This document shows, in pieces, positions 1-52,167 of a stretch of 52,167 nucleotides of DNA. A program made the position numbers and the translations under genes. The stretch comes from an uncultured Alphaproteobacteria bacterium (GTDB taxonomy: Bacteria > Pseudomonadota > Alphaproteobacteria > Parvibaculales > Parvibaculaceae). The notes below the pieces were generated by a model, which saw only the letters and a program-made list of their open reading frames with translations, had not been told where the DNA came from and ran no database searches. The stretch is from positions 1-52,167 of the forward strand of contig CAISYL010000048.1 of assembly GCA_903889655.1 (NCBI GenBank). The letters are read 5' to 3'. The first letter of the stretch is position 1, and every line of letters starts with the position of its first letter.

Positions 1-861
1 CTCGGCCAGATGGTCGAACATCAACCGCATGCGGCGGCTGGTCCTGAGGTCCTCATGCATGACGACCCAGATATCGAGGGCGAAGCCGATTGCCTTTTCG
101 AGAAGGGGAATGAGACCGTCGCGGCGGCCGAGCGCCGTCTGGCACAGGCCGAGGCCGAAGCCCGCTTTCAGCGCGGCGTATTGCGCAAGATCGCTGTCGC
201 AGCGGAAGGAAAAGAGGTCGCGCGAGATGGGCATGCCGATTCCGTCGATCCGGCGCATCGAGGGCTCCCGGTCGAAGCCGATCAACGGATGGGCAAGGGC
301 TTCTTCCGGCGTCGTGGGCGCGCCGTGGCGGGCGAGATAGTCAGGATGGGCGTGAAGGCCGATATGTACGACGCCGATTTTCTTCGCCACGAGCGCCGAT
401 TGCGTCGGTCGGACCATGCGGATCGCGATGTCGGCCTCGCGCCGCAAGAGATCGTCGGTCCGGTTGGAGAGCATCAACTCGACGGCGATGCGGGGATGGG
501 CTTCCCGAAAGCGAGTCAGGATCGGGGGCAGGACTTCGGCGCCGATCATCTCGCTCGCCGTGATGCGAACCGTGCCGCGATCCTCCTCGGCCTCGCCGGA
601 GGCGGCGCGGCGCAGCGCCTCGGCCGCGCTCGCCATGGCTTCGGCATGCGGGACAAGGGCGAGCGCGCCCTCTGTCACATGAAGGCCGGTCTGGGAGCGG
701 GTGAAAAGCGAAATGCCTAGCGCCTCTTCCAGCGCGTCGATATGGCGGCCGACCGTCGGTTGGGTGAGCGCAAGGGCGCGAGCGGCGCCGGAAAGGCTTC
801 CCTCCCGGACCACGGCGAGAAAAGACCGATAGAGCTCCCATCCGGGCTGCGTCTGCACCAT
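1..861 (-). CDS. LysR-family transcriptional regulator, C-terminus cut by window edge
   Basis: The reverse strand is open from an ATG at 861 to the first base of the window (287 codons, no stop reached). The N-terminus has the LysR winged helix-turn-helix (about residues 10-60, with a core of TQPTVGRHIDALEEALG) followed by a substrate-binding domain that contains the usual ADIAIRM stretch. LysR proteins bind a small effector and activate or repress an adjacent, usually divergent, gene. Here the divergent neighbour is the epimerase-like gene at 957, and a dyad lies between them. The effector is unknown. The C-terminal few residues lie outside the window. Confidence 0.93.
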   Translation of the reverse strand, partial: MVQTQPGWELYRSFLAVVREGSLSGAARALALTQPTVGRHIDALEEALGISLFTRSQTGLHVTEGALALVPHAEAMASAAEALRRAASGEAEEDRGTVRITASEMIGAEVLPPILTRFREAHPRIAVELMLSNRTDDLLRREADIAIRMVRPTQSALVAKKIGVVHIGLHAHPDYLARHGAPTTPEEALAHPLIGFDREPSMRRIDGIGMPISRDLFSFRCDSDLAQYAALKAGFGLGLCQTALGRRDGLIPLLEKAIGFALDIWVVMHEDLRTSRRMRLMFDHLAE

Positions 862-871
862 ACGAAAACGT

Positions 872-889
872 ATATCAGGTAGCCGATAT
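872..889. promoter_or_regulatory. Candidate LysR operator in divergent promoter
   Basis: ATATC-N8-GATAT is an interrupted palindrome lying 10 bases upstream of the LysR start codon and about 70 bases upstream of the epimerase start. A second short perfect palindrome, TATTCGAATA, follows at 901-910. LysR boxes are typically interrupted dyads (T-N11-A) in just such divergent gaps. The assignment to this regulator is inferred from position only. Confidence 0.5.
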
Positions 890-956
890 TAGACAATTAT
901 TATTCGAATATGAATGGAGCATGTTTATCCCGTCAACATGAACAAGGATCGGACCC

Positions 957-1964
957 ATGACTCGCACAGCTCTCATCATCGGCGCCACCGGCGGTATCGG
1001 CAGCGAAATCGCGTTCGCCCTGAAGGCGCGCGGTTGGGCCATCCGCGCGCTCAACCGCGACCCGAAAAAGGCCGCGCAGACTTTCGCCTGGCTCGGCGCC
1101 GTCGAATGGGTGAAGGGCGACGCGTTGAAGACGGCCGACGTCGTCGCGGCGGCGGACGGCGTCAGCCTCGTCGTCCATGCCGCGAACCCGCCCGGCTACA
1201 GGAACTGGAAGGGGACCGCGCTGCCGATGCTCGAAAGCTCGATCGCGGCCGCGAAAGTCGCCGGTGCGCGCATTCTCTTTCCGGGCACGGTTTACAATTT
1301 CGGGCCGGAGACCTTTCCGCTGTTGAGCGAGACCTCGCCGCAGAATCCGAAGACGCGCAAGGGGGCGATCCGCGTCGCCATGGAAGCACGGCTCCGCAAG
1401 GCATCGGAAGACGGTGTACCGGTGCTGATCGTGCGGGCCGGCGATTTCTTCGGCGTGCATGGCGCCAACAACTGGTTCGGTCAGGGCCTCGTCAAACCGG
1501 GCAAGCCCCTGCGCTCGGTTACCTATCCGGGCAGGCGCAAGGCGGGTCATGCCTGGGCATACCTCCCCGATCTTGCCGAGACATTCGCGCGTCTCGTCGA
1601 CCGAGCGGACGATCTCGGCCACTTCGAGGTATTCCATTTCGGCGGCCACTGGTTCGACAAGGGCGTCGAGATGGCCGACGCGACCCGCAAGGCGGCCGGT
1701 GTGCCCAAGGCGCCGATCCGGCGGTTCCCGTGGTTCGCCGTCTATCTCGCCTCGCCCTTCGTCGAGACGTTCCGCGAAATGATCGAGATGCGCTATCTCT
1801 GGAAAGTTCCGGTGAAGCTCGACAACCGAAAGCTCGTCGCATTTCTGGGCGAAGAGCCGCATACGCCGCTCGATCAGGCGCTGCGCGCCACGCTGCGCGG
1901 GCTCGGTTGTCTCGAAGGTAAATCCATCGGCATGGGCGCGATCGGCGCCGAAAGGAGAGCGTGA
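957..1964 (+). CDS. NAD(P)-dependent epimerase/oxidoreductase (atypical extended SDR)
   Basis: The 335-residue protein starts with a Rossmann fold, with GATGGIG at residues 9-15 binding the dinucleotide. The body has features of NmrA-like or extended SDR proteins, but I do not see the canonical YxxxK catalytic pair after the TVYNFG stretch near residue 110, so it may be a reductase of altered chemistry or a redox sensor. The start is supported by AGGA 8 bases upstream. It is divergent from a LysR gene that probably controls it. Its stop overlaps the start of a tiny membrane-protein gene (TGATG), implying translational coupling. The substrate is not predictable. Confidence 0.88.
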   Translation: MTRTALIIGATGGIGSEIAFALKARGWAIRALNRDPKKAAQTFAWLGAVEWVKGDALKTADVVAAADGVSLVVHAANPPGYRNWKGTALPMLESSIAAAKVAGARILFPGTVYNFGPETFPLLSETSPQNPKTRKGAIRVAMEARLRKASEDGVPVLIVRAGDFFGVHGANNWFGQGLVKPGKPLRSVTYPGRRKAGHAWAYLPDLAETFARLVDRADDLGHFEVFHFGGHWFDKGVEMADATRKAAGVPKAPIRRFPWFAVYLASPFVETFREMIEMRYLWKVPVKLDNRKLVAFLGEEPHTPLDQALRATLRGLGCLEGKSIGMGAIGAERRA

Positions 1965-2071
1965 TGCCCGAGGAAATCAGAATCCGCGCGGGGCGCATTC
2001 TCTGCGCGTTGAGCGGCGCCGTCATCGCGACGGGAATGCTGCTCGCGACGATCGCGGGATTGGGACTTTAG
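1964..2071 (+). CDS. Small single-span membrane protein, coupled to the epimerase
   Basis: A 35-codon frame begins in the TGATG overlap with the preceding stop and has a strong ribosome site (AAAGGAGAG) inside the end of that gene. The product has a short charged N-terminus (PEEIRIRAGR) and then a hydrophobic run of about 20 residues (LSGAVIATGMLLATIAGLGL), so it is probably an inner-membrane miniprotein. A hairpin terminator follows directly. Such a short frame could be chance. The coupling, ribosome site, membrane-like composition and following terminator argue for a real gene. Confidence 0.55.
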   Translation: MPEEIRIRAGRILCALSGAVIATGMLLATIAGLGL

Positions 2072-2081
2072 GCAAAACAAC

Positions 2082-2116
2082 CTGTCATCCCGGGCTTGCC
2101 CTGGGATGACAGCTTT
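2082..2116 (+). terminator. Hairpin terminator, also a GTCATCCC-type repeat
   Basis: CTGTCATCCC (2082-2091) pairs with GGGATGACAG (2103-2112) and is followed by CTTTT. The position between convergent genes fits a terminator for the epimerase operon. The sequence belongs to the same dispersed family as the repeat at 23865-23947. Confidence 0.65.
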
Positions 2117-2126
2117 TACAGTCGTC

Positions 2127-3134
2127 TTACTCCGCGGCGGCCTGCAATCCGGCGAGCGCTTCGCGGGGCATGCGGGAGGCGAAGTCGCGGCAGGCTTCGA
2201 GGTATTCCTTTTTCAGGCGGCCGACGAGTTCGGCGACGGGAGGCGCGTCCTTGATCTGGCCGATGCCCTGGCCGGAACCCCAGATGTCGCGCCATGCCTT
2301 CTGCTTCATGTTGCCGCCGGAGCCGAAGTTCATCTTCGATTTGTCCGCCTCCGGAAGATTGGCGGGGTCGAGGCCGGCCGCGGCGATCGACGGCGCGAGG
2401 TAGTTGCCGTGGACGCCGGTGAAGAGGTTGGAATAGACGATGTCCTCGGCAGCATGCGCGATCAGCGCCTCCTTGTAGGCGGCTTCGGCGTTCGCCTCGG
2501 CGGTTGCGACGAAGCGCGTGCCCATATAGGCGAGGTCGGCGCCGAGCGCGAGGGCAGACGCGATGCCCCAGCCGTCCGAGATCGAGCCCGAGAGCAGCAC
2601 CGTGCCGTCGAACCACTGCTTCACCTCGCGCACCAGCGCGAAGGGCGAGAGCGTGCCCGCATGTCCGCCCGCGCCGGCGCAAACGAGAATGAGACCGTCG
2701 ACGCCCTGCTCGGCGGCCTTCTTCGCGTGCTTGACGTTGATGACGTCGTGGAAGACGACGCCGCCATAGGAATGGGCCGCCGAGACGATTTCCGCCGGCG
2801 GACGCAGGCTCGTGATGATGATCGGCACTTCATGCTTGGTGCAGACTTCCATGTCGTGCATCAGGCGGTCGTTCGAGGCATGGCAGATCTGGTTCACCGC
2901 GAAGGGCGCGACCTTCTTGTCGGGGTTCGCCGCCTGGTATTCGGCAAGTTCCGTCTTGATGCGGACGATCCATTCTTCCAGCACATGTTCGGGTCGCGCA
3001 TTGAGCGCCGGGAAGGAGCCGACGATGCCCGCCTTGCATTGCGCGATGACGAGTTCTGGACCCGAGACGATGAAGAGCGGCGAGCCGATGACGGGCAGCT
3101 CGAGCTTGTTCTTGAGATTGGCGGTCAAAGCCAT
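2127..3134 (-). CDS. Nitronate monooxygenase/2-nitropropane dioxygenase-like FMN flavoprotein
   Basis: The product is a 335-residue TIM-barrel FMN enzyme of the NMO/FabK superfamily. Visible motifs are AGAGGHAG (153-160), which carries the conserved active-site His, GSISDG (183-188) for phosphate binding, and the family hallmark MGTRF (204-208). Family members oxidise alkyl nitronates or reduce other substrates. The insertion-rich C-terminus (NFGSGGNMKQKAW) is typical of a subgroup of unknown substrate. The start at 3134 follows a GAGGAAA ribosome site; the 27 codons upstream in frame look non-coding. It lies upstream of and parallel to a LysR gene, and its relative lies at 4364. Confidence 0.9.
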   Translation of the reverse strand: MALTANLKNKLELPVIGSPLFIVSGPELVIAQCKAGIVGSFPALNARPEHVLEEWIVRIKTELAEYQAANPDKKVAPFAVNQICHASNDRLMHDMEVCTKHEVPIIITSLRPPAEIVSAAHSYGGVVFHDVINVKHAKKAAEQGVDGLILVCAGAGGHAGTLSPFALVREVKQWFDGTVLLSGSISDGWGIASALALGADLAYMGTRFVATAEANAEAAYKEALIAHAAEDIVYSNLFTGVHGNYLAPSIAAAGLDPANLPEADKSKMNFGSGGNMKQKAWRDIWGSGQGIGQIKDAPPVAELVGRLKKEYLEACRDFASRMPREALAGLQAAAE

Positions 3135-3245
3135 GGTGTTTCCTCGGCCGGTTTCTGAAAGCGTTGGCGAAACTATGGTCCGGCGCGCCCGGCTTGTCTG
3201 CACACAAATCCACACAGGCCTGTGCGCGGATGATCGGCTTCGGGG

Positions 3246-4160
3246 TCAGCGTCCGGCGAGACGGGCCCGGTCGGCCTTGGCGCGGCCGGCGATGAAATCC
3301 ATCGCCGCGCGGACCGGAGGCGTATCCTTGAGATCGGGATGGGTGAGGAGCCAGATGTCGGTGGCGCTGTAGAGCTTTTCCGGCGAGATGCGCAAAAGCT
3401 GCGGATAGGCATCGCCCGTCAGGCAGGTGAGCGCCGAGATACCGACGCCGGCGAGCACCGCATAGGCTGTGTCGATCTGGGAGGAGAAACGCAGATGCGT
3501 CGGCGCGTTGCGGGTTACATGTGCACTCCAGCGGGCGAGCTCCTGATTGGCGGAGGAGCCGGCGAAACCGAGAATGGTGTGACCCGCCCATTCCTCGCGT
3601 TTTGTCGGGAGCCCGTGTTTCGCCGCGTAATCCTTCGACGCATAGAAGGCGACGCCGAGGCGACCGATCTTACGGCCCACCAGATTTTCCTCACCCGGTC
3701 CGTAAAGGCGGATGACGATGTCTGCCTCGCGGCGGCGGACGCTGGCCGGCCAGGATTCGGTGACGAAGTCGAGTTCGACGCCGGGGAACTGTGTGCGGAA
3801 GCCCGGCAGATGCGGCATCAGCCAATGGGCGGTGATGCCCGGCGCGGTCGAGACGCGGACCATGCCGCGCGGTTCACCATCGTCGGCGGTCGCGGCCCGC
3901 ATCGCGCGTTCGGCGGCGATCGCCATGGGTTCGACTTCGCCGCGCAGCCGGTCGCCGGCGGCGGTCAGCGCATAGCCGGCGGGCTCGCGGATGAAGAGCT
4001 TGGTGCCGAGGGTCTTTTCGAGGGCGGCGACATGACGGCCGACGGTCGCATGGCTAAGCCCCAGCCGGCGGCCCGCCGCCGACAGGCTCTGCGCTTCCGC
4101 TACGGCAAGGAAGATGCGATAGGCATCCCAGCCGGCGCCTCCCGCTTCGTCATTGTTCAT
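3246..4160 (-). CDS. LysR-family transcriptional regulator
   Basis: This complete 304-residue LysR protein has its helix-turn-helix at about 15-60 (GLSHATVGRHVAALEKTLG) and its effector-binding domain from about 95 to the end, including READIVIRLYG. It is divergent from the nitronate-monooxygenase-like gene at 4364 across a 203-base gap, and it is followed on the same strand by the related flavoprotein gene ending at 2127. It is therefore a plausible regulator of both flavoproteins. It resembles the first LysR in the window in its N-terminal half. Confidence 0.93.
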   Translation of the reverse strand: MNNDEAGGAGWDAYRIFLAVAEAQSLSAAGRRLGLSHATVGRHVAALEKTLGTKLFIREPAGYALTAAGDRLRGEVEPMAIAAERAMRAATADDGEPRGMVRVSTAPGITAHWLMPHLPGFRTQFPGVELDFVTESWPASVRRREADIVIRLYGPGEENLVGRKIGRLGVAFYASKDYAAKHGLPTKREEWAGHTILGFAGSSANQELARWSAHVTRNAPTHLRFSSQIDTAYAVLAGVGISALTCLTGDAYPQLLRISPEKLYSATDIWLLTHPDLKDTPPVRAAMDFIAGRAKADRARLAGR

Positions 4161-4324
4161 AGCTGAACATCCCCCGTTTCATTCCTGGCGGAAAGATGCG
4201 CCCGGGAGGCCACGAATTCAAGTCGTCGGGGGCGACGCAGGGGAAGGGGCGGAGGGCGGGGTTTCGGCCGGTTCGCGCGGTGGACTGCCATGCGTGGCCG
4301 CCTTCTGCTAGAAGAGACGGATAA

Positions 4325-5362
<1,038 letters not shown>

Positions 5363-5383
5363 GATAATACGCTCCAGAATCCT

Positions 5384-5401
5384 CTCTCCCTTCGGGGAGA
5401 G
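5384..5401. terminator. UUCG-loop hairpin between convergent genes
   Basis: CTCTCCC-TTCG-GGGAGAG forms a seven-pair stem with a stable UUCG tetraloop, 21 bases after the flavoprotein stop and before the convergent SRPBCC gene. There is no long T run, so termination efficiency is uncertain. Confidence 0.5.
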
Positions 5402-5440
5402 GGGGGAGCTTCTTCGATAAATTCTCCGGCATCTTTCGCC

Positions 5441-5866
5441 TCAGTCGGACAGCGAAACAACCTGTTCGAGCTTGCCGAAAAACGTCTGCCAGCCCTGCAT
5501 GGCGCCGCCAAAGGCCTGGCGCTGATCGGGGCGGAACCCCTTCTGCTCCATGCGCAGATGCGTGCCGGCGGGTGTCGGCGTGAGCGTGAAAGTCACCACG
5601 CTGTTCAGGCTGAAGGCCGGATCGTCATGCGCGTGATTCCAGCTGTAGGACAGGGTCCGGTACGGCTCGATCGCGAGGACCTCGCAATCCAGCACGCCGC
5701 CCCATTCGCCCCGCAGGTTGAAGCGGTGACCGACCTTGGGCGCGAAATCGTTCTTCATCAGCCATTCGGCAATCAGATGGGGCTGGGTGAGCGCGCGCCA
5801 GATTTTTTCGGGCGGGTAGGGAATGTCGCGTTCGACGACGACGGAGCGGGTTTCGCCGATTGTCAC
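5441..5866 (-). CDS. SRPBCC/AHSA1-domain protein
   Basis: The 141-residue START-like protein of the AHSA1/activator of Hsp90 ATPase homologue group opens with the family's RDIPYPPEKIWRALTQPHLIAEWL stretch in pieces (PPEKIWRALT, IAEWLM). These small helix-grip proteins bind hydrophobic ligands and usually sit with an ArsR regulator in bacteria. It is the last gene of a four-gene ArsR operon, overlapping the DUF1801 gene by ATGA. The ligand is unknown. Confidence 0.9.
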   Translation of the reverse strand: MTIGETRSVVVERDIPYPPEKIWRALTQPHLIAEWLMKNDFAPKVGHRFNLRGEWGGVLDCEVLAIEPYRTLSYSWNHAHDDPAFSLNSVVTFTLTPTPAGTHLRMEQKGFRPDQRQAFGGAMQGWQTFFGKLEQVVSLSD

Positions 5867-6258
5867 GATTTTCTCTTCGTCATTTTCAACGCACTGGCTT
5901 TCATGTTTTCCTTCACCGCGGCACGGATCAGGGCCTTGAATGCCTTCCCGTCGATCTCGCTGCCTTCATGGAAGTCGATCGCGCGGCGCGTGCCGCCGTC
6001 GAGGCTGGCATTGAACAGGCGAGACGGGTCCTCGAGCGCGGCGCCCCTGGCGAACGTCACCTTTACGGCTGCCTTGTAGGTCTCGCCCGTGCAGATGAGG
6101 CCGTCATGCTCCCACACCGGAACGCCTTGCATATTGTTCGAGGGCTTGCGCCACTTCACGTCCTCGATTGCGTCAGGATCGGCCTCTTTGATCAGGGCTC
6201 GGATTTTGGCGAGTGTCTCGCCACGCCAATCGCCTTTCACTGCGGCATCCTTCTTCAT
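5863..6258 (-). CDS. DUF1801 domain protein
   Basis: The 131-residue product carries the DUF1801 pattern: IRALIKEADPDAIEDVKWRK, then a KAAVKVTFARGA strand region and a basic C-terminus (KMTKRKS). DUF1801 proteins are small cytoplasmic proteins of unknown role that often travel with AHSA1 proteins and ArsR regulators, as here. Its start overlaps the stop of the small membrane-protein gene upstream, and its stop overlaps the AHSA1 start, both by ATGA. Confidence 0.88.
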   Translation of the reverse strand: MKKDAAVKGDWRGETLAKIRALIKEADPDAIEDVKWRKPSNNMQGVPVWEHDGLICTGETYKAAVKVTFARGAALEDPSRLFNASLDGGTRRAIDFHEGSEIDGKAFKALIRAAVKENMKASALKMTKRKS

Positions 6259-6458
6259 CGCGATGCGCGCCTCGCCGTATAGGGCAGCACGAACATATAG
6301 AGGCCCGTGAACAGCATCAGGAAAAGCGGTGGCAGCGGCGCATAGACGATCCAGTCGGGCGGCTGCTGCCCCATGCCTCGGACCGCGAAGTTGGCGATTA
6401 CGGTCAGTGTAAAGACGATTGAGAGCCAGCGATGCGTCTGGCGAATCCAGAAGTTCAT
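6255..6458 (-). CDS. Small two-span membrane protein of the ArsR operon
   Basis: The 67-residue product starts MNFWIRQTHRW and has two hydrophobic segments (about 12-27 and 40-60), so it is probably an inner-membrane protein. The ATG at 6458 overlaps the ArsR stop (ATGA), and its own stop overlaps the DUF1801 start. This chain of overlaps identifies the start; longer in-frame starts would lie inside arsR. The function is unknown. Similar short membrane proteins are found in other ArsR-AHSA1 operons. Confidence 0.75.
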   Translation of the reverse strand: MNFWIRQTHRWLSIVFTLTVIANFAVRGMGQQPPDWIVYAPLPPLFLMLFTGLYMFVLPYTARRASR

Positions 6459-6778
6459 TGGTCCATCCTTTTCAGCAGATTTTCGAGATCGTCGAATTTG
6501 CTTTCCCAAAAGCCGGCCATCCGGCTGGTCCAGTCGATCAGCGGCGCGAGCGCCTTGAGCTGGGCGCTGTAATGCGTCTGGCGGCCTTCGTGGCGATCGC
6601 GTACCAGCCCCGCCTGCTTCAGCGCCGCGAGATGCTTGGAGACGGCGGGTTGCGAGACCTTGGCCCGCGCCGTCAGCGCGCCGACCGTCTTCTCTCCCTC
6701 GCGGCACAGCTGTTCGAAGATCGCCCGCCGTGTGGGATCGGCGAGAGCGCGGAAGAGCGCATCATGAGTATTCGGCAT
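6455..6778 (-). CDS. ArsR-family HTH regulator
   Basis: The 107-residue winged-helix protein has the ArsR fold: LFRALADPTRRAIFEQL at the N-terminus, recognition region VSQPAVSKHLAALKQAGLV (about 41-59) and wing HEGRQTHYS. I see no CxC metal site, so it belongs to the non-metal group that controls AHSA1 operons, probably its own. It is the first gene of the operon arsR - membrane protein - DUF1801 - AHSA1. The promoter region is short, and the upstream side is occupied by the pseudogene at 6862. Confidence 0.92.
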   Translation of the reverse strand: MPNTHDALFRALADPTRRAIFEQLCREGEKTVGALTARAKVSQPAVSKHLAALKQAGLVRDRHEGRQTHYSAQLKALAPLIDWTSRMAGFWESKFDDLENLLKRMDQ

Positions 6779-6861
6779 GCCTTACCTATAACTGAATGGC
6801 TATGAATGACGTATAACTATCCAGCTATGGATTTGTCAAGCGGTGCTCCCGGAATGTCATG

Positions 6862-7294
6862 TGCGGGCGCGCTCGGCTTCATCACCGCGCTGACGCAGCC
6901 GACGCCGGAAGATCTCGTCAAGGAGATCAAGAAGTGCCGCGAAATGACGGATAAGACCTTCGGCGCCAAAGGCATCAACATGGGCACACGCTTCATGTGC
7001 ACGGTCGAGCCCCATTCACCAGAAGGTGAAGGAACAGATCGTCGCCATCGAGAAGAGGGGCAATGCCAAGATCGAGGACGTGATGCATCTCGTCTCCGGC
7101 CAGTGCGGCAAGGTCGTCTACGAGGCGGGCGATCCCGAATATGGCATCTGGTCGGCCGGCATGGTACGGGCCTCATCCACGACATTCCGACGGTGAAGGA
7201 CCTCGTCACGCGCATGGTCGCGGAAGCCGAGGCGATCATCAAGAATCGCCTCGACCGCATGGCCGGGCTGACGGCAGCACGGGCCGCGGAGTAG
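6862..7294 (+). pseudogene. Decayed partial duplicate of the 4364 nitronate monooxygenase gene
   Basis: Bases 6862-6964 match 4468-4570 almost exactly. The copy then jumps 369 bases, resumes at 4936, loses two bases at 7009-7010 (GAGAGCCCC becomes GAGCCCC), skips a further 90 bases (5023 to 5113), and loses one base near 7166 before ending with the same C-terminus. Both large deletions join at short identical sequences (TCGGCG and TCGTCGCC). The first 35 codons, the active-site His region and the phosphate-binding loop are missing. The -2 and -1 shifts together restore frame, so an open frame survives, but its middle is read in the wrong frame. It is unlikely to encode a working enzyme. Confidence 0.9.
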
Positions 7295-7378
7295 GGCTTC
7301 TCGAATTCCGTCTGCCGAGAGATTGAAAGTGTTTGAGCGATCACATACGCTTTAATCGATTGGCAGACGGAGGAAGAT

Positions 7379-8023
7379 ATGAAGCGATCACTGCGTCTTG
7401 CGTTTGGCCTATTTATTTCGGGGCTGCTTATCCCGTTATCTGCGGCACGGGCGATGACGGAATTGAATCCGGAAGGGCCCTATAAGCAGGCCGCTACGGA
7501 TATGATATTTCCGGTTTCCATTGGTGATTTCAGGCGAATAAACATTATTCGTTATGCTGAGGATGGAACGGATGAGAGTGCCGGATACAACCGTGAAATT
7601 CCGATGAGTGAGATTTCGGCGACGGTTTATCTTTTCCCGTCTCCGGGGCTCTCAAGTTTTGGGTCGCCTCAAAACGTTATAGACGACGCCCGCAGTCGTC
7701 TTTGTGTGCAACAGTTCCAAGCCATTCAGCGAGAGGTTTCAGGTGCCCATCCTGATGCAAAACTAATCAGTGAGGGCACGGCGAGGCTTGTTCAGGGCGC
7801 CGATATCCACATTGGGCATCGAGCATTTTACACACTTACTAACCCCCTTTTCTTCGATCGCCGCGATGTCGCGTCTCGCTCTGACGTTTATGTCTTCTGT
7901 TTCGTTGGGGGGAAATGGACTGTGGAATACCGTATCGATTATCCGCAGGACTATGATGCAAGTAAGGAGATTGCAGACTTCATGCGCGAGCTGGTCTGGA
8001 CGATTCCCCCTGAGAACAATTGA
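7379..8023 (+). CDS. Secreted protein of unknown function
   Basis: The 214-residue product has a clear signal peptide (KRSLRLAFGLFISGLLIP, cleavage probably after AARA near residue 25). The mature part is a mixed alpha/beta protein with two Cys residues and many aromatic residues (YVFCFVGGKWTVEYRIDYP). I recognise no domain. A GGAGGAAGAT ribosome site precedes the ATG. The base composition is visibly more AT-rich than its neighbours, suggesting acquisition by transfer. It lies just after the flavoprotein pseudogene, in a stretch that looks rearranged. Confidence 0.7.
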   Translation: MKRSLRLAFGLFISGLLIPLSAARAMTELNPEGPYKQAATDMIFPVSIGDFRRINIIRYAEDGTDESAGYNREIPMSEISATVYLFPSPGLSSFGSPQNVIDDARSRLCVQQFQAIQREVSGAHPDAKLISEGTARLVQGADIHIGHRAFYTLTNPLFFDRRDVASRSDVYVFCFVGGKWTVEYRIDYPQDYDASKEIADFMRELVWTIPPENN

Positions 8024-8072
8024 GCGGACCATGAATCAAACATCCGCGACGTAGCAATCTCCGGAAGGCCGA

Positions 8073-8783
8073 CTACGAATTGCTGTCTTTCGTCACGAGG
8101 CGCTTCAGTTTGTGCTCGTCGCTGATTTCGATCTCGCGGTAACCGAGTGCGACGAGCCCCTCGTCCTCGAACGCGCGCAGAATACCGTTGACGGTCTTGC
8201 GGGAGAGGCCGGTCATGTCGGCCAGTTCGTCCTGACGGATCGGCAGGGTGACGATCCCGTCGATCTTCCTCCATTGGATGGCATAGGCGTGAAGCCGGGC
8301 GGCGAGACGGGCGCGGGGAGAGAGCCGCGCGCGTTCGGCGATGATCCTGACCGCCCATGTCAGCTGTTCGGTGGCGAGTTCGGCGAAGTGGAGCCAGAGC
8401 GAAGGCAGATCATGCGCGATGGTGGCGAGCGCGTGCTGCGGCACGAAGATGATCTCCGACCTTTCGCGCGCCACCGCCGTCGTCACGCGGTGGCCGCCGA
8501 GAAGTTGCGCGGCGAAGCCGAAGATCGCGCCGGGGCCTGAAATATTGACCGGCACGTTGTCGCCATTGTCGAGCGCGACATAGGTCGTGACGGATCCGCT
8601 CAGCACGCCGTAAAGCCCGCGCGCCTCGTCGCCCCGGTCGTAGAGCCAGTGCCCCGCCTCGACGGCCGAAACCTGAGCATGCTGGATCAGGCGGCGGCGA
8701 AGCTCCGCCGGACGGCGGTTGAACCACGGATTATGGCCGAGCACCGTCGCGATGCGGTTCTGCGGGATGGGCGGCATCGCCAT
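8073..8783 (-). CDS. Crp/Fnr-family regulator
   Basis: The 236-residue protein has an N-terminal cyclic-nucleotide-binding-like beta barrel (about 20-130, with GDEARGLYGVLSGSV and a GAIFGF turn) and a C-terminal winged helix (about 160-228, QDELADMTGLSRKTVNGILR). It has no FNR-type Cys cluster, and the phosphate-binding signature is poor, so it may not bind cAMP. The chosen start gives MAMPPIP; a second ATG lies two codons in. It is divergent from the first TauD-like gene across a gap containing a 24-base dyad, suggesting that it controls that gene and itself. Confidence 0.9.
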   Translation of the reverse strand: MAMPPIPQNRIATVLGHNPWFNRRPAELRRRLIQHAQVSAVEAGHWLYDRGDEARGLYGVLSGSVTTYVALDNGDNVPVNISGPGAIFGFAAQLLGGHRVTTAVARERSEIIFVPQHALATIAHDLPSLWLHFAELATEQLTWAVRIIAERARLSPRARLAARLHAYAIQWRKIDGIVTLPIRQDELADMTGLSRKTVNGILRAFEDEGLVALGYREIEISDEHKLKRLVTKDSNS

Positions 8784-8793
8784 GTCTGCGTCC

Positions 8794-8817
8794 AGATTGT
8801 TACTTTTGTTACAATCT
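8794..8817. promoter_or_regulatory. Candidate Crp/Fnr-type operator
   Basis: AGATTGT-N10-ACAATCT is a perfect 7-base dyad centred at 8805.5, in the 90-base gap between the Crp/Fnr gene and the TauD-like gene. Size and symmetry fit a Crp-family dimer. A direct repeat GTTAC-TTTT-GTTAC is nested inside it. Binding is inferred. Confidence 0.6.
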
Positions 8818-8873
8818 TCTCTGTCCCGACGCCTATTCTCAAGCGCAAAGAGGGATATCCGGGAGGAAAGACC

Positions 8874-9704
8874 ATGACGGCGACGGTGCGGAAACTGACG
8901 GCAGGTTGCGGCGCGGAAGTGCTGGGCGTCGATCTCAGGCGGCTGAGCAACAGCGAGATGGAGACGGTGCGCGACGCCTATCGCGACCACGGCGTCATCT
9001 TTTTCCGCGATCAGCAGTTGACGCCGGAGGAGCACATCGCCTTCGCGCGGCGCTGGGGCGAGATCGACATCAACAAGTTCTTTCCGGCGAACGGCCAATA
9101 TCCTGAGATCGCCGAGGTGCGAAAAGAGAAGGAACAGAAGACCAATATCGGCGGTGCATGGCACACGGATCATTCCTACGATCCGACGCCCGCCATGGGC
9201 TCGATCCTCGTCGCGCGCGAATTGCCGGAGGAGGGCGGCGATACGCTGTTCTCGAATATGTATGCCGCCTATGAGGCGCTTTCCGACGGCATGAAGAAGA
9301 CGCTTCAAGGCATGAAGGCCGTGCATTCGAACGCGCTCGCCTTCGGCGCGGCCGGTTTCTACAAGAACAGCGATCAGGCGGGCGGCTTCAAGGGCGAGAG
9401 CCTGATCGGCGAGGCGGTGCATCCGGTCGTCATCACGCATCCCCTGAGCGGCCGAAGGGCGCTCTATGTCAATCCCGCCTTTACGACGCATTTCGAGGGC
9501 TGGAACGCCTTGGACAGCAAGCCGCTGCTCGACTTTCTCTACGCCCATGCGATCAGGCCGGAATTCACATGCCGCTTCCAGTGGCGCGATGGGTCGGTCG
9601 CCTTCTGGGACAATCGCGCGACCTGGCATTACGCGGTCAATGATTATCACGGCGAGCGGCGGTTGCTGCATCGCATCACGATCGGCGGCTGCGCGCTCAA
9701 CTGA
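8874..9704 (+). CDS. TauD/TfdA-family Fe(II)/2-oxoglutarate dioxygenase
   Basis: The 276-residue protein matches the TauD family length. The iron facial triad is visible as H97 and D99 in WHTDHSY and H252 in WHYAVND; Arg residues at 262-267 would bind 2-oxoglutarate. Family members oxidise taurine, alkyl sulfonates, alkyl sulfates, phenoxy acids and related compounds, releasing succinate and CO2. The substrate here is unknown. The start at 8874 is backed by GGGAGGAAAG. It is followed 82 bases later by a second family member, probably co-transcribed, and is divergent from a Crp/Fnr gene. Confidence 0.92.
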   Translation: MTATVRKLTAGCGAEVLGVDLRRLSNSEMETVRDAYRDHGVIFFRDQQLTPEEHIAFARRWGEIDINKFFPANGQYPEIAEVRKEKEQKTNIGGAWHTDHSYDPTPAMGSILVARELPEEGGDTLFSNMYAAYEALSDGMKKTLQGMKAVHSNALAFGAAGFYKNSDQAGGFKGESLIGEAVHPVVITHPLSGRRALYVNPAFTTHFEGWNALDSKPLLDFLYAHAIRPEFTCRFQWRDGSVAFWDNRATWHYAVNDYHGERRLLHRITIGGCALN

Positions 9705-9786
9705 GTCTGTTTTCTCCTCCCTCCCGCCGTGGCAGACTGGCGATACGAGGGAAAAGCCGGACAAACCGGCGAGAGGGAGGAGACCC

Positions 9787-10653
9787 ATGTCGCAAGCGGC
9801 TACGAAGACCAGCATTCATGTGACACCGAACGCCGGCGGCTTCGGCGCCGCGATTGCCGGCGTCGACCTCACGCAGCCGCTCGACGCGGCAACGGTTGCG
9901 GACATTCGCACGGCGTGGCTTGCACATCAGGTCGTCTGGTTTCCCGATCAGCCGCTTTCGCTTGACGATCTCGAGCGCTTCACGCTGGCGATGGGGAGGT
10001 GGGGCCGCACGGATTTCATCAAGCCGCTCGACGGGCACCCGAACGTGCTGGAGCTTCGGCGCGAGCCGGACGAGCGCTCATCCAATTTCGGCGCGGGCTG
10101 GCATTCGGATTATTCGTTTCAGGAGGAGCCGCCGTCCGCGACGCTGCTGCTCTCGAAGATCACGCCGCCGGTCGGCGGCGACACGCTGTTCGCGGATCAG
10201 TATGCCGCCTATGACGATCTTTCCGACGCGATGAAGCGGATGCTCGCGCCCTTGAATGCGGTGCATAGCGCGGCGCTGCCCTATTCGAAGGAAGGTTTCT
10301 ACGCCAATGAGGGTAAGGCACGGTCGATGACGATCGTTCCGTCCGACGAGGCGAAGAAGACCGAGCTTCATCCGGTGGTGCGCACGCATCCCGAGACGGG
10401 GCGCAAATGTCTCTATGTCAATCGCGTCTATACGATCGGTATCGAGGGTATGACGCGGGACGAGGGCGAGGCGCTGATCGGGTTCCTCACGAAGCATTCG
10501 ACGCAGGACAAATATGTCTATCGCCACAAGTGGCAGCCCGACATGCTGACCATGTGGGACAATCGCTGCGTCCAGCATTTCGCCGACGGCGGTTATGACG
10601 GGCATCGGCGGCTGATGTATCGCACGACGACGGCGGGCGACCGGCCGCGGTAG
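9787..10653 (+). CDS. TauD/TfdA-family Fe(II)/2-oxoglutarate dioxygenase
   Basis: The 288-residue paralogue of the preceding gene has triad residues H106 and D108 (WHSDYSF) and H264 (QHFADG), with Arg275 for 2-oxoglutarate. It shares with both other family members in this window a GGDTLF-x3-YAAY-x2-LSD segment, so the three are one subfamily. A GAGGGAGGAGACCC ribosome site supports the start. Tandem duplication followed by divergence (the two are far from identical) suggests different but related substrates. Confidence 0.92.
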   Translation: MSQAATKTSIHVTPNAGGFGAAIAGVDLTQPLDAATVADIRTAWLAHQVVWFPDQPLSLDDLERFTLAMGRWGRTDFIKPLDGHPNVLELRREPDERSSNFGAGWHSDYSFQEEPPSATLLLSKITPPVGGDTLFADQYAAYDDLSDAMKRMLAPLNAVHSAALPYSKEGFYANEGKARSMTIVPSDEAKKTELHPVVRTHPETGRKCLYVNRVYTIGIEGMTRDEGEALIGFLTKHSTQDKYVYRHKWQPDMLTMWDNRCVQHFADGGYDGHRRLMYRTTTAGDRPR

Positions 10654-10659
10654 ATATTA

Positions 10660-10682
10660 CCTCCCTCCTTGAGGGGGAGGGT
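10660..10682. terminator. Imperfect hairpin between convergent genes
   Basis: CCTCCCTCC-TTGA-GGGGGAGGG can fold into a short GC-rich stem between the dioxygenase stop and the convergent transporter stop. Pairing is imperfect and no T run follows, so this is a weak call. Confidence 0.35.
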
Positions 10683-10693
10683 TGGGAGGGGCC

Positions 10694-11599
10694 CTACCTC
10701 GTAAACAGCAGCAACAGAATTCCGCCGATCACGGCGAGAATGCCGATGAGCTCCAGCCGTTCCGTCTTCTCGCGAAAGAGGAAATGCGAAGAGGCGAAGG
10801 TGAAGACGAGTTCGATCTGGCCTAGGGCGCGGACGTAAGCCGCGTTCTCGATGGTCATGGCAGTGAACCAGCCCATCGAGGCGAGAGAACCGGCGACGCC
10901 GACGAGCGAGCTGATCTTCCAGGCGCGCGCGGTGCCGGCAAGTTGCGACGGCTCGCGCCATGCGAGCCAGCCTGTCATCACGACGGTCTGGATGACGAGC
11001 ACGGTGACGAGCGTGAAGGCGGCGGGCATCAGGAAATCCGGACGGCCGAGCGACAGCGACGCCGCGCGATAGGAGACAGCGGCGATGCCGAAGGTGGCGC
11101 CGGAGCCGAGGCCCATCAGCGTCGGTTTCTCGCCGAGCGAGCGCGCGAAATTGCCGAGCGTCAGATGCGACTTCGCGATCGAGATCGCGACCACGCCAGC
11201 GAGGCTGACCAGGATCGCCGCGGCCGCGCCGAGGCTCGGATGATCGCCCAGCACCAGCATGCCGAAGATCGCGGCCTGCACGGTTTCCGTTTTCGAGTAG
11301 GTCGTGCCGACGGCGAAGTTCCGGTACGCAAAGAGCGCGACCAGAAGCGCCGTGCCCCAGACCTGCGCCACGCCGCCGACGAGGCAATAGACGAGGAAGG
11401 TCCAGTTTGGCACCGGGATCGCATAACCGGCGACCGCGTGCAGTCCCCAGAAATAGACGAGCGCGATCGGCAGGCCGAAGGCGAAGCGCACATAGGTGGC
11501 AGCAATGGCCGAGAGGTTGCCAGTCAGTTGCTTCTGCAGCGTCGAGCGCAGGTTCTGCAGAAAGGCGGCGGCAATGGTGAGGGGAATCCAGAGGGGCAT
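10694..11599 (-). CDS. EamA/DMT-type membrane transporter
   Basis: The 301-residue protein has about ten hydrophobic segments in two similar halves, as in drug/metabolite transporters with paired EamA domains; the C-terminus ends RLELIGILAVIGGILLLLFTR in pieces (ELIGILAVIGGILLLL). The start at 11599 (MPLWIPLT) follows AGGA with good spacing. An ATG at 11653 is possible but has no ribosome site and abuts a repeat. It probably exports or imports a small metabolite across the inner membrane. It is convergent with the dioxygenase pair, so a link to their substrate is only a guess. Confidence 0.85.
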   Translation of the reverse strand: MPLWIPLTIAAAFLQNLRSTLQKQLTGNLSAIAATYVRFAFGLPIALVYFWGLHAVAGYAIPVPNWTFLVYCLVGGVAQVWGTALLVALFAYRNFAVGTTYSKTETVQAAIFGMLVLGDHPSLGAAAAILVSLAGVVAISIAKSHLTLGNFARSLGEKPTLMGLGSGATFGIAAVSYRAASLSLGRPDFLMPAAFTLVTVLVIQTVVMTGWLAWREPSQLAGTARAWKISSLVGVAGSLASMGWFTAMTIENAAYVRALGQIELVFTFASSHFLFREKTERLELIGILAVIGGILLLLFTR

Positions 11600-11667
11600 G
11601 ATGTCCTGCGCGGGTTCGGTCCGCGCTTCCACGTCTTCGGCTTGGGGGGCCATAAAGAAAGACGTGG

Positions 11668-11690
11668 ATGGCCGGGTCAAGCCCGGCCAT
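11668..11690. repeat. Palindromic intergenic repeat (GGCCGGG...CCCGGCC)
   Basis: ATGGCCGGG-TCAAG-CCCGGCCAT is a perfect 9-base inverted repeat with a 5-base loop, between two parallel minus-strand genes. The sequence GGGTCAAGCCCGG is a well-known intergenic repeat type in alphaproteobacterial genomes. Confidence 0.6.
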
Positions 11691-11739
11691 GACGTTTAAA
11701 GATGAGCGTGCCCGGTGTGCCGCACATTGATTCCGGAAA

Positions 11740-12981
11740 TCAATCCTCGATGGCGGCGTAAACGAGTTGCTGCATCTGCGGACGGAGCGGGTAGGTCGAG
11801 GACGGCATCAACTGCGTCATCAGGATCGCGACGAGTTCTTCTTCCGGGTCGATCCAGAAATAGGTCGAGGCGGCGCCGCCCCAGGAGTAGTTGCCGACTG
11901 AGCCGATCGATTGCGCTTCCGCCGGATCGAGGATCACCTGAAATCCGAGGCCGAAGCCCGCGCCTTCGGCGGCGAGTTCGCCGAAGCTCGACAGGCTCAT
12001 CTCCTTCATCGTGCGTCCGCCGGGAAGGTGGTTCGCGCGCATGAATTCGAGCGTCTTGCGCGAGATCAGACGCGTACCTTCGAGTTCGCCGCCATTGAGG
12101 CACATCTGGCAGAAGCGCCAGTAGTCCGTCATGGTCGAGACGAGGCCGCCGCCGCCGGAGAGGAACGGGTTCGGCCGTACATAGGTGCTCGCTTCGCCGC
12201 TCGGATCGACCAGGCGCGTTTCGCGCGTCAGCGCATTCTTTTCGTAATTCGCGGTGAAGCGATGGAGCTTTTCCTTCGGAACGGCGAAGCCCGTATCGAC
12301 CATGCCGAGCGGCGCGAAGATGCGCGCTTCGAGGAATTCGTCGAGCGGGCGGCCGGACAGCACCTCGACGAGATAGCCGCAGACATCGGTCGCGACGGAG
12401 TAGTTCCAGGCTTCGCCCGGCGAGAAGAGCAGCGGAATATCGGCGAGCTTCGCCACCATCTCCTTCAGCGTCATGCCATTGGTCGCAGCGCCGCCGATGC
12501 CGGCATGACGATACAAGCGGTCGATGGGGTGCTGGTTCATGAAGCCGTAGGTGAGGCCGGAGGTATGGGTCAGGAGATCGCGGATCGTCATCGGCCGCGC
12601 CGGCTCCTTCGTCGCCCATGCGGCGTTGGTTCCGCCGGCCCAGACGCGGAGCTTCTTGAATTCGGGGATATAGCGCGAGACTTCGTGATTGAGCTGGAAG
12701 TGGCCTTCCTCGAAAAGCATCATCAGCGCGAGGCTGGTGATCGGCTTCGACATCGAGTAGATGCGGAAAATGGAATCGCGTTCCATCGGTTTTCCGAGTT
12801 CGCGGTCGCGCTGGCCGATGCTTTCGAAATGCACGATCTTTCCGCGGCGCGACACGAGCGTCGAGAGACCGGCAAGCTTTCCCTTCTCGACATAGGCGCC
12901 GAAATAATCGGGAATGGCGGCGAGGCGCGCCGCGCTCATGCCGACATCCTCAGGTCTTGCGATTTTCGTGACGACGTTCAT
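11740..12981 (-). CDS. Serine hydrolase of the beta-lactamase/esterase EstB fold
   Basis: The 413-residue protein has the class C beta-lactamase-related layout: nucleophile motif S76-M-S-K79 (IYSMSKP), conserved DLLTHTSGLTYG (135-146), the catalytic Tyr in WNYSVATD (Tyr194) and a late SWGGAAST stretch in place of KTG. Proteins of this group are mostly carboxylesterases or transesterases rather than antibiotic-resistance enzymes. No signal peptide is seen, so it is likely cytoplasmic. It begins close to a small unknown gene and could share its transcript. Confidence 0.9.
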   Translation of the reverse strand: MNVVTKIARPEDVGMSAARLAAIPDYFGAYVEKGKLAGLSTLVSRRGKIVHFESIGQRDRELGKPMERDSIFRIYSMSKPITSLALMMLFEEGHFQLNHEVSRYIPEFKKLRVWAGGTNAAWATKEPARPMTIRDLLTHTSGLTYGFMNQHPIDRLYRHAGIGGAATNGMTLKEMVAKLADIPLLFSPGEAWNYSVATDVCGYLVEVLSGRPLDEFLEARIFAPLGMVDTGFAVPKEKLHRFTANYEKNALTRETRLVDPSGEASTYVRPNPFLSGGGGLVSTMTDYWRFCQMCLNGGELEGTRLISRKTLEFMRANHLPGGRTMKEMSLSSFGELAAEGAGFGLGFQVILDPAEAQSIGSVGNYSWGGAASTYFWIDPEEELVAILMTQLMPSSTYPLRPQMQQLVYAAIED

Positions 12982-13040
12982 TTCGCTATCTCCCCGTTTT
13001 GAATTTTATCGCCTGGGCCGTTTGATCCGGCCCTTGTCAT

Positions 13041-13334
13041 TCAGGATGGTGGGCGGTCCGTGAGCTGTTTCAGCAGGTCTTCGGGCCGGCGCGCCCTGGC
13101 GGCGACGACGCCGGTCGTTTCCGTGCCGAGGTCGATCGCTTCCCAGCCTTCGCTCGTTTTTCTCAGGCGGTAGCTTGGACGCATATGGCCGCATCGCACA
13201 AGATAGGGCGCGACGGCGTTCTGCTTGTTTTTGCGGAATTCGAGATCGAAAGGAGAGCCTTCCGCCGCGGATTTCAATCTGCGGCGGTCATGTTCGGTCA
13301 CGAGGTCGCTCGGAAACCGGACGATGCTTCCCAC
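13041..13334 (-). CDS. Small protein of unknown function
   Basis: The most likely start is a GTG at 13334 with GGGAGAG upstream, giving 97 residues beginning GSIVRFPSDLV. The product is rich in Arg and charged residues and predicted to be soluble; I recognise no domain. The segment GWEAIDLGTETTGVVAAR suggests a small beta structure. It lies between two serine hydrolase genes on the same strand. Confidence 0.6.
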   Translation of the reverse strand: MGSIVRFPSDLVTEHDRRRLKSAAEGSPFDLEFRKNKQNAVAPYLVRCGHMRPSYRLRKTSEGWEAIDLGTETTGVVAARARRPEDLLKQLTDRPPS

Positions 13335-13399
13335 GTTTCTCTCCCGAGGAGATGAGGACGCGGGCAGTCTAGCGCCTGTCGGGGCCGCGCCCAAGAGGG

Positions 13400-14443
13400 T
13401 CAGCGGAAGCAGTTTGCGATATCGCCGAGCCAGCGCTTGACGTTTTCCTTCGAGGGGATCGGCGTCTTGCCGTGCCGCACGAGAATGAGGTCGAGATCGG
13501 GAACGACGACCGTGTATTGCCCGTCATAACCGATGGCGGAAAAGGAGCCGGGGCCGGCGAGGCCGATCCACCAATGCGCGCCATAGGGCGCATCCGGCGT
13601 CGAGGGCTGTTGCCAGGTCGGCGTGCGGGCGTAGTCGACCCAACCTTCGGGCAGGATGCGCCGCCCATCCCAGACGCCGCCGCGCGCATAGAGAAGGCCG
13701 AAGCGCGCGAAGTCGCGCGGCGTCGCGAAACAGAAGGTCGAACCGATGAAGGTTCCGGCCTTGTCGCATTTGGGTTTGGCGCTCTTCATGCCGATCGGAT
13801 CGAAGAGGCGCTCGCGCATGAAAGCGATGAAGTCGGGGCCATAGGCGTTGGCGGCACGCGCCGCGCAGCGGCTGACGATGTTGCTGGTCCCGCTGGCATA
13901 GGCAAAGAAGCTGCCTGGCGCATGTTCGAGCGGGAAGGAGGCGGCGAAATGCGCGACGTCGTCCTTGCCCCTGCCCCAGAGCATTTCGATGACGTCGGAC
14001 GGGTTCTCCGGCGAATAGTCCTCGTTGAAGGCAAGGCCGCTCGACATGCGCAACAACAGGTCGAGCGTGATCGCGCCGCGCGGGTCGCCAGGCGCCTCGT
14101 GCCATTCGGGAACGTCGGCAGACGCATGAATGTCGATCTTGCCGTCGCCGACGAGAATGCCGATCAGCGCCTGGGTGATGCTCTTTGCCTTCGACCATGA
14201 GGGGCAGGTGACATCGGGGCCGAACTCCGCGCCGTAGCGTTCATGGACGAGGCGGCCCTTGTGGATGGCGACGAAGGCGTCCGTCTGGCCGAGATCGCCG
14301 GGCTCGGATCTCGTGAAGGCGCGGTCGAGCAGCGCGTCGAAGCGCGCGCGGTCCATATGCGCCGGCAAATCTCCCATCGGCCATTCGAGGGTCGGCCAGG
14401 GCGTGCCTGCGGGTTGCGGAGCGAGCGGCGGCAGGGCGTTCAT
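13400..14443 (-). CDS. Serine hydrolase, beta-lactamase-related fold
   Basis: The 347-residue protein has the nucleophile motif S82-W-S-K85 (CPSWSKAKS), a DLLLRMSSGL helix, a YASGTSN motif supplying the likely Tyr, and a late SAIGYDGQY segment. It belongs to the same superfamily as the gene at 11740 but is clearly a different subgroup. Such proteins include 6-aminohexanoate-dimer hydrolase-like amidases and esterases. The ATG at 14443 begins MNALPPL; an in-frame upstream extension to 14497 is possible. Its promoter faces that of the 14610 gene. Confidence 0.88.
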   Translation of the reverse strand: MNALPPLAPQPAGTPWPTLEWPMGDLPAHMDRARFDALLDRAFTRSEPGDLGQTDAFVAIHKGRLVHERYGAEFGPDVTCPSWSKAKSITQALIGILVGDGKIDIHASADVPEWHEAPGDPRGAITLDLLLRMSSGLAFNEDYSPENPSDVIEMLWGRGKDDVAHFAASFPLEHAPGSFFAYASGTSNIVSRCAARAANAYGPDFIAFMRERLFDPIGMKSAKPKCDKAGTFIGSTFCFATPRDFARFGLLYARGGVWDGRRILPEGWVDYARTPTWQQPSTPDAPYGAHWWIGLAGPGSFSAIGYDGQYTVVVPDLDLILVRHGKTPIPSKENVKRWLGDIANCFR

Positions 14444-14609
14444 GAGAAATCCATTGAAATCGGGCGGCCGGGGGAAATCGTGTGGTCGGGTTTGCAACTT
14501 GCCGCGCGCATTTACCGGGAAACAAGTGTTTTTTTAATATCCGCGAAAGGAATGTTGACAATACTTAACGTGCCGGGATTACGGCAATGGTAACAGTCGA
14601 GTGCATAAT

Positions 14610-14957
14610 ATGGTCGGTCAGATCACTTACCCGCCAGCACAGATCACGAGCACGACGGCCTCGTCGAGCGTGCTGGAAACACCCGCTTCGCCTCCGCAGG
14701 GCGGCGCGGACAATGCGAAAAACACGATCGAGCAGCTCAAGACGCGGTTGCAGGCGGTCGTGTCGGACAATCCCGCGGCCGCATCGCGCATCGCGGGTGA
14801 AATCGACAATGCCGCGAGAGAATATCGCGCGGCGGGCGGCACCGGTCCCATTCCCGGCGTGCCGGCGCAGGTTTCGCGCCTGCGCCATCAGTCGGCCGAA
14901 GACGGGTCCGATATTTCGCAACGGCAGAACGGCGCTCAACTCGACATCAAGGTCTAG
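14610..14957 (+). CDS. Small Ala/Gln-rich protein of unknown function
   Basis: The 115-residue product starts MVGQITYPPAQ; a GTG three codons earlier is an alternative, and no clear ribosome site is visible for either. A Ser/Thr/Pro-rich N-terminus is followed by one helical region (TIEQLKTRLQAVVSDNPAAASRIAGEIDNAA in pieces) and a polar tail. It has no signal peptide or membrane span. A TTGACA at 14555-14560 could be a -35 element. The family is unknown. Confidence 0.55.
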   Translation: MVGQITYPPAQITSTTASSSVLETPASPPQGGADNAKNTIEQLKTRLQAVVSDNPAAASRIAGEIDNAAREYRAAGGTGPIPGVPAQVSRLRHQSAEDGSDISQRQNGAQLDIKV

Positions 14958-15070
14958 CGAGCGATCCGGGCCGATCTTTGGCGTTCTTTTTGGCGCGCTG
15001 ACAACGGTATCCGTTGTGCTCGGCGCGCGAGCGGCTATCCTCAACCCAAGAAAATCATGGGGAGGACAGG

Positions 15071-17038
15071 ATGGCGTTGCCGCGGCTGCAGATCGAGGGC
15101 GAGTGGTTCGAGGGTGAGGACGGCCGGACGCATATTCTGCGCGGCGTCAATCTCGGCGGCGACTGCAAGGTGCCCTTCACGCCGAACGGTCACACCAACA
15201 TCCCCACCGATTTTTCGGATCACCGCACGGTCTCTTTCGTCGGGCGTCCGTTTCCGCTGGCGGAAGCGCATGAACATTTCGGCCGGCTGAAGGCATGGGG
15301 TTTCAATTGCCTGCGTCTGCTGACGACGTGGGAGGCGGTCGAGCACGAGGGTCCGGGCAAGTATGACGAGGCCTATCTCGATTATTTCGCCGCGCTCTGC
15401 CGCATGGCCGACGAATACGGAATGTATGTGTTCGTCGATTTCCATCAGGACGTCTGGAGCCGGATGACCGGCGGCGACGGCGCGCCGGGCTGGCTCTTCG
15501 AAGCGGTGGGGCTCGACTTCACGAAGTTCCATGCGGCGGGCGCCGCCCATGTGATGCAGTACAAATACGACTTCGCGCGCGGCGGGCGGCAGGAAGACCG
15601 CTATCCGACCATGACCTGGTCGCAGAACTACCGTTACCCGGCGAATGCGCTGATGTGGACGTTCTTCTTCGCCGGGAAAGCCTTCTGCCCGGAGTTCACA
15701 GTCGACGGGCGCAACGTGCAGGATTTCCTGCAGGATCATTATCTCGGCGCGATGGAAGCGGTGGCGCGGCGGCTGACGGGATTGCCGAACGTCATCGGCT
15801 TCGACTCGCTCAACGAGCCGGGCTCGGGCTATGTCGGAAAGCATCTGAGCTATCGCCATGTTGCCAAGAGCGAGATCGATCCCTCGAACCCCAATCCGGG
15901 GCTCGCCTGGTCGCCGCTCGACGGGCTCGCCGTCGCGCGCGGGCTCACGCGCAGTATTCCCGACCTCAAGGTCGATCCGGCGCAGATGAAAGTTCTGCCG
16001 ACGGGAGAGGTACGCGTCAACGAGGCGCGCGTACCGATCTGGCTGAAGGGCGCCGAATGCCCGTTCGAGCGCGCGGGCGCCTATCGCATGAAGGGCGACG
16101 ATATCGAAGCGGTCGACGAATTCTTCTTTCTGAAGCAGGGCGGCCGCACCGTCACCATGGAACGCGATTTCATGGGGCCGTTCTTCCAGCGTGTCGCGCA
16201 GCGCATCCGCGCCATCGATCCGGACTGGCTGCTCTTTGCCGAACTCGATCCGGGCGAGGGACTTGCGCATGGTTTCCCGAAGGACACGCCGCGCGGGACC
16301 GTCAATGCGAGCCACTGGTACGACATCGTCACGCTGGCGACGAAGCAGTTCAACTATCCGCGCTGGTTCAATCCGTTTTCGGGCCGTGTGCTGGAAGGCC
16401 CCGATGCGATCGAGGGCGCCTATACGCGCCAGCTCGGCTTCATCAAGGAAAATGCGAAGACGCTGAACGACGGCACCGGCGCGCCGACGCTGATCGGCGA
16501 ATTCGGCATTCCCTTCGATCTCGACAAGGCGGCGGCCTACAAGGCCTGGGCCGCGGGCGATCACGGCCCGAAGCCCTGGGAAAACCACGTCGTCGCGCTC
16601 GACCTCATGTACAACGCGATGGATGCGCTGCTCATCAATTCGACGCAGTGGAATTATACGGCCTCGAACCGCAACGATCAGGCGGTGGGCGACGGCTGGA
16701 ACCAGGAAGACCTGTCGATCTATTCGGCCGACCAGCGCATCTCGAACGAGATCGACAGCGGCGGCCGCGCGCTCGAAGGCTTCGTCAGGCCCTATGCACG
16801 CACCACGGCGGGCCGGCCGCTCAAGATGAAGTTCAAGCGCGAGACCGGCGCCTTCCGATACGTCTATGAAGCGACGCGCGAGGGCGAGACGGAAATCTTC
16901 GTGCCGCGGCTTCAATATCCGAACGGCTTCACGGTGGAGGTCGAGGGCGGCACGGCGGTGCGCGACGACGCGAACCAGTCGGTGCGGGTGCGGGCGGATT
17001 TGCCGGGCAAGGTGGGCGTCAGCATTTCGCTGACCTGA
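15071..17038 (+). CDS. GH5-family glycosidase, endoglycoceramidase/steryl-glucosidase-like
   Basis: The 655-residue cytoplasmic protein has a (beta/alpha)8 GH5 domain: RLLTTWEAVE (82-91), VDFHQDVWSRM (122-132), the acid/base E249 in SLNEPGSGY, HWYD (415-418) and the nucleophile E477 in LIGEFGIP. A C-terminal beta-sandwich follows from about residue 560. The overall plan, including the long insertion between the two catalytic Glu residues, matches the group of endoglycoceramidase-related and fungal steryl-glucosidase enzymes. It lacks a secretion signal. It probably cleaves beta-glucosides of a lipid or sterol-like aglycone. A GGAGGACAGG ribosome site fixes the start. Confidence 0.85.
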   Translation: MALPRLQIEGEWFEGEDGRTHILRGVNLGGDCKVPFTPNGHTNIPTDFSDHRTVSFVGRPFPLAEAHEHFGRLKAWGFNCLRLLTTWEAVEHEGPGKYDEAYLDYFAALCRMADEYGMYVFVDFHQDVWSRMTGGDGAPGWLFEAVGLDFTKFHAAGAAHVMQYKYDFARGGRQEDRYPTMTWSQNYRYPANALMWTFFFAGKAFCPEFTVDGRNVQDFLQDHYLGAMEAVARRLTGLPNVIGFDSLNEPGSGYVGKHLSYRHVAKSEIDPSNPNPGLAWSPLDGLAVARGLTRSIPDLKVDPAQMKVLPTGEVRVNEARVPIWLKGAECPFERAGAYRMKGDDIEAVDEFFFLKQGGRTVTMERDFMGPFFQRVAQRIRAIDPDWLLFAELDPGEGLAHGFPKDTPRGTVNASHWYDIVTLATKQFNYPRWFNPFSGRVLEGPDAIEGAYTRQLGFIKENAKTLNDGTGAPTLIGEFGIPFDLDKAAAYKAWAAGDHGPKPWENHVVALDLMYNAMDALLINSTQWNYTASNRNDQAVGDGWNQEDLSIYSADQRISNEIDSGGRALEGFVRPYARTTAGRPLKMKFKRETGAFRYVYEATREGETEIFVPRLQYPNGFTVEVEGGTAVRDDANQSVRVRADLPGKVGVSISLT

Positions 17039-17090
17039 CCGTCGCGGCGCTCGCCATGACGGACGTGAGACGGGGATAAGTTCTTCGCGA

Positions 17091-17116
17091 TAAAATTCGC
17101 CTGCGGATGAATTTTA
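17091..17116. terminator. AT-rich hairpin between convergent genes
   Basis: TAAAATTC-N10-GAATTTTA is an eight-base perfect inverted repeat between the converging GH5 and IclR genes. It could act on either strand. The stem is weak, so the call is tentative. Confidence 0.4.
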
Positions 17117-17172
17117 CGTCTTGACCAGCGTGACGCTGCTTCCCATCTATCCGGTTATATCTGGAGCTACGC

Positions 17173-17934
17173 CTACACCTCCAGGGCGGCCGTGATGGCG
17201 GCGGCAACGGCCGTCATGGGCGCCAGGTAGCGGTGGGCGGCCTCTTCTTCGGTGAGGGCAGAGCCGAAATAGCGCATCGTCATGGCGGCGATGACCTGAT
17301 GGCCCTGCATGACCGGAATGGCGAGGCCCATGGCGGGATCGCCGGGCATGGGCGCATTCGAGGCGTAGCCCTGCTTGCGGATGCCGGCGAGGAGGCGCGT
17401 AACGGCCTTGTCGTCCTTTGCGAGCAAATTCATCCGCGCCTTGGAACTTCGCAATATGGCGAGGATCGTCTCGCGTTCGGCTTCCGGACAGAAGGCGAGA
17501 TAGGCGCGGCCGAGGGCCGAGAGCAGCATCGGCAGACGCACGTCGAGATAGTCCGGATCGGTCGAGAGCGGACTCTTGTGACGCGTTCCCGCGCGCACGA
17601 TCATCGCGTCGCCATCGAAGGTTGCGAGTGCGACCGGCCATTTGTGCTCGGCGGTGAAGGCATGGAGGATCGGCCGAGCGATTTCGACGACGCGATCGGA
17701 ATGCCGGAAACCGTCGGCGAGACGCAGCACGCGTTCGGTGAGGCTGTAGCCGGCGCGGCGGGACACGCGGCGCACATATTTGCCGGCGATCAGGGTTTCG
17801 AGCAGGCGGACGAGCGTGGGTTTCGGCAGGCCCGTCAGCTCGTGCAGATTTTCGAGCGTCGTCACCGTCCGATGGTTCAACGCTTCGAGAATCTGGAGCG
17901 TCCGGAGGACGGGTTGCACGGGTCCGCTGGTCAT
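17173..17934 (-). CDS. IclR-family transcriptional regulator
   Basis: The 253-residue protein has an N-terminal winged helix (about 5-65, VLRTLQILEALNHR and GLPKPTLVRLLETL) and a C-terminal GAF-like IclR effector domain (about 85-250, LLSALGRAYLAF and MGLAIPVM). IclR proteins respond to small aromatic or aliphatic acids. It is divergent from the third TauD-like gene, with a 13-base dyad between them, so it is likely the regulator of that operon. Confidence 0.93.
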   Translation of the reverse strand: MTSGPVQPVLRTLQILEALNHRTVTTLENLHELTGLPKPTLVRLLETLIAGKYVRRVSRRAGYSLTERVLRLADGFRHSDRVVEIARPILHAFTAEHKWPVALATFDGDAMIVRAGTRHKSPLSTDPDYLDVRLPMLLSALGRAYLAFCPEAERETILAILRSSKARMNLLAKDDKAVTRLLAGIRKQGYASNAPMPGDPAMGLAIPVMQGHQVIAAMTMRYFGSALTEEEAAHRYLAPMTAVAAAITAALEV

Positions 17935-17947
17935 GGCCGATCATAAG

Positions 17948-17960
17948 TCCGTAATGCGGA
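17948..17960. promoter_or_regulatory. Candidate IclR operator
   Basis: TCCGTAATGCGGA is a near-perfect 13-base palindrome (TCCGnAnTnCGGA) 14 bases upstream of the IclR start codon, in the divergent gap with the dioxygenase operon. IclR proteins commonly bind dyads of this size. The assignment is by position. Confidence 0.5.
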
Positions 17961-18050
17961 ATTATCAAACTTTCGATGCGTGGCTTCGATCCGGACGGGT
18001 CTAGCTTGCCGGAACGGGCGGGGAGGCCCGGGCCTCGGGAGGAGGACATC

Positions 18051-18920
18051 ATGAACGAAGCCGTGAAACAGGCATCGGTCGCGACCGCATCGTTGCCCTT
18101 TGACGTGAAGCCGCTGACACCGACCATCGGCGCCGAACTTGCCGGGATCGATCTCGCCAAGCCGCTCGATGCCGCGACGCTCGCCGCGCTGCGGCAGACG
18201 CTGCTCGAATGGAAGGTCATTTTCTTCCGCCGGCAGAGCATCACGACCGAGGAATATCTTGCCTTCGCGCGCCAGTTCGGCGACCTCGAGGTGCATCCTT
18301 TCGCGCGCAACAAGCCGGGCTATCCCGAAGTGCTCGCGATCACCCATGACAAGGACAATCCGGGCCGCGAGAACACATGGCACAGCGATGTGACCTGGCG
18401 CATCGAGCCGTCGCTCGGCTCGGTTCTGCGCGCCGTCGAAGTGCCGCCCTTCGGCGGCGATACGCTCTTCTCGGATATGTATGCCGCCTATGACGGGCTC
18501 TCCGACGACATCAAGGCGAAGATCGACGGCAGGATCGCGATCCACGACTTCACGCATTTCCGCGCGCGAATGCGCCAGCGTGGGCTTCCTGAGGCCGAGA
18601 TCGAGGCGTTCCAGAAGCAATATCCGGTGGCCGAACATCCAGTGGTGCGCACACATCCGGAGACGGGCCGCAAGGGCCTCTATGTCAACGCGGCCTTCAC
18701 GCAATATATCGTCGGGATGGAACGCGCCGAGTCGGACGCACTGCTGAGGCATCTCTATGCGCAGGCTTCGATCCCGGAATATCAGTGCCGCTTCCGCTGG
18801 GAGGCGAACTCGATCGCCTTCTGGGACAATCGTGCCTGTCAGCATTATGCGGTGTCGGATTACTGGCCCGCGATCAGGCGCATGGAGCGCGTGACCATCA
18901 TCGGCGATAAGCCTTATTGA
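18051..18920 (+). CDS. TauD/TfdA-family Fe(II)/2-oxoglutarate dioxygenase
   Basis: The 289-residue protein is the third member of this family in the window. The triad is H111 and D113 (WHSDVTW) and H265 (QHYAVSD), with Arg276/277 placed to bind 2-oxoglutarate. GGAGGACATC precedes the start. A DUF1214/DUF1254 gene pair follows 20 bases downstream, probably in one transcript, and the divergent IclR gene probably senses the substrate or product. An alkyl sulfate, sulfonate or related organic acid is plausible but unproven. Confidence 0.92.
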   Translation: MNEAVKQASVATASLPFDVKPLTPTIGAELAGIDLAKPLDAATLAALRQTLLEWKVIFFRRQSITTEEYLAFARQFGDLEVHPFARNKPGYPEVLAITHDKDNPGRENTWHSDVTWRIEPSLGSVLRAVEVPPFGGDTLFSDMYAAYDGLSDDIKAKIDGRIAIHDFTHFRARMRQRGLPEAEIEAFQKQYPVAEHPVVRTHPETGRKGLYVNAAFTQYIVGMERAESDALLRHLYAQASIPEYQCRFRWEANSIAFWDNRACQHYAVSDYWPAIRRMERVTIIGDKPY

Positions 18921-18940
18921 GTTTTTGGGGAAAAAGCGGG

Positions 18941-19516
18941 ATGAAAAAGATCGCCTATTGGGGCGGCATGATCGTGCTGGGCATTGCGCTCGGCATCGGC
19001 TCGGCGAGCTTCATGCTGAGACTCGGCCAGCTCGGCGGCGGCTTCGCCGTCGGGCCGTGGAAGACGGGAACCGATTTCGGCAGCGCCGAGGCCGGCATGT
19101 ACACGCGGGCGCGGGTCGCGCGCTACGGGCTTCTGGCGCTCGGCCAACAAGAGACGATGTATTACACGGCCGCCCATGACGACGCGGGCGACGCGTTATC
19201 CGGCAGCTGCACCTATGTCGTCGAGGGCAAGGATCTCGCCGCGCGATGGTGGAGCGTGACCGCCTATGGGCCGGACAGTTATCTGATTCCGAACGAGGCG
19301 GGCATTTATTCCTTCGCCAAGACGACCGTGAAGCGCGAGGCGGACGGGCATTACATCGTGCGCGTATCCGCCGAGCGGCAGGAGGGGAACTGGCTGCCTG
19401 TGAAGCCGGGCGAGGGCTTCGATCTCACGGCGCGTTTCTACAATCCGGACGCCTCGGTCTATGCGGCGCCGGGTTCGGCCGAGCTGCCGAGCATCAAGAA
19501 GGAGAGCTGCAAATGA
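18941..19516 (+). CDS. DUF1214-domain membrane-anchored protein
   Basis: The 191-residue protein starts MKKIAYWGGMIVLGIALGIGS, an N-terminal hydrophobic anchor or signal, followed by a DUF1214-like beta domain (YVVEGKDLAARWWSVTAYGPD, SFAKTTV, GNWLPVKPGEGFDLTARFYNP in pieces). GGGGAAAAAGCGGG precedes the ATG. DUF1214 and DUF1254 occur fused or in adjacent genes throughout proteobacteria, with unknown function in the envelope. Here they are adjacent and overlap by ATGA. Confidence 0.85.
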   Translation: MKKIAYWGGMIVLGIALGIGSASFMLRLGQLGGGFAVGPWKTGTDFGSAEAGMYTRARVARYGLLALGQQETMYYTAAHDDAGDALSGSCTYVVEGKDLAARWWSVTAYGPDSYLIPNEAGIYSFAKTTVKREADGHYIVRVSAERQEGNWLPVKPGEGFDLTARFYNPDASVYAAPGSAELPSIKKESCK

Positions 19517-20046
19517 AACGCGCCCTGAGCTTCATCGCCGGTGTGGCGATCATCGCAGCCGTCGTTCATGTCGCCTTCGTCTGGGCGCTGCCGCGCGTCA
19601 TCATGTCGAAAGCGATGAGCGTGATTGCCGGACGGGCGGAAGCGAACAGTTTCGTCGAACCGAAACTCGCGACGGCCAATGCGCGCGGTGTCGTGCGGCC
19701 GAGTCCGGATCTCGCCTATTCGATCTGCGTGCTCGACCTTTCCAAAGGTCCGGTGCGCGTGCAGGTGCCGCTGACGGCGCCCTACACGTCGGTCGCGCTC
19801 TATTCGCCGACGACCGACAATTATTTCGTCCGCAACGATCGCCAGGCGGACGGCAAGCCGCTCGATCTCGTCGTTCTGCCGAAAGGCACGACGGCGCTCG
19901 CCGGTCTGCCCGCCGGCGCGACGGCCATCGAGGCGCCGGCCGACAAGGGCCTGGTGCTGGTGCGGCGCGTGGTGGAAAGCAAGGAGGCTTTTCCGGCGCT
20001 CGACGAAGTCCGCAAACAGGCGACATGCGCTCCCATCAAAGGATGA
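19513..20046 (+). CDS. DUF1254-domain protein
   Basis: The 177-residue product begins with a hydrophobic signal or anchor (RALSFIAGVAIIAAVVHVAFVWAL) and continues with a DUF1254 pattern (VVRPSPDLAYSICVLDLSKGPV, YTSVALYSPTTDNYFVRND in pieces). Its ATG overlaps the stop of the DUF1214 gene. It is shorter than long DUF1254 proteins, so it represents the short partner type. It probably forms an envelope complex with its neighbour. Confidence 0.85.
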   Translation: MKRALSFIAGVAIIAAVVHVAFVWALPRVIMSKAMSVIAGRAEANSFVEPKLATANARGVVRPSPDLAYSICVLDLSKGPVRVQVPLTAPYTSVALYSPTTDNYFVRNDRQADGKPLDLVVLPKGTTALAGLPAGATAIEAPADKGLVLVRRVVESKEAFPALDEVRKQATCAPIKG

Positions 20047-20058
20047 GCGCAGGAGGGA

Positions 20059-20090
20059 GGGCCGCGTGTCCGGGGAGGGACTCGCGGCCC
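20059..20090. terminator. GC-rich hairpin between convergent genes
   Basis: GGGCCGCG (20059-20066) pairs with CGCGGCCC (20083-20090) between the DUF1254 stop and the convergent gene's stop. No T run follows, so it may be a weak bidirectional terminator. Confidence 0.45.
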
Positions 20091-20097
20091 TGCTCCA

Positions 20098-21645
20098 TCA
20101 GCCTTTGGAAAGCGCGCGGTCGAGGACGTTGCGCGTGATCCGGTCGACGAAGGGATTGCCGGCTTTCAGGCCATAGGCCCATTCGGTCGTGCCGGAATTA
20201 AAGACTTCGCCCATGCCGCGCTTGAAGGTCGCGAGCACCGCGTGGCCGCGCATCAGGCGCTCGCGATTCTCGGGACTGTCGAAACCTTCACGTGCGCGGG
20301 TGAGGACGGCGAAGGGCTCCGGCGGAACGAGGCCGCCGAATTCCGAGCGCGGTTCGCCGAGCGTGACCGGCGCCGTCGCGATGATTTCCAGATTTTCGGG
20401 AACGCCGAGACGCGGCACGGCGCGCGGCAGACCGTCTTCGCCGAAGGTCAGCGGGCAGCCGTCATTTTCATAACCGACGAGACGGCAATCATCGCCGAAG
20501 ACGTCGCCCCAGAAAAGATCGGCGCCTTCGAGCGCCCAATGATTTTCGTTCCAGACCGTATAGCCGCCGATGCCGCGCGAAACGCAGAGGCCGAAGCGGT
20601 GATAGCCGCCGAAGAGAAACGAGAGGCCTGTGAGCGAGGCTTCGGGGCGGCCGACCCAGGGGCTCGACCAGAGGCCGGAGGTGAGGTGGCGCTTCGCGGG
20701 GTCCGAGGCGAAGGGGTCTTCATCTTCGGCGCGGCCCTTGTAGGCGACGAAGCTCTTGCCACCGTCTTCCCATCGGCATTGCCAGTAGCAGGAGTTGCCC
20801 GAGAGAATGACCGCGTGGCCGCCGGCGTCGACATAACGCTCGGCTTCAAGGCGCTCGCCCATGCTCCAGTATTCGCTATGGCCGATGAAGAGCGCGGCAG
20901 CGTAGCCGTCGAGCGCGCGGGGCTCGGTTTCGAGATCGTAGTCGGTGAGATAGTCGAGCGCGTAGCCCGCGTCCTCCGCCCAGGCGACGAAGGCATGTTC
21001 CCATTTGTCGGTGAAGCCGGCGGGGCAATCCCAGCCCTGGCCGCCGGCGAGAACCTCGTGGATCACTTCGCCGGGCTTCGCACGCTCGCGAAAACCGCGG
21101 CGCGTCTCGCTGACGATGCGATGCTTCTCGGAAACGGGTTGCATCATGCCGGCAGGGAAGGGACGGGCGCTCGAGAGGCGCGCCGCGACGACATGCCCGG
21201 CGGTGTCGGCGGGAACGGGTGCGGGCGTCGGGCCGCCGATCCAGACATAGGTGTTGGCACCGCCCCACCAGTTGTAGGCCTGATAGGTGTTGGTCGCGAG
21301 GACGATGACGGCGCGGGCTTTCGGCGTGACGGATTTGACGACCAGCATGTGGCGGCCGACGGCGCCGTCGGCGCCCTTGAGCAGGATTTCGTAGTAGCCG
21401 CTCTTCCAGTCGCCGACGGTGAAGTGGAAGGCTTCAGGCCAGCCGCAACCGTGGATATGGGCGTTTTCGGGCGCGGCATGTTCGCCGACGGCGATGCCTT
21501 TTTGAGCGAAGACGATGTCGCGGGTTTTCGCGAGTCGCGCGATCTCGATGTCGCAGGTGCCGCCCGTTGCGGAGAGATGGAGCGCGATGCTCTCGCCCGG
21601 ACGCGCGCTCAGGCGGTCCGAGTAACCCCAGATCCAGTTGCTCAT
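20098..21645 (-). CDS. N,N-dimethylformamidase large-subunit-like protein
   Basis: The 515-residue protein resembles the C-terminal part of the N,N-dimethylformamidase beta subunit, with the characteristic TNTYQAYNWWGGANTYVW region (117-134), a class I glutamine-amidotransferase-like fold (LFIGHSEYWS, AVILSGNSCYWQ) and a C-terminal GMGEVFNSGTTEWAYGL segment. True DMFase uses a mononuclear iron site and a small subunit; no small-subunit gene is nearby, so the substrate may be another amide. It starts MSNWIWGYSDRLSARPGE, typical of the N-terminal beta domain. It has no signal peptide. Confidence 0.82.
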   Translation of the reverse strand: MSNWIWGYSDRLSARPGESIALHLSATGGTCDIEIARLAKTRDIVFAQKGIAVGEHAAPENAHIHGCGWPEAFHFTVGDWKSGYYEILLKGADGAVGRHMLVVKSVTPKARAVIVLATNTYQAYNWWGGANTYVWIGGPTPAPVPADTAGHVVAARLSSARPFPAGMMQPVSEKHRIVSETRRGFRERAKPGEVIHEVLAGGQGWDCPAGFTDKWEHAFVAWAEDAGYALDYLTDYDLETEPRALDGYAAALFIGHSEYWSMGERLEAERYVDAGGHAVILSGNSCYWQCRWEDGGKSFVAYKGRAEDEDPFASDPAKRHLTSGLWSSPWVGRPEASLTGLSFLFGGYHRFGLCVSRGIGGYTVWNENHWALEGADLFWGDVFGDDCRLVGYENDGCPLTFGEDGLPRAVPRLGVPENLEIIATAPVTLGEPRSEFGGLVPPEPFAVLTRAREGFDSPENRERLMRGHAVLATFKRGMGEVFNSGTTEWAYGLKAGNPFVDRITRNVLDRALSKG

Positions 21646-21720
21646 CGGTGTTCCTCAACAGTATCAGTAACTATCGTTTCGCCGATTAGACACGGGGAGG
21701 GGTGGGCTTCGCAAGCCTTG

Positions 21721-21750
21721 CGTCATTGCGAGCGGAGTGAAGCAATGACG
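21721..21750. repeat. GTCATTGCGAGC-type palindromic repeat
   Basis: CGTCATTGC-N12-GCAATGACG is a nine-base inverted repeat, with the middle reading GAGCGGAGTGAA. This is a widespread intergenic repeat type in alphaproteobacteria. It lies 7 bases past the oligopeptidase B stop and could also work as its terminator. Confidence 0.7.
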
Positions 21751-21756
21751 GAGAGA

Positions 21757-23847
21757 TCAAACCTTCTCCGTCACGGCCAATGCGAAGGCGTAGACGAGGG
21801 CGACTTCCTTCAGGCGTTCGAATCGGCCGGGGGCGCCGCCGTGGCCGGCTTCCATGTTGATGCGGAGAAGCGTGAGGTTCTTGTCGGTGCGGAGCGCGCG
21901 GAGCTTCGCCGCCCATTTCGCGGGTTCCCAATAGGTGACGCGCGGATCGGTAAGGCCTCCCAGCGCGAAGATGTGCGGATAGGTCTGTGGACGGACGTTA
22001 TCGTAGGGGGAATAAGAGGCCATATATTCGTATGCCTCCTTGTCCTCGATCGGATTGCCCCATTCGTGCCATTCGGGCGGCGTCAGCGGCAGGGAGGCGT
22101 CGAGCATGGTCGCCATGACGTCGACGAAGGGGACTTCGGCAATCAGCCCCATGAAGAGATCGGGGGCCATGTTGGCGGCGGCGCCCATCAGCATGCCGCC
22201 GGCGCTGCCGCCGTGACCGATGATGTTGCCCCGCGACGTGAAGCCTTCCTTCGCCAGATGCTCGCCCGCCGCGATGTAGTCGGTGAATGTGTTGCGCTTC
22301 TTCATCAGCTTGCCGTCGGAGTACCAGCGATAGCCTTTTTCCTTGCCGCCGCGGATATGCGCGATCGCATAGACGAAGCCGCGATCGACCAGCGACAGGC
22401 CAGTGACGGAGAAGGAGGCGGGAATGCTGATGCCGTAGGAGCCGTAGCCATAAAGGAGGCAGGGCGCGGAGCCGTCGAGCTTCGTCTCCTTGCGATAGAG
22501 AAGCGAGATCGGCACCTGCTCGCCATCCGATGCCGTGGCGTAGATGCGGCGCGTCTCGTAATCGTCGGGGTTGTGGCCGGAAGGGACTTCCTGACGCTTC
22601 ATCAATGTACGCGTGCGGGTTCCCATGTCGTAGTCATAGACTTCCGACGGCGTCGTCATCGAATTGTAGGAGAAGCGCGTGCGCGTCGTGTCGTATTCGT
22701 AGCCGGAGGATAGGTTGAGATCGTAGGCCTCTTCGGCGAAGGCGATTTCGTGTTCGGCATCGTCGGCGAGATTGCGGATGACGATGCGGCTCAACCCGTC
22801 GCGCCGTTCGAGCCGCGCATGGTGGTGGCGATAGGCGACATGGGACAGCACCAGCGTGCCCGGACGGTGCTCGACCACATCGCTCCAGTTTGCACGCTCG
22901 GGCGCGGTAACGGGCGCTTCCATGATCTTGAAATCCTCGGCAATGCCAAGATTGGTGAGGATCAGGAAGCGCGCGCGATCGGCGTCGTGCTCGATATCGT
23001 ATTCGACGCCGTGCTCGCGCGGCGCGACGAGACGCGGCGGCGTTTCCGGCGCGTCGGCGGGAACGATGCGCACTTCGCTGGTCTGGTGGTCATGCGTGTC
23101 GATGAGAAGGTAGTCGCCGCTCTGCGTCCGCCCGACGCCGACATAGAAGCCGTGGTCCTTTTCCTCGTAGACCAGCGTGTCGGCGGAGGCGGGCGTGCCG
23201 ACGACATGGCGGAAGACCTTGAGCGGGCGGTGCTCCTCGTCGAGCTGTACATAGAGGAAGCTCTTTCCGAACGCATCCCAGGCGATGCCGCCCGAGGTGT
23301 CCGGCACCTCGTCGTCGAGATCCTTGCCGGTCGCGGCGTCGCGGATGCGGATGGTGAAATATTCGGAGCCCTTGCGGTCGGCGGACCAGGCGACGAGGTC
23401 GTGGTTCGGCGCGTGATCGACATCGCCGATGCGGAAATAGGCTTCGCCCTCGGCTTCCCTGTTGCCGTCGATCAGGATTTCCTCGGTGTGGCCCTTCTTG
23501 CGGCAGAAGATCGCGTATTGCGAGCCCTGCGCGTAACGCAGGTAGTAGGCGTAAGGGCCGTCGGGGGAGGGGACGGAAGCGTCCTCCTCCTTGATGCGGC
23601 CCTTCATCTCGGCGAAAAGCGTCTCGCGCAGAGCGGCGACGGGCGCCATGGTCGCATCGGTATAGGCGTTCTCGGCGTCGAGATAGGCCTTGATCGCCGG
23701 CGAGAGCGCGGCCGGATCGCGCATCACCTCGCGCCAGTGCTCATCGCGCAGCCAGGCGTAGTTGTCGGTCCGGGTGTGGCCGTGATGGTCGTCCGTTTGC
23801 GGATGTTTTTCAGCGACGGGGGCGATGGCGGGCGGCGTGAGGATCAT
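21757..23847 (-). CDS. ptrB: Oligopeptidase B (S9A serine peptidase)
   Basis: The 696-residue protein has a seven-bladed propeller (about 70-410) followed by an alpha/beta hydrolase domain. The catalytic triad is visible: S548 in GHGGSAGGM, D634 in GGLTDPRV and H669 in EAGHGGAPGR. These spacings closely match the E. coli enzyme. Oligopeptidase B cleaves small peptides after Arg or Lys in the cytoplasm. The length is normal for the family. A dispersed repeat and then msrB lie upstream on the same strand. Confidence 0.95.
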   Translation of the reverse strand: MILTPPAIAPVAEKHPQTDDHHGHTRTDNYAWLRDEHWREVMRDPAALSPAIKAYLDAENAYTDATMAPVAALRETLFAEMKGRIKEEDASVPSPDGPYAYYLRYAQGSQYAIFCRKKGHTEEILIDGNREAEGEAYFRIGDVDHAPNHDLVAWSADRKGSEYFTIRIRDAATGKDLDDEVPDTSGGIAWDAFGKSFLYVQLDEEHRPLKVFRHVVGTPASADTLVYEEKDHGFYVGVGRTQSGDYLLIDTHDHQTSEVRIVPADAPETPPRLVAPREHGVEYDIEHDADRARFLILTNLGIAEDFKIMEAPVTAPERANWSDVVEHRPGTLVLSHVAYRHHHARLERRDGLSRIVIRNLADDAEHEIAFAEEAYDLNLSSGYEYDTTRTRFSYNSMTTPSEVYDYDMGTRTRTLMKRQEVPSGHNPDDYETRRIYATASDGEQVPISLLYRKETKLDGSAPCLLYGYGSYGISIPASFSVTGLSLVDRGFVYAIAHIRGGKEKGYRWYSDGKLMKKRNTFTDYIAAGEHLAKEGFTSRGNIIGHGGSAGGMLMGAAANMAPDLFMGLIAEVPFVDVMATMLDASLPLTPPEWHEWGNPIEDKEAYEYMASYSPYDNVRPQTYPHIFALGGLTDPRVTYWEPAKWAAKLRALRTDKNLTLLRINMEAGHGGAPGRFERLKEVALVYAFALAVTEKV

Positions 23848-23864
23848 GGGATTTTTCTTTCTGT

Positions 23865-23947
23865 TGTCATCCCGGCTTCATGCGGGATCCAGGGGCGGCG
23901 GAGTCGAGCGCGCAGCACCTGGGCCCCGGGACAAGCCCGGGGTGACA
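23865..23947. repeat. GTCATCCCGG...CCGGGGTGACA intergenic repeat
   Basis: TGTCATCCCGGC at one end and GCCCGGGGTGACA at the other form an imperfect long inverted repeat of about 80 bases with an internal GGGCCCCGGGACAAGCCC palindrome. It is of the same type as the hairpin at 2082-2116. It fills the gap between ptrB and msrB. Confidence 0.65.
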
Positions 23948-23961
23948 CCTTGTTTTATCTC

Positions 23962-24387
23962 CTACGGCGCTTCCTGCTCGTCGTCGGGTTCGAAGTCGAG
24001 GGCGGTGCCGTTCATGCAGAAGCGGAGGCCCGTCGGGGCCGGACCGTCGGGGAAGACGTGGCCGAGATGGGCTTCGCAGGTGGCGCAGCGCGCTTCGACG
24101 CGGCGCATGCCATGCGAGACGTCCTCCTTCTCCTCGATGAGGTCATCCTCGATCGGGGCGAAGAAGCTCGGCCAGCCGGAGCCGCTTTCATATTTCGTTT
24201 CGGAGCGAAAGAGCGGCGCGCCGCAGGCGACGCAGAAGAAGGTGCCCTTGCGGTGCTCGTCGAGCCAGGGCCCGGTGAAGGCGCGTTCGGTACCGGCTTC
24301 GCGCGTCACCTTATATTGTTCGGGCGTCAACTCGCTGCGCCATTCCTCTTCGCTCTTCACGACCTTCGGGTGCGTCTTGTCGGCCAT
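23962..24387 (-). CDS. msrB: Peptide-methionine (R)-S-oxide reductase
   Basis: The 141-residue protein has all MsrB hallmarks: zinc ligands C52, C55, C101 and C104 ([24 protein letters not shown]), ESGSGWPSF, and the catalytic Cys124 in [10 protein letters not shown]. It reduces R-methionine sulfoxide in proteins using thioredoxin. The usual Ser in RxCxNS is Gly here (CMNG), a tolerated variant. It has no signal peptide, so it is cytoplasmic. Confidence 0.96.
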
Positions 24388-24459
24388 CGGAAGCTCCTGC
24401 GCGCGGTCAAAAGGATGCCCGCGAAGATAGCCTCGCGGGCGGCGTTCGGCAAAGCACGA

Positions 24460-24491
24460 AAAGAACGGGCCCCGCCCATGGACGGGGCCCG
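24460..24491 (-). terminator. Rho-independent terminator of the DUF2383 gene
   Basis: On the minus strand, CGGGCCCCG-N8-CGGGGCCCG forms a nine-pair stem and is followed by TTCTTTTCG. It lies 23 bases past the stop of the gene at 24514. Confidence 0.8.
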
Positions 24492-24513
24492 CGAGATGTC
24501 GGGAGGAACGGGC

Positions 24514-24972
24514 TTACGATGCCTTCTTCAACTCGTGTTTCAGCGCGCTCATCTGGTCGTGGTCGGCCTTCACCGATGCGTAGCAGGTCGCGATCGTCTG
24601 CTTGATCGGCGCCGAGAGGGAGCTGTCCTTCAGGGCATTTTCATATTTCGCCTTGATGTGGTCCTCGCCGCGCTCCACCTCGTTGACGACGCTCTGGTCG
24701 TCGCCGGTGACGCTGTTCTTCAGGTTGAGGAAAGCGCGGTGGGCCGACGCGAGAACGGTGCCGTCGTCTTCCGGCGTGCCGCCGAGCGTGCGCACCTGCG
24801 ATTGAAGATCCGCGGTGATCTGCTTGCGCTGCATCGCGCGGCGTTCGAAGAGCGACTTGAAGGTCGGGTTCTTCGCTTCCTTGCCGGCGTCATGATAGCC
24901 GTGCGAACTGTCGAGCGTCGTTTCGATCAGGCCGTTCAGAACATTGATGTCGTGCTTCACGTCGGTCGTCAT
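24514..24972 (-). CDS. DUF2383/PA2169-type four-helix-bundle protein
   Basis: The 152-residue all-helical protein matches the ferritin-like DUF2383 (PA2169 family) pattern: DVKHDINVLNGLIETTLDSSHGY, FKSLFERRAMQRKQITADLQ, GTVLASAHRAFLNLKNSV (each in pieces) and a C-terminal helix with charged repeats. The family is of unknown function, often induced in stationary phase or stress. AAGGAAACACCC precedes the ATG at 24972. It has its own terminator, so it is probably monocistronic. Confidence 0.88.
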   Translation of the reverse strand: MTTDVKHDINVLNGLIETTLDSSHGYHDAGKEAKNPTFKSLFERRAMQRKQITADLQSQVRTLGGTPEDDGTVLASAHRAFLNLKNSVTGDDQSVVNEVERGEDHIKAKYENALKDSSLSAPIKQTIATCYASVKADHDQMSALKHELKKAS

Positions 24973-25151
24973 GAGGGTGTTTCCTTCTGCTGCCATGCGC
25001 ACGCCATCGGTCGGCCGGGAAGGCCGACGCGTGAGAAGCGCAACGCAATGAGCTGTTATGTCCGCTGATGCCGCATCGGCCAGCGATGCGCATACCCATA
25101 TAGCGTCTCAGATGGCCGAAGGTTCCCGCGGGACAGTTATATAGTGATGGC

Positions 25152-25194
25152 CCAAAAAGAAACTGCGCCGCCCGCTGGAAGCGGTACGGCGCAG
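25152..25194 (-). terminator. Rho-independent terminator of the MaoC gene
   Basis: On the minus strand, CTGCGCCG and CGGCGCAG pair around an inner CCGCT/AGCGG stem and are followed by TTTCTTTTTGGG. It lies 27 bases after the MaoC stop. Confidence 0.8.
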
Positions 25195-25220
25195 CGAAGA
25201 CGCAAAGTGCCTTGCAGGGC

Positions 25221-25673
25221 TTATTCGAAAACGAGGCTCAGCGTTTCGGCGACCATGGCGGGCTTCTCCTGCCCCTCGATCTCCATCGTCACCTCGTTGG
25301 TGAGCTGGTAGCCGCCGGACTTCGGCTGCGCGTCCTTCAGCTTCACGCGGGCGCGGACCTTCGAGCCCACCGGCACCATGTTGACGAAACGCACCTGGTT
25401 CGAGCCGTAATTGATGCCGCGCGTCGCGCTCTTGATCGTGCTGACCTTGCCCATCAGGTAGGGCAGGAGCGACAGCGTCAGATAGCCATGCGCGATGGTG
25501 GGCATGCCGAGTTCGCGCTTGGTGCGCTCGGGATCGACATGGATCCACTGATGGTCGCCCGTCGCGTCGGCGAACTTGTTGATGCGGTCCTGATCGATCT
25601 GGACCCATTCGCTGACGCCGATCTCGTTGCCCTTCTCGGCGATGTAGTCGGCGACGGTGTTGAAGGTGCGCAT
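25221..25673 (-). CDS. MaoC-family (R)-specific enoyl-CoA hydratase
   Basis: The 150-residue single hot-dog protein has the hydratase motif FADATGDHQWIHVDPER (34-50), with D40 and H45 as the catalytic pair. It probably adds water to trans-2-enoyl-CoA, in fatty acid metabolism. GGGAGAG precedes the ATG at 25673; in-frame codons further upstream look non-coding. The neighbouring acyl-CoA ligase and crotonase fit a fatty-acid or acyl-CoA context. Relatives are often called nodN-like dehydratases. Confidence 0.92.
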   Translation of the reverse strand: MRTFNTVADYIAEKGNEIGVSEWVQIDQDRINKFADATGDHQWIHVDPERTKRELGMPTIAHGYLTLSLLPYLMGKVSTIKSATRGINYGSNQVRFVNMVPVGSKVRARVKLKDAQPKSGGYQLTNEVTMEIEGQEKPAMVAETLSLVFE

Positions 25674-25799
25674 ATGGCTCTCCCATTCGGTCTTGTGAGT
25701 ATTTCGAAAGGGCCTCGGCGGCCCGTTGGCGGGTAAACTAGCCGCGCGGGCCCGTGCCGCCAACCCGGAATCGGGCGGCGGCCGTCGGGGTTGAAACGC

Positions 25800-26282
25800 T
25801 CAGTGCGACAGGTGGAGGCGGACGCGGCGATCATCCTCGGAATCCGAGGTCAGCGTGTCCTCGAGCCAGCCCCAGGCTTCGCCTTCGGGGACGATCACGA
25901 TCCTGGAACGGGGCCAGCCCAGGGCCTCGAAGGCATGGGCGACATTCAGCGCCCGCTTGCGGGAGAGCGCCTGGTTCGCCTGAACATTGCCCTGCTTGCT
26001 CGACTTGCCGTAGATGCAAATCTGACCCGCCTCGTGGCCGGTGGCGATGCCGTGGACATATTCGATCCGCTCATGACCTTCCGGCTTGATGCGGCTCGAA
26101 TTGGTGTCGAAGTAGACGTAGTAGTCCTGCGCGAATTCGCGACCCGCACCGTCGTTCTTCCGGCAATGTCCGCCATAGGTCGAAACCTCGTCGGCCTGTG
26201 CCGGCGGGGCGGAGGGCAGCATCATGAATGTGGCCGCTGCGGCCAGTCCGGCCGCAGCGAGCGTGAGACGGGCGAGCGTCAT
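25800..26282 (-). CDS. Secreted OmpA-C-like domain protein
   Basis: The 160-residue protein has a signal peptide (ARLTLAAAGLAAAATFMMLPSAPPAQA) and an OmpA C-like fold: YYVYFDTNSSRIKPEGHERIEYV (in pieces) followed by NQALSRKRALNVAHAFEALGWPRSRI. This fold binds peptidoglycan in many proteins, but the protein has no lipobox or barrel, so it is likely soluble in the periplasm. GGAGGATCCC precedes the ATG at 26282; an ATG four codons earlier is possible. Confidence 0.85.
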   Translation of the reverse strand: MTLARLTLAAAGLAAAATFMMLPSAPPAQADEVSTYGGHCRKNDGAGREFAQDYYVYFDTNSSRIKPEGHERIEYVHGIATGHEAGQICIYGKSSKQGNVQANQALSRKRALNVAHAFEALGWPRSRIVIVPEGEAWGWLEDTLTSDSEDDRRVRLHLSH

Positions 26283-26346
26283 GGGATCCTCCATAAAAAT
26301 TCGGCTGGTTATCTTAACATAACGAACCGAACCGGGGAGAGTTCCG

Positions 26347-27894
26347 TCAGACGATCTTCGAATCCTTGTTGCCCCAGTAGCGGTCGCGAATGAGGCGCTT
26401 GTAGAGCTTGCCGGTGGGATGCCGGGGAAGCTGCTCCTCGAAATCGACCGAACGCGGGCATTTGATCGCCGAGAGATGCTTCTTGCAGAATTCGAGGAGT
26501 TCCGCCTCGAGTTCGGGGCCGGCATCGTTCCAGTCGACGGGCTGCACGACGGCCTTCACTTCCTCGCCGAAATCCTCGTTGGGCACGCCGATGACCGCGA
26601 CGTCGGCGACGCGGGGATGCATGACCAGCGTGTTCTCGGCTTCCTGCGGGTAGATGTTGACGCCGCCGGAGATGATCATGAAGGCCTTGCGGTCGGTGAG
26701 ATAGAGATAGCCTTCCTCATCGAGACGGCCGATGTCGCCCAGCGTCGACCAGCCTTTCGGGTGGCGGCTCTCGGCGGTCTTCTTCGGGTCGTTGTGATAT
26801 TCGAACTTGGCGTCGCTTTCGAAATAGATGACGCCTGCCTCGCCGACCGGCAGCTCGTTGCCTTCGTCGTCGCAGATATGGACGATGCCGGTGAGCGCCT
26901 TGCCGACCGAGCCCTTGTGGCTCAGCCATTCCTCGGAATTGAGGGCGCAGAAGCCGTTGCCTTCGGAGCCGGCGTAATATTCGTAGATCACCGGACCCCA
27001 CCAGTCGATCATCTGCTGCTTGACGGGGATCGGGCAGGGGGCGGCGGCATGGATCGCCACCTTCAGAGACGAGACGTCGTATTTCTTCCGCACGTCTTCC
27101 GGCATTTTCAGCATACGAACGAACATGGTCGGCACCCACTGGCTGTGAGTGACCTTGTATTTTTCGATGAGCTTCAATGCCTCCTCGGCATCGAAATGCT
27201 CCATGACGATGATCGTGCCGCCGAGGCGTTGCGCGGTCATGCACCAGCGCAGGGGTGCGGCGTGATAAAGCGGCGCCGGAGAGAGATAGATCGAATTCTC
27301 GTCGAAGCCGTAGAGAAGCTGGGCGAGCATGGTAAGGCCCGTCGGCTCGTCGATCTTCGCGCCGGTCAGCGGATGCTTGACGCCTTTGGGGCGGCCCGTC
27401 GTGCCGGAGGAATAGAGCATGTCGGTGCCGGCCGTCTCGTCGGCGATGGGCGTTATCGGAAAGGCGTCGCGTGCCGGCTCATAGGGCTTGTAGCCCGCGA
27501 TGTCGCCACCGATCGAATAGCAGCGCTCGACCGCCGGGATGAGCTTTTCCGCGACGAGCTGGGCGGCGACCGCCTCCAGCGCCTTCGAGGCGAAGAGCAT
27601 GCGCGCGCCGCAATCGCCGACGATATAGGCGACCTCGCCGGCCGTCAGGCGCGAGGGCACGCAGGTGTAATAAAGGCCCGCACGCTGCGCGGCCCAGCAG
27701 ATCTCGAAATAGCGGACATTGTTGTCCGAGAAGATCGCGATGGAGTCGCCGGCCTTCAGGCCCGCCTCGCGAAAGAGATGGGCGAGCTGGTTCGAACGCT
27801 CGTCGAGCTCCTTGAAGGTCACGGTCTCGCCGGTCGAGGCCATGATGTAGGCGGGTTTCGATGGCGTCTTCTGCGCGTGAATAAAGGGATGCAT
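26347..27894 (-). CDS. Fatty-acyl-CoA synthetase/AMP-dependent ligase (FadD-type)
   Basis: The 515-residue protein has the acyl-adenylate superfamily motifs: P-loop YSSGTTGRPKG (161-171), EYYAGSEGNG, the hinge region TLGDIGRLDEEGYLYLTDR and the catalytic Lys near the C-terminus (HPTGKLYKR). It activates a carboxylic acid with ATP and CoA. It is one of the medium-sized FadD13-like ligases with no membrane domain. GGGAGAGGACCC supports the start at 27894. It is divergent from an enoyl-CoA hydratase gene, so the pair may act in one acyl-CoA pathway. Confidence 0.93.
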   Translation of the reverse strand: MHPFIHAQKTPSKPAYIMASTGETVTFKELDERSNQLAHLFREAGLKAGDSIAIFSDNNVRYFEICWAAQRAGLYYTCVPSRLTAGEVAYIVGDCGARMLFASKALEAVAAQLVAEKLIPAVERCYSIGGDIAGYKPYEPARDAFPITPIADETAGTDMLYSSGTTGRPKGVKHPLTGAKIDEPTGLTMLAQLLYGFDENSIYLSPAPLYHAAPLRWCMTAQRLGGTIIVMEHFDAEEALKLIEKYKVTHSQWVPTMFVRMLKMPEDVRKKYDVSSLKVAIHAAAPCPIPVKQQMIDWWGPVIYEYYAGSEGNGFCALNSEEWLSHKGSVGKALTGIVHICDDEGNELPVGEAGVIYFESDAKFEYHNDPKKTAESRHPKGWSTLGDIGRLDEEGYLYLTDRKAFMIISGGVNIYPQEAENTLVMHPRVADVAVIGVPNEDFGEEVKAVVQPVDWNDAGPELEAELLEFCKKHLSAIKCPRSVDFEEQLPRHPTGKLYKRLIRDRYWGNKDSKIV

Positions 27895-28122
27895 CAGGGT
27901 CCTCTCCCGGAATACAGAACGACGGAAGGGCATTCCGCCGAGCCGGACTTCGCTTTTGTGCTGGTCCGTTGTTATATCTGGGCCGGACATGCGCCGGCTC
28001 TCATTTTGCGTGAAAAGGACCGCAAGATTGGCGCGACGTCAACATGCGCGTGTTGACGCAGGGGCAATGCGGCGCGAAATGCAAAGAATTCAGGCAAATT
28101 GCCATCAACAGGGAGAGGAAGC

Positions 28123-29028
28123 ATGGGTTACGAGACAATCAAATACGACGTGGCGGACGGGATTCTGACAATCACGCTCAACCGCCCGGACAAGCTCAAC
28201 GCCTTTACCGGCCAGATGATGTTCGAGCTGATCGACGCCTTCGACAAGGCGGATGCGGACGACGCGGTGCGCGCCATCATCGTGACGGGCGAGGGCCGTG
28301 CCTTCTGCGCCGGTGCCGATCTTTCGGCGGGCGCGAAGACGTTCGACTATGCGGCGCGGACCGACCGGCCGGAGAAATCCGCGTCGCCGGTTCTGCCGAA
28401 CGGCGAGATCGACTGGAGCCACGAATCCGTGCGCGACGGCGGCGGGCGCGTGACGCTGCGGATTTTCGAGTGCCTGAAGCCCGTCATCGCGGCGGTCAAC
28501 GGGCCGGCCGTCGGCATCGGCGTCACCATGCAGCTCGCGATGGATATCCGCCTCGCCTCCGAAGACGCAAAATTCGGTTTCGTCTTCGCGCGGCGCGGCA
28601 TCGTGCCGGAAGCCTGTTCGAGCTGGTTCCTGCCGCGCATCGTCGGCATTTCCCAGGCGCTCGAATGGACCTATACGGGCCGCGTCTTCGGGGCGCAGGA
28701 AGCGCTGGACGGCAAGCTCGTCAAGAAGGTCTACAAGGCCGACGAGTTGCTGCCCGCCGCCCGGGCGCTTGCTCGCGAGATCGCGGACAATACGGCGCCG
28801 GTTTCCGTCGCGCTAACGCGGCAGATGTTGTGGCGTCTCTCGGCGCAGGATCATCCGATGGAAGCGCACAAGATCGACAGCCGCGCCATCTATGCGCGCG
28901 GCGCCTCGGCGGATGCGAAGGAGGGCGTGATGTCCTTCCTCGAAAAGCGTCCGGCGGTCTATCCGAACGAAGTCTCGAAGGACATGCCGTCGTTCTTCCC
29001 GTGGTGGGACGAGCGCGACTACGAATGA
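28123..29028 (+). CDS. Enoyl-CoA hydratase/isomerase (crotonase)
   Basis: The 301-residue crotonase has an oxyanion-hole region at about 61-68 (AFCAGADLS), the second hole segment NGPAVGIGVTMQLAMDIRLAS (in pieces) and the conserved Glu in RRGIVPEACSSWFLP. The longer length and the PEACSSWFLPR motif match a crotonase subgroup common in alphaproteobacteria. GGGAGAGGAAGC precedes the ATG. A strong terminator follows. It is divergent from the acyl-CoA ligase. Confidence 0.94.
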   Translation: MGYETIKYDVADGILTITLNRPDKLNAFTGQMMFELIDAFDKADADDAVRAIIVTGEGRAFCAGADLSAGAKTFDYAARTDRPEKSASPVLPNGEIDWSHESVRDGGGRVTLRIFECLKPVIAAVNGPAVGIGVTMQLAMDIRLASEDAKFGFVFARRGIVPEACSSWFLPRIVGISQALEWTYTGRVFGAQEALDGKLVKKVYKADELLPAARALAREIADNTAPVSVALTRQMLWRLSAQDHPMEAHKIDSRAIYARGASADAKEGVMSFLEKRPAVYPNEVSKDMPSFFPWWDERDYE

Positions 29029-29048
29029 AATTTGCGATGAGACATGGA

Positions 29049-29079
29049 GGGCCGGACGAGAGTCCGGCCCTTTTGTTTT
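29049..29079 (+). terminator. Rho-independent terminator of the crotonase gene
   Basis: GGGCCGGAC-GAGA-GTCCGGCCC forms a nine-pair stem with a GAGA tetraloop, directly followed by TTTTGTTTT. It is the clearest terminator in the window. Confidence 0.92.
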
Positions 29080-29089
29080 CCGCCGCCCG

Positions 29090-30370
29090 TCACGGGTTCG
29101 GCGTGTAGTTCCGGTTCGGCGCCTCGATCGACCAGAGCGGCGTCAGGGTGAAGACGCAAATCCAGAGGATCAGCATCAGCGAGCAGGGGACGAGGAGTGC
29201 GTTGAGCGGTCCGAGCCACTTCACCACAAAGCCGGTGATGAGTGCGCCGATGGGGCCGCCGCCGATGGAGCCGAGCTGGAAGGCGGCGAGCATGCGGGCG
29301 CGGAGATTGTCGGTCGCGGATTCCTGCACGATGGCGCGCGACTGGCTCATCGAGATGCCGCCGGAGAGGCCCCAGATCAACGCCAGCACATTGACCGCCC
29401 AGAGCGGCGGGCCGAAATGCATGGCGACCGTGATGATCGAGCCGGTGAAGCCCGCCAGCATCATCACGCGGCCCTGACGGCGGATCGGGCGGAAGCGCGA
29501 AAGCATCAGCGACGAAAAGCCTATGCCGCCGAAGAAGCACATATTGAGGAAGCCGATCGAAAACGAGGTGCCGTGATAGACGTCGCGCACCAGGATCGGG
29601 AAGAGCACCAGAAAGACGCCCATGAAAAGAATGCCGGAAAAGAAGCTGTAGAGCAGCACCGGGCGGATGCGCTCGTGCCGCCAGACGGCTTCGAGACCTT
29701 CGCGCACGTCGCGGAAGGGCGAGTGGCGCTGGCCAGCGGGAAGGGCCGCCCGCGGCATGGGCGGCGAGACGCCGAGCCGCGATGTCGTGAAGGCGGCCGC
29801 GGCGAGGCCGACACATTGCAGCAGAAGAAGCGCCGGCGCGCCGACGACGACGGCGGTGCCGGCGGCGAGATAGCCGAGAACCTGCGCGAGGAACTGGCCG
29901 CCCATGACCATCGCGACCGCCCGCTGGATATGTCCGCCGGGCCGCGAGAAGGCGACGCGCGAGAGCATCGCGTCGCGCGCCGGCATGACGTAGCCGCCCA
30001 GCGCCGACATGACGAGCGCATAGCAGACCATCAGCGGATAGCTGAGCCAGCCCAGCCAGATCAGAAGGGCGAGCGCCGCGGGCGGCAGTATGGCGAGCAA
30101 TTGCAGGCGGAGAAGATGAGTGCGGAGTTCGCGCCGGTCGGCCATGGCGCCGCCGAAGAGGCCGAGGATCATCATCGGCAGCATCGAGAGCATCTGCGCG
30201 ATGCCGACGCGATCCGAACTTTCGTGGAGCACGATGGCGACGATCCAGGGGAAGAGCACGCCCTGGATGCCGGCCGAAAAGAAATAGATCCAGACGCCCG
30301 ACATGTACCAGGCGAATTCGTTCGGTCTGTCTTCGGCGGCGTCAGCCGCCGGCCCCCCCGGGCGATCCAT
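29090..30370 (-). CDS. Major facilitator superfamily transporter
   Basis: The 426-residue protein has about 12 hydrophobic helices, with a loop motif GGAMADRRELRTHLLR between helices 2 and 3 corresponding to the MFS signature. It resembles enterobactin-exporter/MFS_3 proteins. GGGGGGAACGAGA precedes the start at 30370. It probably exports a small compound across the inner membrane. It is separate in orientation from its neighbours and convergent with the crotonase gene. Confidence 0.9.
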   Translation of the reverse strand: MDRPGGPAADAAEDRPNEFAWYMSGVWIYFFSAGIQGVLFPWIVAIVLHESSDRVGIAQMLSMLPMMILGLFGGAMADRRELRTHLLRLQLLAILPPAALALLIWLGWLSYPLMVCYALVMSALGGYVMPARDAMLSRVAFSRPGGHIQRAVAMVMGGQFLAQVLGYLAAGTAVVVGAPALLLLQCVGLAAAAFTTSRLGVSPPMPRAALPAGQRHSPFRDVREGLEAVWRHERIRPVLLYSFFSGILFMGVFLVLFPILVRDVYHGTSFSIGFLNMCFFGGIGFSSLMLSRFRPIRRQGRVMMLAGFTGSIITVAMHFGPPLWAVNVLALIWGLSGGISMSQSRAIVQESATDNLRARMLAAFQLGSIGGGPIGALITGFVVKWLGPLNALLVPCSLMLILWICVFTLTPLWSIEAPNRNYTPNP

Positions 30371-30554
30371 TCTCGTTCCCCCCGCCGTCGCGGACCGGCG
30401 GCGCCGCTGCCGCCCGATCCCGCCCGCGTTCATATCCTGTTTGCCATGACGGCGCGCGCTTCCGCACCGCCGACTGTGAATTTTTTTTGACAGGGTACAG
30501 GAAAGCGGCGGTTTTAGCCTCCGGTAAAGGAAGCGCGGCGATAAGGGATGGGCT

Positions 30555-31763
30555 ATGTCCCGTGCGTTCAGCCCCGAGTTCAGGATGCCAACAACAACAG
30601 CCCGCGCGCTTGCCGAACCCGTCGAGCCGATCGCGCCCGCCGTCACCTGCGCGGACGTCTTCGATCGGCTTCTTGCCGAGCCGGGTCTGCTCAACATGCC
30701 CGTCGTCGACGATGGCCGGCCGGTCGGGCTCGTCAGCCGGCAGGATTTCATGCTGGTCTATGTGCGGCTTTACGGGCGCGAAATCTACGGACGCCAGCCT
30801 GTCACGGCGCTGATGAACAGGACGCCGGTCGTAGTGGATGCGAACGCGAGCTGCGACGAAATCAATGCGCGGCTGGTCGATCTCGACGGCAGTTCGCCTC
30901 TGCAGGGCTTCATCGTCGTGGAGAACGGCCGCTATATCGGGCTCGGATCATCGGTCGAGCTGATGCGCGTGATGGCCGAGATCAACATGCGCCGGGCCGA
31001 GGAACTCGAACGCCAGCGGCGGCGCGCGGAGGCGGCGAGCGAAAGCAAGACGCAGTTCCTGGCCGGCATGAGCCACGAACTCCGCACGCCGCTCAATGCG
31101 ATCATCGGCTTTGCCGATCTGATGAGGCTGGAGCTTTTCGGCAAGATCCAACCCGAATGCTATGTCGAATATGTGCGCGACATTCACGGCAGCGGCGTTC
31201 ATCTGCTGCACATGATCAACGAGCTTCTCGACATGGCGAAGATCGAGGCCGGCCGTTTCGATCTCCACGAGGATGTGCTTCACCCGGCCGAGATGTGCGA
31301 CGAGGTGGCGCGGATGCTGCGTCAGTCGATCGAGACGGCGCGCGTCAGGCTCGACATCCGCGTGGCGAAGGAACTGCCGCGCATGGTCGCCGACGAGCAG
31401 CAGATCAGGCGCATTCTGGTCAACCTTCTGTCCAATGCGATCAAGTTCACGCCCGCGGGCGGCAGGATCACGCTGTCGGTTGCGGAACGCGCCGATGGCG
31501 GGCTCGAACTCGCGGTGGCGGATACGGGCATCGGCATTCCGCCCGACAAGATCGAGAAGGTGCTGGAGCCGTTCGAGCAGGTCGAGAATTCCTTCACGCG
31601 AACACGCGCCGGAACGGGCCTCGGCCTGCCGCTCACCAAGGCGATGGTGGAAGCGCATGGCGGCTGGCTCAGGATCGAAAGTGTGCTCGACAAGGGCACG
31701 CGGGTGCGCGCCTTCTTTCCGGCGGAACGCGTGCTGCGGACGTCGGCGACGAATGTGGCTTGA
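30555..31763 (+). CDS. Soluble histidine kinase with N-terminal CBS-pair-like sensor
   Basis: The 402-residue protein has, in order, a CBS-domain pair (about 30-140, with MPVVDDGRPVGLVSRQDFM and GFIVVENGRYIGLGS), a coiled linker, a HisKA dimerisation domain with the phospho-acceptor H174 (SHELRTPLN), and a HATPase domain with the N box around N294, G1 DTGIGIP (323-329) and G2 GTGLGL (353-358). It has no membrane spans, so it probably senses an adenine nucleotide or other cytoplasmic signal through the CBS pair. No response regulator gene is adjacent. The upstream MFS gene is divergent. Confidence 0.92.
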   Translation: MSRAFSPEFRMPTTTARALAEPVEPIAPAVTCADVFDRLLAEPGLLNMPVVDDGRPVGLVSRQDFMLVYVRLYGREIYGRQPVTALMNRTPVVVDANASCDEINARLVDLDGSSPLQGFIVVENGRYIGLGSSVELMRVMAEINMRRAEELERQRRRAEAASESKTQFLAGMSHELRTPLNAIIGFADLMRLELFGKIQPECYVEYVRDIHGSGVHLLHMINELLDMAKIEAGRFDLHEDVLHPAEMCDEVARMLRQSIETARVRLDIRVAKELPRMVADEQQIRRILVNLLSNAIKFTPAGGRITLSVAERADGGLELAVADTGIGIPPDKIEKVLEPFEQVENSFTRTRAGTGLGLPLTKAMVEAHGGWLRIESVLDKGTRVRAFFPAERVLRTSATNVA

Positions 31764-31817
31764 GGAACGGGAAGGCCGTGCGCCTGTCTCCACCACAAGG
31801 GTGAGATAGGGAAGGCA

Positions 31818-32489
31818 CTACGAACGGGCGAGCTGCATCATCGAGGCGTAGGTGTGGATCAGGCGGCCTTTGCCGGATGACGCCGCGGCAGCGACCATCG
31901 CGGCGGCGATCGTATCGGCGGGGATGCCGCGATAGATGGAAGCCGGCCCGAGGAGCAGAGTGTTGAGGAAGGGCATTGCCGCCATCATCGCCGCTTCGGC
32001 GGGGCGGCGTTCCGCGCGCGGCCCCATGATGAGGCCCGGCTGGAAGATATGCGTCGCCTCGAAACCGAGGCCGTTCACGGCGTCTTCCGCTTCGCCCTTG
32101 ATGCGCGAGTAGAAGATCGAGGATTGCGCGCTCGATCCGACGGCGGAGACGAGAAGGAAGCGCGTTGCGCCGGCCGCTTTCGCCGCCCTTGCAAAGTTCA
32201 CGACATAATCGAAATCGACGCGGCGGAAGGCGGATTGGCTGCCTGCCTTCCTGATTGTCGTGCCGAGGGCGCAGAAGGCATCGTCGACGCGGATGGCGGG
32301 GTTCGCGAACAGGGCGTCGAGCGCCTTGAATTCGACGACCATCTCGGTGAGCTTCGGATGCGTGAGGCCGAGGCTTCGCCGCGTCACGACGACGACGCGC
32401 TCATAGGCTGGCGAGGCGAGAAGCCGGGTGAGCAGTAAGCCGCCGACGAGGCCCGTCGCCCCGGCAACCAATGCGGTCCTTGCCGTCAT
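31818..32489 (-). CDS. NAD(P)-binding oxidoreductase, HTATIP2/TIP30-like atypical SDR
   Basis: The 223-residue Rossmann protein has GATGLVG at 10-16 and a YSRIK sequence (YxxxK) after FLLVSAVGSSAQSS, typical of the TIP30-like atypical SDR group. These are found widely with unknown physiological substrates. It lies downstream of the esterase gene on the same strand, with a gap of 66 bases. Confidence 0.9.
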   Translation of the reverse strand: MTARTALVAGATGLVGGLLLTRLLASPAYERVVVVTRRSLGLTHPKLTEMVVEFKALDALFANPAIRVDDAFCALGTTIRKAGSQSAFRRVDFDYVVNFARAAKAAGATRFLLVSAVGSSAQSSIFYSRIKGEAEDAVNGLGFEATHIFQPGLIMGPRAERRPAEAAMMAAMPFLNTLLLGPASIYRGIPADTIAAAMVAAAASSGKGRLIHTYASMMQLARS

Positions 32490-32555
32490 TTAAACCCCGC
32501 TGTGTCCGCAAGCGGACCATTCCGCCCGTCGTTGGCCATCCTTGAAGGGTCGCGC

Positions 32556-33401
32556 TCAACCCCGTGCTGCCGCAAGCTCGAATCTGGAGGGGCCGAAAAC
32601 ATAGGCCTCGGGCTCCACGACGGTCCGGCGAAAAAACTCACCGATCATCGTCATCACCAGCGGCCGGACCCGCTCGTGATTGGCGAAACCATGCGGAAAG
32701 CCGGCGAAGATGTGGAGATCGATCTTGCCGCCCTTGTCGCGGACCTCCTGCTCGTAGCGGCGCGAGGTTGCGGCTGGCACCACCTTGTCGGCATCGCCAT
32801 GCAGGAGCATGACCGGCGGAAGATGTGTGCCGACATGGAAGGTCGGGCTGGCAAGGGCCGCCATCTCTTCGGACACATCGGCACCGGGCAGGGCCTGAGC
32901 GGGAACGCTGCCGACGAGAGGCTGCTCACTTCCCAGATGAAACAGGACCGGCGGGTAAATCGCCGCCACGGCCGCGACCGTTGTCGGAATTCGGACGTTG
33001 TCGTCTGGTGCATCGAGCCGCGCGTCGCCGGCGGAGCCCGCGGCCAGGAGCGCGAGATGGCCCCCGGCGGAGTGTCCTTCGAGGCAGAGCCGCGCCGGGT
33101 CGAAACCGAGTTCGCTCGCATGCTTGCGAGCCCAGCGAAGGGCACGCCGCACATCATGAATTTGCGCGGGGAAGACAGCCTCCTCGACCAGACGATATTC
33201 CGGGACGATGGCCACGAAACCTTGCTCGGCTAACACCATTGCGTGCGGAGCCAGCAGGGACCTGTCGCCGCGCCGCCATGCACCTCCATGCAGCATCAGG
33301 ACCGCCGTGCTGTTCCGCGTGGCGGTCGGATTGTAGATGTCGAGTTTCAGCGGGCGGTTGCCGGCATCGCCGAAAACGACATCATGACGGACGGTACTCA
33401 T
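32556..33401 (-). CDS. Alpha/beta hydrolase, carboxylesterase
   Basis: The 281-residue protein has the oxyanion motif HGGAW (38-42), the nucleophile S111 in GHSAGG (109-114), an acid in LLHGDADKVVP and the His in GFPHGF. It is of the BD-FAE/acetyl-esterase type that includes kynurenine formamidase-like proteins. It is cytoplasmic. The ATG at 33401 begins MSTVRHD, chosen because the upstream 12 codons show no ribosome site. It lies close downstream of the HTH-citrate synthase gene. Confidence 0.92.
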   Translation of the reverse strand: MSTVRHDVVFGDAGNRPLKLDIYNPTATRNSTAVLMLHGGAWRRGDRSLLAPHAMVLAEQGFVAIVPEYRLVEEAVFPAQIHDVRRALRWARKHASELGFDPARLCLEGHSAGGHLALLAAGSAGDARLDAPDDNVRIPTTVAAVAAIYPPVLFHLGSEQPLVGSVPAQALPGADVSEEMAALASPTFHVGTHLPPVMLLHGDADKVVPAATSRRYEQEVRDKGGKIDLHIFAGFPHGFANHERVRPLVMTMIGEFFRRTVVEPEAYVFGPSRFELAAARG

Positions 33402-33438
33402 GCGTTCGATATCCTCCCTGCACGAAGGGAAACCCATA

Positions 33439-34695
33439 TCATCTTGGAGCCTCCCCGGTATAGCGCGCTCGGGGCCTTATCATCTGGCCGGAGCGGTATT
33501 GTTCGATCGCATGGCCGATCCAGCCCGCGGTGCGGCCGAGCACGAAGATCGCGAGGCCGGTGCCCGGCATCATGCGCAATGTGACGGTCAGCGCGCCGAT
33601 CGCGAAATCGATACTGGGGCGGACGCCGCCCGCTTCCGACATCACGTCGATGATGCGCTGTGCGCGCAGGAAGGCCGGATCGTCGCCGTGATGCTCGCGC
33701 ATCATTTCGATGAGCGTCGTCGCGCGGGGATCGCCGTCGGGATAGAGCGGATGGCCGAAGCCCGGCACGAGGTCGCCATTGCGCAGGCGGTTCAGCACCG
33801 CGTCCTCGATGTCCTGACGGTGGGCGAGATCGGTGAGGAAGCTTTCGACCCGGCTCGTGAAAGCCGCATGGCGCGGGCCCTGCGCCGCGCAGATGCCGGC
33901 CTCGACGGCGGCGTAAAGCGTCGCGCCGGTGCCGGCGACGCAGCGCACGGTAAAGGCCGAGGCATTGAGCTCGTGATCGGCGCAGAGGACGAGCGCGGCG
34001 CGAATGAGATCCGCCGCGCGGCGGTCGCCGAATGTCAGCGCGCGGGCGAGCACCTCATGCACGGGCTCGGCCGAGGGTTTGATGCCGGCGATGATGGCCG
34101 CGACCAGGCGAAGAAGGCGCGCGCCGGTCGCCGCGAGGCCGCGATCCGTCATGTTATAGACGGCCGGATCGTCGAGGCCCGCCAGCGGCAGCAGCGAAAG
34201 GCAGCGCTCGATGCGCGGCGCGGCGGCGAGATCGGCGCCGAGCTTCTCGACCAGCGGCGTCAGGTGCGGGACCGCATCGCGTGTGAAAGGCTGCACGTCG
34301 CAGCCCCAGAGGAGCGCCGCCACCTGTTCGAGGCTCGAATTGCGGGCGAGCGCCGTCGCGTTGGACCCCCGGTAATGGAGCTTGCCATCGGCGATCAGCG
34401 TGATCGCGGATTCGAGGACAGGCTGCCCGCCGAAATTGAGGGCGGCGGACAGCGCGCCGCGCCCCCCTTCCGCCTGCGGGCTCGCCGGTGCGGTGCCGCT
34501 GATCGCGCGGCGCTGCTTCAGCAGGCGCACATCCTCTGCCCGGTAGCGCTTCGCCCGGCTGTCCGGCACGGGCTCCGAGCGGATCATATCTCGGCTTACA
34601 TAGGCATAGAGCGTCGCCAGGCTGATGCCGAGTTCGGCCGCGGCTTCCTTGGCGGAGAGATAGAGGTTTTCCGGCTGGGGCGCGGTCTGAGACAT
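33439..34695 (-). CDS. HTH-citrate synthase fusion protein
   Basis: The 418-residue protein joins a MerR/excisionase-like winged helix (about 10-60, LSAKEAAAELGISLATLYAYV then RAKRYRAEDVRLL) to a citrate synthase domain (about 85-415). The CS domain retains DHELNASAF, a GPRHAAF in place of GPLHGGA, and GFGHPLYPDGDPRA, so the catalytic His and Asp are probably present, although the glycine-rich acyl-CoA loop is altered. This architecture suggests an enzyme that also regulates, or a metabolite-sensing repressor using a CS fold. It is divergent from a second citrate synthase across a dyad. Confidence 0.88.
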   Translation of the reverse strand: MSQTAPQPENLYLSAKEAAAELGISLATLYAYVSRDMIRSEPVPDSRAKRYRAEDVRLLKQRRAISGTAPASPQAEGGRGALSAALNFGGQPVLESAITLIADGKLHYRGSNATALARNSSLEQVAALLWGCDVQPFTRDAVPHLTPLVEKLGADLAAAPRIERCLSLLPLAGLDDPAVYNMTDRGLAATGARLLRLVAAIIAGIKPSAEPVHEVLARALTFGDRRAADLIRAALVLCADHELNASAFTVRCVAGTGATLYAAVEAGICAAQGPRHAAFTSRVESFLTDLAHRQDIEDAVLNRLRNGDLVPGFGHPLYPDGDPRATTLIEMMREHHGDDPAFLRAQRIIDVMSEAGGVRPSIDFAIGALTVTLRMMPGTGLAIFVLGRTAGWIGHAIEQYRSGQMIRPRARYTGEAPR

Positions 34696-34713
34696 GGCTG
34701 GAGATTATATATA

Positions 34714-34730
34714 TTGATTCGCTTAATCAA
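34714..34730. promoter_or_regulatory. Candidate operator between the two citrate-synthase genes
   Basis: TTGATT-CGCTT-AATCAA is a perfect six-base inverted repeat with a 5-base centre in the 113-base divergent gap, followed by AGATTGAC. It is AT-rich against a GC-rich background. The HTH-citrate synthase protein is the obvious candidate ligand, by inference. Confidence 0.6.
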
Positions 34731-34808
34731 GATTGACTGTAATTGTGCAGCGCAACACTTTTAAGTAGCGAGGCCCATTCACGCGGTTTCGCGGAAAGAA
34801 GGTGTGAG

Positions 34809-35918
34809 ATGTCCAATACCCAGTTTTCAGCGACGGCATCGGGCCTCGATAATGTGGTCGCCGCCGAGACGCCGCTCAGCCATGTCGATGGCGAGGCGGG
34901 GCGGCTCATTATCGCCGGGCACGATGTCGAGGAGCTTGCGTCGTCCCATGATTTCGAGAGCGCGGTGGCGCTGCTGTGGCGCACCGCCGGGCTCGATCCG
35001 GCGCCGTCCGAAGCGGATGTCCGCCGCGATCTCGGCCGGGCGCGCGCCGAGGCCTTCGGGCTGGTGCCGGCGCTTCTTGCCGCGACGGCGGGGCTCAGCG
35101 TGACGGAGGGGCTCAGGACCGGCTTCTCGCTCCTGTCCGACGAGGGAACGCTCTCGCCGCAGATCCGTGCCGTGGGCGCCGCGCCCGTCTTCGTCGCCGC
35201 TCTTTGCCGCCGCGAAGAAGGCAAGGAGGCCGTCGCGCCGGAGGCGGGTGCGGGCCATGCCGCCGACTTCCTCCGTATGCTGAGGGGCAGGCCCGCGAGC
35301 GAGGCGGAGGTGACGGCGCTCAACGCCTATCTCGTGACCGTCACCGATCACGGCATGAATGCCTCGACCTTCACGGCGCGGGTCATCGCCTCTACGCGGG
35401 CCGGCATGATTTCGGCGATCGTCGGCGCGCTCTGCGCCCTGAAGGGGCCGCTGCATGGCGGCGCGCCGGGGCCGGTGCTCGACATGCTGGACGATATCGG
35501 CACGCGCGAGAATATCGATGCGTGGCTCGTCCGCGAAATCGCCAAGGGCGAGCGGCTGATGGGTTTCGGCCATCGCGTCTACAAGGTGCGCGACCCAAGG
35601 GCCGACGTCTTCAACAAGGCGGTGATGCTGCTCACCAACGGCAACGAGCGTGTGCGCTTCGCGCGCGATGTCGAGCGGGCGGCGCTCGCGGCGCTGAAGG
35701 CGGCAAAGCCTAACCAGAGGCTCGACACCAACATGGAATATTACACCGCCGTGTTGCTCGAGGCGCTCGGCATTCCACGCTCCGCCGTCACCGCCGTCTT
35801 CGGCATGGCGCGTGTCGCGGGTTGGAGCGCGCATGTGATCGAGCAGGAGCGCGTCGGCCGGCTCATCCGTCCGCAGTCGCGCTATATCGGGACATGGCCC
35901 GACGACAGGGCGGCGTGA
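34809..35918 (+). CDS. Citrate synthase/2-methylcitrate synthase-like protein
   Basis: The 369-residue protein has the type II citrate synthase motifs: DHGMNASTF, GPLHGGAPG with the second catalytic His, and FGHRVYKVRDPRA. It ends in the typical RPQSRYIG tail. It condenses an acyl-CoA (acetyl or propionyl) with oxaloacetate or a related keto acid. The start at 34809 (MSNTQFSAT) is the first ATG with normal composition. It is translationally coupled (TGATG) to the DUF2332 gene. Confidence 0.92.
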   Translation: MSNTQFSATASGLDNVVAAETPLSHVDGEAGRLIIAGHDVEELASSHDFESAVALLWRTAGLDPAPSEADVRRDLGRARAEAFGLVPALLAATAGLSVTEGLRTGFSLLSDEGTLSPQIRAVGAAPVFVAALCRREEGKEAVAPEAGAGHAADFLRMLRGRPASEAEVTALNAYLVTVTDHGMNASTFTARVIASTRAGMISAIVGALCALKGPLHGGAPGPVLDMLDDIGTRENIDAWLVREIAKGERLMGFGHRVYKVRDPRADVFNKAVMLLTNGNERVRFARDVERAALAALKAAKPNQRLDTNMEYYTAVLLEALGIPRSAVTAVFGMARVAGWSAHVIEQERVGRLIRPQSRYIGTWPDDRAA

Positions 35919-36967
35919 TGAGCGCGAGCGGCACGGCACGGGCAGGCTTCCTCGCGCAAGTGGAAGCCTGCCGGCTCCTCGGCTCGCCCTTCACGGCGCG
36001 GGTTTGCGCGCTGCTCGGCGAGCGGCTTCGGCCGGAGACGGAGTTCGGCCGGCGGATTCTCGGCTGGAGCGGACATCCGGGGCTGGATGCGCTGCCGCTG
36101 AGGGCGACGGGCGGGCTCAACGCGCTCGCCCGTTCGGGGCGCTCGCCGGCGCTTGCCGCCGTCTATCCGCCGCACGAGGCAACGGACGAGGCGCTCTGGG
36201 CGGCGATCGAGACGGCGATGACAGAACACGATCCGTTTCTCGCGGCCTATCTCGACAGTCCGCCGCAGACGAACGAGGTCACGCGGTCGAGCGCCGTTCT
36301 CGGCGGATGTCTGCACATCACCGCGGCGACGGGATTGCCGCTCGACCTCCACGAGATCGGGGCGAGCGCCGGCCTCAACCTCAATTTCGATCAGTATGCC
36401 TACGATCTCGGGGATGCGCGCTGGGGTGCCTCCGGGGCGGATGTCCGGGTCGTTTCGCGCTGGGACGGGGCGATGCCGCCGCTCGATGCGCCGTTGTCGA
36501 TCCGGAGCCGGCGAGCCTGCGACGTCAATCCGATCGATGCGCGGCGGGACGAGGACCGCGCGCGGCTTCTTTCCTATGTCTGGCCGGATCAGGTGGATCG
36601 GCTCGGCCGGATCGAGGCCGCACTCGGCTTTGCGGCGCGGGCCGGCACAGTCGTCGAGAAAGCCGATGCGGCGGATTGGGTCGAAGCGAATTTCGGTGCG
36701 GCCGGTACGCCGGGCGGCGTGAAGGTTCTCTTTCATACGATCGTCTGGCAGTACCTGCCGCCGGAGGTGAAGGCGCGCATTGCGGCGGCCATGCAGGCAG
36801 CGGGTATGGCGGCGACAGCCGATGCGCCCGTCGCCTGGCTTCGCGTCGAGGCGGACGATGTTCAGGGCTCGGCGGGCATTCGCCTCACGCTCTGGCCCTC
36901 CGGCGAGGAGAGGCTTCTCGGCCGCGCGGATTTCCACGGACGCCGGATTATCTGGAACGAGGGCTGA
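35918..36967 (+). CDS. DUF2332-family protein
   Basis: The 349-residue protein matches DUF2332, a Rossmann-like family that resembles SAM methyltransferases: GGCLHITAATGLPLDLHEIGASAGLNLNFD (in pieces) is the signature. It ends with a LFHTIVWQYLPPEVKARI helix and a beta C-terminus (RLTLWPSGEERLLG). The start codon overlaps the citrate synthase stop (TGATG), so it is probably co-translated. The function is unknown; the pairing suggests a role in acyl-CoA or organic-acid modification. Confidence 0.85.
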   Translation: MSASGTARAGFLAQVEACRLLGSPFTARVCALLGERLRPETEFGRRILGWSGHPGLDALPLRATGGLNALARSGRSPALAAVYPPHEATDEALWAAIETAMTEHDPFLAAYLDSPPQTNEVTRSSAVLGGCLHITAATGLPLDLHEIGASAGLNLNFDQYAYDLGDARWGASGADVRVVSRWDGAMPPLDAPLSIRSRRACDVNPIDARRDEDRARLLSYVWPDQVDRLGRIEAALGFAARAGTVVEKADAADWVEANFGAAGTPGGVKVLFHTIVWQYLPPEVKARIAAAMQAAGMAATADAPVAWLRVEADDVQGSAGIRLTLWPSGEERLLGRADFHGRRIIWNEG

Positions 36968-36971
36968 CGTG

Positions 36972-37391
36972 TCAGCAGGGCGGCTTCGAGCCGAAGGCGG
37001 CGCGGGCGAGTTCGATGGCGGGTTTGTCGAGCAAAGCGGGGCGCCAGTCGGCCTGGTGGACGATCTTCGCGGCAAGCTGATCGAAGGTTTGCGGGCCGGC
37101 GACGCTTGCGCATTCGTCGGCGGCGGGCGGCAGGTCGAGCGCCTTTTTCGTGTCGCCGTTTTCGCGGACATAACGGGCGGACGAAAAATAGCCGGCTATG
37201 TACTGGCGGCAGTAAAGCGCCGGGCGCGGCGTCGGGCCCTGCGGGTTAATGGTGTATTCGGCCAATACCTGGCAAGCGGCATAGAGATCGCGGCCCGTGG
37301 AGATGCGGACATGAGCGCCGGCGGTCGCCGCAGAGGCGCAGGTCACGGTGGCGAGCCCCAGTAAAAGGGTCGCCTTTATCGATGAATTCAT
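36972..37391 (-). CDS. Rap1a/Tai-family-like secreted protein
   Basis: The 139-residue product has a signal peptide (SSIKATLLLGLATVTCASAATAGA). The mature part carries the Rap1a/Tai pattern: TGRDLYAACQVL, CRQYIAGYF with paired Cys, then ECASVAGPQTFDQLAAKIV and a PAIELARAAFGSKPPC tail. Rap1a/Tai proteins are periplasmic immunity proteins against type VI secreted amidases. No effector gene lies nearby, so this may be an orphan or a house-keeping relative. It is divergent from the gene at 37490. Confidence 0.72.
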   Translation of the reverse strand: MNSSIKATLLLGLATVTCASAATAGAHVRISTGRDLYAACQVLAEYTINPQGPTPRPALYCRQYIAGYFSSARYVRENGDTKKALDLPPAADECASVAGPQTFDQLAAKIVHQADWRPALLDKPAIELARAAFGSKPPC

Positions 37392-37489
37392 TGCAGAGCC
37401 TCCTCCCGCCCTCGACAATACCCTTGAACGGGGCAAGCATCGAGGTGGGGAGCGGCGGCGCCGGATTGAAGGGGCTGCCTGAGGGGGAA

Positions 37490-38599
37490 ATGAAGTCTCG
37501 GCTGCTCATTTATGGCGTCGATACCTGGCAGGGCGCGTTCGTTTCGCGCCGTGCGGCCGCGTCATGCCCGCATATCGGCGGCGGACGAGAGATCGCCCGC
37601 GTCGCGGCGCATGCGAACGGGTTCGGCGGTGGATCGATCGAGCCGCGCATCTTCGGGCTCGGAGACAAGGCGCGCATCGTCTCGCAGCTCGACGACACGG
37701 CCGTGCTTCTCAATTGCGCCACGCCCTTCACCGGGACGGCCGGGCCGCTCGTCGATGCCTGTATCGAAACCGGCACGCATTACATCGATCTCGGCAGCGA
37801 TCGCGCGCATATAGCGGCGCTGCTCGCGCGCCATGACGAGGCCTTGAAAGCCGGCATCGCGCTGGTGCCCGGCGCCTGTTTCGATTTCGCGGCGGCGGAT
37901 GCGATGGCGGCGCGGCTTGCGGCGATCCTGCCGACGGCGCGGGCGCTGACGCTCGGCGTGAAACGAAGCGGCCGCAACGAGGCGGAGGCGCGCGTTCTCG
38001 TCGCGGCGCTGGGCGTTCCGGGCGAAACCATCAGAAACGGGCAGCTCGTCGCGGCGCGGGCCGGGGAGCGGATGCTTGATTGCGATTTCGGGCAGGGCGC
38101 GGAAGCGGCGGCACTCGCGCCGTGGCGCGGCGAGGGTCTCGCCTGGCGGCGTCGTGGACCCTATTCGACGATCGAGACTTACGAAGTCCTGCCGACGATG
38201 CTCCTGCGGCTGCTGAAGCCGGGAACGCTGCGCGGCGCGATGTTCCGCCGGGGCTGGGGCATGAAGAGGATCGAGCGCCGGCTGTCGCGCGGCCGCGAAG
38301 GCCCCTTCGACATCGAATTGCAGCGGAGCCGCGCGGCGGTCTGGGGCGAAGCACGGACACCGGACGGGCGAATTGCGCGCGCCAGGCTCGAGACGCCGGC
38401 GGCGGCGATCTATACGGCCGAGGTCGCAGCCCTGGTCGCGCGGAAGCTGCTGGGGGAAGGCGGCGGCGCCGGCGGGCTCCGCCTGCCGTCGGAGATCGGC
38501 GGGGCGACGCTCGTCGAAGGGATCGAGGGCGTCACATGGCGGGAGATGGCGGAGGCGGTCGACGCCGCCGTCGACCTGCCGGCATCCGGCGTCGCCTGA
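37490..38599 (+). CDS. Saccharopine-dehydrogenase-like NAD(P)-binding protein
   Basis: The 369-residue protein is related to trans-acting enoyl reductase and saccharopine dehydrogenase NADP-binding domains: VLLNCATPFTGTAGPLVDACIETGTHYIDLGSD (in pieces) and GIALVPGACFDFAAADAMAARLA are characteristic. The N-terminal GATGYTG nucleotide loop is replaced by GVDTWQG (residues 9-15), keeping only the first and last Gly, so cofactor binding may be lost or altered. GAGGGGGAA precedes the ATG at 37490. Its true role is unknown. Confidence 0.8.
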   Translation: MKSRLLIYGVDTWQGAFVSRRAAASCPHIGGGREIARVAAHANGFGGGSIEPRIFGLGDKARIVSQLDDTAVLLNCATPFTGTAGPLVDACIETGTHYIDLGSDRAHIAALLARHDEALKAGIALVPGACFDFAAADAMAARLAAILPTARALTLGVKRSGRNEAEARVLVAALGVPGETIRNGQLVAARAGERMLDCDFGQGAEAAALAPWRGEGLAWRRRGPYSTIETYEVLPTMLLRLLKPGTLRGAMFRRGWGMKRIERRLSRGREGPFDIELQRSRAAVWGEARTPDGRIARARLETPAAAIYTAEVAALVARKLLGEGGGAGGLRLPSEIGGATLVEGIEGVTWREMAEAVDAAVDLPASGVA

Positions 38600-38602
38600 T
38601 CC

Positions 38603-38881
38603 TTACTGCGAGGGCTGTTCGAGGCCGAGCCAGCGGTCCTTCAGCTTCGACACGCATTCGCCTTCGGAGTACTGGCTCGTGACCATGCGGGCCATGTTTT
38701 CGGCCGCTTCGGGCGTCTTGCCGGGTTCTGCGCCGACGGCCTTGGCCATCTGCGAATAGGCGTCCCGCGCCATGTCCTTGGCGAGGATGCGGCAGGGATC
38801 GAGCGTTCCATAGCGCAGAAACGGGACGACGATCACGGCCAGCACGACGACAACGATCAGTCCAAGGATGATCCGCATCAT
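38603..38881 (-). CDS. Small membrane-anchored protein of unknown function
   Basis: The 92-residue product starts MMRIILGLIVVVVLAVIVVPFL, a single N-terminal membrane segment, then a polar domain with two Cys (DPCRILAKDMARDAYSQMAK, SEGECVSKLKDRWLGL). GAGGGGAAT precedes the tandem ATGs. It is probably anchored in the inner membrane facing the periplasm. It lies 7 bases after the lipoprotein gene, in the same direction, so the two likely form an operon. Confidence 0.75.
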   Translation of the reverse strand: MMRIILGLIVVVVLAVIVVPFLRYGTLDPCRILAKDMARDAYSQMAKAVGAEPGKTPEAAENMARMVTSQYSEGECVSKLKDRWLGLEQPSQ

Positions 38882-38888
38882 ATTCCCC

Positions 38889-39206
38889 TCAATATCCGCT
38901 CGGGCCATTCCGGCGGCCGTAGCCATAATCGCTGCCGGCGCCCGGCGCGTTCGACGTGCTGACGCGGCAGGAATTGAAGCCCGCCTTCCAGCCGGCGCGA
39001 TAGGGCTTGCTGGTGCGCCACATGTCGGGATCGCGGATGACGGTCGAGGGGTTGCCGGCGACATAACCCGTGCCGGTACCGCAGCCCGCCGTATAGCCGG
39101 TCTGGTAATCCGGGTCCTGCGTGTCGTCGCTGGCGCAGCCGGAAACCGCGAGGCCGAGACCCAGAAGGGCGGCGAGCAGGGCGGCTTTGTGGACGTTGAT
39201 GACCAT
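38889..39206 (-). CDS. Small lipoprotein
   Basis: The 105-residue protein has a type II signal with lipobox LAVSGC (Cys24) and a mature region with Gly/Tyr-rich segments (DPDYQTGYTAGCGTGTGYVAG, KPYRAGWKAGFNSCRV in pieces). The two later Cys residues may form a disulfide. It is probably anchored in the outer membrane. The family is unknown. The mobile element is inserted 78 bases upstream of its start codon, so its native promoter may be disrupted. Confidence 0.8.
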   Translation of the reverse strand: MVINVHKAALLAALLGLGLAVSGCASDDTQDPDYQTGYTAGCGTGTGYVAGNPSTVIRDPDMWRTSKPYRAGWKAGFNSCRVSTSNAPGAGSDYGYGRRNGPSGY

Positions 39207-39276
39207 CGTTCTTTTCCTCGAGGCTCCGATTTCGCGGCGAAGCATAGCCGAGTGCGACAGGCGCGCAAACCGCACG

Positions 39277-39284
39277 CTCGGCAC
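39277..39284 (+). repeat. Left 8-bp target-site duplication
   Basis: CTCGGCAC directly abuts the left inverted repeat and is repeated exactly at the right end (42590-42597). Eight- to nine-base duplications are typical of the IS1 family. Confidence 0.95.
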
Positions 39285-39303
39285 GGTACTGCCTCAGTTT
39301 GAA
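39285..39303 (+). repeat. Left terminal inverted repeat
   Basis: GGTACTGCCTCAGTTTGAA; perfect inverted match to 42571-42589. It overlaps the transposase stop codon. Confidence 0.95.
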
Positions 39304-40172
39304 TTTCTCTTTTTGTAGGGGCCGCGCTTTGTCGGGACGACCTTCGCGTCGATCCGGGCCAGAACATCTTCAAAGCCAAGGAAGCTCGGGGCGATACCAG
39401 CGGCCATTGCCGGGGTCATTTTCAGGCTCTTGTGCGACCGGATGAAGTTATAGAACACGGTGTAGAGCGCGATCATGTGGACGTGGTTTGCGAGCTTCTT
39501 GGAGTGGGCATTCGTAAGCCGGGTAAACCGGCGCATGTGCATCCGCATGGAGAGATTGGACCGCTCCACATGCGAGGTCGAGACGCGCTTAATGTTCGGG
39601 TTGCCTTCGATCCGGTCCTTGCGGATACCGATGCACTTAGCCGGTGAATAACGGGTTTCCGGGCCAGCCGCGCCTTGGCCGTAGAGCTTAATCAGCATGG
39701 CGTAGTCCACGTCCGCGCCGAACGCGCCTTCCACGGCCTCCAGATAAGCCTTGTGGCCGTCCGTCGTAAGCTGGACGCGGTTAGTAAGGCGCGAGCGAAG
39801 ATCGTCCATGAGGGCGATTGCAGACTGCCCCGAACGGTCGCCAACAAAGTAAGACACGATCAGCTTGCTATCGGCGTCGAGCGCCGTCCACGTCCACACG
39901 TCGCCAGCGTCTTCGGGCGCGGCCTTGGCCGTTTTGACGTTCTTTTCCTTGCAGTAATTGAAGCTCCAGATTTCGTCGTACTGAATACGGCTCGCTTTCA
40001 CGCCGCGCATCATCTCGTCGTGCATCTCAAGCGCGGCCTCGCCAGCTTCCTCAAGCAGCTTGGAAACCGTGTTTAGGCTCACGTCCACAACGCGAGAAAT
40101 CGACCGCATGGACGATCCCTCGCAAAGCATGGAGAGGATTTGGACGCGCTTCTGGAGGGGCAATTTGTTCAT
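39294..40172 (-). CDS. IS1-family DDE transposase, single frame
   Basis: The 292-residue protein has an N-terminal HTH (about 5-45, KRVQILSMLCEGSSMRSISRVVDVSLNTVSKLL in pieces) and a DDE core: D66 in QYDEIWSF, D138 in TTDGHKAY and E203 in SHVERSNLSMR. It is encoded in one frame, unlike classical IS1, which needs a frameshift; single-frame IS1 relatives are known. A basic tail (KRGPYKKRNSN) ends inside the left repeat. It appears intact and probably active. Confidence 0.92.
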   Translation of the reverse strand: MNKLPLQKRVQILSMLCEGSSMRSISRVVDVSLNTVSKLLEEAGEAALEMHDEMMRGVKASRIQYDEIWSFNYCKEKNVKTAKAAPEDAGDVWTWTALDADSKLIVSYFVGDRSGQSAIALMDDLRSRLTNRVQLTTDGHKAYLEAVEGAFGADVDYAMLIKLYGQGAAGPETRYSPAKCIGIRKDRIEGNPNIKRVSTSHVERSNLSMRMHMRRFTRLTNAHSKKLANHVHMIALYTVFYNFIRSHKSLKMTPAMAAGIAPSFLGFEDVLARIDAKVVPTKRGPYKKRNSN

Positions 40173-40219
40173 GCCCCTAGTATCTGAACTTTTATGCTTG
40201 GCGTCAAGTATTAATTTCT

Positions 40220-41299
40220 CTACGAAATTAACTTCAGTCCACGGTAGTTTCCGATGGCAGGGGCGCCATCAGAGTTGGAAAGCATGTTCGTGAGTCCGAA
40301 CAACAGATTTTCAATTTCCGGCTGCGGAACATGCATTTGTTCGGCGATATCCTTTTTCGTGATTTTTTCATTCCACAAGGCCGTCAGCACTTTTTGCCAA
40401 ACAACCGATTGCTCACGAGCAATCCCGAACGGCTCTGCGGTTCTGTATCCCAACTCTGTGGCTTGAATACAGAACATCCGATATTGCCAGTCAGAGATAA
40501 TTTCCAACCAACGAAGGCGATAAATCATCGCCATAACGGATACAGACCAACGTTTCTTGGCTTCAATAATTTGATTAAGGGTGTGAACGCGCGGAATTTT
40601 TGCAAGCACGTCAGCGGCAGGCATCAAGAAAGAAGAGGCAAATTGGTTTGCTTGATCCTCCGCCTTCCGTCCCTTCGGCCCCCCATGCTTGTGCAACACA
40701 AGATGCCCAAGTTCATGCGCTGCATCGAAACGACTGTGTTCAGAGGTTTTCATCATATTCAAGAACACAAACGGCCTTTCGCCTCTCCAAACAGAAAAGG
40801 CATCAACGGTTCGTGTATTCTCGGCAAGAGAAAATATACGAATGCCCTTTGCTTCCAATAAATTTACAGCATTTTTTATAGGTTGCTCTCCGAGCGCCCA
40901 TTCTTGGCGAAGCGAGCGCGCAGCCACTTCAGGATTTTCGCCTGATAGGTCAATTAAATCCGGTTCGGGCAACGCAAAGCGAGCGTCTACCCAATCAGAA
41001 AGCGCATAGGCAATTGTTCCAGCCGCGAGGGCTGAATCTCTGTCTTTTGCAGACATAGCGGACATGCTGCGGAAACTGGCCGCATCCGCGACAACTTCAT
41101 CAATGTCTTCCGCATGAAAAAACTCGACGGGAAAATTCAAGATTGCCGAAATTTTTGCCACAACGTCGTCGGGCGGCACTATCTCCCCATTCTCATAACG
41201 CAATACAGTGTGCGGAGTAACACCAAGAGCGCTAGCGAATCCCTTTTTTGTCAGCCCCCGTCTGCGACGGGCGAGGCTGAGTCTTGCAGGCGTAAACAT
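40220..41299 (-). CDS. XRE HTH-ImmA/IrrE zinc peptidase fusion
   Basis: The 359-residue protein has an N-terminal XRE helix-turn-helix (about 5-60, GLTKKGFASALGVTPHTVLRYENG in pieces) and a COG2856-type metallopeptidase domain with H195-E-L-G-H199 and Glu214 as the likely zinc ligands. A C-terminal helical region (about 240-359) follows. Such fusions cleave or control a partner protein and act in phage and conjugative-element switches or toxin-antitoxin systems. Here the partner is probably the 210-residue product encoded 5 bases upstream. The body composition is AT-richer than the chromosome. Confidence 0.92.
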   Translation of the reverse strand: MFTPARLSLARRRRGLTKKGFASALGVTPHTVLRYENGEIVPPDDVVAKISAILNFPVEFFHAEDIDEVVADAASFRSMSAMSAKDRDSALAAGTIAYALSDWVDARFALPEPDLIDLSGENPEVAARSLRQEWALGEQPIKNAVNLLEAKGIRIFSLAENTRTVDAFSVWRGERPFVFLNMMKTSEHSRFDAAHELGHLVLHKHGGPKGRKAEDQANQFASSFLMPAADVLAKIPRVHTLNQIIEAKKRWSVSVMAMIYRLRWLEIISDWQYRMFCIQATELGYRTAEPFGIAREQSVVWQKVLTALWNEKITKKDIAEQMHVPQPEIENLLFGLTNMLSNSDGAPAIGNYRGLKLIS

Positions 41300-41304
41300 C
41301 GCAT

Positions 41305-41937
41305 TTACTTCCGACGAATATTGATCTCAAAGTCTTGTCCACCGCTGTCTATCGGCTTCTCAATGACAATGCGTTCCCATTCACCAGGAGGAAGAATCCA
41401 AATTCTTTCGCTGTAGCCTACGAAATAACCTGATTTAAAATCGATCGGTCGAGAGAGTTCTGCGCGGACCAGTTTCCCATCGTCGAATACACAAAGCTGC
41501 CAATGGTCGAACGCCCCATCCTTAATTTCTTTTGGATGCTCTGACCGGAACAACTCAAACTGGCTGTTCAAATCCGTAATCTTCTCGGTAGCTGGACCCT
41601 TTGGAGTGCGGTTCCTTGGTGAGCGCAACGGATCGCACACGCCATAATCCGCGTTCATGATCGTTATTTTTTTGTGAAACTCATTATGAGAAATATGTTC
41701 GACGCCGTTATCGTCTCCCATATCCCATGCCTCGCGGCAGAAGATTTGTCGCATACGCGTTACGCCAGCGTCCCAAGCAAAATATCCGGGAGAGGCTTTG
41801 GGGTTGTGATCGGTACAGGAAGCGCGTGCAGCAACCATCGCCTTAACGACTTCAATCCATTGGTCGCGGGTTGAATTGAAGTATTGAGATAAGCGGCGGT
41901 CACACATACGCCGATCTTGATGGATAACAGCAGCCAT
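41305..41937 (-). CDS. Unknown protein, partner of the ImmA/IrrE gene (candidate toxin or substrate)
   Basis: The 210-residue soluble protein has many aromatic and charged residues and no domain I recognise. Notable segments are RDQWIEVVKAMVAARASC, AWDAGVTRMRQIFCREAW and ILPPGEWERIVIEKP. GGAG precedes its ATG by eight bases. Only five bases separate it from the XRE-ImmA gene, so the two form a strict two-gene operon behind a 48-base dyad. In the XRE-COG2856 module class, the neighbour is usually the toxin or the peptidase's target. That role is an inference. Confidence 0.72.
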   Translation of the reverse strand: MAAVIHQDRRMCDRRLSQYFNSTRDQWIEVVKAMVAARASCTDHNPKASPGYFAWDAGVTRMRQIFCREAWDMGDDNGVEHISHNEFHKKITIMNADYGVCDPLRSPRNRTPKGPATEKITDLNSQFELFRSEHPKEIKDGAFDHWQLCVFDDGKLVRAELSRPIDFKSGYFVGYSERIWILPPGEWERIVIEKPIDSGGQDFEINIRRK

Positions 41938-41947
41938 ACCAGAATCT

Positions 41948-41995
41948 CCGCGTAACTTTTTTCAATCACGAACGTGACACCAAAAAGTTACGCGG
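41948..41995. promoter_or_regulatory. 48-bp nested dyad upstream of the two-gene module
   Basis: CCGCGTAACTTTTT (41948-41961) and AAAAAGTTACGCGG (41982-41995) are a perfect 14-base inverted repeat. At the same centre (41971.5), TCACG and CGTGA form an inner dyad (41966-41970 and 41973-41977). It lies just before the 210-residue gene's start, so it is probably the operator of the XRE protein. It is less likely a terminator because no T run follows. Confidence 0.75.
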
Positions 41996-42006
41996 TCAAT
42001 AGGCTG

Positions 42007-42240
42007 CTACTGCTTCCACCGTTTTTCAGCCGCCTTCTTGGCAATCTCCGACCGCTTCTTCTTGCTGAGGCTCTTGGCGCGCGCCGCACCACCCAAGCGG
42101 CCAAGCTCGGCGGCGGCGGCATTCTTGCCCGGCTTCACGTCTGGCGTGTCTTCAATCTCGCCCGTCGCGATCTTCATGATCTTGACCGCGTTGCCAATTA
42201 CATCGGCAGGCCGCTTCTCGCCTTTGGGGCCTTTAGGCAT
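42007..42240 (-). CDS. Small basic cargo protein with a GGxARAxxLS-RSEIAKKAA motif
   Basis: The 77-residue protein ends in a strongly basic helix: LGRLGGAARAKSLSKKKRSEIAKKAAEKRW (in pieces). This C-terminal pattern recurs in many small proteins of unknown function on mobile DNA. It is predicted soluble and may bind nucleic acid. Its ATG directly follows the stop of the 84-residue gene (TAA then ATG), so the two are coupled. Confidence 0.7.
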   Translation of the reverse strand: MPKGPKGEKRPADVIGNAVKIMKIATGEIEDTPDVKPGKNAAAAELGRLGGAARAKSLSKKKRSEIAKKAAEKRWKQ

Positions 42241-42495
42241 TTAGGACTTGTCCTTGGCAACCTGCCGCGAAACTTCATGGTCATTGACGCTCTCGATTGC
42301 ACGCGCCATACGCTCCACAAGATCGCCGACCTCTTTCTGTATCGCGGCACGGCTGATGCCTTTCATATCCGCCGCCGCCCAACAAGCAACCGCCTTTTCC
42401 TTTGCCTCCGAGGCATCGCCTTCGGGCTCGTACCCGGTGGCATGGATATTCTCTTCTATCCACGCCTCTACAAATTCCGCTGCTTTTTCAGCCAT
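42241..42495 (-). CDS. Small acidic cargo protein of unknown function
   Basis: The 84-residue protein starts MAEKAAEFVEAWIEENI and is helical and acidic (EPEGDASEAKEKAVACWAAADMKG). AGGAG precedes the ATG at 42495 with ideal spacing. An in-frame extension to 42558 lacks a ribosome site. It pairs with the basic 77-residue product, which could form a charge-complementary complex. The function is unknown. Confidence 0.65.
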   Translation of the reverse strand: MAEKAAEFVEAWIEENIHATGYEPEGDASEAKEKAVACWAAADMKGISRAAIQKEVGDLVERMARAIESVNDHEVSRQVAKDKS

Positions 42496-42570
42496 GCTAT
42501 CTCCTGTGCTTTCCGCTAAGCATATAGGAGTTAGATGCGCTGGGCGACACCCGGTCAAGAGCCGTCAGAT

Positions 42571-42589
42571 TTCAAACTGAGGCAGTACC
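42571..42589 (-). repeat. Right terminal inverted repeat
   Basis: TTCAAACTGAGGCAGTACC, the exact reverse complement of the left repeat at 39285-39303. Confidence 0.95.
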
Positions 42590-42597
42590 CTCGGCAC
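42590..42597 (+). repeat. Right 8-bp target-site duplication
   Basis: CTCGGCAC, identical to 39277-39284. It lies 11 bases past the stop of the esterase gene, so the insertion fell in the esterase's 3' gap. Confidence 0.95.
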
Positions 42598-42608
42598 GAC
42601 GTTTCAGA

Positions 42609-43508
42609 TCATGTTTCAGACAGGCGCTGCCGCACGAAGGTTTCGATGCGGCGCCTGCCCGCGGCCGCTTCGGGAAAGGGCAGCGGCACCAGAGGCCAGG
42701 TGTGGCAGAGGCCGGATACTTCTTCGTAGTCGAGCGGCGCATTCGCGCTCTTTGCCCGTTCCGCCAGGTGACGCATGTCCGTGACGAGGAGATCGCAGTC
42801 GCTGCCGAGCATCAGCATGGGGGGAAGGCCCTCGAGCGGCCCGTTCACCGGGCTGATCCAGCGATGCTCCAGCGGCAATGCGCCCGCATACCAGCGGGCG
42901 GCGGCGAGAAGGCCCGCGCGCCTCAGCATGACGTCGTGAGGTTCGATCCGTGCCTGTTCGGGCGCGCTCATCGTGCCGTCGAGCCAGGGGGAGATCATGA
43001 CGAGGCCGGCGGGCATGACGAGACCTTGTTCGCGCGCCTCCTGAAGCAGGGCAAGCGCGAGGCCGCCTCCGGCCGAATCCCCCATCACGATCACGGGAGC
43101 GTCTTCGCGGATTATCTCGCGATAGAGAGCGAGCATGAAAGGCATGGTGGTGCCGACATCGCTTTCGGGCGCGAGCGGATAGCGCGGAACGATGAATTCG
43201 AGCCCGAGGGCCCCGGCCAGGCGCGCGATGAAAGTCCAGTGCGGCCCCACGGCGGGTTCCACATAGGCACCGCCGTGAATATAGAGGATCTTGCCTGCCC
43301 TGCGGGAGCCGGGCGCGATCCGGAAGATTTCGCGGCCCTCTCTCAGCGTCTTCGTGACGGCAAGGTTGCGGCGCGGAACCGGCGCGGCAAGCGGTTTCGA
43401 GCGTAGTCGGGCGAGATAGGGGCGGAGGGTGTCCTCGCTCACCCAGGGCCGCCAGAGGCCCAACCGGTTCAGCAGAAAGATGGCGAGACGGGCACGAAGG
43501 GAAGGCAT
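42609..43508 (-). CDS. Alpha/beta hydrolase, hormone-sensitive-lipase-type esterase
   Basis: The 299-residue protein has HGGAY (78-82) as oxyanion motif and S145 in GDSAGG (143-148). The acid lies in MLGSDCDLLVTDM and the His in SGLCHTWPL. It is of the HSL or bacterial carboxylesterase group IV type. The stop lies only 11 bases from the mobile element's right duplication, so its native terminator may be displaced. Confidence 0.92.
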   Translation of the reverse strand: MPSLRARLAIFLLNRLGLWRPWVSEDTLRPYLARLRSKPLAAPVPRRNLAVTKTLREGREIFRIAPGSRRAGKILYIHGGAYVEPAVGPHWTFIARLAGALGLEFIVPRYPLAPESDVGTTMPFMLALYREIIREDAPVIVMGDSAGGGLALALLQEAREQGLVMPAGLVMISPWLDGTMSAPEQARIEPHDVMLRRAGLLAAARWYAGALPLEHRWISPVNGPLEGLPPMLMLGSDCDLLVTDMRHLAERAKSANAPLDYEEVSGLCHTWPLVPLPFPEAAAGRRRIETFVRQRLSET

Positions 43509-43655
43509 TCGGTTCTTTCGGAGCCTGGGTGGGAAAGAAAGAGGGGCGTCGCCCCCCGTACTTATAGTTTACGACCTTTTAATGCCGACAATGTTCAGAT
43601 GGGCTTTGGCGGGCGGGCACGGAACGGTGTCCGCGCAAGGCAACAAGTCGCGACC

Positions 43656-44771
43656 ATGGCTTCGATCGCTATTCCGGGCAATATGACGACAGACGCTCCG
43701 GCGTCGCCGGGGACGCATGCGCGCGATCTGCTGCTGAGGCGGCTCGCCGACCTCGCCGTGTTGCCCGCCGGACACATCACGCCCCAGGAGCGCGGCCTTG
43801 TCGACATGGTGATGGCGGCCGCCGTCTCGCGTCTCGACGATGCGCAGCGCCGCCGGCTCGCCGAACGCATCGCATTGCTGCCGGAAGGCCCGCGCGAACT
43901 GACGCTTGCGCTCGCCCGCGATACGCTCGCCGTCGCCGAACCTCTGCTCGGCCTTTCGTCCAGCCTCAGCCCCAGCGATCTCATCGGCGTCATTCGCGAG
44001 GCGGGCGCCGACCATGCGCTGGTGATCGCGGGGCGGCGGTCGCTGCCGCATGCGGTCGTCGACGCGCTGATCGAGCATGGGAATCCTGACGTCATCTGTC
44101 GGATGCTCGCCAATCCGGGGGCGTCGATTTCCACCGATGCGATCGAAGCGCTGGCGCGGCGGAGCGGTAGCGAGCCCGAATTCGTGCCGCTGTTGCTCAC
44201 GCGGCCGGAACTGACGGCGCGCATGGCGTTGCTGATGTTCTGGTGGAGTCCGCCCGCGATCCGTTCGGAAATCCTGTCGCGTTTCGCGGTCGAGCGGCGG
44301 ATGATGCATGTCGCGTTGAGCGATCTGATCGAGACGGGACTTGCCGCGAGCGGCGGCGACGAGGCGCTGCGCGTGGTTCTGTCGCTGGTGCGGCCGCCGC
44401 GTCTTTCCGCCCGGGCGCATTTCGGACAGCTCGCGCATCTGGTGAATAGCGGCCGGGCCGGCGATTTCATCGCCGCGCTGGCGGATGCCGGGCGCGTTCG
44501 GCCAGAAACCGTCATCCGCATCGTCAACGATGCGGGCGGCGAGCCGCTGGCGGTGTTCGCCAAGGCGATCGGGCTCGGACGCAGCGAATTCGGCGATCTC
44601 GTCGTCCATGCGGCGACGGTCCGCGGCGGCGCGGTGCCCGCGCGCGGCGATATCGAGCGCATGGTCGCCGTTTTCGATGCGATCTCGATCGATCGCGCCG
44701 ATCTCGTTCTGCATTCCTGGGACTGGTCGATCTCGAACGAAGCGCAGATCCTGATGTCGTCGGACATCTAG
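43656..44771 (+). CDS. DUF2336 domain protein
   Basis: The 371-residue protein is mostly alpha-helical with repeats similar to HEAT-like DUF2336 proteins, which are common in alphaproteobacteria: LLLRRLADLAVLPAGHITPQERGLVDMVMAAAV in pieces, then repeated L-rich helices (VDALIEHGNPDVICRMLANPGASIS). The function is unknown. Two in-frame ATGs (43656 and 43683) are possible starts; neither has a strong ribosome site. It is cytoplasmic and probably a protein-interaction scaffold. Confidence 0.82.
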   Translation: MASIAIPGNMTTDAPASPGTHARDLLLRRLADLAVLPAGHITPQERGLVDMVMAAAVSRLDDAQRRRLAERIALLPEGPRELTLALARDTLAVAEPLLGLSSSLSPSDLIGVIREAGADHALVIAGRRSLPHAVVDALIEHGNPDVICRMLANPGASISTDAIEALARRSGSEPEFVPLLLTRPELTARMALLMFWWSPPAIRSEILSRFAVERRMMHVALSDLIETGLAASGGDEALRVVLSLVRPPRLSARAHFGQLAHLVNSGRAGDFIAALADAGRVRPETVIRIVNDAGGEPLAVFAKAIGLGRSEFGDLVVHAATVRGGAVPARGDIERMVAVFDAISIDRADLVLHSWDWSISNEAQILMSSDI

Positions 44772-44779
44772 GGCGGCGT

Positions 44780-45586
44780 TTATTCGGCGGCGGAAGCGGC
44801 GGCGCGCCCGGCCGTGTCCTGCGCGAGATCGGAGGCGTGTTCGGGCGGCTGGAAGGCCGGCTGGTTCACGATGTCTTCCAGCTCGCGCTGCGCCTTCTGC
44901 GCGGTCGCGATGATGTCGCCTTCGGCCTTGTCCACCAGATCGAGAACGTCGCGGACGCCCGCGAGCACACCGTCGAGCCAGCCATCGGGATTGCAATCCT
45001 GCGCTTTCAGGGCGACGGCGTCGGCGGCCAGCGTCGTCACAGTGCGCCGCACCGCGGCGGTATTGAAGTCGACGGGCCCCGTGACGAGATCGACCAGCAT
45101 GCGAACCTGCGCCCGCACGCCGTCGACCAGCGCGTTCCGCTCGCGCAGGCGCTTGCCTGTTTCATCGGCAGGCGGCGCCAGATCGTCGAGCGAGACGCCG
45201 AGGACGCGGGCGACGGAGGCCATGGTGCGGAAGGTACCGTCCTTCTTGCCGGTTTCGATTTCCGACAGATAGGCCGGGCTGATACCGGCGGCGCGGGCGA
45301 GTGCGACCGCCTTCAGCCCGCGAAACTCGCGCCATACGCGCACGGGATTTTCACCGTCGGCAATGCGGCGTGCGACGCCGGCGGGCGCGCCGCCGAGACG
45401 ACCGGCAAGCGCCGCGCGCGTACGGGTAAGTTCGCTCGCGGCTTCGCCGACATTGGCCAGTATTTCATATTCATCGACGGGAACGAGCACGAAGAGCGGC
45501 TTGCCATCCGGGCCGAGCACACGCTGACGGGAATTGTCGGCGGATTTGCCATTGCCGGAATTATCTGTGGACCCTGAATCGCTCAC
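44780..45586 (-). CDS. XRE-family HTH protein with C-terminal helical domain
   Basis: The 268-residue protein has a Ser/Asn-rich N-terminus, a short PLFVLVPVDEYEIL segment (30-43), a helix-turn-helix at about 84-140 (GLKAVALARAAGISPAYLSEIETG) and a long helical C-terminus (150-260) that may oligomerise. The VDEYEIL segment is reminiscent of antitoxin-type DNA-binding proteins, but no toxin gene is adjacent. It is convergent with the DUF2336 gene, which ends 8 bases away. The role is unknown. Confidence 0.85.
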   Translation of the reverse strand: MSDSGSTDNSGNGKSADNSRQRVLGPDGKPLFVLVPVDEYEILANVGEAASELTRTRAALAGRLGGAPAGVARRIADGENPVRVWREFRGLKAVALARAAGISPAYLSEIETGKKDGTFRTMASVARVLGVSLDDLAPPADETGKRLRERNALVDGVRAQVRMLVDLVTGPVDFNTAAVRRTVTTLAADAVALKAQDCNPDGWLDGVLAGVRDVLDLVDKAEGDIIATAQKAQRELEDIVNQPAFQPPEHASDLAQDTAGRAAASAAE

Positions 45587-45820
45587 GAATTTTTGCCCCG
45601 TTCGTCGCTCGCGCCCCTTTCCGAAACCGGATTTCGCGCAACGCTGCCGTGAGATAGCCGATTCGTCGCGTTCATGGGTGGGTTTCCGTTCTACCGACTA
45701 TGCAACTTGACCGACTGACGAACTTGTTCGACGGAAGACATACGCGACGGACCGACGGCTTGCATCCTCGGCCAAGCCCGCCATGATGTTGTCACAAGAT
45801 CGAAGCATAGGCGGTGGGGA

Positions 45821-46747
45821 ATGTCCATGGAGCGCGCGCGAAAGCCGAAGACGATCGACGAGTTGAAAGCGCTGGTGACGAACCGCGCGAAGACGCGCGG
45901 TGTGTTGTCATTGACGGAACGACGCGCGGCGATGGACCGCAACATCGAAATCTTTCCGGTGCCCGCGGGCGTTACCATTGCCGCCGTCGATCTCGATGGA
46001 CTGAATGCCGAATGGACCACGGTCGATGAAGCGGCCGACGCGCCGGTGCTGCTTTATTTTCATGGCGGCGGATATACGCAAGGCTCCGCTCTCTCGCATC
46101 GTCCCATGACGGCACGTCTCGCACTCGCCGCGCGGTCGCGCGTGCTGAGCGTCGATTATGCGCTTGCGCCGGAGAACCCGTTTCCGGCCGCGGTCGAGGA
46201 CGGCATCAAAGCCTATCGTTGGCTTCTCGCGCAGGGCCATGCACCGGAGGAAATAGCAATCGGTGGAGATTCTGCGGGCGGCGGGTTGACGGCGGCGGTG
46301 CTCGTCGCGGCCCGGGATGCCGGGCTTCCCATGCCGGCGGGCGCCGTTCTCCTCAGTCCGTGGACGGACCTTACCTGCGACACGCCGACCTACGAGACAT
46401 GCGCGACGCTCGATCCGATCATCAGCAAGGAAGGGATCGACGAGCACGCGCGGGCGTATCTCGGCGGTGCCGATGCGCGCCATCCGCTCGCCTCGCCCAA
46501 TTTCGCCGATCTCCGGGGATTACCGCCCATGCTGATCCATGTCGGCAGCGACGAGGTGCTGCTCGACGATGCCCGCGTACTGGCCGCCCGGGCGCGGGCG
46601 GCGGGCGTTGCGGCCGAGATCGAAGTCTGGCCGGGCATGATCCATGTCTGGCATGCCTTCTACCAGATGCTGCCCGAGGGCGAGGCGGCGATCGAGACGC
46701 TCGGCACATTCCTGCGGGAGAGGTTCGCCGTGGCGGCCAGGGCCTAG
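45821..46747 (+). CDS. Alpha/beta hydrolase, HSL-type esterase
   Basis: The 308-residue protein has HGGGY (81-85), S151 in GDSAGGG (149-155), the acid in HVGSDEVLLDD and the His in GMIHVWHAF. It belongs to the same superfamily as the esterase at 42609. The start at 45821 follows GGTGGGGA. It probably hydrolyses short acyl esters. Its stop lies 2 bases from the convergent Rieske gene's stop. Confidence 0.93.
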   Translation: MSMERARKPKTIDELKALVTNRAKTRGVLSLTERRAAMDRNIEIFPVPAGVTIAAVDLDGLNAEWTTVDEAADAPVLLYFHGGGYTQGSALSHRPMTARLALAARSRVLSVDYALAPENPFPAAVEDGIKAYRWLLAQGHAPEEIAIGGDSAGGGLTAAVLVAARDAGLPMPAGAVLLSPWTDLTCDTPTYETCATLDPIISKEGIDEHARAYLGGADARHPLASPNFADLRGLPPMLIHVGSDEVLLDDARVLAARARAAGVAAEIEVWPGMIHVWHAFYQMLPEGEAAIETLGTFLRERFAVAARA

Positions 46748-46748
46748 C

Positions 46749-47879
46749 TCAGCTCCGCCAGCGGAGCGTGGCGGGTTTCACCGGATTTTCGAAGGGGCGG
46801 CCCTGTTCGCCGGCTTCCGCCCATTCGGTCTTCAGGCGGTGATACCACTTCGCCTGCACATCCGAGTCGTTGATGAGCATCAGGCGCGGATCGAAGCGCA
46901 GACCTTCCTGCTGGAGGTCCACCATGTCGCCATCCTGCTTCAGGAAAGCGCGCATGAAGGGACGCAGCACCGGCTTCAGCACCGAGAGGAGCGGCATCGT
47001 CCAGTAAAAGGACTGGGTGATCTCGGTCGTCTTCTCGTCGACGGGCGTCACGCAGGTGAGGCCGACGAGCCTGTGACGACCGGCCGAGATACGCTCGATG
47101 CGGATGCCGGGCAGGCGGAAGGAAATTTCGGTGCGCGGGGCGCCACCGAGAATTTTATAGGCGAAGGAATTGCTCGATGGCGCGTGCTCGACCATCGCGA
47201 AGCCGAGTTCCGACGGGGCGAAGGCCTTCGCCTTTTCATGGATCGACTTCTTCGAGCGCCAGTACCAGGAGCGATGCACGAAAGGACCGTGGGCGGGGTC
47301 CATCAACCCGATGACGGCGTGATCGACATGGCAACCGAAGGTCATCGTCTCGCGGATATTGGGGGCGCGGTCGCCCGCGAAGCCCGGCATGAGCGGCGGC
47401 TCGATCGCCGGCGGAAGCTCGGCGCGCTTCTCGTCCGCCACGTAGATCCAGATGTTGCCCTGGACCTCGCGGACGGGGTAGCGGCGCACGCGGATGCGCG
47501 AAACCTCGACATCCTGACCGGGAACCAGAGAGGGAATTTCTGCGCAGCGTCCGTCGGTCGTGAATTTCCAACCATGATAGGGGCATTCGACGGCCGCGGC
47601 GCCGCAGCCGCTCGTCTGTGCGTCATAGAGATGACCGGCTGAAAGCGGCACGCCGCGATGCGGACAGATATCCCGTAATGCGAAAGGCTCGCCCGTCGTC
47701 GCGTCGCGGCCGAAGAGGATCGGTTCGCCCAGCAGGATCCTGCGAATCATGGCGCCCCGTCGGAGGGCTTCGCCTGCCATGCCGAAATACCAGATGTCTT
47801 TCAGGAACACATGAAGCTCCGACCTGTCCAGAAACGGCGGCTTCACTTGCCGCAAGTCAATATGCGCGGCCCGCAGCAT
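46749..47879 (-). CDS. Rieske-type aromatic-ring-hydroxylating oxygenase, alpha-subunit-like
   Basis: The 376-residue protein has the Rieske [2Fe-2S] ligands C72/H74 (CPHRGVPLS) and C99/H102 (CPYHGWKF), and a C-terminal mononuclear iron site with D194, H197 and H202 in DPAHGPFVH. No beta subunit or reductase gene is adjacent, so it may be a homo-oligomeric KshA-like or demethylase-type oxygenase using distant partners. The ATG at 47879 is preferred; a TTG three codons earlier is possible. Confidence 0.9.
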   Translation of the reverse strand: MLRAAHIDLRQVKPPFLDRSELHVFLKDIWYFGMAGEALRRGAMIRRILLGEPILFGRDATTGEPFALRDICPHRGVPLSAGHLYDAQTSGCGAAAVECPYHGWKFTTDGRCAEIPSLVPGQDVEVSRIRVRRYPVREVQGNIWIYVADEKRAELPPAIEPPLMPGFAGDRAPNIRETMTFGCHVDHAVIGLMDPAHGPFVHRSWYWRSKKSIHEKAKAFAPSELGFAMVEHAPSSNSFAYKILGGAPRTEISFRLPGIRIERISAGRHRLVGLTCVTPVDEKTTEITQSFYWTMPLLSVLKPVLRPFMRAFLKQDGDMVDLQQEGLRFDPRLMLINDSDVQAKWYHRLKTEWAEAGEQGRPFENPVKPATLRWRS

Positions 47880-48175
47880 TTCGGCCAAGCGGTCATACGC
47901 CGCAGCGCCGGCATCGCGCCCGCGCGCGAATATACATGGGATATCAAGCTAAACCGAAATGGGGAAGGCGCCGCAGGGGCATGCCTGCGGCATTTGTATT
48001 AGGTTCGCCTGCATTTGAATCCTGATCTCGAATATTTTACTAATCTCGTCCTTTGTATTCTTTTGACAGCGTGACTATTGCTGCCGGGAATGCCAATTGA
48101 TATAAGGACGCCGGCGTTTTTAACTTTGACTTACTCTTTGGCTGTGTTGCGGCGCGGATGATCGGCGGGGACGAT

Positions 48176-48601
48176 ATGAGCGAAAAGGCGGAACTGATCG
48201 GCATGACGGCCTCGATCGTGTCGGCATATGTCGGGCACAACAGCGTGGCGGCCGAGGAGCTTTCAGGCTTGATCCACAAGGTCTATGTGGCTCTCGTCCA
48301 GGCCGAGAGTGGCGCCGCGCCAGCCCAGACCGAACGGCTGGAGCCCGCCGTGACGGTGCGCAAGTCGATCACGCCGGATTATCTGATCTGCCTGGAAGAC
48401 GGAAAGAAATTCAAATCGCTGAAGCGCCATCTCCGGACACATTACAATTTGAGCCCGGACGAATATCGCGAGAAGTGGAATCTGCCGCGCGACTATCCGA
48501 TGGTTGCGCCGAATTACGCACAGGCGCGTTCGAAGCTCGCCAAGAAGATGGGGCTCGGCCAGAAGGGCCGCCGCACCACCACCCGCCGCGGCTCCCGATA
48601 A
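48176..48601 (+). CDS. mucR: MucR/Ros-family zinc-finger regulator
   Basis: The 141-residue protein has the Ros/MucR layout: an N-terminal helical oligomerisation part (AELIGMTASIVSAYVGHNSV) and a C2H2-type prokaryotic zinc finger in LICLEDGKKFKSLKRHLRTHYNLSPDEYREKW (pieces), with a basic tail (KGRRTTTRRGSR). MucR proteins are nucleoid-associated regulators that bind AT-rich promoters, including their own. The upstream 200 bases are notably AT-rich, fitting autoregulation. The start at 48176 follows GGGGACGAT; an ATG six codons earlier is possible. Confidence 0.93.
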   Translation: MSEKAELIGMTASIVSAYVGHNSVAAEELSGLIHKVYVALVQAESGAAPAQTERLEPAVTVRKSITPDYLICLEDGKKFKSLKRHLRTHYNLSPDEYREKWNLPRDYPMVAPNYAQARSKLAKKMGLGQKGRRTTTRRGSR

Positions 48602-48721
48602 GCGGGCTTCGGCCCCTGAACTCCATCTCCGGTCAACTCCCCGGTCATCTCCCGTCGCTGTGGCGCCCGTGCAACTTGCCAAGGGGCGTGGGCGGACTCA
48701 TGATTAACGCATGTGATTCGC

Positions 48722-49276
48722 ATGCGGCTTTCCGGTCGCATGCCGCTTCCGGGGGAAAAGATTATTTCGACCGCCGCCGAACAGGCCATCCGTGCGCAGC
48801 TCATCATTCCCGAGCAGCAGGAACTCTTCGACTACTGGCGTTCGAAATGCCGCGACGGCCGCTTTCCCGGCAGGTCCGATATCCAGCCAGCCGAGTTGAA
48901 GGCGCTGCTTCCCTGCCTCAGCCTGCTCGACATCGTCGATGAAGGTTCGCTGCGTCTGCGCGTCCGCCTTGCCGGAACGCGGCTGCGCGATTATCTCGGC
49001 GTCGAAATCACCGGCCATTATCTCGACGAATACGATCTCGGCGACCAGAGCGGCTATTGGGATGCTGCCTATCGCGAGGTCATCGCGGCGGGCCGTCCGG
49101 CGCAGGGCGTCGTCCCGCTGACGCCGTGGCGCCAGCCTCATATCTTCCAGTTCTGGCTCAGGCTGCCGCTCGTCGACGCGGAGGGGCGCATCGTCATGGT
49201 GCTCGGGCATGACGCCTTCCTGCAGTCTGAAAAGGCGCATGCGCTTGCGAGCCGCGCCAATCTCCGGATCGCTTGA
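48722..49276 (+). CDS. PAS-domain (PAS_5/DUF1488-like group) protein
   Basis: The product of about 184 residues matches the alphaproteobacterial PAS_5-type family: LFDYWRSKCRDGRFPGRSDIQPAELKALLP, then LRLRVRLAGTRLRDYLGVEITGHYLDEYD (in pieces). Members are single-domain sensors of unknown ligand. A GTG three codons earlier and an ATG six codons later are alternative starts, and no strong ribosome site decides between them. It is cytoplasmic and lies downstream of mucR. Confidence 0.8.
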   Translation: MRLSGRMPLPGEKIISTAAEQAIRAQLIIPEQQELFDYWRSKCRDGRFPGRSDIQPAELKALLPCLSLLDIVDEGSLRLRVRLAGTRLRDYLGVEITGHYLDEYDLGDQSGYWDAAYREVIAAGRPAQGVVPLTPWRQPHIFQFWLRLPLVDAEGRIVMVLGHDAFLQSEKAHALASRANLRIA

Positions 49277-49358
49277 GTTCGACCCCGTGAACGCGGCAGA
49301 CTGCGGAGCCGCCGCCATTGCCGGCGGCGGACCATCGCGGCGCAACCGGAGTTCTTTC

Positions 49359-49826
49359 ATGTTCGCATCTGTCACATATCGAAGCGTCCGGATCGGCCTT
49401 GCGGCGGGCCTGCTGCTCGCGGCCGGCATCGGCGGCGCGGCGGCGGCGACCGCGAAGATCGAGGAAGGAACGAAGGTCATCTCGAAAGGCCAGTCGGCCG
49501 AATTCAAGGTGATGGCGCCACGGGACGCCTCTTCCGAGCTTTCAGCGTGGTGCGAGGTGAGTGCGGCGGGCGTCGCCAAGCTCACCTTCGACGGCGAGCA
49601 TTACATTCCCCTGTCGGACCCGACCGTCGGAGACGCGACGACGCTGCAGCCGGGCGATAGCAAGCGTTATGAGCTCAACGGCACGATCGAGAAGAACAAG
49701 GGCGATGCCTATATCGCTTTCGTCTTCACCGACGTACCGCAGGCGATGTGCTTTCCCGGCATGCAATGCGGCAATGCGGCCGGAGGCGCCGCCCAGACCG
49801 TCAAGGTCGCCTGCGGCAACCGCTAG
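49359..49826 (+). CDS. Secreted protein of unknown function
   Basis: The 155-residue product has a signal peptide (VRIGLAAGLLLAAGIGGAAAATA) and a mature beta-rich domain with four Cys (AWCEVSA, QAMCFPGMQCGN, KVACGN), probably two disulfides. GGAG lies eight bases before the ATG. I recognise no family. It is convergent with the HTH-S24 gene. Confidence 0.72.
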   Translation: MFASVTYRSVRIGLAAGLLLAAGIGGAAAATAKIEEGTKVISKGQSAEFKVMAPRDASSELSAWCEVSAAGVAKLTFDGEHYIPLSDPTVGDATTLQPGDSKRYELNGTIEKNKGDAYIAFVFTDVPQAMCFPGMQCGNAAGGAAQTVKVACGNR

Positions 49827-49841
49827 GGTCCCGGAGCCTTC

Positions 49842-50408
49842 TCACAGATAGCGAATGAGCATGACGACCGGTGCGATCCAGTCGGGCGCCGGCAGCGGGC
49901 GCGCCTGCGCGCCGGGATCGGGCGGGACGAGCAGATAATTTCCGTCCACTGACGAGATGAAACGGCCGAAGCCGCTTGCTTCCCCGTCGACCTCGACGAT
50001 GCAGTCGCGGCCGAGCGCGCGGGCGGCATCCTCAGGTGCGAGCCGGTCGGCGATGACGACATCGCCGGCGCAATAGGTTCCGACATTGGCGCGGAACCTC
50101 AGCGCGATCGGATTGCGGGCCGGCGCGTCGAGCATCAGCGTTTCGTCTCCCTCGGCCAGTTCCGTGTCGAAGAGGCCATTGCGACCGATCTGGCCGATGC
50201 AGGGGATATGCGCCGAGCGCGGGTTTCCCAGCAGGTCCGTCACCGCGACGCCGAGGGCGGCCGCGAATTTCTCCAGCCAGTCCGTCGAAACCGTCATGTC
50301 CGAGGTCTCCAGCCGGGAAACGGTCGCGGCGGTTGTACCGACACGGCGGGCCAGTTCGGCCTGTGTCAGGCGCCGCAATCGCCGGAAATGCCTGATCCTG
50401 GTCCGCAT
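49842..50408 (-). CDS. XRE HTH protein with degenerate S24/LexA-like domain
   Basis: The 188-residue protein has an N-terminal XRE helix-turn-helix (about 1-60, LTQAELARRVGTTAATVSRLETS) and a C-terminal S24 peptidase-like fold (PCIGQIGRNGLFD, YCAGDVVIADR, DCIVEVDG). The catalytic Ser of GDSM is absent (FRANVGTY) and the Lys position reads GFGRF, so it cannot self-cleave like LexA. It is probably a stable repressor. It is divergent from the DnaA-domain operon across an SOS-box-like sequence. Confidence 0.88.
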   Translation of the reverse strand: MRTRIRHFRRLRRLTQAELARRVGTTAATVSRLETSDMTVSTDWLEKFAAALGVAVTDLLGNPRSAHIPCIGQIGRNGLFDTELAEGDETLMLDAPARNPIALRFRANVGTYCAGDVVIADRLAPEDAARALGRDCIVEVDGEASGFGRFISSVDGNYLLVPPDPGAQARPLPAPDWIAPVVMLIRYL

Positions 50409-50488
50409 GACGTGTTCCTTCTGTTTCGAAATGGCACAGGAAATTACACAAACTTATCCCCGGTGTTTACGGAATGCGTAATTTTTCC

Positions 50489-50523
50489 ATAGGAACACAC
50501 GATTGTTCTCGTAATGTTCCTAT
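50489..50523. promoter_or_regulatory. Dyad ATAGGAACA...TGTTCCTAT enclosing an SOS box
   Basis: ATAGGAACA (50489-50497) and TGTTCCTAT (50515-50523) are a nine-base perfect inverted repeat. Inside it, GTTCTCGTAATGTTC (50505-50519) is an exact match to the alphaproteobacterial LexA box GTTC-N7-GTTC. It also contains GAACA-N6-TGTTC. It lies 34 bases upstream of the DnaA-domain gene and 80 bases upstream of the HTH-S24 gene. Confidence 0.78.
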
Positions 50524-50556
50524 AAACATCCGTCAAGCGGCTTAGGAGGGGATGAG

Positions 50557-50997
50557 ATGCAGGTTGGAATTGCGGGTCCGTTCAGCGGGTTCGGCGAAAC
50601 GAGACGGGCGGCTTTCCTGGGATTCGACGGTCATCTGACCCGGCCGACGAGGCCCATCGAGCGCCCGACGAAAGAGGAGATCGACGGCGCGGCCCGGGTC
50701 GCGCTGACGCAGGAAATCGTCGCCCGGGCCTTCGACGTGCCGGTCGGCGAGCTGCGCGCCTCCACCCGGCGCAAGGCGCAGGTCGCATTGGCGCGACAGA
50801 TCGCGATGTATCTCAGCCATGTCGCCTTCAGCCTCAGCCTTTCGGCGGTCGGACAGCATTTCGGTCGCGACCGGACCACGGCGGCCCATGCCTGTCGCCA
50901 GATGGAGGACCGCCGCGACGACCGCGATTTCGACCTGCTGCTCGATCGGCTCGAGGGCGCCATTCGCGCCATGCCGGTGACGGACATGCTGCAATGA
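50557..50997 (+). CDS. Stand-alone DnaA domain IV-like DNA-binding protein
   Basis: The 146-residue protein resembles only the C-terminal DNA-binding domain of DnaA: FDVPVGELRASTRRKAQVALARQIAMYLSHVAF (in pieces) and VGQHFGRDRTTAAHACRQM, the DnaA signature helix-turn-helix. It has no AAA+ domain. Such proteins are known in alphaproteobacteria next to DUF6456. A strong ribosome site (TTAGGAGGGG) precedes the ATG. It could compete with DnaA at boxes or bind a related site. It overlaps the DUF6456 gene by ATGA. Confidence 0.9.
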   Translation: MQVGIAGPFSGFGETRRAAFLGFDGHLTRPTRPIERPTKEEIDGAARVALTQEIVARAFDVPVGELRASTRRKAQVALARQIAMYLSHVAFSLSLSAVGQHFGRDRTTAAHACRQMEDRRDDRDFDLLLDRLEGAIRAMPVTDMLQ

Positions 50998-51770
50998 GGG
51001 ACGCGGAGCGCGAGATAGAGCGGACGGTGCGGCGGCTCTTTCCCTGTTTGAGCGAAGACGGCGCCCATGTCGCTCCATTGCCGGACGGGGGCTTCGGCGT
51101 TTTTTGCGGCGGTCAGGCACCGGTGGCGACGGTCGAGGCGCAAGCCTGGGCCGCGATCGAAAGGCGGGATCTGGTCGAGCCGGCTGGGGCGGGCGGATGG
51201 CGCCCCAGCGCGGCGGGCATCGCCTATTGGCGCCGGCTCACGGCGCGATCCGATCCCTTCCGCGCGCAGCATCAGCTTCCGGCGCTGAAGCCTGTCGATA
51301 CGGAGGACGGCGCTGTCGTGGTTGAAATCAACGAAGGAGAAGCGCCGCTTGGCTGGCTGCGGCGGCGCAAGGGCGCGGACGGGCAACCGCTCGTTTCCGA
51401 TGCGCAGCTTGAGGCGGGGGAGCGCCTGCGCCGCGATTTCACGCTGGCGGGGATGGATACGCGGGTCACGACCGACTGGTCGCTGGCCATGACGGCCGAT
51501 AGCGGCGGCGGACGAGGCGGGCGCGATCCGGCGGATGCGAGCGACCGGGCCCTTGCGGCGCGCCAACGGCTGGCATCGGCGCTGCATGCAGCGGGGCCGG
51601 GACTTTCAGACATTCTCGTCGCGGTCTGCTGCCAATTGCAGGGGCTCGAAGACGCCGAAAGGAATTTCCGCTGGCCACGCCGTGCTGGCAAGCTGGTGCT
51701 GCAGATCGCGCTCGACCGGCTCGCCGCACATTACGGATTGAACGGGAGAAGTCCCGCACGGGATGGATAG
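50994..51770 (+). CDS. DUF6456 domain protein
   Basis: The 258-residue protein belongs to the DUF6456 family by its partner and by the segment RRRKGADGQPLVSDAQLEAGERLRRDFTLAGMDTRVTTDWS (in pieces) near its middle. The N-terminal part (ATVEAQAWAAIERRDLVEP, AAGIAYWRRLT) looks like a winged-helix-like domain, and the C-terminus (LSDILVAVCCQLQGLEDAER) is helical. The start overlaps the DnaA-domain gene's stop by ATGA, so they are co-translated. The function is unknown; the pairing suggests a chromosome-linked regulator. Confidence 0.85.
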   Translation: MRDAEREIERTVRRLFPCLSEDGAHVAPLPDGGFGVFCGGQAPVATVEAQAWAAIERRDLVEPAGAGGWRPSAAGIAYWRRLTARSDPFRAQHQLPALKPVDTEDGAVVVEINEGEAPLGWLRRRKGADGQPLVSDAQLEAGERLRRDFTLAGMDTRVTTDWSLAMTADSGGGRGGRDPADASDRALAARQRLASALHAAGPGLSDILVAVCCQLQGLEDAERNFRWPRRAGKLVLQIALDRLAAHYGLNGRSPARDG

Positions 51771-51783
51771 TAGGAGCAACGTA

Positions 51784-52167
51784 TCAGGACGGGGCAACGG
51801 AAAGCTGCGCGCGGGCATCGGCCTGGATGCGGCCGACCATCGAATAGAGGCCGTTGGAGCGCTGCGGGCTCAGATGTTCGTCGAGACCGAGGCGGGCGAA
51901 TATCGATTTCGGATCGATGGCGAGAATTTCCGCCGGCGTCTTGCCGGAATAGATGCGCATCAGGATGGCGATCAGTCCACGGACGATGTGGGCGTCGCTG
52001 TCGCCGCGGAAAACGATATGCGCACCATCGGCGGCGGGACGCGCCTCGCTGACCAGCCAGACCTGGCTGACGCAACCGGGCACCTTGTTGGCGGGGGAAT
52101 GCTCGTCCGCGCTCAGGGGATCGAGCTCGCGTCCGAGCTCGATCACGTAGCGGTAGCGGTCTTCCCA
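51784..52167 (-). CDS. sufE: SufE-family sulfur acceptor, N-terminus beyond window
   Basis: The frame is open to the last base of the window, so the N-terminus is missing. The visible part starts WEDRYRYVIELGRELDPL and contains the sulfur-accepting Cys in NKVPGCVSQVWL (residue 32 from the window edge), followed by GLIAILMRIYSGKTPAEIL and GLDEHLSPQRSNG, all typical of SufE. SufE takes sulfur from the SufS desulfurase for Fe-S cluster assembly. It is convergent with the DUF6456 gene. Confidence 0.95.
   Translation of the reverse strand, partial: WEDRYRYVIELGRELDPLSADEHSPANKVPGCVSQVWLVSEARPAADGAHIVFRGDSDAHIVRGLIAILMRIYSGKTPAEILAIDPKSIFARLGLDEHLSPQRSNGLYSMVGRIQADARAQLSVAPS

Follow-up and report, generated by a model that had tools for sequence, protein, structure and literature searches.

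Regulators of the gafY/gafZ/rogA type control the gene transfer agents (GTAs) of alphaproteobacteria, domesticated phages whose particles carry packaged host DNA. In the accessible portions of the published accounts, RogA is a repressor bound at the gafYZ promoter, and GafY and GafZ are the activators of the GTA cluster (PMC9632790, PMC11150451). The available text on Caulobacter describes RogA as lacking the catalytic residues of LexA and CI and GTAs as helping cells to survive DNA damage, and no link from the SOS response to GTA production was found in those same portions (PMC9632790). GafA homologs are annotated as DUF6456 in excerpts of two further papers (PMC9638019, PMC9765227). LexA is needed for RcGTA production in R. 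capsulatus, apparently via cckA (Kuchinski 2016 as cited in parts of PMC6363796 and PMC9638019). In Dinoroseobacter shibae, the predicted LexA sites include those at the GTA cluster (Dshi_2167/2168), recA, dprA, and lexA, with gafA listed under CtrA sites (PMC6473078). A literature search on LexA with GTA, gafA, or gafYZ, which covered little of the subscription literature and only parts of the sources, returned no report of a LexA site at gafYZ.

The window, meaning the whole stretch of 52,167 nucleotides analyzed here from an uncultured member of the Parvibaculaceae, carries genes that match rogA and gafY-gafZ, with identities assigned by family and synteny (Table 1). The locus shares with Caulobacter crescentus rogA-gafYZ (Gozzi 2022; Tran & Le 2024) the order of a GafY resembling DnaA domain IV and then GafZ, together with a GTA marker elsewhere in the genome; its XRE protein is a putative counterpart of the RogA repressor. 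The original prediction of a DnaA domain IV in the plus-strand flanking protein is borne out by its Pfam match. The minus-strand protein had been described as an XRE protein with an S24 domain; the XRE-type helix-turn-helix (HTH) was recovered, but the S24 label found no support in sequence searches. Pfam returned no S24 domain at E values up to 0.01, and in a PDB profile search (E up to 1) the best 60 of 65 matches cover the HTH region only. When aligned by eye, the protein has no Ser or Lys at the positions expected for the LexA catalytic residues, and a structure model built from three sequences had a pLDDT of 44.6, too low to judge the fold. RogA seems to be noncleavable. The genes had also been read as replication linked; a DnaA domain IV gene followed by a DUF6456 gene and facing a divergent XRE gene instead matches the gafY-gafZ/rogA pattern. 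A gene for a ROS/MucR family regulator lies at 48158-48601 of the window, ~1.2 kb away from where the rogA homolog ends.

Table 1. Features of the rogA-gafYZ locus, in coordinates of the window
Feature	Position	Strand	Remark
rogA homolog, predicted XRE-type HTH repressor, 188 aa	49842..50408	-	rogA match beside gafY in 33/37 family loci
Conserved core TTATCCCC (50454-50461) and near-palindrome TACGGAATGCGTA (50468-50480)	50454..50480		candidate RogA operator or core promoter
Wide dyad ATAGGAACA-N17-TGTTCCTAT enclosing the box	50489..50523		outer arm not generally conserved
SOS box GTTCTCGTAATGTTC of the gafYZ promoter, a probable LexA operator	50505..50519	+	exact GTTC-N7-GTTC direct repeat; predicted
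gafY homolog, predicted GTA activator resembling DnaA domain IV, 146 aa	50557..50997	+	PF08299, E 4.5e-19
gafZ homolog, DUF6456, 258 aa	50994..51770	+	PF20057, E 8.9e-50

The GTTC box and its neighborhood in the gafY promoter

The divergent intergenic stretch at 50409-50556 contains the GTTC-N7-GTTC box and the larger dyad that had been predicted around it, and both were confirmed in place. The dyad arms, read directly, occupy 50489-50497 and 50515-50523 and are separated by a 17-bp spacer; the 35-bp dyad is present as a single copy in the window and occurred in none of 100 shuffles, even with 3 mismatches allowed. The GTTC-N7-GTTC pattern proves nothing alone, because one match was seen in the window versus 1.39 expected and 79 of 100 shuffles contained at least one. 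The significance of the box comes from its context, namely, its intergenic place, its rank in the genome, and its recurrence in relatives. A promoter scan of 50380-50580 detected no sigma-70-like promoter around the box.

The genome to which the window belongs encodes LexA (TIGR00498, above cutoff), and the same motif stands before its recA, comM/YifB, imuA-like, imuB-like, and lexA genes, the family match of the imuA-like gene being below the cutoff. A single base separates the comM/YifB box from the gafY box. Across the 4.36-Mb genome, GTTC-N7-GTTC was counted 114 times versus 62 for the reversed pattern. When scored with a recA/comM matrix trained without the genome's own comM and recA sites, the gafY box ranks 6th among the 100 matches listed of the 114, and recA (13th) and lexA (21st) rank below it among the same 100. 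The gafY boxes with their flanks score 11.3 to 29.2, and the leave-one-out range of the recA/comM boxes is 8.2 to 32.4. Two other strong LexA-like boxes were observed in this genome, one just upstream of a TIGR04283 glycosyltransferase gene (G000:C65:14918-14932, L031) and one upstream of an open reading frame that is followed by an N6_N4_Mtase/Mrr_N gene (G000:C176:21250-21264, L038). The genome also holds a second RecA-family gene (G000:C9:9721-10680, E 1.2e-167), of which contamination (3.67%) is a possible source.

Conservation was assessed in 37 Parvibaculaceae genomes or loci with gafY, including the window's own genome (G000). The expectation that the box would recur in orthologous promoters held in part: it is present in 15/37 but absent from 22/37. 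In all 15, it lies 48 to 52 nt after the start of a conserved TTATCCCC core, and the 15 promoters carry 11 distinct boxes. Among the 35 core-bearing promoters, the best match at the box position has 0 mismatches in 15 and 3 to 6 in the other 20, with 1 or 2 mismatches in none; control windows with 0 mismatches numbered 0/420. The perfect half-sites of the 15 boxed promoters result from how the set was selected; identity is 0.47 in the spacer and 0.39 and 0.31 in the flanks. The N7 direct repeat alone is enriched in the 37 gafY promoters (17 matches in 15 genomes), other spacings from 0 to 20 or inverted orientations giving at most 2 matches. In 1,000 shuffles, a mean of 0.24 genomes had an N7 repeat, with a maximum of 4. 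A chance match was ruled out by the spacing, the place, and the shuffle controls. A quick tree built from 36 GafYZ sequences, which carries a long-branch warning, requires at least 6 changes for the box and shows it in several deep parts. Boxes are kept across the family before comM (32/35 loci) and recA (31/31 assessable loci of 34 examined, three being short of upstream sequence), and genomes without the gafY box therefore seem to have kept the same LexA specificity. Taken together, these observations indicate that GTTCTCGTAATGTTC is very probably a LexA operator. The prediction that a divergent promoter here carries a LexA site of the alphaproteobacterial type is thus supported, and the sequence makes damage-responsive control likely.

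A conserved element separate from the box occupies 50454-50480. Its core is exactly TTATCCCC in 29/37 loci and TTACCCCC in 6/37, and a near-palindrome of the form TAC-N7-GTA follows it in 19 of the 35 core-bearing loci; the GTTC box begins 24 nt past this near-palindrome. We regard the element as a candidate for either the RogA operator or the core promoter. The suggestion that two repressors compete at one site gains no support from this arrangement, in which the box and the element conserved in 35/37 promoters are distinct and only 3/15 boxed promoters (G000, G003, and G004) have the outer dyad arm (a GAAC half-site 7 to 8 nt before the box). Such competition may nevertheless occur, since the dyad arms resemble a palindrome in the lysis promoters. 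The wide dyad was ruled out as a conserved element on the same count of its outer arm. The inverted GAAC half-site and the box together span 50493-50519 of the window and, as in G003 and G004, the former is perhaps a third half-site. The Caulobacter-type GGAA-N4-TTCC repeat is absent from the window's own gafY promoter (L073). In the boxless G017 and G026, such an element (GGAATTTATTCC) occupies the box position, and another GGAA..TTCC element (GGAATGTTCC) overlaps that position in G001 and G013.

Outside the Parvibaculaceae, the gafY box is rare. Three of four loci in one genus of another family (G155, G251, and G271) carry it 51 nt past a core that reads CTATCCCC or TTATCCCC, and none was found in the stretch examined of the fourth (G272); G091, also outside the family, has a box without a core. 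In a set of 30 loci, gafY was recognizable in 20; of these, 16 lie outside the family, and 3 of the 16 are boxed. In 22 distant GafY-like loci, ten of which lack a GafZ match, the sequence before the furthest start showed no box; one reverse match lies 45 nt inside L054 of this distant set. Pattern matches also occur in L252 and in L243, which has no recognized gafY.

A second box at the hydrolase promoter of the GTA cluster

The window's own genome encodes a GTA_TIM protein (PF13547, G000:C166:21982-22878, E 1.3e-149), the marker used here for the RcGTA-type structural cluster, which was found in 33/40 genomes of the order, this one included. The GTTC-N7-GTTC matches listed for contig C166, at 26619 and 27426, both lie beyond the GTA_TIM gene. 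The former (G000:C166:26619-26633) lies within TTGACA-tGTTCCTGTTATGTTCc-TATTCT and precedes the gene for a 166-residue protein that weakly matches an endolysin PHROG (E 9.7e-07) and, below the cutoff, Hydrolase_2 (E 7.5e-05). The layout of this hydrolase promoter is the classical one for promoters blocked by LexA. The 93-residue protein encoded after the hydrolase is called holin-like on weak grounds.

A total of 31 GTA 3' loci in 30 genomes were compared, three genomes with GTA_TIM fragments (G003, G015, and G026) being left out. The lysis-promoter box is present in 16/24 loci with a hydrolase match and in 0/7 without one. TTGAC[AG] stands 0 to 2 nt before the box in 14/16; the box is reversed in G004, and in G009 the gene between box and hydrolase is presumably a transposase gene. 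A conserved gene of ~236 residues follows the GTA_TIM gene in 19/31 loci, as judged by motif, and a holin-like motif follows the hydrolase in 3/31, one of which (G018) has no hydrolase-promoter box. In total, 29 genomes could be examined at both loci: nine have both boxes, three the gafY box only, seven the lysis box only, and ten neither, a patchy distribution that provides natural controls.

The lysis promoters also contain a palindrome, TAGGA-N6-TCCTA, which was found with ≤2 mismatches of 10 in 17/24 windows scanned, compared with 37/1,558 same-size controls; the scan windows missed five loci (L192, L195, L197, L199, and L201), where similar letters are present. The palindrome occurs with or without a LexA box, as in L189, where it lies just after the box at 3405-3419. 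It resembles the Caulobacter GGAA-N4-TTCC repeat and is a possible binding site for RogA or a different repressor.

Several further observations concern the GTA loci. A GTTCAT..GGTTCA motif, which often fits GTTC-N7-GTTC, recurs in 24/31 GTA 3' loci (L175-L205) at ~7.2 to 10.4 kb in (e.g., L185:8351); it is probably the site of another regulator and a trap for LexA scans, because its composition differs from that of LexA boxes. G006, which belongs to the same genus as the genome of the window, has two GTA_TIM loci, on contigs C1 and C23 (L177 and L194). In G014, G001, G035, and G028, gafY and the GTA_TIM gene share a strand, with gafY ~40 kb upstream.

Proposed regulation of gafYZ and the lysis gene

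We consider it likely that, in many Parvibaculaceae, LexA directly controls the GTA activator, the lysis gene of the GTA, or both of them, and that RogA acts as a second lock. The scheme that we infer, comprising LexA binding, a RogA operator, induction by damage, two-lock logic, and a lysis function, would run as follows. In an undamaged cell, LexA would sit on the box and the divergently encoded RogA on the neighboring element, and both would hold gafYZ off. DNA damage would activate RecA and lead to cleavage of LexA, which would open one of the two locks; RogA, seemingly noncleavable, would remain until another signal removed it. GafY and GafZ would then switch on the GTA cluster. At the GTA 3' end, the cell wall hydrolase has a TTGACA-type promoter and would be controlled through the second LexA box in its spacer, so that lysis would be licensed by the same signal, and the palindrome beside this box may bind a second repressor. 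Counted against LexA control are the 22 family promoters that lack the gafY box, the ten of 29 genomes that lack both boxes, the rarity of the gafY box outside the family, the negative promoter scan around it, and the holin-like motif in just 3/31 loci. Something else may bind, as suggested by the GGAA..TTCC elements at or over the box position in four genomes and by the fit of the GTTCAT..GGTTCA motif to the same pattern.

A wider reading is more tentative, and we hold it at somewhat below even chances: the Parvibaculaceae GTA would be wired directly into the host SOS regulon at gafYZ and the lysis gene, damage would cause cells to package DNA and release it by lysis as a communal repair response, and RogA, perhaps at both promoters, would form an AND gate against needless suicide.

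Other explanations share part of this evidence. The box and wide dyad together could serve RogA, or else an XRE repressor of the GGAA..TTCC type, as its operator, with LexA not involved. Caulobacter RogA binds the gafYZ promoter region, which has GGAA-N4-TTCC repeats, in the accessible text of PMC9632790. Moreover, the dyad of the window is perfect and adjoins rogA; its arms (ATAGGAA/TTCCTAT) resemble those of the lysis-promoter palindrome, although its gap is wider; and GGAATTTATTCC and GGAATGTTCC mark the box position in other genomes. Yet the window's own promoter lacks the GGAA-N4-TTCC repeat, and the N6 palindrome fits gafY promoters at best with 2 mismatches, in G017 and G026 only. The N7 repeat, present by definition in every boxed promoter, is intact where spacer and flanks diverge and the outer arm is mostly missing, rogA is matched in 18/22 boxless loci too, and the box scores like the recA/comM boxes. 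We therefore judge this explanation unlikely. Still less probable, and in our estimate very improbable, is a locus that controls chromosome replication through an HdaB-like DnaA domain IV protein, with the LexA box coupling damage to initiation. Its basis is the domain match of GafY and the description of the Caulobacter gene as HdaB, as cited in PMC9632790; the adjacent DUF6456 and divergent XRE genes and the occurrence of the GTA marker across the order fit a GTA system instead, and the portions of PMC9632790 available reinterpret HdaB phenotypes as GTA effects (Gozzi et al.).

The alternative that we take most seriously, while still thinking it rather unlikely, overlaps the preferred explanation on the nature of the site: the LexA site would be genuine and have little effect on GTA output, RogA dominating and the site tuning basal gafYZ expression. 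In Caulobacter lacking four other XRE repressors, gafYZ transcripts rise and no GTA DNA band appears while RogA is present, as reported in the accessible part of PMC10688885. This result is in line with basal tuning; it also suits the two-lock scheme. The many family promoters without a box likewise agree with a minor role. Against such a role, the carriers retain perfect half-sites despite diverged spacer and flanks, with no degraded forms, and the hydrolase promoter carries a box of its own in two-thirds of the loci with a hydrolase match (16/24). Direct LexA control of the activator, the lysis gene, or both, with RogA as the second lock, is the explanation that we prefer.

Comparison with known systems

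The locus bears on what induces GTAs and on why bacteria keep them. If LexA does act directly at both the activator and the lysis gene, the sensing of damage would be tied to the release of a repair template. The arrangement departs from that of Caulobacter in several respects. The rogA homolog adjoins gafYZ divergently, whereas the corresponding Caulobacter genes, CCNA_00080 and CCNA_01111, are far apart by locus tag in the available text (PMC9632790). The gafYZ promoter adds a LexA box and is without the GGAA-N4-TTCC repeat, which we regard as a trait of the Caulobacter promoter and not as defining. In the accessible portions of Gozzi et al., no holin or endolysin homologs are reported for the Caulobacter GTA, whereas a hydrolase with weak endolysin matches follows the cluster here.

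A link between LexA and GTAs is common to R. capsulatus and D. shibae, and here the predicted sites are on the activator's own promoter and the hydrolase promoter. The effect of LexA on the R. capsulatus GTA is opposite in sign to the repression proposed here, which we count against the preferred explanation. In SOS-induced temperate prophages of the lambda type, DNA damage lifts the block on phage genes and lysis, as it would here. Compared with these, the host LexA would be the sensor in the system proposed here, and the phage-type RogA, seemingly noncleavable, would be the second lock.
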